Made by a program: the position numbers and the translations under genes. Shown in pieces: positions 1 through 64,000 of a stretch of 64,000 bases of DNA; positions within the stretch are counted from its first letter, which is position 1, and each line of letters begins with the position of its first letter. The notes beneath the pieces are model-generated. The model was not told where the DNA came from and did no database searches. It saw only the letters and a program-made list of their open reading frames with translations. The stretch is from assembly GCA_025435555.1 (NCBI GenBank), contig JAIWWG010000005.1, positions 837,539-901,538 of the forward strand. The letters are read 5' to 3'. Source of the DNA: Chytriomyces cf. hyalinus JEL632. Taxonomy: Eukaryota; Chytridiomycota; Chytridiomycetes; Chytridiales; Chytriomycetaceae.

Positions 1-1716
1 CTGCTGCATTTTGTTCACTCGTTGCTAGTATACATGCCTCAAAAAGCTTTCATGAGCGCCTATTGGCTGCGTTTGAAGAGACGGAGCAGTTGCGGCGTGA
101 GAGAAACGGGTGTCAACAACGCATGCGAGAAGCAAGGTTGCAACTAAAATCTGCAGAGGGGGACTTGGCATCGATGGATGCAATCACACGTGAAATGGAG
201 CAATCTATTGCGGATACCAAGCATTTTTTGGACACGGGCCTGGTGAGTAGTTTTTGCCTGGAGCCAAACACATTTTACCTCAAGGTTTTAAAATCAATTA
301 AACCTTCGCACTACGAACCAGCTCCGCGGAGATTCAATACCCAAACAAATCTCACCCGAAGACCGCGTCGTCAACACAACCGCCATCGCCGATCTTGAAG
401 AAAAAGTCAAACAACGTGCAATCGAACGCACAGTTGCGGCCGCACGATACACGCAGCTCGACACTGATCTTGCTGCCCATGAAGCCCAAGACGCTGCTTT
501 GAAAGTTACATGGGAAAAGAAGTGCTTTCGTGTGCGTCCTGCAGTGGGGAGAACGTTGGGATACGATCGGAAAGGTGCTCAGTATCTTTGGATTGACGTG
601 GGAGCTTCCGACGTGGTTTCGTTAAAAGCGACGGAAGAAATGGATATTACCATCGCAAGCCAAAAGGAAGCTATGGATCAGGGCGAAGAAACCGAATCCG
701 AAAAAGACGTCATTGTGTTGGAGAAACCAGATCCAACCCCGTTCCACATTGGTGGCATCTTGGTTGACTCTTCCGCCCTACATAACCGATCAAATTCAAA
801 CCCACCAACTTTGGAAAAAGAAGCCCACCCATACACATTCATTGACACGATACCCCTCATCAAATCTTTTGGTAAAAGCCTCAACGACCGTGGCTTTCGG
901 GAACGAGAGCTCCTCATTTCTCTGCGAGAGTGTTTTGAAAGCAAAGGTCTGACGCTGCCGAACCCTGCAGCTACTTCTAATATGCGAAAGGCTTGGGAAC
1001 AGCTTGATTTAATTCCTGCTGGGCCTGCTGAAAGGGCCTTGCAGAAGGGGCTCCAAGGGTTTGCTGCGTGGATTGGAAGTTTGGGTCAACCGCTCGCAAG
1101 CTCCAATTTAGCAGCAGAAACGGGAGAAGACATCAACAGCAGCAGAGAAAACGTTGATTCCAGCGACAGACCAACCCGCGCAAGGCGACTCCGTAGTGCA
1201 CCTTCTTCATCAGCAGCCCCAACATCCGATCCTGCACCCCCATCTTCAGAAACCCTCTCAACACCAGCCATAACATTCACCGACTCCTGCGTAGCCCTCA
1301 CCAAATCTCTATTACGCGACCTTGCACCCCTCCAAGGCACAAAACCACTTGTACCCGCCTCAAAACGTGAACAAAACAACATTGAAAGCTGCAAAACCCT
1401 CCCTGAAGCAATCGAACTCGGCTCTCTATTCATTTCACGCAAATTTGGGAAGGAAACGGTTGCAGAGTTGGAAGAACGGGTTGAACGGTGTGAGACGTGG
1501 TCTATGCTGTGCGTCTTGATTGGAGATGTGATTCGAGAAACGAAAGCAAGGAATTTAAATGTGTGGATTGCGGACACGCAGGATGGGGGTTGGGTTGAGG
1601 AGGAGGAGGATCCTTCGGATGCGAATGATTATGCAAAGTGGCATGTGCATGAAAAGAAGAAGGCGGCAAAGCGGCCAAAGAAAGCTGCAAAGTACGATGA
1701 CGATGAGGATGACTGA
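1..1716 (+). CDS. WHIM-type chromatin-remodelling subunit, 3' part
   Basis: The gene enters from the left edge, so its N-terminus is missing. The model is exon <1..242 and exon 322..1716, with a GT-AG intron at 243-321 in phase 0. The first visible part is a charged coiled coil. After the intron comes another helical stretch, then an RTLGYDRKGAQYLW motif, which matches the WHIM2 signature (Arg-x-x-x-Leu-Gly-x-Asp-Arg-x-x-x-x-Tyr-Trp) of ACF1/Itc1/BAZ and related ISWI-partner proteins. The C-terminus is acidic and lysine rich. WHIM modules are known to contact ISWI ATPases and linker DNA, so a nuclear role in nucleosome spacing is inferred. The N-terminal WAC or DDT domains that would name the subtype lie outside the window. 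The first 30 or so codons shown could still be intron. Confidence 0.6.
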
Positions 1717-1856
1717 AGAGCTGTTTGGATCAAGACTCTTTGCTGCATTGAATAATAGTTGTATAATCACTGACTCTCCCAAGGTTAGCTTTGTTACGGT
1801 AAAACATTCCAAAGCAGAAGGTGGGCTTTAATGTTCTGTATTCTTCAAGCAAACAG

Positions 1857-2498
1857 CTACCTTTTTAACCACGCCTCAAGCTCCGCCGGATGCTTGAACC
1901 GGATCAACAACCTCTCCCCTCTCCAAACCTGATCACCATCAACCAAGTCACTCGTGGGACCCATCCACCCCTCCCGCAACCAATCCTCCCTCAACCTCGC
2001 TTTACTCAAATCACTTTTCGTTACTTTTGCCCTCCAAAACGACCTGAAATAATGCCCAAAAATGTTATCTGCATCCCAAACACAAACAAACGACCTCCAA
2101 AACGTTTCCTGACATCCCGCTTCCCACAACCTTTCTTTTGTCCAACAACGCCAAAAAGTACGTTTCAATAAACGCCACAAGTTGACATGAAACGGGTAAT
2201 CCAACTCTATAATCACATTCACTTGCGGCATCACAATAGGATGAATGGATTTCCAGAACCCATCCATCACAAAGCCTTGTTTATAGTTCGTGGCGGTGAA
2301 AAACGCTGCTCGTTGGTGAACTAGTTTTGGGTCATCGAGATGAAAGTCGGGGCCAATGAAATGGATGCTGTCTTCCTCGAGATGTGCAATGGAAAAGTGC
2401 CGTGCTAGGTGTCGGCCCAGCGTTGATTTGCCCGAGCCGGAAAAGCCAACGATGCGGATGCGCACGGGTTGTGGCAGTTGATCGAGTGCTGGTGGCAT
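1857..2498 (-). CDS. P-loop kinase-like protein
   Basis: This is a single-exon gene of 213 aa. A Walker A motif, GFSGSGKST, follows shortly after the start, then a conserved acidic/histidine segment (HLEEDSIHF). Further on it has the aromatic, arginine-rich C-terminal half typical of the adenylate-kinase-like 'topology modulation' or FlaR-type proteins. These bind nucleoside triphosphates and probably phosphorylate a small substrate that is unknown here. I chose ATG 2498 because it lies just before the conserved strand; the same frame is open to 2636. The gene lies tail to head with the aminotransferase, whose stop is at 2633. A gluconokinase- or shikimate-kinase-like function is possible but not shown by any motif. 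Confidence 0.6.
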   Translation of the reverse strand: MPPALDQLPQPVRIRIVGFSGSGKSTLGRHLARHFSIAHLEEDSIHFIGPDFHLDDPKLVHQRAAFFTATNYKQGFVMDGFWKSIHPIVMPQVNVIIELDYPFHVNLWRLLKRTFWRCWTKERLWEAGCQETFWRSFVCVWDADNIFGHYFRSFWRAKVTKSDLSKARLREDWLREGWMGPTSDLVDGDQVWRGERLLIRFKHPAELEAWLKR

Positions 2499-2632
2499 TA
2501 TCTGATCGGTTCGTCTGTGTGGCGAAGGCATGTATTTATATTGAGAGTGACCAAGCCAAAACCATGAACATCGAAAGCCATGAACAAAGCTTCCATTTTT
2601 AACTTCAAACCTCACAAAACAACACAAACACT

Positions 2633-4144
<1,512 letters not shown>

Positions 4145-4515
4145 CTTGGGTGCACTTTTTAAACTACTTCTCAACAACTGCGATGCCCTCATTCCGGATG
4201 TGCTGTTGTGTTACTTGCTGTTATTTCTCTTCTCAGCTTCGTCAGTTCAGGCTCTGAAACACGCCTCAAATTAACCCGGCTATTTCCGACATCAGTACCC
4301 TGAAATTCATCAGGGTCCACAGCCTCCGATCTGCTCCGATTGGCAATCGCTGTCAGTCAACAACCCACTCCACTGATTCTCAACACACTCCCATGCACTG
4401 GATAAAACAAGTGGGGCATTAAGAACCCCCCCCCCCCCCCCTGGTTCAAAATCCAACCCTGGCAAAACCCCACCAACCGGCGCAAATCAACTTACAACCA
4501 GAGAAAAACACAAAG
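4145..4515. other. Divergent intergenic spacer
   Basis: The region separates the start codons of the aminotransferase (minus) and the GH30 gene (plus), so both promoters should lie here. It contains a run of 16 cytosines at 4426-4441. I see no TATA box I would defend and no other gene. Confidence 0.5.
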
Positions 4516-6173
4516 ATGCCACCCCTCCACATGCACGCATTCCTCTACATCGTCTTGATATCCTCAACAACGCTCGCAAGCCGCTCAAACTCAGCAACCT
4601 TCTCCATCTCCGCCAACGCATCCAACACGCTCATTCCGAAATGGGAAGGGTTCGGCGCATCGCTGTCGTGGTGGGCTGTCGCTGCTGGCGGTTCTCCAGT
4701 ACAGTCGAAACTGGCCGACTTGTTTTACTCGACAAAGACGGTGACGGTGATTGTGAAGGGGAAGGAGCGGCGGTTGCCCGGTCTTGGGCTCAACATTGTG
4801 CGGTACAATATCGGAGGGACCGGGAAGGAGCAAGATTATCCGGGAAGAGTCGAAAACTACAAAGAAGGAGCAGCGAAATCCGGCGTGGATTGGTGGAAGC
4901 TGGTGCAAGGTGATTTCTTTCACTTTTTGTACCTTTTTCTATTCGCCGAAGTGACGATGGTGCAGGATACTGGATCAGGGGCCCCTCTGACGCCGACAGC
5001 AACTGGGACTGGGCGCGCGATGCCCGGCAGAGAAGCATGCTCAAGGCCATCATGAAGAAGAAAGTTGACCGCATCGAATTCTACTCGAACGCACCAATGT
5101 GGTGGATGACAAAACAAAACAGCTCTCTCGGAGGTAGACTCCTTCGTATTCAGCATAATCTGATGTGATTTTCTAACCCGTTGTATCGCTTTCAAGGAAC
5201 TCTCTCCAATGACGCAATCCCACAATTTGCGACATACGTCACCAACGTCGTCCGCCAAGCAATCTTCACATGGCGTATCCCCGTCACTTCCGTATCCATC
5301 CTCAACGAACCCTCAGGAGGACTTTCAAAATACAAACAAATCGACCATGAAGGCACCAACATGTCTGTAAAGGACCAAATCGCACTTCTTGACGAGCTGC
5401 GGAGTCAGTTGGACAATGGATTCATGGGGTCCGTGGACATTGCGGGTCCAGATGAACGAAACATTTCCCTCGCTACAAAGACGCTTTCCAAAATGTTACC
5501 GCTTGTTGACAAGTATAACGTTCATGGATACATTTCTGGCACAATTGCCTCTCAAAACGCGGCGCGAGAAGCATTAAAATTAGCGGTGGGTTCAAAGAAA
5601 CTGTGGGTCTCTGAATACGAAGGTAACTCCAGATTTCCTCTTCATGTTTTTCAATGTTTTCTGATCCCTCCGTTTCCAGATTTAAGCAAAGATGGAATGG
5701 CACTCGTCACAGCACTAGCACACGACATACTCCACCTCCGCCCCTCTGCCTGGCTATACGGCCAACTTGCATCCACAACATCTTCGCAAGGCCTCCTCCG
5801 TTTCAACAAACCCTCTGAAAAATCACGCCGCATCAAAATCACAAAAATCCACACACGGTACTTTCTCCTCGCCCAATTCACGCGCTTCATCCGTCCGGGT
5901 GATGAAATCCTTGCAACAAGCAGCGCAAACGCCATTGTCGCGTACAGTTCAACAACAAAGCGATACAAGTTTGTAGTCGTAAATTATCTATGTATACCGA
6001 CAGTTTCTGTGACGATTGAAGGGTTGAAGAAAGGGGTGTTGGTTGAGCGGGTGCGTGTCACTTGCACACAGGCGGATGGCAAGGCAATGTTCAAGAGCTT
6101 TTCTGCGGTTGTGTTGGCTGGTGCGGTTGTGTTTCGGATGGAGAAGCATAGCGTGTGTTCGTTTACGCTGTGA
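4516..6173 (+). CDS. Secreted GH30-like glycosidase (endo-beta-1,6-galactanase type)
   Basis: Four exons (4516-4909, 4966-5133, 5197-5622, 5680-6173) give 493 aa in frame. The first 20 or so residues form a hydrophobic signal peptide. The mature part opens with WEGFGASLSWWA, then GLNIVRYNIGGTG and FYSNAPMWWM, the usual order of the GH30 barrel. The likely acid/base glutamate is E225 in ILNEPSGG, and the likely nucleophile is E327 in VSEYED. The C-terminal third looks like the beta-sandwich that accompanies the barrel in this family. The enzyme probably cleaves beta-1,6-linked glycans such as arabinogalactan side chains, or related glucans, outside the cell, in keeping with a saprotroph or parasite digesting plant or algal walls. 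Fungal glucosylceramidase-like or beta-1,6-glucanase activity is an alternative. Confidence 0.75.
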
Positions 6174-6488
6174 CCGACTTCTTTTGGAGGTTGTTCCCCG
6201 TTCTTTTCAGTCCGAGTTATTTATTCATCAGCATTTAAGTTTATGAGTTGTGCATATCTGCCAAATACAGTTCAGTGAGCATTATTAATATCCACCCACC
6301 TCTTCCTCCAGCCTGCTCATAACGGACACAGTGCACCAGTTCAAATGCATGCATTCCGTAAGTTTCCGCACGGTTCCATGTTTTAAAGTCAACAGAACAC
6401 ATTCATTAATATCACAGCAATCAAGCAGCTTTATCAAAGCACGCGAAGTTAATAAAGAACAAGTCAAATGAAAACAAAAAACATGAAA
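6174..6488. other. Convergent intergenic spacer
   Basis: The spacer lies between the stop codons of the GH30 gene and the first GST gene. It should contain both 3' ends. It is AT-rich toward its right side, and I see no coding signal in it. Confidence 0.4.
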
Positions 6489-7300
6489 TCAAGCAGGTGG
6501 CGAAGCCTTGGCCATGGCCGCATGAGCCTCCTTGACGAACGGCAACTCGGCAATGTTCTTGAAGTACGCCTCCACCTTGGGGTACTTGCTGAGGTCCAGC
6601 TTGATGTATGGAGACCACGACAATACAATGTACAAGTAACTGTCCGCGACAGTGAATCCACTTCCGACAAAGTACTTGCGTCCATCACCAAGCTCCACAT
6701 CGTTAAGGAACTTCAACTTGTCGTACGACTTGGCGGTAATGTACTCGCGCACCTCAGCTGAGATGGTTGGGTTGAAGAGGCCACCGACAGTTCCGTGGAG
6801 CTCGGAAGAGATCCAGCTGAGCTTGGACTGCAGGAGGTATCTGATTGATGAGAAAACACGCGTCAGTTGTGAAATATGTGGGGTGACGACGGAAAAGAAA
6901 AATGTGTCCCGTACCTCTCAGAAGTGCCATTCTTGGCGCCAACTGGGGTCACGGCGTTATCAGCGATCCACTGGAGAGTGGCAGCGTTCTCGTTCAACAA
7001 GGTTCCGTCCGCAAGAACGATGGTGGGGACTGTTTGAGCCAAAAAGGGAAATAAGCCACATATAGCACGGCAACGCGCATGAGAGAAAGCAGATCCATGC
7101 AGCATGGCATACACACCGTTTCCCTTGGGGTTGACGGCGTAAAAGTCGGATCCGGCCTTTGGTCCCGTGAGAATCTTGTGAGCACGGATGTCGGCCTGTT
7201 GGGCATCGAGCTTGGATCCAAGGATACCAGCACGGTGGGCAGCAATGAAGTTGGACGCTCCACAGGAGCTGGTGGTGTAGTAAAGAGTCGCGTTGGACAT
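6489..7300 (-). CDS. Glutathione S-transferase, copy A (left arm)
   Basis: Three exons (7300-7117, 7029-6915, 6840-6489) encode 216 aa. The N-terminal thioredoxin-like domain starts LYYTTSSCGASNFIAAHRAG and runs through a NPKG-VPTIVLADG strand-turn with cis-proline and a NENAATLQWIAD helix. The all-helical C-terminal domain includes the conserved VADSYLYIVLSW block. The SSCGAS start and the NPKG/LADG wording resemble bacterial beta-class GSTs, which use a cysteine near residue 10, more than classical fungal GSTs. The enzyme should conjugate glutathione to electrophiles, or reduce them, in the cytosol. The protein is identical to the mirror copy at 41014-41825, although exon 3 carries several silent differences. 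Confidence 0.8.
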
Positions 7301-7380
7301 TTGTTTTAGATCGTTGGTGTGTGTTTTGTATCTTTTTTATCACGCGGTTCACGGTTGCAATTTATACGCGACAAAAGAGG

Positions 7381-7400
7381 GCATTCGAAATGCATTTCGC
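7381..7400. promoter_or_regulatory. Palindromic element upstream of GST-A
   Basis: The sequence GCATTCGAAATGCATTTCGC is an almost perfect inverted repeat centred on ATGCAT. It lies about 80 nt before the GST-A start codon, with a TATAAATT box between them. The same element precedes the other GST genes at a similar distance. It is inferred to be a transcription-factor site. Confidence 0.6.
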
Positions 7401-7796
7401 ATTCTTCAAAAACAAACGCCCCAATTAAGCCGCGACATGTTAATCTCCATTCTGTATGTCATTTTCAAAGAAGGCGTCGTTTGAAAAGATTCTATGCATC
7501 TTGCATTGGAGGCACAACGCGTGGCAAGTGGGGCGCCGATTCTGATGAAAGTCAACCTGGTCATGCAAGAGGGAGAGGATGACACAAATCATACAGACTA
7601 GTTCTCAACCTGAGATGATATTCGCTTTGCTTCTGTAAATTTATTCCATTTGCCTCTTCAGCTGGTTCAACAACATATTCCTTGCTTCAAGTTGGTCCGA
7701 ATCATGTCGAAAGACGGTTTCAAAGAGTTTATTGTGCCAAGACAAGACATTTCCGTCCAACATGCAGGTCAAAATGATAAAAACAGAAGAGAAAGC

Positions 7797-8578
7797 TTAA
7801 GCAGATGGCGAAGCCTTGGTCATGGCTGCGTGAGCTTCCTTTACAAACTCCAACTCGCTGATGCTCTTGAAGTACGCTTCCACCTTGGGGAACTTGCTCA
7901 AATCCAACTTAATGTATGGCGACCAGGACAGGACAATGTACAAGTAGCTGTCAGCCACAGTGAAGCCGCTGCCCACGAAGAACTTGCGTCCGTCGGCAAG
8001 TTCAACATCGTTGAGGAACTGCAACTTCTGGTACGACTTGGCGACCACGAACTCGCGCACCTCAGCTGAGAGGGTTGGGTTGAAGAGGCCGCCGACGGTT
8101 CCGTGGAGTTCAGATGAGATCCAGCTGAGCTTAGATTGGAGGAGGTATCTATTCAAGCAGAAAAACGCGTCAGTTGTGGAATGTGGGGGGATGAGGAAAT
8201 TAATGTACAATACCTCTCAGAGGTACCGTTGGCAGCTCCGACTGGAGTCACAGCGTTGTCAGCAATCCACTGGAGAGTAGCAGCGTTTTCGTTCAAGACA
8301 GTTCCATCCGCAAGGACGATGGTGGGAACTGTTGAGCAAGGAAGTCGGATATTAATTTCAGATTTGCGGTCAACGAGACAAATACGACGCGTACCATTTC
8401 CTTTTGGGTTGATGGCGTAAAAGTCGGATCCAGCTTTGGGGCCAGTGAGAACTTTGTGGGAGCCAATGTCGGCTTGGTAAGCTTCAAGCTTGGATCCAAG
8501 AATGCCGGCACGGTGAGCCGCGATAAAGTTGGAAGCTCCACAGGAAGTGGTAGTGTAGTAGAGTGTAGCGTTGGACAT
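7797..8578 (-). CDS. Glutathione S-transferase, copy B (left arm)
   Basis: Three exons (8578-8395, 8328-8214, 8148-7797) encode 216 aa with the same exon lengths (184, 115 and 352 nt) as copy A. The thioredoxin-like half carries TTTSCGASNF, the NPKGN-VPTIVLADGT turn and NENAATLQWIAD. The helical half carries FVGSGFTVADSYLYIVLSW. It is a paralogue of A, differing mainly in the helix after the first strand and in the C-terminus (TKASPSA). It is nearly identical to the mirror gene at 39737-40518; I see two conservative changes, Leu/Ile and Glu/Asp. A glutathione-dependent detoxification role in the cytosol is expected. Confidence 0.8.
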
Positions 8579-8667
8579 TTTGAGATGTGTTTGTTTTTTT
8601 GTGACTTTTATCACGGGATTCTTGGCTGCTATTTATACAAGTTTCAATGAGGGTTGGTCAATATTGG

Positions 8668-8689
8668 CATTCGAAATGCATTTCGAATG
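8668..8689. promoter_or_regulatory. Perfect 22-bp palindrome upstream of GST-B (left)
   Basis: The 22 bases from CATTCGAAAT to ATTTCGAATG read the same on both strands. The site lies 90 nt upstream of the start codon, with TATAAATA in between. It is the most complete version of the element shared by the GST promoters. Confidence 0.65.
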
Positions 8690-8956
8690 GTTGGGAAAAA
8701 TTTCGGAAAATCAACTCGAGCACGGGCTTCTGGCTGGATTGCTTTACCCGCGCATCTGGCGCCATTGTTTACATTGCCTGGCGGAGCAGTTTTACACGTG
8801 TGGATTATTATCTGATGTTGCGGATAAATGGAATGTGTGTGCGGATAATTGGTCACATGATATTTGATTTGACATCAGGTTTCCCCAATTTAGTTTTCAA
8901 GAACAACCAGCACCCACAACAGAAGTATCCACAAAGAGCATACACAACTTATAAGA

Positions 8957-11900
8957 TTACGGAAGCACCAGATAAACACAACTCCCAATAAACCTTAAAA
9001 TCGACAACACAGCAACACTCCACAAAATCACAACCACATACGGATTATTCGCACTCTCCTCACTCACACCAATCAACCCGGCAATCTCCGGCGTCGTCAT
9101 GACCATAATCAGCAACGCGTTACTGCTCAACCATGCCAACACCACACGCGTTCGGAACAGTTTAAAGAAATCTTCGCGACTCGCTGGCGCACGTTTCGAG
9201 AACCATCCACCCAGAGAGTTGGTAGGTTTCGTGCTTAGGTCTTGTAAGAGTTTTTCGTAGAGTTCGTCAATGTCGCTTTGGTTTGTGGGGAGGTCTGTAA
9301 TGCAGACGGGATTTCCGCCGGTTGGGCCGGTGTTGGTTATGATGGGGGCGACGTCCGCCGGGATGTTGTTGTCGCCTTTTGTGCCCCAGGAGACGTCGTG
9401 AATGTTGCAGACTGCAGTGGTTGTGGTTAGAATGGGTTGCGGCAAGTTGTCGACAAACAAAACTCACAAGCATACACCATCAGAATATTGTTGAACGATG
9501 GCATCAGAAGCAAGTACTGCACCATGGACGTGAATAAGTGCCACGGATCCAGAAACAGAAACGATGCCAGAAAGTACACGCCAAAAGTGCTCCCAAGTGA
9601 AAGCAGAAGGCTCATTACAATCGGTCCTTGTGATACTGACGAAAAGTCCGCCGCCCACTGTTCCGCTGTTCGCGGGATCGTCTGCACCAATGAACACGCT
9701 GTGATGTACAGTAACAAGCCCATAATGGCAGCAAAGAGCATGAAGCAGCCCAAGTAGAGCGCCTTGGAGCCTTGCGGACGATTACCGAGACTGGAAAGGA
9801 ATATAAGGAGTAGGGCATAAAGGTATAGCTTGGTTTCAACCGTAAGTTCCAGTACAAACTGTCATAAACAGCGCGAGTCACCTGCCCCATACCAATGAAT
9901 ACAATACGCCCATATCCTCCAAAAGGATCCGTCGCAGGATTATTCACCACACCACCGACCAAAAATACAAATATGAGGTACATGTTTCCAAGAGAAAACT
10001 GGGCGAAGATTCAGAGACGGGGTCACCAAACGAAAAAGGCAGCACCCAATTAAACAGCAAATTCACTAAATTATAGAACGGCTGAAACATGAACAAAAAC
10101 TTGCTTCCAAGGGGATGGTTCGACCGAGTGAGAATCTGGTGACAATTGACAAGGGCATGCACCCCCGCAAAGAAGGATCCATTCAGCCATCGCCTGCGCT
10201 GACTAATGAATTCTGGAACGGTGTCTGGAACGTCCGTCTCGGCCTTTGCTCTGCGCACGTATTTGAGCACCCATGCCTGCCCTCGCTTACTCACGAGCTC
10301 GAAGCAGAGGATGCGGTCTTCCGCCTGTAAAATTGTCGTCAGCAAAGTCAGTCAATGTGAAGGAATCGGCACAGACCAGGTACATGTTCGCTTTGCTAAT
10401 GTCTCCACCGTCGTGCAAAGTCTCGCCCATAAAGTACTTTTCCAGAGGGCCTACTCCATTATCATCGTTCTGAAGGGCATTGTAACGGTACGCCGAGAAC
10501 GCGCCAGGGAGCACAGAAATAAACCCAAAACAGGATTCAAACGGCTTGTCCAAAATATTTGAAATTCTGCAAGAAAGAAAAGTGATTCAGTTTACAACCC
10601 TTGCACATAAGTTTTTCAATGGGTAGCCAACTTATATTCAAAGTTCTGGGCCGCAACGAGAGGGTTCCAAAGCTTACTCCATCCCACGCCAAGTTCGGCG
10701 TAGATTTCACCACAAGCGCCGCCAACATTCGGGTTTCGATGAAACGCTATGCTTTGCAGGTCAGCATCTTCTTGTTGTATGATGAGAATGGATATACCTT
10801 TCCACAAGTGATAAAAGCTCCGGTCAGTGGGCTTTGTTCCGACGTTTGGGAGGATGCACACCTCTGGTTTCAGCAACCCTCCAAAAGCGTTGAAAAACCA
10901 GCCTGGCAGCGAGATTCTTTCAGTCTCCTCTATTCAATGTGACAGCAATAAAAGTGCCACTCACGATGACTGTTAATCTTCTTTGCGTTCCTCTCCTTCA
11001 AACAAAACAAGACCTGCACCGGCGGCAACCCAACTCCCCCAAACGCCTCATTTATTTTAAACGCCGCGGGTCCTTTCACAGTCTGCTCCCCATTAGGTTC
11101 GACCATGACTTGCGTGGTATACTCAAAAATGTGTGCAGTCGTGGGCACATTGTTGACGCTGGTTTTGATAATTCCGTCTTGATACGCGCCCATGATTCCC
11201 AGTACAGTGAGTGTGCGTTTATGGATTTTTTCCCGGCCATCAGCAACGACGCAGACAACGATTTTCTTCCACCCGTCGGGACCCCAAACTTTACTGCGGC
11301 GTTTGGAGCAGAGGTGGGAAATGTTGCGCATGACGGCTTTCCATGTTTTGGTGAAGATGTGTTCGTTTTCGCTGTGTGAATTGTTTAGCGAAGACTTGGA
11401 AGCTGGTAAGTTATCGCTCTCAACTTATACATGGTGATGACTATAAATAGTTCCGTCTTTCGATCCAAGTCTTGCGAGTGCAGTCGGTAGCCTCTTTCCT
11501 TAAACTCATTTGGATCGCAAGTCGCCGCCGTGTCTGTGGGAAAAAGAGTGATTGAACCGGAAGAAGTTATCGGCTTCAAGGTATCAAATCTTACATCGCA
11601 AATGCGTAAATTCCCGACAAGTATCAACAATGGACGGCGTCACAACCGCATTTGCGGTGCGGCTCGCAGGCTGCTCAACTTCAATTTCTGGCGTCTGCCT
11701 TCCACCACCGCTCACGCTACTTCCAAAAAACACTGCCGCCGCTCCTTGAATCTGAGACCACATGGCGTTCGAGTCATGCGCTTCACTCCCCCTACTGGCA
11801 TCGTCAGTACCACCAGTAGATACATTCACTCTACTCGCAACATCTGATACATCCACGACCGTGTCACCACTTCCCCACTCCCGCCGCTGAGTGTACACGG

Positions 11901-12854
11901 CAGATTTTGAAGGACTACCAGCACTTGTGCCCGACGGATTCCGGTTGATGATTGCCAAGATTTTCTCTGGCACTGGAATATCGACAACGTAATTTCCTTG
12001 CACAGTCAACTCGACGGTTTTTACTGTTTTATGGCGAAACAGGGCCGTGGGAGGTTGCGGAGAAGGAGACGGAAGAAACGGGCTGAGCGACTCAAAGATG
12101 GAGGAAATGACACCCTGCTGAGGCTGGGGTTGGAGAATTGGGTGTTGCGGTTGCGGGCGGTGTGGCTGCTGCTGCTGTGGTATTGAAGGAGTCTGATAAA
12201 CCATGGGAGAAGGTTGTTGATACGGATGTAAAGAGTGCGTCGCGTATTGAGATTGGGGAGGCGGTGTGCATTGGTTTGAGGAAGGTACGATTGATAAAAC
12301 TGCCCCGCTAAAACCGGCGAATGCTGATAATTCGAATAAGACGGCATAATCGACGGAGGTGGCGGAAACTGAGGCTGAAGTTGTTGCTGATACGCATTGT
12401 TTCTCGAAGGAGGATGATAAAAGGAGCCATCACGGGTGAGTGAAACTGCCGCCTGGGTAGGCGTAATCGACAAAACCGTTGGAGAGAGAATGCCGGTTAT
12501 TCCCGATGCTGCATTGAAATTGTTACGATTCGGCGAATTTGAACGCAAGGAACTGCCTCCGTCGTTCACTGCTTCTCGCGTCCGAGAGCTTGATCGCGAA
12601 TGCGGGAACAGGAAATTTTTGAGCGAGGGACTCGGTGGTAGTGGAAGTGGAGAGTGTGAGTTATTGTGACTGGAGCTGGCGTCAAGCCTGGGAACCTGGA
12701 GCTGGTCGACAACGGTCTGACTGTGCGAGTCGTCCTGAGAATCCCCAATGTCAAAGTATTCGCTCGGAGTTTGGGGTAAAACGCGGGTGTGGTGATATCG
12801 CGTCGGGGAATGTGAATGCTGGGAACGGTGAGACGAGCTTTTGTTTTGATCCAT
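8957..12854 (-). CDS. Chitin synthase, division 1 type
   Basis: Exons read from 12854 downward, with later boundaries at 11595, 11533-11425, 11371-10965, 10902-10798, 10746-10632, 10566-10377, 10324-10046, 9998-9841, 9790-9468 and 9411-8957. Phases agree throughout this part. The product is about 1,100 aa. The N-terminal 350-400 residues are low-complexity (Ser, Pro, Gln) and unlike the catalytic core. The core shows [52 protein letters not shown] and the hallmark [13 protein letters not shown]-terminal membrane spans flank [20 protein letters not shown] and the [12 protein letters not shown] motif. The enzyme polymerises UDP-GlcNAc into chitin at the plasma membrane. The reading frame changes once in the low-complexity part: a 122-nt intron at 12193-12314 restores it, or one base is missing from the assembly. 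Confidence 0.9.
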
Positions 12855-12894
12855 GGATTTAAAATGTAAAATTAAATAAATATACATCCATAAA
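12855..12894. promoter_or_regulatory. 40-bp divergent promoter gap
   Basis: Only 40 bases separate the start codons of the chitin synthase (minus) and the UBX protein gene (plus). The gap is AT-rich, with TAAAATTAAATAAATATA. Promoter elements must overlap the neighbouring 5' regions, so the genes are probably fired from a shared bidirectional promoter. Confidence 0.45.
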
Positions 12895-14959
12895 ATGGCA
12901 TCTCAGTTGAACATTGAAATCGAAGGCATCTTCCCCGTCAAGCGCATCGCCGTCAAGACAACGCCGTCCATGTCTTTGAACGAAGTCCTGCGAACTACTG
13001 TCGAAAAGGGTGCTTTGAATCCAGCCGGCGTCTATGCTTTAAAGTATTGCCATCCATACTCCTTCCCCACCACAACCACCGTTCCTCCCACTGACAAGAC
13101 CCTTTCTCTCTGTCTCAGACATGGTAAAACTCAGCTGGACCTGACTCTCTCAGTCCGATTCGCAAACCTCCCAGCCGGCGCAAAACTCGTGTTGACCGGC
13201 ACATCTCCCGCCGCGTCATCAGCTTCGAAAATCAACCCCACCTCCACAAATGCTGCCACAAACCAGTCTACCACCACACTAGCATCAAAGCCAATCCCAG
13301 CACAGATGGCAAATATTGCGCTGCAAATTGAAGACGGGCCCCGGATTGTGCGCAAGTTTCCTACGACTTCCACGCTTTGGGATGTCCTTAAAACCATCGA
13401 AACCGAAAACAGGTAAACAAAACTCATTGCATCGCAATCCCTCCTCCAACCGAAAGACCTCGCATTTAACCCATTTCAAAAACGCAGCCTCAATTTAACA
13501 AAACGGCTCGTTGCACCTCCACCAACATCCTCATCACACCTCCCTAAAGCCCTCCAACAAATGTCCGACGCTGCCAAAAAGCTTGCGAACGAAGCCAAAC
13601 TGCCTGTGTACTCTTTCCCGCTCTTGATCCTTGTCAACAAGGAATACTTGACTTTCTCAAGCTTGAAATCAACGAGTTTGGAAGCTTGTGGACTGCGCGG
13701 GGGTAGCAACACGTCTATCAGGTTGCTTTGGAAAATCGATTCTAATGTCGGATGGGAGAGTGTGAAGGGGGAGGTTGATGCGGCTTGGGTGCCTGTGAGT
13801 GAGGTCGGCGGTCCAGTGAAACCTGCCTCTGCAGAAGTTAAAGTTGCGCCGACTGCTGCACCGAGTTCTGTCGATTCTAAGCCCACAATATCGAATGCGA
13901 TGGACGTCGATGTTCCATCAACTAAACCCGTCACCCCATCGGTGCCCGCATCGTCAGTGGACGCTGGAGAAAGTAAAATGGAAGTGGAGAAAGAAACTAA
14001 CGTATCAGATGGAAGCGTTGGATTCGATCGAAGTGTGAAAGTGTACGCGCCTCCACCAGAAGGATCGGATGGACCCATGAACAGTTGAGAATGCATCCGT
14101 TTGGAAGATAATATCTAAGTTCATGTTCTAATGTTCAAAGCAAACAGTCCAGCTACCCGAAACCTTTTTCCAGCTCTCCCCAACCGAGCTGAAAATGGCG
14201 TACATGGCAACCAAGGCCAAGTCGAAGCAACTCGAAGAAGGCGCGCCACTCATGACAAAAGCCATGCGTGATGCGCAGGAAGAATTGCGCATGAAGAAAC
14301 ACCCAAAAACCATGATTCGGGTTCGATTCCCGGATCGCGTGACACTGCAGATGGCGTTTCTTTCGACAGAGTTGGGTGAGTTGTGTTTCCATTGTGATAA
14401 AAACTTGCTCGCGCTAAATTCCTCTTTTGTTCTGAATTCACCATTGTAGTTTCTCAAGTCTATGCAACTGTTACGGAAAGTTTGCGAACTCCCACCCGCA
14501 AATTCATGCTCTACACGACACCGCCACTGCAAAATCTCGATTCGAAAAAGGACCTTACGTTTTGGAAGGCTGGATTAGCTCCAGCGACTCTGGTGTACTT
14601 TAAATGGGACGATGGTCAAACGGAGGGTCAGTGAATGTGTATTCCACAGTTTGCATTCCAGGATACTAATTGCGCGCGAGTCGCATATAGCGATGGGATC
14701 TCCTTTGAATGACGAATACTTGCAGAAATTGGAAGAGTTACCCGTCCCACCTTCCCAACAAGAATCTCTCCCAGATATTTCCTTGCCCGTTGAAGATGAG
14801 CGCGAAGCAGAACGATTATCGGCAGCGGTTGCTGCATACGCACAACAATATCGACAACAAGAACAGCAGCAACAACAACAAGAGGAGCGCGAGGCTGGGA
14901 ATGAGTCCGGAAGACCTGAAAAGAAGGTGCCGAAGTGGTTCAAGCTTGGCAAAAAGTGA
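12895..14959 (+). CDS. TUG/ASPSCR1-like UBX-domain protein
   Basis: Five exons (12895-13412, 13488-14083, 14148-14375, 14450-14626, 14691-14959) join in frame to 595 aa. The N-terminus is a ubiquitin-like fold (TUG-UBL1 type; residues about 5-85) and is followed by a second ubiquitin-like stretch. A Ser/Pro/Val-rich linker leads to a LPETFFQLSPTELK helix block. A UBX domain begins TMIRVRFPDRVTLQMAF and ends VYFKWDD. The tail is Gln-rich. Family members bind the AAA ATPase Cdc48/p97 through UBX and disassemble or modify its hexamer; in animals TUG also tethers GLUT4 vesicles. The last intron has a perfect TACTAAT branch site at 14664-14670. The start codon is 40 bp from that of the chitin synthase. 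Confidence 0.8.
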
Positions 14960-15707
14960 GCACCGCGTGCTGAACAGTGTGCTGGGACCAAAAAGAATGC
15001 ATTAAATCACTTAGTTGCCCCACATGTATTGATGTGTTTCATTCTTAAATCAAGTTCAGTGCCAGTTCAGACTCAGTCGGATAGAAATCCGGCTTCGAAT
15101 TCCATTGTCTGCATATTGAGCACAGCGAATTGATGAGTCAACAGACATTGATTTATCGTCCTTGACAGCTGCCTGAACGTGAAGACAGATCGGACAGGAA
15201 TCAGGCAAAATCTGGAGAGGGAGGTCCTGAAGTTTTGTGAGAAACTATTTCTTGCTGTTTTGCAGGTCAAGGACTTGGTTTGATAGATAACGCTGAGCCG
15301 TGATCAACGATAATTGGGTGTCTTTGATGCCGGGGACTTTCGCTTGTATCTTTTCGAGGTGGGATGGATACCTGGGGGAGGGTGGCGGGAAGTGCCTCCA
15401 CTGAAGCCATGTAAACTGCATGTGACTCAGTGTTCTGCGTTCGGCTCAGTTCTTTGGCCTTTCAATGTTTCAGTTGCCCTTCATAAAAAAAAAATGGTTG
15501 GAAATCATGGCGCGTTTACACGAAAGTACGCGATTCAAAGATTGCTTTGCTTTTGCTCCGATTCAATTACGCGAAACGCCGAAATGCTTCAAGTTTGAAA
15601 AAAAAAAGAGAGTATGGCATTGCATTAAATAACTTGGTTTCCCCATTTTATTGATGATGCCTGTATGTATGTCCAGTTTGTTTCTGGGATGGACCTGTAC
15701 TCGGCGC
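14960..15707. other. Convergent intergenic region
   Basis: The 748 bases lie between the stop codons of the UBX protein and the EI24-like gene. Short open stretches exist on both strands, but none has a start codon, splice sites and residue pattern that I would accept. Two short A-runs occur at about 15486 and 15600. Confidence 0.4.
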
Positions 15708-16895
15708 TCAGTCATTTTGCACCGCGTCTTTAAACGCAACATGTTTGCTCCGGTCAGTATTTGCGCGCTGCTGCTTCAATTGCTGAGGTTCCTCTTGCGG
15801 CGGATCAGCGACAACCCTCCTACCCACGAAAAAGTAAATCAACGCATCCACTGTCCGAGTAGCAACCCAAAACACGGGAACGCGTTGTAGTAGAATTGTA
15901 TCCATGAACGTAATCGAGTTTGCTGCTGTTGACTGAACTTGGTTTGATGGCTGCGCATTTACGATTCTGGGCAGTGGTTTCGCTCTGTTTGCGAGAATGA
16001 TGATCTATGCGTGTATGTATGTATGTGGGGTGTTCAGTTAGTTGCGAGTTGCGTTCGCTTGACTGGGTGGACTCACAAACGGATACAGCAGCACTATCAC
16101 TGCAGAGCTCAGCCATGGCGGCAACGCAAGCCCCAACCCTGCAAGCGGAAGCCCTGGTGACAAAGAAATCCGCGCATAAGCCACTTTAGGTTCAAAAACC
16201 AAAGAGACCCAACCCACCAAACGATAAAAAGTACAAAGCGCGCTCCTCGAAAAATACAATGCATCGATGAAATGGCCATCGATTATTTGCAAACTTGAAT
16301 TCGAAGGCAAAGAAGGAAATCAGCTGCGCAAACGCGACCGTGAAGAGCGCATCCGCAACTATCGAAGGAAGCAGTGCGCAGGCTGCAGCAATGAGAATAC
16401 AGTGGATCGAAAGGGTGAGAATACGATAAACGCGTGTTGAAGTTGCGGCGAGGAGTCTGTTTTGTGGGAGTGCGTTTGAGTTATTTACAGCGACGAACCA
16501 TTATGAGTCATGACTGACGCGTCGTAAGAGTTAGACAGCTGATGAGGCTGTGCATAGACGAGTTCGAAGGCCCGCGCTGATATGGTTCCAAAGTGTTTCG
16601 TGTTCGCAATGAGTGCAAGGAGGAGGCTGACCAGGTTCGTTCTGCATACCCAAGCGAGGTGAGGACGTCAGGTCTCTCTCTCTCTGAATGCACCAAACCA
16701 AAACACTCACAGCCTTCCACCAACGCCAAACAACGTTGCCGCCAACGCAACCACCGCCGCCACAGCGCCACCCACGCACCAGCTCCACAGCAACGCCATC
16801 TGCACTCGTCTACTCCCATACACTAGGATAAACACATGCGCAGCTTGAAGAAGCGCATCGCTGAGTGCGGCAATTGCGACTTGGGTCGTGTTCAT
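15708..16895 (-). CDS. EI24/CysZ-family membrane protein
   Basis: Five exons (16895-16711, 16641-16519, 16456-16218, 16153-16077, 16004-15708) give 306 aa with all phases agreeing. The protein has several hydrophobic spans: an N-terminal pair, one around LTNLVSLLLALIA, then SIHCILIAAACALLPSIV. Next comes the family's most typical block, in which a basic/aromatic stretch leads to ERALYFLSFGLPLAGL and then VIVLLYPFIIILAN. This matches the order ER-x-W-YF-GFGLP-FP-II in EI24-type proteins. In animals EI24 is an ER membrane protein linked to autophagy; bacterial CysZ moves sulfate. Location in an endomembrane is inferred. No single motif is diagnostic, so the name remains tentative. Confidence 0.6.
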
Positions 16896-16974
16896 TTATT
16901 TTAAAGTTTTATGCATCATGCAATGATGGGTTTATTTATTACAGTTACAGAACAGCGCTAAAAGTCCAAGTTCG

Positions 16975-17163
16975 CTATTGTATCCGAGCGACTGCCTGCA
17001 CTGCTTCGCACAACTCCATCACGAGCGGCTTCCAGTCGAAGAAAGACGGCGTCTGCGGCATTCTCAAGACGACAGGCTGAGTCTGCGCGGGAGAAAGCTG
17101 CGAGAGCTTGGCAGGAAGGTGCTGGCTTGGTAACGCGTGTGGAATGGACCAGATGACAGGCAT
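16975..17163 (-). CDS. Hypothetical small protein MPVIW
   Basis: This is a 62-codon reading frame starting MPVIWSIPHALPS and ending in a possible amphipathic helix (LVMELCEAVQAVARIQ). It may be spliced to a short upstream exon beginning MPWLLW at 17309, followed by a GTGAGT donor. Two more small frames with the same orientation follow upstream, and one starts almost identically (MPVTWPIPF). The recurring start argues that these are real small genes rather than chance. I recognise no function. Confidence 0.35.
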   Translation of the reverse strand: MPVIWSIPHALPSQHLPAKLSQLSPAQTQPVVLRMPQTPSFFDWKPLVMELCEAVQAVARIQ

Positions 17164-17474
17164 GTTGGGTTTGTTGGGTGGTTGTTGTTAAATGGGCAAG
17201 TTGGCGATGCGAACGTTGCTTTTATCTCGACTGCACAAACCCTTGTTTGTTGACTGGGACACGATGACTCACCAGAAAAGCAGGGTGCTCCCCACAGCAA
17301 CCACGGCATAGGTAGATGGAAGAGACAAGAGCGCAACGAGAGATGCACTGTTTATTATTATTCACACAGTCAGTTACATTATGAGGCCATGACAACAGAT
17401 GCAGAGCGACAGAGGCAGTATGAGGCGTATGAGGTGCGATTGGATATCGGCGAAGCGACAGAGAGACAGCAACA

Positions 17475-17744
17475 CTACGTAATGATCAAGTCGTTGGTCT
17501 TGTAGAACTCAAAGATCTGATTCTTCATGCGTTGATACGTCGAGTCCCAGCCGGATGATGCTGAGCTGAAGCGGAACGCATAAATTGTGGTTTGCGGGGA
17601 CGCCGGTCTTGGAGTGAGACTACTGAGACTACTGATTTGTGCCGTGGCAGTCTCGGGCGCAGTTGCAGAGAGGGATGCTGGCTGTGTGGTACGGTTGTAG
17701 GTGAAAGCGCCCGTGAGAAACGGGATGGGCCAAGTGACGGGCAT
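17475..17744 (-). CDS. Hypothetical small protein MPVTW
   Basis: This is an 89-aa open frame. It starts MPVTWPIPF, has a Thr/Ser/Ala-rich middle, then an aromatic strand-like stretch (TTIYAFRFSS) and a helical C-terminus (STYQRMKNQIFEFYK). The start resembles that of the neighbour at 16975-17163. No family is recognised, and there is no signal peptide or clear membrane span. Confidence 0.4.
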   Translation of the reverse strand: MPVTWPIPFLTGAFTYNRTTQPASLSATAPETATAQISSLSSLTPRPASPQTTIYAFRFSSASSGWDSTYQRMKNQIFEFYKTNDLIIT

Positions 17745-17838
17745 TGAGAGTCTATGACAGTGTATGAGGTTGGATGAGGGCAATTTATTTATAACTTGGA
17801 AGTAAAATAAATCATAAATATTTATTGAACACGACTGA

Positions 17839-18051
17839 TTACTGATCACACACAGCGTCTCGAAGCGACTGCTGCGACTTTCGCGCGTTGTTGACCGAGT
17901 GGAAGCGGCAGCAGAACGGGAATGCTTTGGTATCCTCAAGGGAAGGCGATGGCGCTGGAACAGGGGCCGCTGTGGAAGCTGTAGATACTGTGGAGGCGAC
18001 GGACGCGTTGTTGGATGCTTGGTCGGTAGGGTTGTTGTTGGGTTCCGGCAT
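17839..18051 (-). CDS. Hypothetical small protein, third of tandem set
   Basis: This 70-aa open frame starts MPEPNNNPT. Its Ser/Thr/Ala/Pro-rich first half resembles the middle of the 89-aa neighbour, and it has the same kind of aromatic-then-helical ending (FPFCCRFHS, then a basic helix). The three frames lie on one strand within 1.1 kb. No function is recognised; it could be a chance frame. Confidence 0.3.
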   Translation of the reverse strand: MPEPNNNPTDQASNNASVASTVSTASTAAPVPAPSPSLEDTKAFPFCCRFHSVNNARKSQQSLRDAVCDQ

Positions 18052-18257
18052 ATTTGCTTGTGTTGTAGTCTTGCGCCAAACGATCCTCGCAAACCTGCTC
18101 CTTTTATACTTCTTTACCCCCCACTTTCCGCCAACTCTATTTTGCTGCTATCTGTTCAACACTACTATCTCCAAGATAAGCCTCATCACTGCCTAGGCAA
18201 GTCAAACTCACCCAAGCACTTAAAAATACCCCCACCGTTCAAATACAACTCCTTTCT

Positions 18258-19970
18258 TCATTTATTTGCTATCGCTATCGGCTGCTCACTCTGCTGGACT
18301 CCATCTAACGGCTTCAAAGTACGAGCGTACTCCCTCCTCCGGAACATTGTCTGCGGTGGTGGCCTTGTCGGCGGCGCAACAGGCACAGACACTGTCGAAG
18401 GTAGAACCGCAGGACAAGACGTACTCCCACCTTTTACAACATGAGCCCTCCTCCCACCTCGCCCCAAACCCTGAATTTGAGTTGCCGGAGGCATGGGTGC
18501 CAGTTTCACATTTCCATCCGATGTGAAACCAAACCGCGCAGTCAGCGATGCGAGTTCCGTGTTTTTTGTGTGATGTAATGACGGCGGTCCAGGGCTTGGG
18601 TTCCGCAGTTCGGTAAACAGTTTTGCAATCATGACGTTTTGCTCTGTTGACGCGCTTTCGGATGACCGCCGCTGCCGCCGAGATCGTAGAAATAAAACGG
18701 GGTTGCCAGCCATGGTATCTCCGGTTCCTTTTTGACTCAATTCAGTAACTCTGAACGCATGGACTTTGTTTGGTCTCACCAAAGGTTAACTCGCTGCTTC
18801 CGAAGTCTTCGTTCTCATCCAGAATTCCGTATTTGGCGTTAAAGTGGTTTCCTACAGATGTCATGGGCCTCTTTGGGTGCGCTTTTTGGGAAGAACTTGC
18901 CAGCGGTACACCTGCCGTCGAACATGAATACCCATGCAATCCTTCCAACCGCACTGAAAAGAAGAAAAGCATACCATGCGTTGTCGAATGAACTCCCGCC
19001 AATTCCTCATCGTCCAAAATCCGCAATTTCGGCAATATTCCCCACACAACCATTCGAAAATCCATGCGCACTCGATCCCTTCGTCCACGATTCGATTCCT
19101 CACCCTCCCCAACTTCTCTCAAACCCCCTCCTTCACTTACATCATCATCTTCATCGCTCTCCGAAACCTCCCCTAAACTGCACCCGGTAACAGGATTTCC
19201 CTCCAACGTCAACTCCACCAACGCCGCACATAACGCCAATTCCTCAACCTGTTCAATATCTTGAATCAGATTCCCTTCCAAATCCAACACTTGCAACAAC
19301 TCGAGCATCCCGATTGAACTGATATCGCAGAGTTCATTATTTGCGAGGTATAGTTCTTTGAGAGATTCGAGGGACGCGATTCCGTCGAGTTCGGTGAGGC
19401 TGCAGCGCGCCATCCAGAGGACTGTGAGGTTTTGATAGCCGGATCCGAGGTCCCTTTTTTTTTTTTTAATTTGAATAAGTAAGTTCGTCAGTGCTTGGAT
19501 GTGAGCGAGAAGAAACGATAATAGCGATACCTTATAGATGGTATGCAACTGTTGTTGAGTTTGAATTTTTCCAGATTCGGAAGAGTTTTGCCTGCGATCA
19601 CAAAAAAAAGTAAAAGCGAAGAAGAGACGCGTTATTTCGATATCGGGAATCGCTGAGCGATACGCGCTTTATAGAGTTTCGTTGCTCTCACCAACAGAAG
19701 CCACGCTCGTCAACCGCGTGTCCAGTTTCAATACAATGCTCGTGACTCGATCCAGATCCTTCTCGCCAGACACTTGCATCTGTAAGGTCCCCAGGGAAGC
19801 AGCGCGATGATATAATAAAAGTAGGCTAAGAAAGAAGCCACCTCCCCATTTCAACGAGATAAACGTACCAGCTTCTCAGGCGATAGGAACCCGTCCATAA
19901 GTTCAGCCAGTTCATCACTTGCGGTGTTGATTTTCGGATTATGGCCGTTGCCGTAGAGAAGATTTGCCAT
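18258..19970 (-). CDS. LRRC56: LRRC56-like ciliary leucine-rich repeat protein
   Basis: Six exons (19970-19869, 19779-19692, 19591-19531, 19453-18975, 18911-18780, 18727-18258) give 443 aa in frame. After a short N-terminus comes an LRR block containing LPNLEKFKLNNS, RDLGSGYQNLTVLWMARCSL, ELYLANNELCDIS, LLQVLDLEGN and LTLEGNPV. This wording is very close to LRRC56. An acidic loop and a capping ILPKLRILDDEELAGVH follow, then a disordered, basic tail with AGNPVLFLRSRRQRRS. LRRC56/ODA8 is known to help outer dynein arms assemble in motile cilia, so the gene implies a swimming stage such as zoospores. The acceptor of exon 4 sits directly after an A-run rather than a pyrimidine tract. Confidence 0.8.
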
Positions 19971-20272
19971 GGGGGCTAGGTTCGTTTAACAAGTGGAAGT
20001 GTATGGTGGTGAATGAATCGAACAAAATCTGAATTTTTTTTTGATCATTGTTGCAGGCCAATCAGAAAACCTCAATCTCAAAACGCGCAGGTTTCGGGTG
20101 TTGCTTGGCTAGATTTGCGCAGAGCTAAGGACCGTATTCTTGGCGTAAAAACGCTTCAAATCATTCGCGCAACACGTCTCTCATCTTTAATCCCAAAATG
20201 TGTGAAAATGAACGGTATCAAAAAAAGACAAGGAAAACCAAAAAACACAACTGAAACAATCATACATCATCT

Positions 20273-23200
20273 TCAAACCAATCCAAAGCCTTTCGCATTC
20301 TCCACGGCTGTCACGAGCCGATTCTCCAACTTTTCAATCGTTTCGTATTCGGGGAGGAGCAACCGCCCAAAGCAAGTCAACGCTGTTGGCAGTCTATCGT
20401 AAAAAGAAGTACATACATCAGAATGAACCATCAAACTCGTTGAATAAAAAGAATAATACCGATCCGAATCTGGCCCATTTCTCTGAATCACAAACGCCAA
20501 GTTACCCAACCCTTTCAATGGTACACGGTCTGACGCTGTGACAAACATTAGAAGTTGTTTTTTACGGTCCTGCGACATGGCGTGCGCGAGTTTCCAAAAG
20601 TTTCTGAAAATATTGCGCAGTTCAAAAGTCTGATTCAAAAAAACTGTTTCGAAACATTTACTCACAGAATCACAGGATGTTCCGTGTCGTATCCGTCGTC
20701 GTATCGAGCACCGGCTTCAAGCTCATTAAAGTCAAGTTCGTTTGTCCCGCAAATCAACAACTCCAGTTCATCTGGACGGCACATCTGAACAACGTGCGGG
20801 AGTGAGATATTACTCCATTGTTTATGGAGAATGGAAAAAAGAGCACACCTTCAATGCAGGTCCTCCGCAGACTCGATGAAACCCAGTTCGAAAAGCGTCA
20901 AACTGTCTCTTTACTGATTCCCCGACATAGTGCTTGATATACAGGTCCACATACTCTGAAAACAAAAAAGAAGGATTCAGCATCAAATCACCAAAGCATT
21001 CAAGAAAACCAAAACGAGAAACCTTTGCGATTCGCATTCGTTACAGGAACATCTTTTCCCCCAGCAACAAGCTCAAACGTCCTCACTTGCCCATAAAAGT
21101 CATACTCAATCTCAAAACTCCGCATGAACACATCCTCCACATCCCCATCATTCCACCCCAAAAGCATTTCTAAACCCTTTCCAAGTGCTGGAAACCCGCG
21201 AACCACATCATCTAACCCCGGCTCCTCCATCAACAACTTTTTATACACTAGTGGCACAAAATTGACACCGAGAATCACTCCATTATATAACGCCAGACCT
21301 AGCACGATCCCAACTAGTTCAAACTGCCGCAACGGCTCCAAACTACACCCATTCAACCAACTCATGCGCGTTTCAGGGTCATACACAAACATCCCAACAA
21401 CCGGGTCCATCAACAACGCAATCAAAACCTGGAAAAACTCCTTCTGCACACCGCCTTGATCCATTCCTTCCTCCCCACCACCCACAAATTTCACTTTAAG
21501 CGGCTTCTTCAAATCCGATGCAGGGCATGCATGGATTTGATCCAACACGTCTTTTACAAGATGTGCACGGCGGATTTCGAGGACAAAGTATGGGTTTGTA
21601 GAGCGTTTGAGGTTTGCTTCAAGGTTTGCAACGGAACGCGCGTCTTCTTGGAGGAAGCGTTGCGCGTGGATGACAATGGCTTGATGGACAACGGCTTCTT
21701 CGTATTCGAGACACATTTGTGTCATTGCGTCCAAATGAAGGATTCGGGTTTTGCTGACAGGGTCGAAAAGGAAGGGGTACGTGAAGTATGTGAAATGCGG
21801 CTGTTGCGGTTTCGCGGGGGTTGTAGTTGTTGCTGCATCAGCTGACTTTTTGGCTGCATCCGTTGCTTCGAGGGATTTTTGCCAGATGCGGTATTCGTCC
21901 TTGAAATTGAGTCGTTTCGCGATCGTGTCGTTGTAAAAATGAGCTAAAGGTACAATGCAGCGAGGTCGAGCAACTTCGTTCGCTGCATAAAAGATTGCAA
22001 GCACACGGATCGAAGAGATGAGTGTTTCATCCGGTCGATGAAGTGGGAAGAAATGGTCTGAAAGATATTGGCTGAAAGGGTTGATCAAGCGCTTGAAGTT
22101 GGATTCATCGTATCTGTGTGGTGATGCCAGTCAGTCTCGCAGCATTCTTTGGCAAACAAGATTAATAGAGAAGGCGTACCCTGACAACCATTTCGACACA
22201 ATGGCTCTCGATTTTGATCTCAGCGAGGCCAATACAAGACAAGTCTTGCTTAAAATACGACCATGCTGTTCAACATCCGCGAGAAACGGATTCTATGGAA
22301 ACGATCCATCAGCAAAAACGCGAGAGTCTTCCACTTTACAAGACACAAGCAAACCTCCAACAAAACAATAAACACGCGCAACATTTTTGGATCTCCCGAA
22401 TTATACCGCCTCATATTCAAGTGAATCGAGGAAACAAGCATCTCCAAAGAACTGAGCAAAGTATGCTGAAATCGTTCTTTCGGTTCCTGGGCGAGCGAAA
22501 GATATGCAAAAGGAAAGCGGCGGATGAGCTTATGCGCGGATTCGGGAGTATTCTCCTGTTACCATGTTAGATATCAGCTCAAACGACTTTCTCAGGTCAT
22601 CCAACTGGATTCCCAATTCGTTGGATGAAGAATTCAACCCGGGAGCCTGTTTTTTCAAATGACTGCGTCAAGAACTCACGCGCACATATCCAAAGACTCG
22701 TTTTAAATAAACCTACCAAAAAGCTTGCATTCACAGCCTCAGCACTCGAAAATACTGTCTTTACAGTTTTTAGCAAAGAAAGCGTTTCTTTACTCATTGC
22801 ACTTGGTGAATCAGTTGCGGCCGGGTTTGCTTTTATCCGCGCCGAAGCTGTTTCAAGAATCGGAAGTGTCAAATGATTTGACAGGATTTCCACATCCATT
22901 TCCTCAAACAGCGAAGATGTCGAAGAGGACGTTTTTTCGAGGTGGCGAACTGGTACGCGATAAATGAGAAAAAAGAATTAACGCGCTTGTTTCGATTCAA
23001 ACATCGATCAAGCCCAAGTCACCTTTCGAAGAGGCCGAATTATGGCTCGGCGAACGCGGCCGTGGTGACGCTCCTGCGCTGCCTCCTTGACTGGAACCCG
23101 CCGCGTACCCTTGCACAACAGCCGCCAATGACGCCGGAAACGCAGGCAAGGGCTCCCCCACACTCCCAAGACTCGGTAAATTCGTCATGCTTTTGGCGCG

Positions 23201-24069
23201 AGGGTGATTCAGCGATGCTGAAGCTGTTGGACCATTTGACTGAAACTCTGCAAAGTTTTGCGCGCGGGCGGCGGAGTTTACAGGACTTTCGGTCGAGCTT
23301 GCGCCATTTACTCCTCCTCCTCCTCCTGTGGTGCCGGCTCCCATGAACTTTGACAGTGCCTGGAACCCGATACTCATGATTGAATTTGATTTCGAAACCG
23401 TGTCAGCGAGGGGCACAGCTTCTTGAATAGAAACAATGCTCGCTGTTTTCGAATCGGAATCTTCCTTTGCAGATGATGAAATGGGCGTTGCTGATGCGAG
23501 ATTGGATTTCAATGCGAGCGGTTTTGATGAAGCGTGTGATGCGATTGCGGCATCGCTCGTGGAGCGCATAAGAGACTTTGCCGCGTACGGCGCTGACGCG
23601 AGGAGGGAATCGAGGAATGGGTTTTTTGCTGACAGATTTGCAGTTGAAAAGTCGATTCGAGGACAGAAACCTTTGTCTGAAACAAGACATCATCAGTTAA
23701 TACATGGTACACATGAGGATGGATTGGTATTACCTGTGGGTCCACTGGCCAACTGCACAGCCATGATGGCAGCGGCCTGTGAGGCAAGGGGTCTTGGGCG
23801 GGTGCGAGCCTTCTTTGACGAAGCGCAAAGCGAAAAGTCACACACGCTGGGTTGTAGGCACCCGGTTGTGAGTTGGTGGAAGTGTCTTTGGGAACGTAAC
23901 AAGTAATTTATGACATGGTTTTAGTATAATGTATCCCATATGTGCTTCGTCTCGCATCGTAGAATCAGGGTTCTCACTTGCGCACTCGCATCTCGAAGCT
24001 GCTGAATGCCACGCTTGAGGCAGCGTCAGTGTCGAGGAAGTTTGGATGATTCGACGCCGCTGTCTTCAT
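20273..24069 (-). CDS. UBE3A-like HECT E3 ubiquitin ligase with AZUL finger
   Basis: Eleven exons (24069-23978, 23885-23734, 23676-23023, 22949-22606, 22555-22355, 22292-22180, 22113-21023, 20955-20849, 20784-20666, 20603-20460, 20393-20273) give 1,045 aa with every phase agreeing. Near residue 32 lies an AZUL-type zinc finger, HFHQLTTGC then C46, C51 and a later FCP cysteine. A Ser/Gly/Ala-rich linker follows, then helical repeats. The HECT domain has the KFVGGGEEGMDQGGVQKEFF block, ELLICGTNELDF, and the C-lobe LPTALTCFGRLLLPEY with catalytic C1013, ending AKGFGLV. AZUL plus HECT is the architecture of UBE3A/E6AP, which accepts ubiquitin from UbcH7-type E2s; AZUL binds the proteasome subunit Rpn10. 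Location is cytosolic/nuclear. The short first exon was placed by frame and a TACTAAAAC branch site in the next intron. Confidence 0.85.
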
Positions 24070-25929
24070 TTCTTGTTAAAATGTAAATTCAGAAAATATT
24101 TTCAAGTCAATCCTTCAAACTTGCGTTGCAAATCTTGCAAATCCCAGTCACTTGACTTTCAGAATCAGTGACGAGTACGGATTACTGAGTCGCTTTCGGA
24201 GAGAATAAACTTGACGATTCTACCCTTGGATTGACGGGATGCCCCGATGCTGACAACGAATGGATCTTATTAAGAAACGCGTGCGTGCGGACATGTGGCA
24301 GGGTGAGGCGCAGCTACCGTTGAAACGAAAAATGAATGAAGTAAACAGCCAAAGCGAACAGCCAAGAGGCGGAGATAAGCAATACCTTTGGCATTCAAAC
24401 ATTGCTTAATTTCGACATCGGTGCGGCGAAATTCACTCGATCTATTTTCTTTGATTTCTGCACTAAACAACGCTCACAGCCACGAGCTTTATTCTTTGTT
24501 TATCCTCTTCAATACACAGGTGTTGGAAGTACCTCGATAGACCACTTGTTTCAATTAAACATTGATTTCAGATGTCTCTGTTCACGCACTTTGACATTTT
24601 ATTACTCCAACCAGCTTTGTGTGGCTCCAGTCTCAAAATAAAGTGAGAATAAGCGCCTGAAGTCGATCTTTTTTATTCCCTTCTATGCATTACTTCTTAA
24701 CTCTTGCTCTAACAGGGGAAGCAACAAGGGAAGGGGGAGCAGATGGAAAGGGAAGGCTCAGATTTGTTCAACGTTGTGAAGTATGTCACTAAGTTGTATT
24801 TGTCATCACAGTCTGGTCAAAAGGCCCCTGCGCTGCAACACAAATGCGGGGCAGGGATACACCACTAAAGACGGCGAGTGTGGAAGTCAAGCCAAGAGTA
24901 ACCAAGGCGACCTCAAAGGCGCGTGTCGTTGTGCAGTGACCCCGTTGCCCCAAAGTCATGTTTCAGATCTACCCAACTGAAAGAACATGTCAGTCTTGAG
25001 ATGCAGAAGGGATAAAAAACACCCACCACTTCAAGTGTTGGTATCAGCTGCCTGAAAAGATTTTGCTGCACTTGAAGCAGAGGAAGCAGGCCAACAAAGC
25101 CACCGAGAGTATCGCAATCAGTATGCGCTTTGGGTGATCAGCCCAGCAGCAGTCCCAAAACTTGTAGAACCTCTTGTGGTGCTGCATACACTAGGCATGG
25201 AGCAATGGCTTGCGACACCTGCTTCGTGTGCGTTGCCAAGCTAACTTTGAAAATAGGAAATGTGATTCCTGACCACCACCAGCACCCCCACGATCAGCGA
25301 CTTGCTTCAACTTCAACACAATTCACAAATATGACCCCCCCACCGACTGAACAAGAAACTCTGTGAAAAACACGACCAGAGTGAACAATAAGGACTGGAA
25401 TAAAACATCTCTGACTATTCTGGTTTATTAGCGGGATTCATTCCCTCGCATTGGTCAAACTTCTCATTGGAGAACAGCCGTCACTTGAACGGTATGACTT
25501 TGCAGTCAGTCGTGATGCCGTTATAGCAAACAGTGCGCAAGTATTTTATTGGAAGTTATTTATTTATTTATTGGAAGTTATTATTTATTGGTGAGATTTT
25601 GAGTAACAGTCACACAAATGGAGATTTATAGGTATATGAAAATTTTCAAGTTGCATTTCGTTGAGGATCTTGGGAAAATTGCTTGGCTTTACACGTGGGG
25701 TCTTGAGGGTGCTATGAGATGGCAGAGAGGGAGGGAGTTGGGGGGGGGGGGGGGGGGGGCGTGAAGATAACAGCAAAGAACTGGCCGCGTTTTCAGCTGG
25801 TCCTGCGATTGATCCCCAGAAAACGCCTTTATTGCCAGAAAACGCCTTTATTGTGTCGAATTTTAGATCGGTGCTTTTTGGGTAAAGGTTTCCCCTTTGA
25901 AACAGTCACATTTTGAAACATTCAAAACA
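24070..25929. other. Gene-poor region
   Basis: I find no convincing gene between the UBE3A-like start and the decayed gene at 25930. The region holds the UBE3A promoter, several short chance frames, and at about 24632-24667 a stretch resembling 39353-39388 (AAATAAAGT... GCGCCTGAAGTC). A run of 20 G at 25740-25759 follows an AT-rich part with TTATTTATT repeats near 25550-25580. Confidence 0.4.
25740..25759. repeat. Poly-G tract (20 G)
   Basis: An uninterrupted run of twenty guanines on the plus strand. It could form a quadruplex and is a likely spot for length error in assembly. Confidence 0.8.
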
Positions 25930-26937
25930 ATGGAATTTGCGTTCTGCGATCCCCCAACCAACGCCCTCCCTGTCACTTATGACATGGCACTTCAGAAGCT
26001 ACGGTATCCATGACGTCGCTGGTGCCTTAATTGCAGCTGAGTCTGTGATCGGATCAGAAAGAACCACCTGGGCCAACTTTCGCAACCACAACAAGCTAGC
26101 GTTTTTCAATGGCATTCTTACCCCCTTCCGGGCTAAGATTTGAGAGGGAGTTAGCCACAAAGTTTTACTGGAAGTTTGGGTCAACGAGGCTCTCTGCTCC
26201 CGACACGCAAGAAGAAAGGCACTGGCTCAACAGCCTGTACACCCGTTTCATAGACCCGTTCAAGCAACACGCCACGAGTGAAAGGTCCGATGCAAGCGAT
26301 CATGATCCACCAACTGCTGGTGCAGCATTAGCTACATTCCATTCGAATGCTGTGGACCCAACACTGCAGAATTTCACTTCCACGCTTCATCTCAGGGACG
26401 GAATTTGCTTCTCCTGTTGGATTGATCGTGGACTTGATACTGTCCCTATAATTTCGCACAAGTCTTCAACTTCTATCCCGGAAATCTTGGAGCGAGTGGG
26501 TCTTGACTCAGTGCATCGTGTTCAAAACGTGTGTTCTGCTGTGTGCACTTTGTCATAAGGATTTCAGTGCTCTCAGACAGTACTTTGATGTCACAGACAG
26601 TCGTCTCATTGCCAAGGTTGTCAACTTGACCAATGATCCAAGCGACAGAGATTACCGTCATTTAGTTTTCTTGATTCGCCATTGCCGTGTTGGACAAACC
26701 GAGGAAATGGATATTTGCGCCGACAGGAACGCGGTGGATGCTCAAAACGAACTGCCGGTGTATTTTGCTACGAGGGAGCATCCAAACCGCACTGACCTTG
26801 CCTTTCATAAGGCGGCGTGCTTGATTCGGAAGGTGGCTGGAGCTGGAAATGATGTTGAGGATGACTTCATGGAAACTGAGGTGGAAGACAGATTGCAGGG
26901 CCTTGGGACGGAAAATGAGTCCTCCCATTCTTCATAA
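25930..26937 (+). pseudogene. Decayed gene of unknown family
   Basis: Reading begins naturally with MEFAFCDPPTNALPV but hits stops. Protein-like sequence then continues in the second frame (IHDVAGALIAAESVIGSE, to about 26143), the third (ERELATKFYWKFGS through 26558) and the first again (HKDFSALRQYFDVT to the stop at 26937). Together they would make about 330 aa. Two CxxC-like pairs (CFSCW; CSAVC-LC) hint at a zinc-binding fold, but I cannot assign a family. I tried GT-AG introns at the junctions and found none of reasonable length that restores the frame, so indels are likely. Alternatively the sequence has base errors here. Confidence 0.4.
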
Positions 26938-27019
26938 GACAGGTTGGAAGCGGCGTAATAAAATAGTCTCAGAATGAAAGAAATGATGTACCAAACGAGT
27001 GACCATCCTTTAAAGAGAT

Positions 27020-27397
27020 TTATTTCTTCCGAACATCCGGACATTCAACTATCGCTATATGCGTGCCCCCCAACGTAAGGAAGCCTGTCCCGATCTCAGC
27101 CAGATCTGCCGGAAGCTCCGCAAGCACAAATGACCTTCTTGCCGATACAAAGTCAGAGCGAATGGCCAGCTTCCCGAGGGTTCTTTGTCGCATCCGGCTC
27201 GGCAAGGAACCCACTCACACTGCCCACGTAGAGTTTAGAGGACCTGCACCAGCTTCATAATAGCAAGCAGACAGAAGAATTCCGTCGCAGGTGTAAAGTT
27301 CGTCGCAACGATACCGGCACTTCCCGATTGCTAGAGTCTCATTTTCATTGCGCGTGATTGGGCAGTGGTAGGGAGAGAGTTGAATCTGCTGGGACAT
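27020..27397 (-). CDS. Hypothetical small protein, one short intron
   Basis: An ATG at 27397 opens MSQQIQLSPYHCPITRNEN and stays open to a single TGA. That stop lies inside a GTGAGT...AAAG stretch that can be removed as a 36-nt phase-preserving intron. The frame then continues with FVLAELPADLAEIGTGF and ends at 27020. The spliced product is about 113 aa and carries four cysteines in its first half (CRYRC, YTC, SACYY). Without the intron it would be a broken gene. No family is recognised. It is convergent with the decayed gene at 25930-26937. Confidence 0.4.
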
Positions 27398-29071
27398 CTA
27401 AGTGCAAGTGAGTCATCTTTTGAATGGTTTGCGAATGAGTTTTTGCTGACTCATTGCCTAGCGGCATGTGAAATGCTTTGTTCACGGAAAAAAACTACGG
27501 CACGTACAAGTGAACTGGTTCGAATTTCATATTTCTTCAAGTTGTACATTGTTGTTTTCTGGATGCAATGTGAGAGAATGCATCAATGGCCGCAAACTGG
27601 CATTGGAGAATCCCTGCGAGAAACGCGGATTATTGATCGATGGGATGTAAGTTTAGAGCGCTATTGAAGCTGGGGCAGCTGCCTCCAAACGCGGTCTTGT
27701 CTTACCAACATCTGATCAATATATGGGTATTTATTCAACGAAGAAGCACATCTAAATGCACTTGCAATGAAATCACCCAAAGAACGGTGAAAACTCTCAA
27801 TAAACTAATGGTGAACTGCAAGTAATGTTGGATGCGAATATGGTGTTATTCCTAAGGAACAGACACAGGCTCCAAGGAATTGAAGACTATCCAAGAGCAA
27901 AAATCCCACCAGGCTCGACATTTCCATCAGCCCTCCACCGAACCTTTTGTTTCTTTCGTTAATGTTGCACTTGTTGATTGTGTTGCAAAACACGCCTCTG
28001 TTGTTGCTGCGGTGATCCCGTCTAGTTCTTTTTTTGGACTTGTTCTTGGCCGGTTTATGCCGTTGGCGCTTGTGTTGTGTTTTCTGCCGCAAGTGACCCT
28101 GGCGGATGTTGTTGTTCTTTGTTGTGTTCAACGCGTTGTATATCTTTGAGAGAGAGGGCTATGCATGATGGAGTGGTCCCTGAACGGGCAAACAAGAGCG
28201 GGGAATGTATCATCATTTGGGTACCACTTTTTAAGGACGTGCTGCATCAGACACACTTGCCACTCCACGGACGGGATTGCGGAGGGCAAAAAAAGTGGGG
28301 AAAACCAGGGATCGCGGCATGATTCAAGAATCAAGCGGCAGGGGAGGGAAGACTCCTCATCCGAGATGATGGAGCCGATAAAATATATTTGGTAGCCGCA
28401 GTGAAGCAGCCGCCATGTTGGGAGTATTAGTTTTTGGGGTTGAGTTTTTGTGGATGGAATTTGAGAGCGGACGGCTTCCTTTTATGCGTTTTTGTTTGGG
28501 TTTGTCAGGTGCCACCTTAACGGACCAATCAGGATACGCGAGATGACTGCGCATGTATTTGTGGCTGCTGCTGTCGTGATACGACACTGAGACTTACACA
28601 CGAGGTTGCGGATGGGTCCCTCTCATGCTGGCTGTCGAGCGCCATGCGTGACACGTCCCTGCGATGCATGCGAGACGGTGCAAACATTTGGATGTGCGTG
28701 ACTTGCTTGGCTGTTAAATTTTAAAGTGTGGGGTAAATATATTCCAATAAATATTTATGCGTACGGAAAACACAGACAACACCACATGCAACACTCCATG
28801 GTTTCTCATTTCATTGAAACAGTTAAGGGATCATTTTGGTGACGAGAAGTCTATCTCCTCGTTTCGGCTGCACATAACATGACATGATACGAATACTTGC
28901 TTCGAGGCAGATGTTCAGTTTGTCGCCGTTCTCTGACCTTTGATCATCACTCTCATGGATCTCAACGAGAAGTGAAAAACGCCAACAAAACGGGTGCCCA
29001 TTCGCAGCAAAGGCAGCAAACACGAAATGGCCAATCATTGCATCTGCTGTGCATAACAAAAGTGCTTCCAA
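27398..29071. other. Gene-poor region
   Basis: I see no defensible gene here. Short frames on both strands lack natural starts and splice structure. The right end, from about 28750, is AT-rich with TAAATATATT and should contain the promoter of the Sel1/F-box gene. Confidence 0.4.
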
Positions 29072-31328
29072 ATGGACGCCAGCAACCACAACAACATCGC
29101 AGCCAACTTCATCCACTTCCCAAATTACACCGAATGGTGCTCGCGGGAAGGGAACCAGCAGTCCACCCTGGAACAGTATCACGATGAACTGTACACCCAC
29201 GGCCTCCATCTCTCCAAGGACAATAAGGGGCCAGAAGACGCATTTGCTGTCTTTGAGTATCTGGCCAACAACGGCCATGCAGGAGGCATGAATGCCTACG
29301 GCATCAGTATCATAGAGGGCGATACACCAGGTGCGTCATCCCTGTTCATAGTCAAACTGATCTATTGATAGCCTGATTGATCCTCTCTTACACGCACACA
29401 CAGATGGATTCCGCGATCCTTCAGAAGGATACGCTTGGGTCGAGAAGTCCGCGAAACTTGGGTGCCCCAAAGGACAGCGCAATTTATCCGCGTACTTATC
29501 CGAAGGCATTGTTTGTAAACAGAATGGCGTTGAAGCGTTGCGGTGGGGATATGCGGCGATCGAGCAGGGCCATGTTGAGGCTTACAACCCGATTGGATGC
29601 ATGTATATGAATGGGCAGGGTGTGCCGAGAGACCTTGTCAAGGCTGCGGAAGTGTTTCAGCGCGGAGTGGATGCGGGCAGTGTCGACTGCATCAGTCGAT
29701 TGGGTCTTTTGTATCAGCAAGGCCGTGGTGTGTCTAAAGACGTTCCAAAAGCGATGGAACTCTTCGAAAAAGCAACTGGGCTTGGAGACATGATGGGATG
29801 CTATTACCTTGGCTGTCAGTACGCCGAAGGCGATGATGGCATTCAAAAAGACCTCTGCCAAGCATTCAAGTATTACGAACGCGCCGCTCAAGCGAATGTT
29901 GTCAGCGCAATACGGAACGTGGGTCACTGTTACGAAAACGGAAACGGTGTTCCTCAAAGCTACGAAATCTCACTGCAGTATTACACACGAGCTGCAAAGT
30001 ATGACGACTCTTGGACACTCTATCATCTCGGCAGTATTTACCAACACGGAACAGGCGTGCAACAAGATTACGCCAAAGCCCGTGAATACCTTGAACGCGC
30101 CGCAAAGCAAAAACACAAGGAAGCGATTTGTGCGCTTGGGTTTCTGCTAAGCGAAGGACTGGGAAGTACCAAGGATCCAGTTCGCGCAGCCGAGCTATAC
30201 CAACAATCTGCAGCGCTAGGTGATGGAATTGGTGCGTACAACTCGGGTGTAGTTTTCGAAAACGGTCAAGGTGTCCCTGCAGACCTTCTCATCGCGCTTG
30301 ATTACTATAAACAAGCGGTGCGATTGAAATGCGATCTGGCCAGACCATTACTACAGCCAACATCTTACCTCATGACTCTGCTGCACTCAGTCGGGACCAT
30401 GTGCCTGATGGGAGACAGGGGAAAGGAAGCGAAGGATCATTTCCAAGCTGCAGCACAACTTGGCCATGACAAGTCCATCGCTGAACTGTCCAAAATGTAT
30501 GCAGACGCGTTGTGGGGAAATGATGCCGTCACGTTTGATACCGACATGCGCTACTTTACGCCCCCTGAAATTCCCGACACAACACTTTCAATCCTGCCTG
30601 TCGAACTGATTACGCACATCTTCCAGTTTCTGCATCCGAAGCAATGTATTCAATTGCGATCCATCACGCACCGCATGTTGACCCTCATTGACAATGACTC
30701 GTTTGCGCGACACTTGTTTCAGTTTAACGCGCTCTTGCTCCCGTCGCGAGGAGAGCGGTCCGTGCATTGGTTCGACAAGATGCTGTTTCGCGGGCCGCAC
30801 GCCTTTCAAGTGGCGTTCGTGGAAACAGGCTTGAATGGAATACGAGAAATTGGTTCTCATGAATTGAAATACGTGTCGCAAACGGATCACAAGTTCAGCG
30901 AGTTTCCTGCCGCGTTCCTTCAGTGGACAAGTTTAACGAGTCTGCAGTTGAGTGGGGTTCAATTGACGGGTGCGATTCCCGAAAGCATCAAGTATTTAAG
31001 GAGTTTGAAGGAGGTGAACTTGTCGCGTAACAGGTGTGGGCTTTTTATATTCTTTACTTTATTCTTTGATCACGATTCTTACCATGCGCTTGGGACGCGT
31101 AGGTTCGACGGCACAGAGATTCCATCCGCGTCGATAATGCATTTGGACAGTTTAGAAGTGCTGCTGTTGAATGCGTGTGGGCTCATTGGTGAAGTTGGGT
31201 TGGAGTTTGCGGCGTTTCTGAAAACGCTAAAGTGGTACTCACTGCGCAAGAATAAGCTTAAGTTTGCTGGTTCAACCAAGTTCAAATGGGTTGGAAGAAA
31301 GTCCTTGGACAAAGCACAAGTAAGATAA
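29072..31328 (+). CDS. Sel1-repeat / F-box / LRR protein
   Basis: Three exons (29072-29330, 29404-31033, 31103-31328) give 704 aa in frame. Residues from about 40 to 430 are a run of about ten Sel1-like repeats (for example YNPIGCMYMNGQGVPRDLVK, then VFQRGVDAGS), 36-38 residues apart. An F-box follows (ILPVELITHIFQFLHPKQC), then leucine-rich repeats of the plant/fungal type (LTSLQLSGVQLTGAIPES, LKEVNLSRNR, LEVLLLNACGL). F-box proteins link substrates to the Skp1-Cul1 ubiquitin ligase; Sel1 and LRR parts would bind the target, so a substrate receptor is inferred. The stop lies just after a GTAAGA that could be a donor, so a further 3' exon is possible. Confidence 0.75.
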
Positions 31329-31763
31329 ACAGGCTCCAAGTCAAAATAAACGTTAATGTTGGATTCCGTCGAAAAGATTTCAGTTGCTGAGTGCGACCAG
31401 ATCCGAAGGGCACTGGATAGAATGATACTGTGCGTATCGTTCCAACATGGACTTCTCGGACATCCATGCTGGGAGGGCAACATTCTCAGGCGCCATTCAG
31501 CAATGCAAAGCGCCCTTCCGATGGCATTTTCTGTTTCGGGTTCTGTCCGTTCTCGACAAACAGTAAAGCAAAAATAAGCGCAAAATGCCAATCAAATCCA
31601 GGGTGACGGAAGTTGGGAAATTTGAATACAAATCAAACAAAAAAATTATTCCAAAATGCGAAATGCATTCCGAATGCCTTTTTTGAAGAACCCAGTTATA
31701 AAGCAGCCAAGAATCCTGTGATGATAACCAAACCAAAAACAAAAGCAGATCTCAGATCACAAA
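31329..31763. other. Spacer with GST-C promoter
   Basis: The left part may hold an unrecognised last exon or the 3' UTR of the Sel1/F-box gene. The right part holds the palindromic GST element at 31658-31677 and a TTATAAAG box about 65 nt before the GST-C start. Confidence 0.45.
31658..31677. promoter_or_regulatory. Palindromic element upstream of GST-C
   Basis: GCGAAATGCATTCCGAATGC matches the shared GST promoter palindrome with one mismatch in the right half. It sits 86 nt upstream of the start codon. Confidence 0.55.
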
Positions 31764-32610
31764 ATGTCCAACGCTACTCTCTACTACACCACCACCTCCT
31801 GCGGAGCCTCAAACTTTATCGCTGCCCACCGCGCCGGCATTCTCGGATCCAAGCTCAAAGCATACCAGGCCGACATTGGCGCTCACAAGGTCCTCACTGG
31901 CCCCAAAGCTGGATCCGACTTTTACGCCATCAACCCAAAAGGAAATGGTACGTGCCCATTTTGCGTTGACTGCAGTTTGATATGTAGTCTGACATCTTCT
32001 TGGCCTACAGTTCCCGCCATCATCCTTGCGGATGGTACCCTCCTGAACGAAAATTCTGCAACTCTCCAATGGATCGTTGACAATGCCGTGACTCCAGTTG
32101 GAGCCAAAAATGGCACTGCCGAAAGGTTTGCAAAAAACATTTTTTTGTTCGATAGCGATGTTTCCAACAAAACTGACGCGTTTTTTCTCGTTCATCAGAT
32201 ATCTTCTGCAATCCAAACTCAGCTGGATCTCTTCCGAGCTCCACGGAACCGTTGGTGGACTCTTTAACCCAACCCTCTCAGCGGAGGTGCGCGAGTTCGT
32301 GGTCACCAAGTCGTACCAGAAGTTGCAGTTCCTCAACGATGTGGAGCTCGCCGATGGACGCAAGTTCTTTGTCGGAAGTGCGTTCACTGTGGCCGATAGC
32401 TACCTGTACATTGTGCTGTCGTGGTCGCCATACATTAAGCTCGACTTGAGCAAGTTCCCCAATGTGGAAGCTTACTTCAAGAGCATTGGCGAGTTGGAGT
32501 TTGTAAAGGAGGCACACGCGGCCATGGCCAAGGCTTCGCCAACTACTTTGTCAAGGAAGCTTTCGCGCCCATTTTTAAAGCTTCGCCAGCTCCTTAAGCG
32601 TTGTTTTTAG
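31764..32610 (+). CDS. Glutathione S-transferase, copy C, with C-terminal extension
   Basis: Exons 31764-31947, 32011-32125 and 32199-32610 keep the family's exon lengths for the first two (184 and 115 nt). The product is 236 aa. The thioredoxin-like half has TTTSCGASNF and NPKGN-VPAIILADGT; the helical half has FVGSAFTVADSYLYIVLSW. Where other copies stop after AKASP, this one runs on for about 20 residues, TTLSRKLSRPFLKLRQLLKR, a basic helix. The extension probably arose from a lost stop codon. Cytosolic glutathione transfer is expected; the tail might alter location. Confidence 0.8.
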
Positions 32611-33326
32611 TCTTCATTGTTGTTTTTTAGTCTTATTTAACTCTGAACGCCAGACTGTCTTGAAGAATAAATTCAACTTGAAATAAACAACACTGTAGTT
32701 TTGGAATGGCGTCGGAGTTAGACGGAATAAAACTACAAGAACAAACTGATAGCGAGTACTTCCGTCGCAGCCAGCACTTCCAACGATAACATCCTTTGCT
32801 TCTCTCTGTCTGGCTCGTTCTTTAGGATGGCGAGACGACGCACGATTTGTCCAAAGCTGCTTCCAATGCAACATGAGAAAGTTGGTTCGATTTTCTTCAA
32901 TGCCTCATTCCGCAATTTAATTGAGGGGAAGCATTTCCATCCCGCAAATGTTGAAGTCTTCATGAATATGAAATGAGGCGGGTAACGGTGGTGATTGGTT
33001 GAAATCTGTAAATCTTTTAAAACACTTGCTCGTCGTGCATCCAACAATGTTACCGTCACTTTGGGCATCCATTCAACCTGACTCATTGGCTCTCGCTCTG
33101 CATCAGACACATAGCCTCCGGATAAGTGATTTTGAATAGCAGTCAATTAATTCCAGGCTTGCGGAAATTTTTTGAAAGTTGAATACAAATCAAACCACAA
33201 TGTGATATCCATTTTCTGCCAAACCACGACACGTATTTCGAATGTCAATTTTGAAGAACCAGGCTATAAATAGAAGCCAAGAATCGAGGGATAAATATCA
33301 GACCAAAACACACTCAAAGCTCAACA
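32611..33326. other. Spacer between GST-C and GST-D
   Basis: A minus-strand frame of about 130 codons at 32733-33146 has plausible composition, but it lacks an ATG at its conserved-looking start and matches nothing I know, so I do not call it a gene. The right end carries the GST-D promoter with a half-conserved palindrome and TATAAATA. Confidence 0.35.
33231..33244. promoter_or_regulatory. Half-conserved GST promoter element (GST-D)
   Basis: ACGTATTTCGAATG keeps only the right half (ATTTCGAATG) of the palindrome seen before the other GST genes. It lies about 83 nt before the start codon. GST-D may therefore have lost part of the shared control. Confidence 0.4.
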
Positions 33327-34127
33327 ATGACCAACGCTACCCTTTACTACACCCCGACTTCCTGCGGTGCTGCCAACTTTATCGCTGCTCATCGCGCAGG
33401 AATCCTCGGGTCCAAGCTCGACGCCTACCAGGCCGACATGCAAACCCACAAAGTTCTCACTGGTCCAAAGGCTGGTGTTGACTTTTACACCATCAATCCC
33501 AAAGGAAACGGTACGCGTTTTTCTCTGATGCTAGTTTTGTTTTTACATGTCTAAACTGTTTTGAATTTATGGCAGTGCCTACTATTGTTCTTGCCGATGG
33601 AACTTTGCTGAATGAGAACGGTGCTACACTTCAGTGGATTGCTGACAATGCTGTGACTCCAGTTGCTCCTGCCAACGGCACCCCACAACGGTATTGTGGA
33701 ATCTTAAACGATTCAAGCACTTCCAATTCCATTCAATTCAGCTGACATGTACATCCACGTTCACCCTCAACTCAGATACGTCCTGCAGTCCAAGCTCAGC
33801 TGGATCGCATCCGAGCTCCAAGGACCAGTTGCCGGACTTTTTGACCCCGCCGCAACAGCTGAAGCGCGCGAACACCTCACCGCCAAGTACCACCAAAAAC
33901 TACAGTTCCTCAACGATGTGGAACTTGCTGATGGGCGCAAGTACTACGTTGGCAGTGGATTTACTGTCGCTGACAGCTATCTGTACATTGTACTTTCGTG
34001 GTCGCCATACATTAACCTTGACTTGAGCAAGTACCCCAAAGCGGATGCTTACTTCAAGAGCATTGGCGAATTGGAGTTTGTGAAGGAGGCTCACGCTGCC
34101 ATGGCCGCAGCAAAGCCACAAATGTGA
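33327..34127 (+). CDS. Glutathione S-transferase, copy D
   Basis: Exons 33327-33510, 33576-33690 and 33776-34127 (184, 115 and 352 nt) encode 216 aa. The sequence is the most divergent of the intact copies: it starts MTNATLYYTPTSCGAANF, has GVDFYTINPKGN, and shows EHLTAKYHQKLQFLND in the helical half. The domain order and the VADSYLYIVLSW block are kept. It sits in tandem with GST-C, so C and D form a separate direct cluster inside the loop between the inverted arms. A role in glutathione-dependent detoxification is expected; the proline before SCGA may change the active-site loop. Confidence 0.8.
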
Positions 34128-34802
34128 TTCTTTATATTTGACGGATGAATAAACAGCTCTGCGGAATGAGTTTAGTTCGCGTCTTGAGTCCTGATTCGCG
34201 ATACGAGCAATCAACAGGCCGACGTGCTTTGTTGCGCAAATTCGGCCCCTGAGATTGTTCTTGATTGCTACTGCGTGTGTTGTGCATCGCTCTCTCTGTG
34301 CAGTTGGTTGATTTAGGGTTGGTGTCGCCAGGAAGTCGTGTGTGGTGATTTTTGTTTTCACATGTGGGCCCTTGACTCTGTCATGTATTAAACGCCGAAA
34401 TTACGTCCATTTGATTCCTGACGTGGAGCCGGCATTTTTCTCATAAGGTCACTTATGTTCTATGAATCGCGTGTGGCATTTTTTTTTTTTTTCTTTGAGT
34501 ATTGAACTGCATCCCAGACGCGTTTCTGGACCTCGTCATCCTGAACAATCACTTCTTAAACCACCTTTAGTAACTGGTACGAATGATCGTTTATAGTTGT
34601 CAAGACAAAGAGACGGCTTTGTTGAACCTGAGTGATATCGCGGGTCAGCCCCTCAACCCGACCCCCCCACCTCAAAAAAAAATAAAAAAACTGAGAAACG
34701 TGTGCAATTTTGACGCTCCTGTCTGAATGGATTGTATTGCGGGTTAATGCGGCTGGCTTGATCGCATTGTGTGATTGATTTCATGTTGACACAATGACGT
34801 GG

Positions 34803-34829
34803 AAAAAAAAAAAAAAAAAAAAAAAAAAA
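34803..34829. repeat. Poly-A tract (27 A)
   Basis: A run of 27 adenines flanked by GACGTGG and CCACGTA, so the flanks form a short inverted repeat (TACGTGG/CCACGTA-like). This looks like simple-sequence expansion; retroposed DNA is possible but there is no body upstream. Confidence 0.6.
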
Positions 34830-35548
34830 CCACGTAAAAACTCGTATCTGCATGACGCCAAACGCACTTCTGCAGTCATGTCTCAGTGCGTATATGATCA
34901 TTTCGACGACATTGTCGGAGGCGATAAGGACAAAAAACGCCCAGCAATATCTTCCTCACACCTCCGTGACCATGAATTGTCTCGCTTCTCTGGCCATCAC
35001 CACGTGGGCAGTTGCAACATGGACATCCGCCAATGCGCGCGCTTTCCATAAGAGTGTCTCTCGAAATATTGCAAGCATCCTTTCACTCTCTTGCACAATG
35101 AACTGCAAGCCGATTTCTAACAACCAATCTGCAGATGGCGATAAATCCCTTTCCAACGCGACAGAAGTTGAACAAAGACTCCTGAGATAAAAGCGCGTGC
35201 CTTGTCAAATGATACCGCCTCGAATTGCACCACTTCCTCGGCGGCCATTTCGTCACATGGTCCAACGCTCGAAATACACTTCAATTCAAACTGTTGAATG
35301 TTTCCCACGGTGGACTGCGCAGTCAAGTTCAAAACAAGCAAACTTCAAATCAATTCGAGCGCAGCATTGTAAGCAATGACTTCTGTCTCGAAAGTTGCAT
35401 GGTTTCAGATGCCGCTCAGGAGTGTGTAGTTTTTAACATGGATCCCCTCAATATTGGAAGCGGAACGAACATTATCCACATGGCACCCAGATGGTCCTTT
35501 TGGCGGAGGTTTCCATTCTGCTGGATGATACGTCTTGAGCCTCATTCG

Positions 35549-35828
35549 ATATTTGGCGGCACCCATCGCATGACCTTTGAGAACACGGCCTCTCGTGTGA
35601 AGCCGCTCGTACGTCATCCATTTTTTATCCATATCTGCGCGAACTCGAAAATATCAATCATTCGTCGGGTCCGACAAAAGTTACTCGAAATTTGGCCGCA
35701 CCATCGCATGAACATCGAAAACGCGGTGTCTCTTGTGAAGCAGGTCGGACATCAACAGTATTCGTTTCGTAACTCTCTGCGCAAACACAAAGCATCAGTC
35801 GTGCGTCGTGGGTCTGATAAAAGATGGG
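35549..35828. repeat. Degenerate tandem duplication, about 135 bp unit
   Basis: Two adjacent units share an order of short matches: ATTTGGC-GCACC-ATCGCATGA, then GAACACGGCCTCTCGTGTGAAG versus GAAAACGCGGTGTCTCTTGTGAAG, then AATCATTCGTCGGGTC versus CATCAGTCGTGCGTCGTGGGTC. Units begin near 35549 and 35684. The repeat is old and diverged. Confidence 0.5.
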
Positions 35829-36829
35829 ACACCTTATCCTCCAGCATGCAGTTGGCAGTGTCGTCGACGGAGATGCAGTGAACTCGGACGCATTTGAGGT
35901 GTGGTTCTGGGGTCTATTTTTCGCAATTGGTTGTTTTGAGGCAAACATGAGAAAGGAATTCTGTGGGTGGCTGATTTGGGATGCAACTTGCTTTCGTTGC
36001 TGGATTGGAAGTTGAGGAGGAGGAGGCTGTTCATATGCACCAAATACGCGGTCTAAAAGAACATCATGTCAGCAAGTACCAGACAGCTCGAAAGCGTCAA
36101 TGAATGCGTGCGTTGGTTTCGATGTCTGTGCCGCGTCGCTGCCGATCCAAGCGTCTGTTTCTCGGACACGCGCACCTTCAATAATATTCCGCATGTATTT
36201 ATTTTAGTTTCATTTCCTGTTGAGCGATTCGAGCAGCAAAAATAATTGTCACAAAAAGGTGAGCGATTGTCTTCCTCCTACTTTCTGCAACTCCCACCCC
36301 CACTTCCCCACTTCGAGGCGGGACACCAGCCATGGATGAATAGCTGGAACAGGGATCCCTTGCACCCCAAGTCTTCTCTCTCTCATTCCTGCTTCAGCTG
36401 TTCTTCCCAAAATCAGTCGTTCTTCTCATCACGTTATTGTATTCCCCTCACAGACACGATCAGTGCACTCACCCTCAAGGAAGAACAACGACGTTGACAC
36501 TACCCGCAGCTTTCAATAAAAAGGAATGTAAGTTGAGCTCTCCATGCCCCCAACTCTTCTCCTTCTCGTCTTCCCTTCCAACAACATCTCGTCTTCATCG
36601 CGAGGATCATCAGCCACGCGATTGTCAATGGGAAATTATTATGAAGCGAGCATCTTCTATGATGTGACCACACTGGATATGCGCGTTGCCTCAGGGTCTT
36701 GGTGGCTGTTGATCTGCAGTGGAATTGTCAGACATGCAAATCCCTGTTCCTTCCTCATAAACGCATTCCACCCCACCCATGCTCTTATTGTATGTGTGTA
36801 GTTCTAACTCCTCTCACCATAGAATTCAC

Positions 36830-37961
36830 ATGTCAAGACAACAGTTACTGAACGAACGCTCCCTACTTCTTGATGAAGAAGCAGCGCTTATCATGGCACT
36901 GGTTGAGAATGTAGCCAGACGCAGAACCATTGACCAGAAGCTGAGTGCAGGTGACGAGAGTGATGTCCAAGTTGGCACCCTGGACATTGCGCTGGTCCCT
37001 GTGCCAGTTTCAAAAACAGCCAGTATTGAAATTGTCAGCGATGACCACTGGAAGGGTGAAACTCAAGAGCCAGTCAGTCAAGCAGAGAGTCAACTGACTC
37101 TTTTAGGGGACGAAATTGTTTCCGACAATGTGAGTTTGAATTCTTCCATGCATTCTTGTGTATCTGAATTTCTCTTGACCTGCCATCAGGATGATCTCAT
37201 GGTGATCACAACCGCCAAGCTAGACAACGAGGAAACTATTAAAGAAAACGAACCAAAGCCAGCTCAGTTTTTGTATTGTCTTTATACAGATCCACTGGTG
37301 AGGTGATCTTTCCCACAATGAACCAGAATTGACCCATTCACAGGCAATCGCAGCCGAGGCCCCGTGGTGGAGGACGCAGGAAACTGCCGCTGATGCCTCA
37401 GATAACACTTGTGAGCTCACGGAATCCGATGTGTCTGGCACTGACATTAACACTGCATGCGTAAGTAAATTTGTCCTCCTTGTCAGGGAGGCTCTTTTGT
37501 AATCATCTGAGTCTGCCTTCAGGGTTTGGAAGAGCAGTCCCGCGCGATTGTAGTTGAAGCAGATGGTGATATCATCTGTCTGGAAATCTCGGCCATGGAT
37601 GAGCTGTTTGTTTACTCCTTCTATAATGACGCGGCAGTGAGTTTTAGTTTTGTCTTGGTGAACAAGAGTTGACTTGTCTTATAAACAGGTTATTGCTGCC
37701 GAAGTTTCATGGTCAAACATGCGTGAAGCCTTGGCACACTGTTCCTGGTGCCAAAAAGAATTGGTAGAGGTTGATCAGCAACCCGAGGGTCACGCGAGCC
37801 TCCATCCAGGACAGGGATCCAAAGGATCAAGCACTGCTTCAGGGTCTTCTTCGAGGATGAAGAAAAGGAAGATATACCGACCGCCTGCAAAAGGCGTGTC
37901 GCGGCGGCTGATGCAGGAGGAAGTCAATAAGATTAGTCTCCAACGGCGGTCGAAAAAATGA
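36830..37961 (+). CDS. Hypothetical protein, five phase-0 exons
   Basis: Exons 36830-37129, 37190-37297, 37344-37460, 37523-37636 and 37689-37961 all join in phase 0 and give 303 aa. The N-terminus is a helix (QLLNERSLLLDEEAALIMAL). The middle is acidic. Two later exons open with similar words, AIAAEAPWW and VIAAEVSWS, suggesting an exon-sized internal repeat. The C-terminus is basic (KKRKIYRPPAKG, SLQRRSKK) and looks like a nuclear localisation signal. A CSWC pair is present, but no zinc domain is evident. No family is recognised. The consistent splicing makes it a real gene. Confidence 0.55.
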
Positions 37962-38479
37962 ATATCTCTTTTTTGTTTGTTTTGAACATCAGTTAGTTTG
38001 ATATTCGTTCCTGTTTCCGTTTCTGGTTTTGATACAAGCGCTCTCTGATCAATCCAGCAGCGTGACAAGAATAAATGCGCCTGGTTCGCTCAATATTATT
38101 AAATATGTGCTGAGTTATAAAGTTGATAAGCGTTAATCACACGCTAGCAGGACGTTGGACTAACAAGGGTAACCCGGGTACAGGTCTGTCTTTCCTAACC
38201 ATGTTTGATCCAGGAATTATACCTCGTTAGAGCCCGCTGGTACTGGGGGTGTATCACAGAGATAAAACCAGATTTCCCCGGCCCCGCCTGGTAATAACGC
38301 GGTTTGGCTTTACGTACTTGCTTCTGCTCTTGCCTCGACTAATATGAAACAAAACACTTTTCATTTTCGCTGCTCCTCCCAGCATGGCCAGCTGTGCTTG
38401 CTAAACTAACCCACGGTTTGGCTTGGATTGACTCCATACAGAGTCGCCACATTTCCGATTTTAATAAACTGCAAGCGCC
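37962..38479. other. Intergenic, nothing recognised
   Basis: I see no gene, strong repeat or RNA signal between the hypothetical gene and the GST pseudogene. Confidence 0.35.
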
Positions 38480-38815
38480 TTCACCCCAAGGGAAATCGTA
38501 AGTATGCCATGGTGCATTGATCCACTTTCACGAAGGGGCGTGCTGCACTAAATGTGGCTTACTTTGCATCACCAGTCCCCACCATCATTCTTGCCGACGG
38601 AACAGTCTTGAATGAGAACACTGCAATTCTGCAATGGATTGCAGACAATGCTGTGAATCCAGTTGGCGCCATGAACGGCACTTCCTGAGATGTCGGGATA
38701 TACATTTTCTGGTTTCGCAATTTACCCCCTACATTTCAGAACTGACGCGTTTTTCTGCTTCTTAAGATTCCTTCTTCAGTCCCAACTCAGCTGGATCTCT
38801 TCAGCGTCAGGAAAT
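38480..38815 (+). pseudogene. GST pseudogene
   Basis: The sequence aligns by eye with the middle of GST-A. It starts with the end of exon 1 (CACCCCAAGGGAAAT), followed by an intron-1 remnant ending TCACCAG. Exon 2 is intact in reading (PTIILADGTVLNENTAILQW) but ends with a stop codon where SER should be. Intron 2 retains the ACTGACGCGTTTTTCTGCTT core. The start of exon 3 (TTCTTCAGTCCCAACTCAGC) breaks off near 38815. The promoter and most of exons 1 and 3 are missing. Confidence 0.7.
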
Positions 38816-39427
38816 ATCAGCACAGTGACAGGATTACAAAACATAGAGTCAGGGCGGATCTGTATGGATTCGCTACGAGATAGCAACTGTATTTTAGGGT
38901 ACCGAATGGCCATTGAGTGACATTGACAATATTGGCTGGCATTAAAGCGGATGTTGTTGCCAGTAATTTTCTGCTATCCTACACGTCTGAATGTTGAATG
39001 AACTACTGGAAACTCATCTCCTCATCTGCAGCATTGCGACGGAAATCTGTTATAACCACCAGCTGTATTTATAACGGAAGCATAGATTTGGAATGATGTT
39101 GTTGGTCGCAAGTCGCGGGCGCTTTTCTTGATTGCTTGAATATTTTGGGCAAATCTTGCAAATCCTATGTTTGTCCCTTCAAAAACTCCATCCAACAATC
39201 GTGACGACATTCGGTCCAGCAATACTCCCTCCTTACCGCAGCGCTTGGCGTTATCAGCGATACTTGGCTCCATCCAACCTGGCACATTGAACCTCCCATC
39301 AACAGCCGTAGACATGTGTGCCACGCCGATCACATCACGCCAGGCTAGGGTTCAGTACGTTCTCGAAATAAAGTAAAAATATGCGCCTGAAGTCACCGTG
39401 AAAGTTGAATACAAATCAACGATCCAA
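38816..39427. other. Spacer before the right inverted arm
   Basis: This spacer holds no gene. A stretch near 39000-39080 (ACTCAT...ATCAGCTGTATTTAT) resembles sequence just downstream of GST-A at 41885-41935, so it may be the 3' flank of the decayed GST copy. A second stretch near 39353-39388 resembles 24632-24667. Confidence 0.35.
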
Positions 39428-39625
39428 GTGGGGCAACCTGATGTCACATCAAATATCATGTGACCAATTATCCGCACACATATTCCATTTATCCGCAACA
39501 TCGGATCTCAATCCACGCGTGTAAAACTGCTCCGCCAGACAATGAAACAATGGCGCCAGATGCCGGGGTAAAGCAATCCAGCCAGAAGCCCGTGCTCGAG
39601 TTGATTTTCCGAAATTTTTCCCAAC

Positions 39626-39647
39626 CATTCGAAATGCATTTCGAATG
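39626..39647. promoter_or_regulatory. Perfect 22-bp palindrome upstream of GST-B (right)
   Basis: Identical to the site at 8668-8689 and 90 nt before the start codon, with TATAAATA at 39678-39685. Confidence 0.65.
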
Positions 39648-39736
39648 CCAATATTGACCGACCCTCATCGAAACTTGTATAAATAGCAGCCAAGAATCCC
39701 GTGATAAAAGTCACAAAAAAACAAACACATCTCAAA

Positions 39737-40518
39737 ATGTCCAACGCTACACTCTACTACACTACCACTTCCTGTGGAGCTTCCAACTTTATCGCGGCTC
39801 ACCGTGCCGGCATCCTCGGATCCAAGCTTGAAGCTTACCAAGCCGACATTGGCTCCCACAAAGTTCTCACTGGCCCCAAAGCTGGATCCGACTTTTACGC
39901 CATCAACCCAAAAGGAAATGGTACGCGTCGTATTTGTCTCGTTGACCGCAAATCTGAAATTAATATCCGACTTCCTTGCTCAACAGTTCCCACCATCGTC
40001 CTTGCGGATGGAACTGTCCTGAACGAAAACGCTGCTACTCTCCAGTGGATTGCTGACAACGCTGTGACTCCAGTCGGAGCTGCCAACGGTACCTCTGAGA
40101 GGTATTGTCGATGAATTTCCTCATCCTCCCACATTCCACAACTGACGCGTTTTTCTGCTTGAATAGATACCTCCTCCAATCTAAGCTCAGCTGGATCTCA
40201 TCTGAACTCCACGGAACCGTAGGTGGACTCTTCAACCCAACCATTTCAGCGGAGGTGCGCGAGTTCGTGGTCGCCAAGTCCTACCAGAAGCTGCAGTTCC
40301 TCAACGATGTTGAACTTGCCGACGGACGCAAGTTCTTCGTGGGCAGCGGCTTCACTGTGGCTGACAGCTACTTGTACATTGTCCTGTCCTGGTCGCCATA
40401 CATTAAGTTGGATTTGAGCAAGTTCCCCAAGGTGGAAGCGTACTTCAAGAGCATCAGCGAGTTAGACTTTGTAAAGGAAGCTCACGCAGCCATGACCAAG
40501 GCTTCGCCATCTGCTTAA
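39737..40518 (+). CDS. Glutathione S-transferase, copy B (right arm)
   Basis: Exons 39737-39920, 39987-40101 and 40167-40518 encode 216 aa. It differs from the left-arm B protein only by Ile for Leu in FNPTISAEV and Asp for Glu in SELDFVKEA. The thioredoxin-like start TTTSCGASNF, the NPKGN-VPTIVLADGT turn and the VADSYLYIVLSW helix are all intact, so both copies should be active. The CAACTGACGCGT core of intron 2 includes a CTGAC branch-site match. Function as for copy A: cytosolic glutathione-dependent handling of electrophiles. Confidence 0.8.
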
Positions 40519-41013
40519 GCTTTCTCTTCTGTTTTATCATTTTGACCTGCATGTTGGACGGAAATGTCTTGTCTTGGCACAATAAACTCTTTGAAACCTT
40601 CTTTCGACATGATTCAGACGAACTTGAAGCAAGGAATGTGTTGTTGAACCAGCTGAAGAGGCAAATGGAATAAAATTACAGAAACGAAGCGAATATCATC
40701 TCAGGTTGAGAACTAGTCTGTATGGTTTGTGTCTCCCTCTCCCTCTTGCATGACCAGGTTGACTTTCATCAGAATCGGCGCCCCACTTGCCACGCGTTGT
40801 GCCTCCAATGCAAGATGCATAGAATCTTTTCGAACGACGCCTTCTTTGAAAATGACATACAGAATGGAGATTAACATGTCGCGGCTTAATTGGGGCGTTT
40901 GTTTTTGAAGAATGCGAAATGCATTTCGAATGCCCTCTTTTGTCGCGTATAAATTGCAACCGTGAACCGCGTGATAAAAAAGATACAAAACACACACCAA
41001 CGATCTAAAACAA
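40519..41013. other. Spacer between right-arm GSTs with GST-A promoter
   Basis: The left part is the 3' region of GST-B with AATAAA at about 40580. The right part is the GST-A promoter with its palindrome and TATAAATT. The block is mirrored at 7301-7796. I see no other gene. Confidence 0.45.
40914..40933. promoter_or_regulatory. Palindromic element upstream of GST-A (right)
   Basis: GCGAAATGCATTTCGAATGC is the mirror of 7381-7400 and lies 80 nt before the GST-A start. Confidence 0.6.
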
Positions 41014-41825
41014 ATGTCCAACGCGACTCTTTACTACACCACCAGCTCCTGTGGAGCGTCCAACTTCATTGCTGCCCACCGTGCTGGTATCCTTGGATCC
41101 AAGCTCGATGCCCAACAGGCCGACATCCGTGCTCACAAGATTCTCACGGGACCAAAGGCCGGATCCGACTTTTACGCCGTCAACCCCAAGGGAAACGGTG
41201 TGTATGCCATGCTGCATGGATCTGCTTTCTCTCATGCGCGTTGCCGTGCTATATGTGGCTTATTTCCCTTTTTGGCTCAAACAGTCCCCACCATCGTTCT
41301 TGCGGACGGAACCTTGTTGAACGAGAACGCTGCCACTCTCCAGTGGATCGCTGATAACGCCGTGACCCCAGTTGGCGCCAAGAATGGCACTTCTGAGAGG
41401 TACGGGACACATTTTTCTTTTCCGTCGTCACCCCACATATTTCACAACTGACGCGTGTTTTCTCATCAATCAGATACCTCCTGCAGTCCAAACTCAGCTG
41501 GATCTCTTCCGAGCTCCATGGAACCGTAGGTGGACTCTTCAACCCAACCATCTCAGCTGAGGTGCGCGAGTACATTACCGCCAAGTCGTACGACAAGTTG
41601 AAGTTCCTCAACGACGTGGAGCTTGGTGATGGACGCAAGTACTTTGTCGGAAGTGGGTTCACTGTTGCGGACAGTTACTTGTACATTGTATTGTCGTGGT
41701 CTCCATACATCAAGCTGGACCTCAGCAAGTACCCCAAGGTGGAGGCGTACTTCAAGAACATTGCCGAGTTGCCGTTCGTCAAGGAGGCCCACGCGGCCAT
41801 GGCCAAGGCTTCCCCACCTGCTTAA
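41014..41825 (+). CDS. Glutathione S-transferase, copy A (right arm)
   Basis: Exons 41014-41197, 41285-41399 and 41474-41825 encode 216 aa, identical in sequence to the left-arm A protein. Intron 1 (GTGTGTATGCC to TCAAACAG) is also the same. The thioredoxin-like domain (TTSSCGASNF, NPKGN-VPTIVLADGT) and the helical domain are intact. The silent differences at the start of exon 3 match GST-C and GST-B better than the left copy, which points to gene conversion among the paralogues. Confidence 0.8.
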
Positions 41826-41963
41826 TCTTTTGTTTGCATTATTATTATTCTACGTGAGCGTCTCGCACATATAAAAACTTCTGTGAGAACTCATTGCCTT
41901 GATCCGTCACAATCATCAGCTGTATTTACAAGGCAAACACGCAGAAGCGACTCGCAACACTTT

Positions 41964-42713
41964 TTAAACAACATCTCCATCCCCCGCAATCCACGCCGGT
42001 CGCTCCACTTTCAAGTCTAGATACTTGTCCGCACCCTCCCAGAATCCACATCGATTGAAGGTGCCCTCATCGTCCACGAAGCCAGGACACTCGAGCGCAC
42101 CTTTGCGGTTTGCCTTTTCGGACTTGCGCAATCTTCCACCGTGACATTTCGGACATTTCGGCAGGCAGCCGCGACTCATGCATTCGCGAATGCGTTCCTG
42201 GAGCACGTCCTTGTTGCCACCGACAATCTGGTCGTTGCGGCGGAGCGCGTCTTTGAGTTGCTGGGCTGAGAGGGATTGCAAGCGGTCGTTTACGGGGTCC
42301 GTGCTTTGTGGTGGATCGTCGTCGTCCGAAGAGTCGGTTGGGTCAGCCTTTTTCTTTGATCGTTTCGAAGTGGCTTTGGCTGGTTTCGACGGTGCTTTTT
42401 GTTGAGCAGCGTCGTCTGATTGGTCAGATGGATTCGCGATTTTTGATTGGTCGGTTGGATCGGCACTCTTGGCTTTTTCGGATGATTCAGCGACATCTGA
42501 TTGGTCGGCATCTTTTGCGCTTTTCTTTGATGTTCGCTTGGCCTTTGTTGCGCTTTTTGGTGGTTTAACTTCTGCGGTGTCGTCCGTGTCCTTCTTTGCC
42601 TTCTTTGCGTTCTTTGCAGGCTTCGAGACAAGCTCCTCTTCCGCATCTGGATCATCTGGATCATGCGCAGTGCGCTTCGTGGCAGTGTGGGCAATGCGAC
42701 TGGATCTTCTCAT
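41964..42713 (-). CDS. PADR1 zinc-domain protein (PARP-related DNA binding)
   Basis: This single exon encodes 249 aa. The first 140 residues are Lys/Ser/Asp/Ala rich with repeats such as KSAKDADQSD and DPTDQSK, and look disordered and nuclear. The C-terminal 100 residues begin LSAQQLKDALRRNDQIVGGN-KDVLQERI, then LPKCPKCHGGRLR and, further on, ALECPG and RCGFWE. This is the helical plus four-cysteine zinc layout of the PADR1/Zn3 domain of PARP1. There is no BRCT, WGR or catalytic PARP domain, so the protein cannot make poly-ADP-ribose itself. It may bind DNA or PARP-type partners at breaks (inference). Its start lies 123 bp from that of the divergent iron transporter gene. Confidence 0.65.
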   Translation of the reverse strand: MRRSSRIAHTATKRTAHDPDDPDAEEELVSKPAKNAKKAKKDTDDTAEVKPPKSATKAKRTSKKSAKDADQSDVAESSEKAKSADPTDQSKIANPSDQSDDAAQQKAPSKPAKATSKRSKKKADPTDSSDDDDPPQSTDPVNDRLQSLSAQQLKDALRRNDQIVGGNKDVLQERIRECMSRGCLPKCPKCHGGRLRKSEKANRKGALECPGFVDDEGTFNRCGFWEGADKYLDLKVERPAWIAGDGDVV

Positions 42714-42836
42714 TCTGTTTATATTTACTGTTTTTATTTAAGATAAAGTTAAACACAGAATATATTTTATTAGTCATCACGCCTCCAAATCCTTTGAAAT
42801 CGTTCGTCAAAAAGTAAAATCTAAAAGTCACAGAAA

Positions 42837-44002
42837 ATGCCCAACAGCAACACCAACAACAAGACTGAGCGTGCGCCTCTTCTCGCTCAAGCACACAGCA
42901 CAGACACTGACAGCCACATCACTCTCGGCGATTCAGTCACCCAGTACGGCGCTTGTCCTCCTTCCTCAGTCTCTGTGGCCATGGACTCAGCCTCCGAATG
43001 CTCCCACGACTCCCACTACGAGCCCCACTTTGCCGGTGCCGAAATCATCAGGGTTCGTAATCACTGCTGTAGCTGCGCTTCCACACAATCGAAAACTATC
43101 TAAAATCCGCCCTCTGAAACCATTGCAGGATGTTGTCGTTGGTCTCAGTGACGGACTCACCGTTCCCTTTGCGCTCACTGCAGGACTTGCATCTCTCGGT
43201 TCATCTAGATTCGTTGTTCTTGCTGGAATGGCTGAAATCGTTGCGGGCGCCATCTCCATGGGACTTGGAGGGTACTTGGCTGGTCGAAGCGAAATCGAAC
43301 ACTACGATAGCGAGTACGCGAGGGAGCAGAAGGAGGTGCAAGAAATGCCGTTACATGAACTCGCCGAAATTGAAGAAATCTTTGAGGTGACGCTTGGAAG
43401 TTATTTCGGCTGGAGTTCTTGACCAATCAGAAGCGTTTTATTGAAATCCTTTTTTTTTTTTTTTTTTTTTTTTCGCCATCTCATCTCAGCCATACGGACT
43501 TGTTCGCCCTGCAATCGATCCACTCCTCGAAGTCTTGCAAAACAACCCTAAACAATGGGTCGAATTCATGATGCGGTACGAACTGAACCTTGAGAAACCC
43601 GATCCAAGCCGTGTCTGGGTTTCAGCACTCACGATTGGCGGGTCCTACTTTATGGGCGGCCTGGTCCCACTGATTCCATACATGCTGATTGCCGATGCAT
43701 CGAATGCGCTGCCTGTTTCGATTCTTAGCACGTTGATTGTGTTGTTTATTTTTGGCTATGTGAAGGCCAAGTTTGTGGGTGTTGATAAGCCTGTGCGATC
43801 GGCTGGTGAGTGTACTTCCTGAATCTTATCGGTTCTCTTTGGGGGCTCATTTCTTCCTTTCGTGATCAGTTGAGATGACGATCGTTGGCGCGGCTGCAGG
43901 AGGCGCGGCATTCGGGATTGCCAAAGTGAGTGGACTTGATAATCTTTGTTTCTCATTCAATACCAACTGTTTTGTTCTTTACAGATGATGCCACAGCCGT
44001 AA
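42837..44002 (+). CDS. Ccc1/VIT-family vacuolar iron or manganese transporter
   Basis: Exons 42837-43052, 43129-43386, 43490-43805, 43870-43925 and 43985-44002 give 287 aa. After a Ser/Thr-rich cytosolic N-terminus comes the family signature DVVVGLSDGLTVPFALTAGL, then GMAEIVAGAISMGLGGYLA, EYAREQKEV and the acidic metal-sensing helix EMPLHELAEIEEIFE. Three more membrane spans follow (GGSYFMGGLVPLIPY, SILSTLIVLFIFGY, MTIVGAAAGGAAFGIA). Ccc1/VIT1 proteins exchange protons for Fe2+ or Mn2+ and load the vacuole. Intron 2 contains 24 consecutive T before its acceptor. The last exon is only 18 nt (MMPQP stop). Confidence 0.85.
43450..43473. repeat. Poly-T tract in Ccc1 intron 2
   Basis: Twenty-four T bases just upstream of the CAG acceptor at 43487-43489. 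It is an unusually long pyrimidine tract and a probable site of length polymorphism. Confidence 0.8.
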
Positions 44003-44317
44003 AATGGAGACATCAGTCTAGAAATCTCCAAATCAAAACTCGCACATGAATTTATTATCTTTCCTCTTATCTTTATCTTGGGTTCTTGTTCGTAATAATA
44101 TGCATTCCTGCCAAACAAACTAAAAAAATGTATATTTCCTTCCATTTGCGCCTTCTTTTGTTTTTGGCTGTTTTAGCGCCTCCACTTTTGTTTTTGTTTT
44201 TCTACGCGACATCGATATCGATGCCACACAAAACGTCGAATAAAAGAAGTTGTACCGACATTGTATTCTGCGGCATGCATATTTGAACGTAAACACTCAC
44301 AATCACTGTGATACCAT

Positions 44318-45391
44318 TCAGACCCCCATGTCAAACACTTGCGGTATCGTGATTAGCTTTTCAGGAATCAGCTGCACATCATAAAAAAATACACGTTAAA
44401 TCCATGAAAAAACCGAATACATAAAAAAGGTAGCTAACCTGAAACTCAATCGTCGACAAGAACAAAAACCGTTTATACGAACACGTTTCATTTTCAAAGT
44501 CATCAAAGATTTCACGGTGATGGAACCATGCGTGAGCAAATATTCTGTATAATCGCCGTGCGATGCTTGAAAAGTGTTTGTGCGATGACATTGGGATCGT
44601 TGCCCTAGTGTGTGCCAATACAAGAGACCGCGCACGTCAGAGATTTCAGAGAACGAGTGAAAGTATCCTTACCGTGATGGAAAGAATTTGGAGCTGTTGA
44701 GAAGCGCGGTTGCACCATCGAGTGTATGGATGATGTAATCAATCGCCGAGCACTTTGATATTCGATTTGAACAAGTTCAGTTTTTTGAGATGGTTTCGAT
44801 TGTATGTGGAGCAATACCGGTTGAGGAGAGACATGTGCGGCGCAGAGATACTGCCATTCGCCCGCCTTCATTTCGCGGCAGTCTTCGTTTAAGGGGAGAC
44901 ATTCTGGGATGAGCAATGCCACGAGTTGGTTGAGTTGGAGGCACAGTTGTCTGTTGGAGAATAGGAGAGACGTGAATTCGCCGCATTGAAATTCAATTGC
45001 AATCGAAGGCAAGAATCACCTCAAGTGCTCGCATTGCCATACTGCTGGATCGACACCCTCCGGAAGACGTACGATGGCTTCAATGTCCGAATTATCGACG
45101 GCGAGCACTATTGACGCCCCAATTACAACATGACGGCAAACAAAGAATGGCAAAACACGACACCATGTTGAATGACAGTCTGCACGGCAAGGGAGGATTC
45201 AGCATGGCGTATCAGTTTCTCTGCCAGTGAACCATCCAGCTTGTCCTCCGAGTCTGTATCGACAGTCTTGAGCTGCCACGCGTTCCACTCCTAAAATCTA
45301 ATCCGTTAGTTTGTCGGGTTATGCGGGGACGGACGGGGTGGCTATTTCTTACTTCGAGGCGGGTTCCCTTTTTGTTTCGATTGATGACCAT
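44318..45391 (-). CDS. MOB4: MOB4/phocein-like protein
   Basis: Seven exons (45391-45353, 45290-45164, 45107-45020, 44950-44818, 44752-44673, 44604-44439, 44371-44318) give 228 aa, the normal MOB4 length. Recognisable blocks are [81 protein letters not shown] and [20 protein letters not shown], with the C-terminus [10 protein letters not shown]. The zinc-binding cysteine in LCAAH and the histidines in AHAWFHH are present. MOB4 is the MOB subunit of the STRIPAK phosphatase-kinase complex, which in fungi governs cell fusion, septation and development. The start codon lies 56 bp from that of the divergent NOPCHAP1-like gene. Confidence 0.85.
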
Positions 45392-45447
45392 GCTTTTGTG
45401 GTTTATTTTTTTGTTTTCTTTGTGACTTTATCAACTTTGTGCCCTGT
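45392..45447. promoter_or_regulatory. 56-bp divergent promoter gap
   Basis: The start codons of MOB4 (minus) and the NOPCHAP1-like gene (plus) are 56 bases apart, so initiation signals must be shared or lie within the other gene. The gap is T-rich on the plus strand, and no TATA box is evident. Confidence 0.4.
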
Positions 45448-46168
45448 ATGAAACACAAGGCATCGATCCCCAGCATCAAACCCACAACTGCCACTGCGGA
45501 TGCAACACCGTCAGTCCTACATTCGCTCCTCAATGTGTCCACCACACCCCTGAAGAAGCCAAAGACGTTTAAGCTGAATTCCGATGCCGACTGTAAAGAA
45601 AAACACACAACCCCTCTTTTGCTGAGAGAAACTTGCTAACGCTCATTCTTCCCAAAACTCGCTCATTGGTTTCTAAAACTAGTACTCTCGCGAGTAGCTT
45701 CGTTCCTGCCGCAACTGAAGTGCGCCAACGACCAACTCGAAGTCCAACGCGCGCAAGGCGAAATCCTGGACATTGAGCATATTGAAGCAGCACAGGATCA
45801 GCACATTGAAATGGTATATATTTGTTTTGTATTTGCTGTTTTGTCTCTGATCGTTCTTAACTGTCGAATGGATGAATGGATAAATGCAGGATCTCGGACT
45901 CGGCGTGTTTGACTACGCACCCGAAGACATTTCCAAGATTGCGAAACCCGAGATAGTGGTGAAATTACCGCACGGCGAGTCGAGCGAGAGTGAAGACGAA
46001 GACAAGGACATGAAACTGGGCGTATCGCAGCAAGATGGAGAAGAAAGCGCACAGGGATCAAGCGCAAATGCAGTGCAGGATCTGATGCGGGCGGTTGTTG
46101 AGCAACAAGGACATGGCAAAAAGAAGACACGGAAAAAGAAGCGGCCGCTGATTCAAGTTCTCTCTTGA
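45448..46168 (+). CDS. NOPCHAP1 (C12orf45)-like box C/D snoRNP assembly factor
   Basis: Exons 45448-45592, 45683-45813 and 45890-46168 give 184 aa. The family's core is visible: LLNVSTTPLKKPKTFKLNSD, then LLSRVASFLPQLKCANDQLE, then ILDIEHIEAAQDQHIEMDL and GLGVFDYAP. The C-terminus is acidic then strongly basic (HGKKKTRKKKRP), suiting a nuclear or nucleolar protein. In animals NOPCHAP1 is known to link NOP58 to the R2TP/RUVBL assembly machinery. The start was taken as the first ATG; a GTG nine bases earlier is in frame but unlikely. Confidence 0.65.
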
Positions 46169-46385
46169 TTCTCTTTTAGCTGCGAATAATAAAAACACGC
46201 ATGAATATGCAAGCGGGAGACTGGCTCAAACCTTTTCAAAACAGGGTTCAAACCCCCCCTTAATGCCCTTAAAATTACCAAACCGTAAATCTGTGGTTAC
46301 ACAAGCCCTAAATAATCCCCCCAATTTAAAATATTTTATGAACCATAAAATATAAATATCCTTTTGACAACAAGGAGAGGACCTC

Positions 46386-49300
46386 ATGAACGAATACCCC
46401 AAGCGCCATTACACGCCGACGGTCGTGTACACAGAGTGTGGCGGCGATGCTGTGCCGACCCCGACTCTGACTGTGCCTGGATCGGGCGATGGTTCGAATA
46501 CGGGCAGTGAATGCGGTTCCTCTGGAGGCGGCGATGGGAGTGGTGGTGGTGGTGGTGGTGGTGGTGGTTGGGATGACGGTTCCAGTGGCGGTGGCGGTTC
46601 AAGTGGAGGCGGAAGCGGCGGAGGAAGCGGTGGAAGCGGTGAAGGGGGCGGTGGAAGCGGTGAAGTGGGCGGTGGAAGCGGTGAAGGGGGCGGAGATGGA
46701 TCTGGCTCAGGAGGTGGCGGCACCGGCGACGGGACTGGTGGCGGCAATGGTGATGGTACTGGTGGAGGCACCGGTGGCGGTGGAGACGGTTCTGGGGGAG
46801 GAAACGCGTCTGGTTCCGGCGATGGCGGAAATGGTGGTGGTTCAAATGGAGGTGGAAGTGGAGGTGGCAATGATGGCTCGTCTGGAGGAAGTAGTGGCGG
46901 ATCCGGAGGTGGTGGAGAATCTGGGTCTGGTACTGGCTCTGGAAACGGTGGGTCTGGAGATGGAACTGGAGGCTCTGGAGGCTCTGGGGGTGGTTCTGGA
47001 GGCTCTGGAGGCTCCGATGGTACCGGCGGTGGTACCGGCGGTGCTGGTGGAGGAGGAGCCGGGGGAGGTAGTGGAACCGGGGGCGGTGGTGGAGGGGCAG
47101 GAGGGGGAACAGGAGGAACTGGTGGCAGTGGCGATGGAACAGGGGGGAATGGTGGAGGAGGAAACGGAGGGACTGGTGGAACTGGCACTGGTACTGGTGG
47201 TGGCGCAGGAGGCGGTGCCGGAGGATCTGGTGCAAACGGCGGTGTCAATTCGACCATCACATTTCCGACTGGCACTGGACCAACATCAACAACCAGTGCA
47301 ATCGTTGGAATCATCACAGCGACAACTTCTCCGATTCTTGTCAGTACATCGCGTGTTATTGTTCAAACCTGTATTTTTAATCTCATCTTTATTTTAGACA
47401 ATCGCAGCCGGGACTTCCGACGCGTCCAGCGCCTCATCCGGCACAATCAGCAAAACAGCCTTGATCATTATCATCATCGTCCTTCTCGCGCTCATCCTCC
47501 TCGCCATTCTATGCTGCATGTGCTGCTTCCGCCCTCACAAACAACCAGACGAAGAAACCCAATCCCCGCCGCAGGAGGCTCCACTGCACAGCACAACTCC
47601 TATGATGGGTGTTGTCATTCCTCCAAGTGATGATGAAGACGAAATCGTGGCAATTGGCGGTGCTGCCGCTGCAGCTGGCGGCGCTTACGCCAGCAGAGTC
47701 ACCACCACAACAACTACGAAATCGAATCGAATTTCAAATACATCTGCAGTTACTGACGGTGAGATTGTTGCGGGTCAAACGGAGCTTGGAAATGTATCGC
47801 CGACGCAGAGTTTGTATGGCGTGATTCATGATGATGGAGGCGCCGCGGGTACTGGTTCTGGTGGTGCAAATGGCGCCATGTATGGTTGGTTTTTCTGTCC
47901 GTTTAAGGGGTCGTGTGCGCTGTGTTAAATTGCGCATTTTTTTTAGCAGGTGGTGCTGCTGTCGCGGGTGCTGCAGTGGTGACCGGTGCTGCTGCTTCAA
48001 AGGATGAAGGAAAAAAGCGATGGTTTTCGAAAAGCGTGAAAACAAACGGCACAGAAACTGCGACTGTCGCGACGACAGGCGAACAGCGAGAAATGTCATA
48101 TGCGAACGTGTCGAATGAAGCAAATCACTCAAACACGGCTGCGATTGCAACAGCAGCCGCGATTGGTACTTTACATTGAACATTTTTTTTAATTCTCAAA
48201 TAGTTATTCTTATTTGCGAAACAAATTCTTAGGCGCTGTAGCCGTTGGAGCTGCAGCTGGTGAAGCCAAAAAGAAGCAGTTCTTCTCATTTTCGAAAGGT
48301 CAATCAACATCAGAACAAGAATCTGCGTCAATCTCAAACAACACGGTTGCGAACGTAACTGAATCGAATTCGGCGTCTAGTGCCATTGTGCAGCAATCGG
48401 ATGTGACTGTGTTGGCTGGCTCTGCGGCGGCGGCAGCTGGCGAGTTTATTTATTTTGATTAGTATGGCTATTCGCAAAATAACCATCTATATATCCTCGG
48501 AAAAGCGGGTGCAGCAATGATGACGGGCGCACTCGCATCAGAGGAAACCAAGAAAAAGCGTGTCGTCAAAATCACCAAAGGAACTGCAGGCGTCGAAGCA
48601 GGAGGAGCGGCTGCATATTCCACTGTTGTAACAACAGACAGAGGTTTATCCGACTCGGCCTTTGAATACAATGGAGCATCAGGAGCTTCACGCGTTGAAC
48701 ATTCCGAAAATGTTGTTGCCGGTGCCGCGATCGCAGGTTTTTTTCGGACTTTTGATTTCTTTGAAAAAGACTCTTTTGATTTCTCCTAATCATTTTGGTG
48801 TTTTTTTTTTTCTTTCAAAAAGCTGGTGCAGTCGCTGTTGCTGCTGGAGCTGTTGCAGTCAGTGAAGGCAAAAAAAAGCGGGTCGTTAAAATCACCAAAG
48901 AGTCTCCTACCGAGATTGCATCGAAACCTGTCGCAACGGAAAGTCACCAAACCAGTGTGGAAAGTCACCAAGAAAGTCAGCAGACAGGTAAAAACGAAAC
49001 GCGTTTATTTTACATAAAAGCAAATTGGGGGGTTTTAAAACAAGTTGTTTTTCAAAAGCAACCTCTATGCATGCCGAAGGTGTGATTGCCGCTTCTGCAG
49101 TTGCAGCTGCAGCTGCCTCGGGCACTGCGGTAACAACAGAAAAGAAGAAGCGCGTCGTGAAAGTCGAACGAGTCGCAAACTCAAAGGACAAACAGGAAGT
49201 CATTGAAGCAACCACGGTCGCAACAACAGCCGCAGCAGCAGAGACCGTCACTCAGACTAGCAACACAACAACCAAAATCACATCAGACACACCCATCATT

Positions 49301-50011
49301 GTCGCCGCAGCCTCTCAAACAAGTGAAATTGAGGCAATCGAAGCTGATCTAAAGAGCACGATTGACGCTGAAGTTGCCGACGCGATTATTGTTATTCAGC
49401 AACAAGAAGCAAAAGAGAAGCGTTCTTCGATAGTCACAAATTCATCCTTCAACTATGCAACGTATGTGCCGGCTCCTTCAAACACGCATGTTGTGGTTCG
49501 AGGGTTCCATGGAGTGCGGTCGGATGAATTGACGTTGGAGGTGGGCGATATTGTCGGAATCGATAAAATGTACGCTGATGGATGGGCATTGGGGAAAATC
49601 AGTTGAGTCCAAAAAGTACAGTTTTCGACAAAAGAAGTGTTCATCTAACAACCCCACACAGTCTCCAACAAGAGCAAAATCGGGGTCTTCCCAATCACAG
49701 TCCTAACCCGCCAAAAACACGGCGCCTCACAATCAGTCGGACACAGTGAAACAGGACACACATACTTTATGCCCAAGAAACGCCACTCAAACAGCAGTAA
49801 CGCGTCCATTGAGCAATTGTATGCACATCAAGTACCTGAACGTGGTGCAAGTATGGTTGAAGTGGAAAGCAGTACCATCCGTGTCAAAGTGCAGCGGGAC
49901 CAAGACGCGTATGCCACGCGCATGGATTTCCGGGAGAACCGAAACCGGTGGGAAAGACAGTCTGCTGGAGCTTCAACGGCAGCAAGTTCTTCGCTTTCTG
50001 AGAAGAAGTAG
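46386..50011 (+). CDS. Fus1-like single-pass membrane protein 1: Gly-rich, repeat modules, SH3
   Basis: Eight exons (46386-47339, 47398-47884, 47950-48165, 48233-48439, 48506-48736, 48823-48987, 49080-49601, 49662-50011) join in frame to 1,043 aa. Residues about 33-295 are almost pure Gly with Ser, Thr and Asp. One membrane span lies at about 339-362 (ALIIIIIVLLALILLAI), followed by CCMCCF, a likely palmitoylation site. The cytosolic part carries five Ala/Gly-rich modules, each followed by a basic motif such as KKKRVVKITK. An SH3 domain spans about 888-945 (THVVVRGFHG, LEVGDIVGI, DGWALGK, IGVFPITVL). The tail has PKKRHSNSSNASIEQLYAHQ. After the first intron all introns are phase 1; intron 4 has a GC donor. 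No classical signal peptide is seen. A cell-surface sensor or scaffold role is inferred. Confidence 0.7.
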
Positions 50012-50276
50012 TTTTTTGGAAATCTTTTTTGACACTGGCCAGACGTGGTCAAAGGGGTGAAACTTACTTTTTTTTTGTGGGAAATTATTGCTTTCCTTTT
50101 TTTTTTTTCTTTTTCTGCTTACCCCCCCACCCTCCTCATCTATGTTTACTGTTGCCTCATCCAGAAACACCTCATTAAAACAAAGAAATATGTGCGTTCG
50201 CTGTCGTGTTGTATGACACTTGTTGCCAGTTGTTGATGGCTGTTGCACTGTCTCTTTCACTCCCATCCAGCAACTG

Positions 50277-50321
<45 letters not shown>

Positions 50322-50553
50322 GGCTCCAGATCATCCTTCTCGGACGCACCACACAAAAAAACGCGTCGTCTTTTACTTTTTGTCCACTTTTTATTTTGTG
50401 AGATTAAAAATAAAGATTTCCCTTTTCATTTCCAAGGTTTTAACGTAAATATATTTTTGTAATTTTTTGTCTTGTCCCCAATTAACGACAACGAACGAAG
50501 CCGCATCAGACACCACATTCACAACAACAACACACACACAAGCGAAATCACAC
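50012..50553. other. Spacer between the two SH3 membrane-protein genes
   Basis: The spacer is T-rich downstream of the first gene, contains a (TC)19 microsatellite at 50281-50318, and then an AT-rich part with TAAATATATTTTTG about 100 nt before the second start codon. No gene is seen. Confidence 0.45.
50281..50318. repeat. (TC)19 microsatellite
   Basis: Nineteen uninterrupted TC units lie in the promoter region of the second SH3 membrane protein. Confidence 0.85.
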
Positions 50554-53500
50554 ATGTCGTACATAGTCCCGACTCCTCCTGCGAACGGAGGCGGCTATGT
50601 GGCCCCGACACCCGTGTATAGCGCTCCTGTCTATGTCCCGCCTGTTGTCTATGTACCCCCTGTCACCTATGGATCTGGATCTGGCGGTGGCAGCGGCGGT
50701 GGTAGCGGCGGTAGTGGCGGAGGAAGCAGCGGAGGCGGTGGCGGTGGCAATGGAGGGAGCGGAGGAGGAAATGGGGGAAACAGCGGCGGCAACAACGGTG
50801 GTAACAACGGTGGAGGGAGCACCGGAGGCGGCAGTGGAGGAGGCAGTGGAGGCGGTGGCAATGGTGGAAGCAATGGAGGGGGCAGCGGAGGAGGGAATGG
50901 AGGCGGCAATGGTGGTGGTAACAACGGGGGAGGGGGGTCCAATGGTGGAGGCAATGGCGGTTCAAACGGCGGAAGCGGTGGTGGATCCAATGGAGGAGGC
51001 AATGGTGGAGGCAGTGGAGGAAGCGGTGGTGGTGGCAATGGTGGAGGAAACGGCGGATCTGGATCTGGATCCGGCGGAGGCAACGGAGGAAGTGGTGACA
51101 ATGGCGGCGGTGAAGGCAGTGGCGGCAACGGTGGGAATGGCGGTGGAAACGGTGGAAACGGCGGCGGTGCAGGTGGAAGTGCAACTGGAACGGTGACAGC
51201 TTCCACAAACATGACTGTCTCAGGCACCATTTCCTCCACCATCTCCAGATCCACATTAACATCCACCAACGTTAGCAAACTTATTGGTCTCGTCACTATC
51301 AAACGAACTCAAAACTCATCTCTTCAATTCAAAAACAGACTTCAGCTGCCACTGGTGTAGTGGTCTCACCCCCTGTCGACTCGAACGCTATCGGAACCCC
51401 AGCAATTATTCTCATTACAATCGGAATCATTGCCTTGATCGCATTCGCGGCCCTCGGATTTGTCTGGCACCGAAGAAGAAGTGCTCAAGAGTCCGAAAAC
51501 TTGCCCTACCATTCTGGAGCAGCTGGTGGACCAGCAATGGGCGCAATTGCGACTCCTGTGCCTGCCGCGAAACAGGAAGAAGGATACTATGGACCTATCA
51601 TTGCTGGTGCTGCAGGGGCAGCAGTAATCGGAGGGGCAGCAACCTCGGGCGGAGCCAGCCGAATTACGACCACCACAACAACAAAAACCACGACAACAGC
51701 ATCGTCAACGTCGTTTGTTGCTGGTGAGCACAGCGAGGGACATGTCCTGTCTGAACACCAAATGGGCAACGTCGGAGCAGCCAATGCCATGACAGGCGTG
51801 GTGGGTCACGATGACGCGCTTCTTGCTGGTGCTGCCGGTGCCGCTGTTCTTGGAGGTGAGAAAGAGTGTTTATACTTTTTTAACCTTATTTACTAACCTG
51901 GAATACAAACAAAAAAAGGCGCCGCACTTGCTTCCGCCGAAAAGAAAAGAAGGGTCGTCAAAGTCACTCGCGACAACGAACAGTCTGCGGCGTATGGTGC
52001 TGCGGCATACGGTGCTGGTGCCGGCGCTGGCGCTGCCGTTGCTGGTCGCTCGTCAAACGAGGCCCTCCACTCTGGTGCTGCTGGTACTGCGGGCGTAGCT
52101 GGTCGCTCGTCGAACGAGGGTCTTTACGCTGGTGCCGCCATTGGTGAGTATTATCGTTGTTGCGTGTCTCTTCTCACTCCGGAACTGATGCCAGAAATTT
52201 TTTTCAAGTGGGTGCTGCTGCTGTTGTCGGTGCAGGAGCGGCTTCTGCCTCTGAGAAGAAAAAGCGCGTCGTAAAGATTACCCGTGGTGAAGGTAACAAA
52301 TTTCTGCAATGCCAAAACTTGGTTTTTTTGGGCTGGCTTTTTTTTTGTTAATGCGTCACCTCAGGCGAAGCTGCATACTCTTCCACCGCCTCTGCTGGAG
52401 AAGGAGGTTACGCTGTCGGCGCTGCAGGAGGAAGTGCTTATGCCGCCAGCAATATCACTGAAAACACGTACGCTGCATCGAAAACCTACGAAACCAACAC
52501 ATATGATGCTGCGTATGGTTCAACTGAAGCTACTGATGCTAGTCGTATCCATGTGGCGGAAGGACACTCCGGCTTCTGTAAGTCTTCCAAGATAAAAATT
52601 GTTCGACAGATTTTGAAAATGACTTTTGTGTTCATTTCGTACCAGCTGATGCCGCTGTAATTGCTGGTGCCGCAGTTGCAGGAGCTGCTGTCGTCGGAGC
52701 TGCCGCATCCACCGAAAAGAAGAAGCGCGTATTCCGTGCCCAAAAAGTCGCCAAAGAACAGCCAAACGATGAACTGGTATCCCTCATTTCTCTGAACGCT
52801 GCTGCCGCCGAAACCGAAGCTCGAAGATCCGTCATGAGTGGCACTGAGTCTGAAGCTCGGCAGTCAACCATCATGTCCGAAAAATCGCGTTTCTCCAATG
52901 TGAGCGTCGTTGAATCGACCATGGTGAACCAAAACGATCAATTTGATGAGATTGATGAGATGGAGGAGATGGATAATGAAAAGAGAAGGACTCTGATTGC
53001 CGGTGAGGTTGCCGCAGCTGTCGCTCTGATTGCCGCGCAGGATCAGCAGACTACCATCAGTTCATCGAATCGCAAAGACACGATCAAATACTTTGTAAAT
53101 GTTGATGTGCCCAACTTGAGTGCATATGTGCCACCACCAACAAACACCCATGTTGTTGTCCGTGGATTCCACTCAACAAAGTACGATGAAGTGTCCCTGG
53201 AAGTGGGCGATATTGTTGCCATTGAGCGCACGTTTGAAGACGGATGGGCGCGTGGTCAAATCAGTGAGTTGGCCTTTTCATGAACCCCATTTCTTCCCGC
53301 GATTGATCACTAATCAACTGCATGAAACACAGTCTCAAGAAGACACAAGCGCGGTTACTTCCCAATCACTGTCTTGACACGGCAAAAGCTGGGCGCGTCC
53401 CAATCTGTTGCGCACGATGAATCCGGAGCGTCGTACTTCCTCCCAAAGAAGAGAAACTCGAACGGAAGCACAGCGTCCACTGAGCAGTTGTATCCTCACC

Positions 53501-53604
53501 AGATTCCAGAGCGTAGCACAAGTATCGTTGAAGTTGAAATCACTCGGGTAGCAAGTGAGAAGGTTGGCGTGCAGGAACTTAGAAACCGATGGGAGCGCAA
53601 ATAG
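50554..53604 (+). CDS. Fus1-like single-pass membrane protein 2: Gly-rich, repeat modules, SH3
   Basis: Seven exons (50554-51270, 51339-51855, 51919-52143, 52209-52292, 52365-52577, 52646-53263, 53333-53604) give 881 aa. After a Pro/Val/Tyr-rich start (MSYIVPTPPANGGGYV) come about 170 residues of Gly/Asn/Ser. A membrane span lies near 260-283 (AIILITIGIIALIAFAALG) before HRRRS. Cytosolic modules include ASAEKKRRVVKVTR, ASEKKKRVVKITRG and STEKKKRVFRAQK, with two RSSNE...Y/H-GAA copies in exon 3. The SH3 domain is at about 753-808, and the tail PKKRNSNGSTASTEQLYPHQ matches its neighbour. As in paralogue 1, the first intron is phase 0 and the rest phase 1. I took ATG 50554; the frame is open upstream but without an ATG. 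Confidence 0.7.
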
Positions 53605-54200
53605 ATGAAGCCCTCCTGTCAGATATATAGAGCGTTATCGTTTTCCTTTTTTTTTTTACTCTACACTGTTGTTTTTTCGCGTTTTTTGCGTGTCTCTGTC
53701 GAGTTTCTCTTGTTTCTGTTGTTTCCTTGGGTTCTATATCGCGTCAAGATCCTCGCCTTTATCATTTATCGCTCGACCGTTTTCCTTTTTGTGATACAGT
53801 ATATTTGTTGATTGCGAATACATTACACGTTTTACGACGAAGCTGTTGCTAAGAATCACAGGTGCGGTGGGGTATGGGTGTTGGTTTTGAATGAATTCAG
53901 GGGTGAGAATTTTCATCTTCATCAGCAGGAATTTCTCGTGAGTTGACTGAGCATGCTCTGCATGACCCCTCCCTCACCACCAACGCACCAACGACCCATC
54001 GGCACCGGCACCGACACCGACAGCAGCGCATGGGCCGTCGGTATTCGAACAACTGGAACAGTGTATAGAGTGTTGGGATGCTGGAGCAGTGCGGATGGGA
54101 TGCGTCGATGAGTCATCGAACGGACAAAAACTGTTTCAACCCTTGCATACAGTATTATCGTCTCCGATTCTAACTGCTCTTCTTACTCTCTCTCAGACAC
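53605..54200. other. Spacer upstream of RPL16
   Basis: The left part is a T-rich 3' region. The right part (54150-54200) is pyrimidine-rich (TTCTTACTCTCTCTCAG), as is common before ribosomal-protein starts. No gene is recognised. Confidence 0.4.
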
Positions 54201-55017
54201 ATGACTTACGAGAAGGTGCATATCCATCACATCAACTACCCATTCAAACCTCCGAACACATTCGAAACCACCATGCGAATCGATCGCCTGAATGACCCAC
54301 TCGAAGCGAAACTCGAATACGAAAACTGATCCATCCTCTTCTCGCTTTCACAGGAAATCGTCATTGACGGAAAGGGACACTTGATCGGTCGTCTTACTTC
54401 TATCGTCGCTAAGCACCTGCTCAACGGCCAGAAGGTGACGGTTGTCCGTTGCGAAGACTTGAACGTCTCTGGTTCCTTCTACAGAAACAAGCGTGAGTTC
54501 TTCGTCGAAATCAATTTACACCCCTGGCTCGATACAAAATGACTGACCCATCTGCTCTCCTTCAGTCAAGTACCTTGCTTACCTCCGCAAGCGTTGCATC
54601 ATCAACCCAGCTCGTGGACCCTTCCACTTCCGTGCCCCATCGAGAATCTTCTACCGCACCATCAGAGGAATGATCCCCCACAAGACTGCTCGTGGTGCCG
54701 CTGCCCTCGAGCGCCTCAAGGTCTTTGAAGGTATCCCAACCCCATACGACAAGGTCAAGCGTGTTGTTGTCCCAGCCGCTCTCCGTGTCCTCCGTCTTAA
54801 GCCCGGACGCAAGTACTGCACCGTCAAGCGCATCTCTTCCGAGATGGGCTGGAAGTACCAAGGCGTTGTTGAGAGACTCGAAGAGAAGAGAAAGGCCAAG
54901 TCCCAGGTCTACTACCAGAGAAAGAAGGCTCTTAACAAGCTCCGTGCCCAGGCTACTACCAAGGTCGCTAAGGAAGTGAAGCCCGTCAACGAGAAGTTGG
55001 CTGCTTTCGGTTTCTAG
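54201..55017 (+). CDS. RPL16: 60S ribosomal protein uL13 (RPL16/L13a)
   Basis: Exons 54201-54215, 54354-54492 and 54566-55017 give 201 aa, the normal length. The first exon is only five codons (MTYEK), placed by frame and a GTGCAT donor. The body shows [65 protein letters not shown] and a helical, basic C-terminus. uL13 is a structural protein of the large cytosolic ribosomal subunit. Codon choice in exon 3 is strongly biased to C-ending codons (AAG, GTC, CTC), as expected for a highly expressed gene. The short first exon and the intron right after the start resemble other fungal ribosomal-protein genes. Confidence 0.95.
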
Positions 55018-57333
55018 AGGCTTTTAACACACACACTTAATTACTGCAAGAAGGGGTTGTCTGTTTGTTGAATTCTTTTTGTGGGATTCAGGGGGGTCGG
55101 TCTTGGTGGTGTTGGACGAAAATGGCTTAAAGTTTGGTCAGTTCTAAATACATTGCCTGTTCAATAAGGAAATGAATATCGCAATATGCTCTTAAACCCG
55201 CATTTCAATTTTTTTTGAATTGGTGTCCTTTGATTCTCCTTGTTGCTTTCAAGAGCCAACAACAAGGTTCAAAATGGTTCACAGCGCGTCAGTTTATTCA
55301 TGCAAAATAAATTGTCGCACGTCCCATTGCCAGACATGGGCGTGCGCCAGTGTGCGTTAATCGATACGACTGCTTAAATGAGGTGTGATTGGATTACCAT
55401 CAAATGTAGCCCAACCACCAGGATGTTCATGGCTGCCATCACGTCGCGATTCCAGACAACTTTACAGGTCTTGCACCTTAGAATTGAATGAATCTTGACA
55501 TTTTGGTGTCCATTGGAGCATTTGGGGGGCGCATATTTTCCACACTCCTGCTGTCAAAAATCGAGATCAATAAACAACAAACTCAAATAAAAGATGGGTC
55601 ACCTTCATCCGCAACAGGTCTTGGAAGTGCCCCATTCGTTGATCATGGCTACTCCCTTCACCCATGGATGGAGCCGCACTTGTCTCCAGAATTTCTGCAT
55701 TGGAGCAGTCCCACTTCCTTTGAGACTCTTTGAAACTTTGGCGTCTCCAAACCATGCACCTCTGTCACCAAGCAAAAACACGCGATTTTTTCTCCCTGTG
55801 TCATTGACCAGTTAGCACACACATATACATGTGACAACTCAAGATGTAGGACATAACCTTGGCATAATTTCTTGATGAGCGAACCTTTTGGGTAAAGTTC
55901 AATTTCCTCAGTTTCTTGTGATGGGTGTACAGGGTCCGGTAGTGGTGGCTGGAGTAGTGTGTGTATTCAAGTAATGTGCTGAGGCTGGTGGTTTTGTGGG
56001 TAGGAACTGGTTTGCAATTCAGTCATTTGCATGAAAAATGAATTTGAATGGACTTGGGTTACCTCAGGAAGATCCTAAGAAATTTGCACTGCTTTCTGGC
56101 ATTGTTAATTCCAGTGAATTGGAAATATTCATCCCTGCCAATGGACACGGGATGAAATCTTTGCTGCACCCCATCAGTTGGTACTTGATCAGTCTCACAG
56201 GGACAAAGAGGATGCATTGCACTTGCTTGATTTTGAAGAGCCCAGTTGGAAACTGTGGCAGGCAAATCATCCTGCACATCCTGTGCACTTCTGTCCTTTG
56301 AAGCTCCACGTGTCGCAAGCACTTCTGATCCCACCCCACGGTGCACCTTGTTCCTTAATGACAAATGGTTATGTCAAGTTTGCAAGCCCCTCAGATTAAC
56401 ACCTGTAGCAATGGTATTTACTCCTGGATCAATGGCATCAACGTTGTCATCCACACTGTGTAAAGTAACGACTGTTATTCATGGAGTTTATTATTCTTCT
56501 TTGCTAGTTGTTAGTTCTTTTCTTTCTTTCTTTGCTTTTTCTTTTGTTTTATTTATTGTTCATTGCTGTTTTATTTATGGGCAAGAGATCACCCTGTGAC
56601 AATGCTATAAATCTAGAAGTATGCTGAAATCAATCGTCCAGGGAAGGTGACTCTGAACTAGACGCAATGCAGACCAAACTCCTGTCAAGTACAAAGCTGC
56701 AATGCATCCCTTGGGAAGGAATCCGACACATGGTGGCCCTGGAAGCTAGTGGAGTACCAGTTTCAGGTCTTGGCAGTCTCATACAGAAGTGCCCTGAACC
56801 GCTTCTTTTTGTGTGAAAGGTGGCATTAGCGGTCAGCATCCAAAGGCGAAAGCTGGAGGCCATGTGAGTTCTCTATTCACGATAGAGGGGTTTGAAGTGT
56901 TGTGCTACTTTTCCTGTTTGTCATGAGCAGAAGCTATCCTATTCATGTCCCCTGCAGTATAGCAGGCAGGACAAGGATACTATGGCGCTATCAGAGGACA
57001 AATACTTACTGGTGGAACAGTGTAGGGAAGAAGAGTACTGCCCATATGTGAAATTGGTTTACAATCAGGCCAAAATTCAGGATGCATAATGCTATGTTAA
57101 CCCTTACTAATGCAAAGCCATTGGGGGAAAACAGTCAGATGATGCACCTGCAAAACGTCAGTCATGATTTGGGGGTTCAATCCCACAAATTGACAGCTCA
57201 GGTTTTTCAGAGGGAGCAGCAAAAAGGCCTTGATGTGGGTGGATCTAGCATATGATACAGGGAAATGGGCACCTGCTTCAATTTCAGCCCTGATTTTTGC
57301 TACAGCCTCTTGTGCCTTGGTGAAAATTCATGA
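55018..57333. other. AT-richer region without intact genes
   Basis: After the RPL16 3' end the composition shifts toward A and T and only short interrupted frames remain. I cannot assign any of them. The region probably consists of old repeats. Confidence 0.4.
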
Positions 57334-58850
57334 TCAATCCACTGCTGGTAATCCCAATGCTTCGAAATTTGACATGTTCAACCATTGTGGCACTTGCAAA
57401 ATAGACAAACAGTTGATTGAATCTGCCATATCCCTTGCAAATGCATGCATTTTTTTAGTGGGCATAGAGCAGTCTGGACCAAAGATGTCTTTCAACAAGT
57501 ACTTGCATTCACTGTCATAGACATGAGGATTTGAGACTGCAGAAATGACAGGCACCCCTGATGCATGAGGATTCAGATCGATCAGCCATTTGTTGAAGGG
57601 CAGGAGAGAAGGCCAATTGTTTCTGATTCTCTTAATGTCCAAGGGCACTTCATTCGAAACAGGTGCATAAGCGGACAAGTGTCGATAATGTGAGGGGAAC
57701 TGATGCAAGACTTGCTGAAAAATTTGGGCAATGTCAAGCAGAACCACATCACCCAACCCCGGCTTTGCTTCACTGCAATGTTTCAAAAGTTCTGAAACTG
57801 TGTTGGGCATCACATCTTCCTGCAACAATGCAAACCTTTGCTCTCCACCTTCTTTGACCAAAATCAAACACCTCTGCAAGTCTCTAGGTTTTCATCTGTT
57901 TGATCACCTTGTTGGTTGCTTCCACCAGGGTGGGAATGTTGGTGGCTTTCGTCTGGGTAGGAACATCAGTGGCTTCTGTCTGGGCATTAATGTTGGTTGC
58001 TTTTGTCAGGGCAGGAATGTTGGTTGCTTCTGTCAGGGCAGGAATGTTAGTTTCCAGAAGCCATACCATAAAATTGAAGAGGCATTCAAAAAAATGGGTG
58101 CTGACATGCGAAACACAATCCGTAACAAATTGATCAGACTCCGCGGAATGATGTTTCCCATGCCAGTTCTATGTGGTCTTAGAAAGATAGGGTTCCCATG
58201 TGATGACTTAGTACCTGTGCCCAACAGTATACTTAGGATGGTACGTAACCTATGACGATGACACCAATGCTATGAAGTACCTTGTGTCCATAAAGACAAT
58301 ACCTGCTGTTAGTATACAGTCTACTAGTTAATTCATATGATCCAGTCTGATGCTATGATAGATGGTGGTAGCCAGTTATGTACTGGCAATGCAAGGTCTA
58401 GTTTTTGCAGGTACTGCTGGGCAGCTTCCATCATAATTAGATGTTTTGAAGAAGTCCTTCCTTCCAAGAATTTCAAGTCCTCCTCATTGCTGACAAGAGT
58501 GCCTTCTTTTGCTTTGGAGACTAATGACAGACAAGATCGGAAGAAAGAGGCCGCCCCAACCACCTCACACAAATGTAACATCCACCTACCATTCATGTCA
58601 ATGACCCCTCCAGTTGCATCCAAAGCTTTTATCTCTCTACAAACTCAGCAGCTACACTGTTTCCTGCTGGAAGGTCATCAAAATGCCCATCCATAATCAG
58701 CACAGGAACAAAGGTTGCCAAAGCTGTTGCTTCAAATGTGATTTGATTGCATTGCTCAAGTATGGCATTGAGACAGCCACACAGTTTTGCTTGCTCTGGT
58801 GACAGCTGCTGGTGTTGAAAAGCATGAACCATCAAGATGACAGATGACAC
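57334..58850 (-). pseudogene. Decayed minus-strand gene, possibly transposon-derived
   Basis: Protein-like frames lie end to end on the minus strand: 58850-58629 (AKLCGCLNAILEQCNQITFE), 58623-58333 (GVIDMNGRWMLHLCEVVGAA, SSKHLIMMEAAQQYLQKLDL), the 27-bp repeat block, and 57879-57334 (GDVVLLDIAQIFQQVLHQF, LLPFNKWLIDLNPHASGVPV). Each lacks a proper ATG start and they change frame between blocks. This is what a broken gene looks like, although an unrecognised intron set is possible. The family is unknown. Confidence 0.35.
57911..58045. repeat. 27-bp tandem repeat, five units
   Basis: The unit is close to GTTGGTTGCTTCTGTCAGGG plus CAGGAAT. Units start at 57911, 57938, 57965, 57992 and 58019, and the last two are nearly identical. 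The length is a multiple of three; on the minus strand each unit reads as nine residues like NIPALTEAT, on the plus strand like RNVGCFCQG. Confidence 0.8.
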
Positions 58851-59451
58851 CCATTTGAATTTTGGTGATTGAACAAGTTAGATTGTGGGAGTTGCGGCTG
58901 GCAAGTGTCAATTGTCAGAATCCCAGCCCTCTGGACATACTTCTCTCTTCCACTTATCATCCTGTTTCTCTCCTTCTTTGTAAAAGGGATTGGCACCAAG
59001 GTCAAAGAATTTGAGGTCATATTCACTTGAGTATTACGCATCCCGCTCATTCCTCTCTGTTGCTCACTTAAGTGGAGAATCCTGCAGTACCATCAAGGTC
59101 ACAAAAAAACTCCAAAACCAACAGTTGGATGTTTAGGATCAAAATACATATTCCCAGGTGGCTATGGCAATACCAGTGTGTATGTGGGAGGTGTGTATTT
59201 GTACAGGTAATGTTGAATATCAGTCTCAAGTGATGGAGCACTATTAACTTCAATAAACGTTAATTCTCCCCGATTCATCTTTTATTCTCTACTGCAGATA
59301 AAGAAGAGTCATGCACCTCACCATTCCACTAGCCTTAATACATATGGGCATGAATTATGATGTTGAGTAGGGTAAACATCTAGTAGATACTATATCAAGG
59401 AATAAATACACAAATACTCATATTCTATAAAGGGTGCAGACTTGTAGATGA
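58851..59451. other. AT-rich region, no gene seen
   Basis: This region has only short frames. It leads into the left inverted repeat of the Harbinger-bearing element. Confidence 0.4.
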
Positions 59452-59785
59452 TGATAGCTTATTCCACTACATGACTAAATTTATTCTTGCTCTGATTAAG
59501 CATAAACATGGTTGGAAAGCAAATATATGGAATTAATATGATTCTGGTATAGCTGTTAAGGATTGTGACCACAGACCTGCAGGTCACTGGTGCAACCCAC
59601 ACTGCTGCCAACTTCATGCAGCTATCTTTTGATCATTATAGGGAAATAAGCAGAAGAAGAGGAAATAGAAATCAACTTAGACAAGTATACTATTACCACT
59701 TTTGTATGACTAATCTGTCAAGCCAGTCAAGCAATTAATCAATAACCTTATCCACTGTGGGGATATTGACTATAATTGACAAGCC
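59452..59785. repeat. Left long inverted repeat
   Basis: Begins TGATAGCTTATTC and ends ATAATTGACAAGCC. Its reverse complement matches the right arm along its whole length, with roughly one difference per ten bases by eye. It contains a tRNA-like segment. Confidence 0.8.
59545..59598 (+). other. tRNA-like segment with A and B box matches (left arm)
   Basis: TGGTATAGCTGTTAAGG at 59545-59561 resembles the pol III A box (TRGYNNARNGG), and GGTGCAACCC at 59589-59598 resembles the B box (GGTTCGANTCC) at tRNA-like spacing. A full cloverleaf is not formed, so this is a degenerate tRNA-derived sequence, perhaps a SINE head. Confidence 0.4.
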
Positions 59786-60887
59786 TTTGCATTGACATCC
59801 AGGACGGCAGTGATCCCTGGCCAAGTGGACTCCTGTTTCTGGAAAATGAGTATGGTGGTGGGCACAGCCGCAACTGAGAACAGGGTTACAGCTGTTCTCA
59901 TCTCTTTGTTTTTACATTTCTGTTGCTTGAATATATTTTAGCTTTTTGCGTATGAATACACTTTAGCTTATTATGTATGTGGGGAGCAATTTATTTCCTG
60001 ACTTGAGGAAAAAAGACTAGTAACAAGGATCAATCCCCGTACCTCTGCTTGCCAATTCAAGTGTGGAACTGCTATTCTTCATATATTTGAAACTGTTGCA
60101 ATGCTTCCCTTTTTTTTTTTTTTTCGAAAACACTGCATCATCATGTGATAAAACCTTGATGAGCAAGTAACAGAACTGGACAGAAATGAAGATCTACAGC
60201 ACCACCCCTTCCACCTGACTGTAATCTCTCCAGCAAGGATAATCATCCAATCCAGCTCTGCACGGCTGTTACTCTTGCCCAAGAACTTGCATGCCACCAT
60301 GCCAAATCAAGTCCATCACTTTCATCATTCCCAGCAGTCACATTCCCAGTCACATTCCCAACAGTCACATTATGCCTATATTGCCCAATCTGTCTGGTAA
60401 CGTTCCAAGAGCTTATCACTCATACTGCTTGTGTTATCAAACCAGGCTGTGTCCTGACCAGTGAGAACAATGCTGTTTAATTACCTTTGCAATGACACGT
60501 AAGCTTTCGGAAAAAAAGCAAGAATTCAAAATCTAACTAACAGAGTCATGACAGGATACACCTGAAGCCAGCAGAAGAAATGCTGGCTCAGATGATGTTG
60601 GGATTTGGCTTATGGGCTGATAAGTATTTATTATCTTAAGAGACTGTTTCAAGTACGAAAATTTAAAGAGATCAAAAAACAAGGAGATGGAAGAAATTCT
60701 CTGATTGGCCGACGAAAGCACGTCATCGCTTTAAATTCTGACCCCAAAAAAAGAGCTCTTGCAGCTTTGTTTTTCTGATTTCATCGTTTTAAAAAATAAA
60801 AGAGCAAACGACACCGCTGGTAAGCATTGGTTTAACGCACGTTGCATCCCCAGAACTCACCTCTTTGTGGCCTATGAGCAGTCTCAA
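59786..60887. other. Element 5' region of the transposase
   Basis: This is non-coding sequence inside the element. It has a T16 run at about 60109-60124. The transposase frame is open back to 60759, but its first ATG is at 60888, so an upstream exon is possible. Confidence 0.4.
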
Positions 60888-62099
60888 ATGAATCTGCTCA
60901 ATTTGGCAGCAATAACCATCGCCTCCGTTGTCGCTGGTGCAGTGATGCAAACTGCAGCCGCCGTGGCAACGCTTGATGGCCGCGCAATACGGGCTGATCG
61001 CAAGCGTAAGAGATCCTCTCGAATTGGGCAATGGCAGGCGCTAAAAAACGACGTCGAATACAGTTCCCTGTGGTACAAGGGAAAGTTTCGCTGCGAACGA
61101 CGAACCTTCCGGGCATTGCTGCGCCTTATCGGATCAGAATGGTTGCATGTTCATCAGCCACTTCACTGGAATGCGCATTTTTCAATCGAAGATCGCTTGG
61201 CTGTCACCCTGCACTACATTGCACACCCTGGAACGCTCGACGAGTCTGCTGCATTTGTGGGGATGAGCAAGAGTTCAGCCAGTCGATACATATGGCAGGT
61301 TGTTGCAGTCATCAACACTCGGCTGAAACCCATGTTCGTATGGCTCCCTCAGACGCCGCAAGAATGGGAACAATGCAGAATCGGAATGTCCGGCCGTGCA
61401 GGATTTCCAAATGCATACCTTGCCATTGATGGGTCCCTGTTCGAAATTGAGCGGCCGTATGAATTCGAGGGCTACTACTGCCGGCACTTTTATCCCGCAT
61501 TGAACGCGCAGATTGTCATTGACGCAAACATGATTATTCGCGATTTTGACATCCGACCAGGCTCTCAAAACGACAAGCAAATATTCAGGTCTTCCCGTTT
61601 TGGCAAAAACATCCACCGCTGGCTTCCCAAGTATGGCCACATCGTTGGTGATGCTGGCTACACGTTCTATTCACATGTCATGATCCCGTATGACATCCAT
61701 GAAGGCATGACAGACGAGCAATCAAACTACAATTATATACATTCGAAAACGCGAATCTGTGTCGAAAATGCGATTGGTTTGGTAAAGGGAAGATTTCGAC
61801 AATTGAAACGCGTCATGGATCAAAAACCTCATTATGAGGGAGAAGGCAGTGATGAGGAGGTGCTTGTGGATGCTCCAGTTCTGATGAGTCGTCTCATTCA
61901 GTCAAGTTTTGTTCTTCACAATATTTTTACTTTTTTAATAGACAACACTGATTTATCAGGGGGAGAGGATGATGGGGAAAGTGTTGACAGTGATGAGGAA
62001 ACTGGTGCAGATGCTGATTCAGAGGGTGTGGGCAGAGAGGCTGGTCCGCGGGCAAAAGTGAAACGTGATCATATTGCAGAGCTTTTGTGGATTGGATAA
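60888..62099 (+). CDS. PIF/Harbinger transposase (DDE_Tnp_4 type)
   Basis: A single frame of 403 aa from the first ATG. A hydrophobic-looking start is followed by a basic stretch (RADRKRKRSSR) and a helix-turn-helix region (LAVTLHYIAHPGTLDESAAF, MSKSSASRYIWQV). The nuclease core shows the three acidic residues: D181 in YLAIDGS, D255 in HIVGDAGY and E293 in ICVENAIGLVKGRFRQLKR, a DD37E spacing typical of Harbinger. A supporting GSQND lies between them. The C-terminus is acidic. The enzyme cuts and pastes the element with help from the Myb-like protein, and usually targets TWA trinucleotides. All catalytic residues are present, so it may be active. Confidence 0.85.
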   Translation: MNLLNLAAITIASVVAGAVMQTAAAVATLDGRAIRADRKRKRSSRIGQWQALKNDVEYSSLWYKGKFRCERRTFRALLRLIGSEWLHVHQPLHWNAHFSIEDRLAVTLHYIAHPGTLDESAAFVGMSKSSASRYIWQVVAVINTRLKPMFVWLPQTPQEWEQCRIGMSGRAGFPNAYLAIDGSLFEIERPYEFEGYYCRHFYPALNAQIVIDANMIIRDFDIRPGSQNDKQIFRSSRFGKNIHRWLPKYGHIVGDAGYTFYSHVMIPYDIHEGMTDEQSNYNYIHSKTRICVENAIGLVKGRFRQLKRVMDQKPHYEGEGSDEEVLVDAPVLMSRLIQSSFVLHNIFTFLIDNTDLSGGEDDGESVDSDEETGADADSEGVGREAGPRAKVKRDHIAELLWIG

Positions 62100-62167
62100 T
62101 AAATGTTTATTCATGATGGCAACCAATACTCACTCATCACTCATGAGTGACAGATTGCAACTGGTAT

Positions 62168-63319
62168 TTACTGTTGCTTGGAGCTGTTACCAACGCTCAG
62201 AAGGAAATTTTCAAGTAATTGCAACACACGCGCATTGCTGTCAGCAACTGATTTTAAGTGCTTTGTGGTTTCCTGTTGGCCGTCAGCAATTGTTTTCATG
62301 TGCTTTGAACTTTCTTGTTGGCCATCAGCAATCGTTTTCAATTGCTTTGAATTTTCTTCGTTACTGACAGCTTGTTGGCTAATGAGAGATTCCACATTCT
62401 TGAAGTGAGGATTGGACTGGTTGTTTCCAGCAATGGCTTTTGCCAGTTCGCTTATACCATCACCAACTCTGCTTCCCATGTTTTCAAGGGCACCAGCAAT
62501 GTCAGGCTTCACGCGTTTCGGTTTTGGCTCTGGTTTCGCAGATTTCGAATCGGACTGCTTTGATGCCCCCACTGGAGGTAGGCCAAAGGATTCTCGTGTC
62601 AGATTGTCAGCTTCTTCCTTCTCTGTCAATTTCTGTCTCTTGACTGGTGTTTTTGTATCCCCAACAGAGTCAGTGTCGGAGTCAATGTCTGCAAGGCTGC
62701 CTGATGAGGATACAGTGGAGCTTGAAGACCTAGCAACACAACTCTTGGAATCCGACAAGAATGATTGAAACTTGGCCTGTGCGTCTGATTGTGACATGGT
62801 AGCTCCGTCCTCTGTGTCCCCAAGAGTCTCGCCGATCAGCCCTGACTTGTTCCCGAAGTAGAGCACCATAGATTCAAAGCACTCGGGCTTCTTGGTCCTT
62901 TTCTCGTTGTTGCCAGTCTCCCCTTCCTCAGCCTTCAGCTTGCTCCAGAGGGTTTTCAGGGCCATAACCTTGCCCTTACACTGTTCCACAGTGTATTCAA
63001 CATCCATGTGAACGCTAAGACTCATTTGGACTTTCTTCCAGCCTTTTGCAGCTGCCTCCTTGCTCTTTGCATCCAGGAAATCACTGCGGAACGTATCGTA
63101 CCGGTAGCGCAGCAATGCATCAACTTGGCTTGCAGTCCAACTGGCTGGTTGAGCTGGCGCTGAACCATCAGTACCAGATGCTGCATTCTTTGGGGGACGG
63201 CCTCGCTTTTTCAGTGGAATTGGCCCTGGTTTCGCCTGGGTGACGTCTGTAGGAGTTGTGGAGGTGCTGCTGGAACCTTTGGCTGGAGCAATCTTCACCA
63301 GAGTGGGAGTTGAGAGCAT
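62168..63319 (-). CDS. Harbinger-associated Myb/SANT-like DNA-binding protein
   Basis: A single frame of 383 aa. An AT-hook-like KKRGRPPKN lies near residue 37, followed by a trihelix (Myb/SANT-like) domain with tryptophans at regular spacing: SWTASQVDALLRYRYD, AAKGWKKVQMSLS, VMALKTLWSKLKAEE. A Ser/Asp-rich linker and a basic patch (PKPKRVKPD) precede a C-terminal coiled coil containing three copies of K-(T/S)-(I/V)-ADGQQ-like heptads. In Harbinger elements this second protein takes the transposase into the nucleus and binds the element's ends. The gene converges on the transposase with 68 bases between stops. Confidence 0.75.
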   Translation of the reverse strand: MLSTPTLVKIAPAKGSSSTSTTPTDVTQAKPGPIPLKKRGRPPKNAASGTDGSAPAQPASWTASQVDALLRYRYDTFRSDFLDAKSKEAAAKGWKKVQMSLSVHMDVEYTVEQCKGKVMALKTLWSKLKAEEGETGNNEKRTKKPECFESMVLYFGNKSGLIGETLGDTEDGATMSQSDAQAKFQSFLSDSKSCVARSSSSTVSSSGSLADIDSDTDSVGDTKTPVKRQKLTEKEEADNLTRESFGLPPVGASKQSDSKSAKPEPKPKRVKPDIAGALENMGSRVGDGISELAKAIAGNNQSNPHFKNVESLISQQAVSNEENSKQLKTIADGQQESSKHMKTIADGQQETTKHLKSVADSNARVLQLLENFLLSVGNSSKQQ

Positions 63320-63667
63320 CGCTTTTCTTTTGGTACTTGAAATGAAAAGAAGAATGGGAATTTAATTTTCAAATCTTTATTTTGGCATTTGCGTACTTGA
63401 AACAGTACTTAAGGTGAATCACAACACATCAAAAACAGCTCTCCTTATATACATTTTTGGCTCCCATAAAATCTCATTGGGCTTTCTTCAGTTTCACTTT
63501 TGAGCTACCCTTTTTTTCATTTCATTTGTCATTTCATTTCTACAAATGAGATTTGATGTGAAATCATCCATTTTTCATTTGCAGTTTGAAATTGCTGAAA
63601 AAGTGAGTCAGTGCTGACAATTCAGTTTTTCAAGCTGATTAGTCATTCATTACTGGCTAACAGTTAA

Positions 63668-64000
63668 GGCTTGTCAATTATAATTAATATCCCCACACTG
63701 GGTAAGGTTATTGATTAATTGCTTGACTGGCTTGACATATTAGTCATACAAAAGTAGCAATAGAATACTTTTCCAAGTTGATTTCTATTTCTTCTTCTTC
63801 TGCTTATTTCTCTATAAAGATCAGAAGATAGCTGCATGAAGTTGGCAGCAGTGTAGGTTGAACCAGTGACCTGTGGGTCTTTGGTCGCGAACCTTAACAA
63901 CTAAGCCAGAATCATATGAATTCCAAACAAGTACTTTCAACCATGTTTATGCTTGATCAGAGCAAGAATAGTTGAAATCATGTAGTAGAATAAGCTATCA
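63668..64000. repeat. Right long inverted repeat (cut by window end)
   Basis: The reverse complement of the left arm, ending AAGCTATCA at the last base. It contains the better-preserved tRNA-like segment. Confidence 0.8.
63855..63908 (-). other. tRNA-like segment with A and B box matches (right arm)
   Basis: On the minus strand TGGCTTAGTTGTTAAGG (63908-63892) is a close A-box match and GGTTCAACCT (63864-63855) a good B-box match, 27 bases apart. The anticodon arm could pair GACC with GGTC, but the loop is too long, so it is a tRNA relic rather than a working tRNA gene. Confidence 0.45.

Follow-up and report, generated by a model that had tools for sequence, protein, structure and literature searches.

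Tandem chytrid genes for membrane proteins with a repeated basic tail and a divergent SH3 domain

Among described membrane proteins, yeast Fus1 comes closest in plan to the two gene products analysed here: it has an N-terminal region, one membrane span and a C-terminal SH3 domain, and its ectodomain is short and glycosylated. In the portion of PMC10315666 used here, Fus1 of yeast and of Talaromyces marneffei is described as a plasma-membrane scaffold. According to an excerpt of PMC5823434, positions 37 and 54 of SH3 domains are usually aromatic; in Fus1 both are Cys, and its SH3 domain binds targets without PxxP. The present proteins differ from Fus1 in their long Gly-rich N-terminal region, in a tail of repeated Ala/Gly segments with KKKRVVK motifs, and in being encoded by two tandem genes. 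The osmosensor Sho1 is also a fungal membrane protein with an SH3 domain, but it has four spans (PMC4411306, in the section available), whereas hydropathy gives one strong span in each protein here. The SH3 domains of p47phox and DOCK proteins are the best sequence matches of the SH3 domain at this locus, and the likeness is limited to that domain; the rest of those proteins was not found to be alike. Neither this architecture nor the repeat was found among the matches listed from open-licence papers.

In the window (the whole 64-kb stretch of DNA that was analysed), gene 1 occupies positions 46386-50011 (8 exons, 1050 amino acids) and its neighbour, gene 2, positions 50554-53604 (7 exons, 881 amino acids). 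These gene models bear out the original prediction of two adjacent genes with a common plan. In each, exon 1 is Gly-rich and a single strong membrane span is encoded; KKKRVVK-type motifs come after Ala/Gly segments, and the C-terminal part has a divergent SH3 domain and a conserved tail. The observation itself, tandem SH3 membrane proteins with repeated tails, is real. The features are as follows.

46386..47339, + strand: gene 1 exon 1, Gly-rich N-terminal region with a Ser/Thr-rich end (318 amino acids, 52% Gly)
47398..47884, + strand: gene 1 exon 2, with membrane span, CCMCC cluster, acidic patch, and Ala/Gly + RVTTTTTTK segment
47461..47517, + strand: gene 1 membrane span, residues 340-358 (Kyte-Doolittle mean 3.73; octanol sum -16.1)
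47950..48165, + strand: gene 1 exon 3 (1-1), basic motif KKRWFSK at 48012
48233..48439, + strand: gene 1 exon 4 (1-1), basic motif KKKQFFSFSK at 48268; the GC-AG intron follows
48506..48736, + strand: gene 1 exon 5 (1-1), basic motif KKKRVVKITK at 48550
48823..48987, + strand: gene 1 exon 6 (1-1), basic motif KKKRVVKITK at 48870
49059..49601, + strand: gene 1 exon 7 (1-1), KKKRVVKVER unit at 49142, linker, and start of the SH3 domain (Pfam from about 49505)
49662..50011, + strand: gene 1 exon 8, remainder of the SH3 domain (to about 49702), conserved tail with PKKRHSNSS, and stop
50554..51270, + strand: gene 2 exon 1, Pro/Val/Tyr-rich start VYVPPVVYVPPV, then Gly-rich region (239 amino acids, 50% Gly)
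51339..51855, + strand: gene 2 exon 2, with membrane span, HRRR, Ala/Gly + RITTTTTTK segment, and the first half of the first unit
51405..51467, + strand: gene 2 membrane span, residues 262-282 (Kyte-Doolittle mean 2.85; octanol sum -10.8)
51919..52143, + strand: gene 2 exon 3 (1-1), basic motif KKRRVVKVTR at 51942
52209..52292, + strand: gene 2 exon 4 (1-1, 84 nt), basic motif KKKRVVKITR at 52256
52365..52577, + strand: gene 2 exon 5 (1-1), Ala/Gly/Tyr/Thr-rich linker without a basic motif
52646..53263, + strand: gene 2 exon 6 (1-1), KKKRVFRAQK unit at 52717, acidic linker, and start of the SH3 domain (Pfam from about 53167)
53333..53604, + strand: gene 2 exon 7, remainder of the SH3 domain (to about 53373), conserved tail with PKKRNSNGS, and stop

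Each of the 13 introns must be spliced out, because retention of eight of them shifts the frame (their length is not a multiple of three) and the remaining five hold an in-frame stop, at which the open reading frame ends. The intron borders are GT-AG in 12 cases; the exception is the GC-AG intron 4 of gene 1 (48440-48505).

One membrane span per protein had been predicted, and hydropathy, taken as the Kyte-Doolittle mean over 19 residues, gives a single strong span in each (3.73 and 2.85). Since a basic flank follows the span, the positive-inside rule would place the Gly-rich N-terminal part outside, as a flexible stalk, and the C-terminal part in the cytosol. The charge flanking the span is the one feature from which this predicted topology is drawn. 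N-glycosylation sequons lend it no support, since gene 1 has 12 of its 14, and gene 2 four of its six, after the span. No signal-peptide-like start was seen by eye in either protein, so a reverse signal-anchor would be needed to move 240-320 residues across the membrane. The Ala/Gly segments could themselves be further membrane or re-entrant helices, which would make this a multi-pass protein with the KKKR motifs as interfacial anchors. Kyte-Doolittle means of 1.4-2.2 over 19 residues in the eight units are consistent with such an arrangement, as is a low-confidence helix on one Ala/Gly segment in an AlphaFold2 model (residues 2-11). On the octanol scale, however, the eight segments sum to between +4.1 and +6.5, while the two spans reach -16.1 and -10.8, and we see little likelihood in a multi-pass protein. 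AlphaFold2, run on exon 6 of gene 2 together with exon 7 of gene 1, gave an unusable result (mean pLDDT 37.5; two sequences, with the SH3 domain incomplete).

In the putatively cytosolic tail Ala/Gly/Val segments recur, and a basic-hydrophobic motif of the KKKRVVK type comes after each; the two proteins together have eight such units (gene 1 exons 3-7; gene 2 exons 3, 4 and 6). The repeat is real beyond composition: in a leave-one-out profile test all eight units beat 500 of 500 whole-unit shuffles, and when the two halves of the unit were shuffled apart seven beat all 500 and the eighth beat 499. One unit, at residue 565 of gene 1, does poorly against a profile built only from gene 2 (score 20.4, below the null maximum of 22.4). 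The Ala/Gly + TTTTTTK segments of exon 2 were rejected as extra units, as they score -4.6 and 4.5 bits, inside the null range (top 11.0). When the five core basic motifs are compared with one another, a pool of 100 codon comparisons shows 20, 14 and 51 changes at first, second and third codon positions.

The repeat had been described as five modules against four, each ending in a KKKRVVK-type motif. These numbers are correct for the module exons (3-7 in gene 1, 3-6 in gene 2), but the basic motifs number five and three. Nor do the modules end in the motif, which is absent from gene 2 exon 5 and elsewhere lies close to the exon start, 8-28 residues past the intron. That the module is not a described domain holds as far as Pfam, with no convincing family match to the repeat, and NCBIfam, with none, can tell; faint Pfam hits in and around the repeat (DEDD_Tnp_IS110 0.14, DUF2613 0.0035, UTRA 0.019 and others) fall below cut-offs and were set aside as low-complexity noise. 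The sequence K[KR]x[KR] occurs in six of the eight units, and the basic motifs could conceivably be nuclear localisation signals that act after proteolytic release of the tail. Such a role is very improbable, as neither protein has a Pfam match above cut-off or a DNA-binding domain, and each basic motif is paired with a conserved Ala/Gly segment that a localisation signal would not need.

Judged by sequence, the C-terminal domain of both proteins is a divergent SH3 domain, in agreement with the original prediction. Pfam identifies SH3_9 in gene 1 (E 4.6e-05) and SH3_1 in gene 2 (E 6.4e-04), with scores under the gathering cut-offs (23.6 and 18.7 against 30; 18.8 and 19.7 against 22.9), and phmmer matches the gene 2 domain to 33 sequences at E 0.01 or better. 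For gene 2, the best single-domain match in a phmmer search of the PDB is DOCK1 (2.4e-06), while p47phox reaches 5.6e-08 summed over its two SH3 domains, each of which is weak singly (i-Evalues 0.16 and 0.015). The predicted PKKR-S-N-S tail is likewise present in both proteins (PKKRHSNSS and PKKRNSNGS). A search for relatives of the SH3 domain plus tail gave 58 pattern matches in viral_contigs and 189 in genome_contigs, of which tblastn confirmed none; as both collections cover viruses or prokaryotes, this negative says little. When surface residues are placed by hand on the phmmer alignment, with the numbering used in an excerpt of PMC5823434, positions 8, 10, 37 and 54 are R, F, A and V in both genes, and Trp36 is kept. 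The canonical aromatic PxxP surface is not found here: three of the four positions are non-aromatic (R, A and V) and one is aromatic (F).

The likeness to Fus1 proposed earlier survives in the overall plan and in the altered SH3 surface, but not as a sequence link. The order of parts is identical, and positions 37 and 54 are the same two that are altered in Fus1 (PMC5823434, in the excerpt cited). Both points would fit genuine orthologues of Fus1 with a role in mating or cell fusion, whose SH3 domain would bring the fusion machinery to the contact site. The best PDB matches, however, are p47phox and DOCK, and a Fus1 chain appears neither among the 33 PDB matches of the SH3 domain nor among the 60 listed of the 75 matches of a further search. 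The ligand consensus of Fus1 is R[ST][ST]SL in the part of PMC4160167 available, and gene 2 has a near match, RSTSI, at residue 852; the exact consensus is absent from both proteins, and gene 1 has RGASM in place of RSTSI. Searches of the open-licence literature gave no paper joining Fus1 with chytrid and SH3, or with Batrachochytrium. Orthology with Fus1 is, on balance, quite improbable.

RxxK is a class of non-PxxP SH3 ligand, and it begins within six of the eight basic motifs. With one SH3 domain and several candidate ligands on the same chain, the KKKRVVK repeats could be the domain's own ligands, and the tail would then fold back or cross-link neighbours in a self-regulating manner. Two of the five gene 1 units (KKRWFSK and KKKQFFSFSK) lack RxxK, and we regard self-binding as improbable.

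Our preferred reading, to which we assign a probability of roughly 45%, is that the locus encodes Fus1-like single-span membrane scaffolds with a non-PxxP SH3 domain and a multivalent basic tail, in two anciently duplicated genes. The basic motifs would anchor the tail at multiple sites, either on the anionic inner leaflet or on a shared partner, and motif copy number may determine avidity. The SH3 domain lacks most aromatics of the PxxP-binding surface and, like that of Fus1, most likely uses a non-PxxP motif to recruit its partner; the protein would serve as a polarity or signalling scaffold. A bolder and rather unlikely version makes these proteins a lineage-specific family of single-span surface scaffolds, in which the cytosolic tail is an undescribed repeat of variable copy number (Ala/Gly/Val segment plus KKKRVVK). 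This repeat would form a multivalent zipper to the membrane or a partner, coupled to the non-PxxP SH3 domain, and units would be both gained and lost by way of frame-neutral phase-1 exons outside animals. If right, the reading would extend single-span SH3 scaffolds by a new cytosolic repeat, and would provide a test case for repeat-number change in an intracellular tail via symmetrical exons outside animals; exon shuffling is treated as restricted to animals in the section of PMC8001218 consulted.

The intron phases are as predicted in both genes: intron 1, just before the exon with the membrane span, is phase 0, and the six that follow in gene 1 and the five in gene 2 are without exception phase 1. 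Each of the nine exons that lie after the span exon and before the last one (gene 1 exons 3-7, gene 2 exons 3-6) has a phase-1 intron on either side, a likeness to the class 1-1 shuffled modules of animals (PMC8001218, same section), and their number is not equal between the gene copies. The tail may have been built by intronic recombination that duplicated class 1-1 exon modules, as in animal mosaic proteins. Read by eye from the exon peptides, an intron lies at or just before the start of the Ala/Gly segment in three of the eight units (gene 1 exons 3 and 7; gene 2 exon 6), as duplication of exon modules would have it, but inside the segment in the other five (gene 1 exons 4, 5 and 6; gene 2 exons 3 and 4). 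With these cuts, and with 8-28 residues from intron to motif, exon edges do not match module edges. Unlike the animal modules, most units here are cut by their introns, no folded domain is recognised, and the phase bias is expected from Gly/Ala codons.

Caution is needed because Gly/Ala-rich proteins readily give runs of phase-1 introns from codon composition, in line with the proto-splice argument in the cited section of PMC8001218. Phase 1 accounts for 52-69% of proto-splice-like sites in gene 1 and 59-74% in gene 2, and the chance of an all-phase-1 run is about 0.02-0.11 (gene 1, 6 of 6) and about 0.07-0.22 (gene 2, 5 of 5). Uniform phase is therefore weak evidence for shuffling, and a coding sequence so rich in Gly and Ala would be expected to produce most of the phase-1 run. 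Three of the 11 phase-1 introns (both SH3 introns and gene 2 intron 5) fall outside the proto-splice argument, because no G precedes the junction, a point in favour of exon duplication; against it, the SH3 domain is itself split by a phase-1 intron in both genes. Intron-intron similarity, considered as proof of exon duplication, is not consistent: 2 of 78 pairs reach the shuffle floor of 1/201, which is unconvincing in T-rich introns. Exon duplication is possible, if on the doubtful side. Under the preferred scaffold reading the phase-1 introns would mostly owe their uniformity to Gly/Ala codons at proto-splice sites, while still allowing frame-neutral exon loss or gain. Formally, exons can indeed be gained or lost without a frame change, as claimed, but the majority of introns interrupt the repeat and composition explains much of the phase bias.

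An expanding family, as originally proposed, is unsupported: there are two copies, their synonymous divergence is saturated, and a tblastn search of the window with the cytosolic parts brings up no third copy of that region. The duplication is old and not a recent expansion, because synonymous divergence is saturated (dS 2.2), and unit number would have altered since. Over the 115 codons compared in the SH3 domain and tail of the two genes, dN is 0.23 and dS 2.23 (NG86), giving a dN/dS of about 0.10, with 27, 21 and 62 changes at codon positions 1, 2 and 3.

Two neighbouring plus-strand genes for single-span membrane proteins, which end in an SH3 domain followed by a conserved tail, were rebuilt from the raw sequence, and the coordinates and order of parts in the original prediction were recovered unchanged.

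46386-50011, plus strand: gene 1, 8 exons, 1050 residues
48440-48505, plus strand: gene 1 intron 4, 66 nt, GC-AG, donor CTG|GCGAGT, in-frame stop inside
50554-53604, plus strand: gene 2, 7 exons, 881 residues

Across both genes, 12 of the 13 introns are GT-AG and one is GC-AG; because the latter holds an in-frame stop, it must be spliced if the gene 1 model holds. Retention would shift the frame for eight of the 13 introns, and in the remaining five an in-frame stop ends the reading frame. Gene 1 intron 2 has a tandem acceptor (TTTAGCAG|G, 47941-47952), whose first AG would add one residue and keep the frame. A CT microsatellite of 19.5 units (50280-50318) lies in the intergenic region upstream of gene 2.

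The middle of each protein is built from units in which a roughly 20-residue Ala/Gly/Val segment precedes a basic-hydrophobic motif of the KKKRVVK type. Gene 1 has five (residues 502, 565, 637, 715 and 782) and gene 2 has three (420, 503 and 610). The predicted five-versus-four copy number thus stands for exons and fails for basic motifs, since gene 2 exon 5 lacks the motif. The repeat exceeds composition, because in leave-one-out tests all eight units outscore all 500 shuffles of themselves. When the Ala/Gly and basic halves were shuffled separately, seven of the eight beat 500 of 500 and the unit at gene 1 residue 565 beat 499. A profile trained on gene 1 alone places all three gene 2 units above 600 shuffles, and one trained on gene 2 alone places four of the five gene 1 units above 1000, the unit at residue 565 scoring 20.4 bits, below the null maximum of 22.4. 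In exon 2 of both genes an Ala/Gly segment precedes R-[VI]-TTTTTTK; as a candidate unit it was rejected, its profile scores lying inside the null range.

The basic motif looks to be held by selection, because pooled pairwise changes among its five core copies number 20 at the first codon position, 14 at the second and 51 at the third (100 codon comparisons from non-independent pairs; KKRWFSK, KKKQFFSFSK and KKKRVFR excluded). SH3 and tail are 62% identical between the genes. The gene copies themselves are old and constrained, with dN 0.23, dS 2.23 and a ratio of about 0.10 over 115 aligned codons of SH3 and tail (NG86; dS saturated). No third copy was found in the window by tblastn with the cytosolic parts, outside matches having E of at least 0.97. 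The repeat has no convincing match in Pfam or in NCBIfam, a prokaryote library, and is undescribed among the literature matches listed; its novelty, family size and distribution are judged from these searches.

The intron phases are also as predicted, with phase 0 ahead of the span exon and phase 1 thereafter in 6/6 introns of gene 1 and 5/5 of gene 2. Against an ordinary fungal baseline, the Fusarium verticillioides phases 0:1:2 of 215:172:147 (PMC5677156), six of six has a chance of about 0.001 under a null that ignores composition. Gly and Ala codons begin with G, however, so phase 1 accounts for 52-69% of proto-splice-like sites in gene 1 and 59-74% in gene 2 (six G-ended classes, counted from exon 2 up to the SH3 intron). 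The composition-aware chance is about 0.02-0.11 for gene 1 and 0.07-0.22 for gene 2, the two genes not being independent; PMC8001218 argues likewise for the Gly-rich linkers of animal proteins. Yet G precedes the intron at only eight of the 11 phase-1 junctions, and composition leaves three unexplained, namely the SH3 intron of each gene (TCA|TCT) and intron 5 of gene 2 (TCT|CTG). Exon duplication is a possible origin of the units. By the exon peptides, the intron falls inside the Ala/Gly segment in five of the eight and at or just before it in three, 8-28 residues from the basic motif, and no consistent similarity between introns was found (two of the 78 pairs compared reach the shuffle floor).

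Exon 1 is 52% glycine in gene 1 and 50% in gene 2, and inspection of its start by eye found nothing resembling a signal peptide in either. Each protein has a single strong span, in exon 2 (Kyte-Doolittle 3.73 and 2.85; octanol sums -16.1 and -10.8 for genes 1 and 2). The octanol scale also favours two weaker stretches, not counted as spans: residues 302-320 of gene 1 (-2.6) and residues 21-39 of gene 2 (-4.2), the latter rich in Pro, Val and Tyr. The Ala/Gly segments are themselves unlikely to be spans because their octanol sums are +4.1 to +6.5, although their Kyte-Doolittle means of 1.4-2.2 would still be compatible with such a role. Since CCMCC (gene 1) or HRRR (gene 2) directly follows the span, the positive-inside rule suggests that the C-terminal part is cytosolic. 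Sequons lend this topology no support, lying after the span in 12 of 14 cases in gene 1 and four of six in gene 2.

All four Pfam matches to the SH3 domains miss the curated cut-offs (gene 1: SH3_9, E 4.6e-05, and SH3_1, E 0.0012; gene 2: SH3_1, E 6.4e-04, and SH3_9, E 0.0016). A phmmer query of 90 residues, covering the gene 2 SH3 and part of the tail, finds 33 sequences at E <= 0.01. The top match is p47phox, whose 5.6e-08 combines two SH3 domains, each weak by itself (i-Evalues 0.16 and 0.015); DOCK1 is the best single-domain match (2.4e-06). DOCK1 (4.2e-06) and p47phox (1.1e-05) also lead with a two-sequence profile, among the best 60 of 75 matches. On these alignments, in both genes, Ala follows the key Trp and Val takes the place of the final aromatic in the FPxxY stretch, with Arg at position 8 and Phe at position 10. 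The SH3 of yeast Fus1, the protein to which the original prediction likened these two, is altered at the same positions, 37 and 54 (Ala and Val here); it has Cys at both, and its peptide targets lack PxxP (PMC5823434). The Fus1 ligand consensus R[ST][ST]SL (PMC4160167) is absent in exact form from both proteins, the nearest being RSTSI at gene 2 residue 852, where gene 1 has RGASM. The parallel supports a likeness to Fus1 in how peptides are chosen, not Fus1 membership.

Architecture, repeat, constraint, SH3 similarity and the altered SH3 surface are demonstrated at the level of sequence. In the mechanism we propose, the Gly-rich N-terminal part would have a stalk-like role, the KKKRVVK motifs may attach the tail at several points, whether to the inner leaflet or to a partner that they share, and the SH3 would recruit through non-PxxP binding. 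The AlphaFold2 model (mean pLDDT 37.5) is too low in confidence to inform mechanism.

Other features of the window are as follows.

29361-31328: Sel1-repeat ORF, E 1.6e-57, 8 stretches
54330-54542: ribosomal protein L13-like ORF, E 6.4e-08, directly downstream of gene 2
59452-59787 and 63666-64000: long inverted repeats, complementary over one block of 273 nt (89%) and one of 66 nt (88%)
60735-62099, plus strand: DDE_Tnp_4 ORF between the inverted repeats, E 1.4e-25
62168-63361, minus strand: Myb/SANT-like ORF between the inverted repeats, E 1.3e-05, slightly under cut-off

We take the inverted repeats and the two ORFs between them to be probably a two-gene transposon of PIF/Harbinger type, whose right end may lie past the window edge. 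The ORF at 29361-31328 has, besides its Sel1 repeats, an F-box match (0.00036, slightly over cut-off) and weaker leucine-rich matches.
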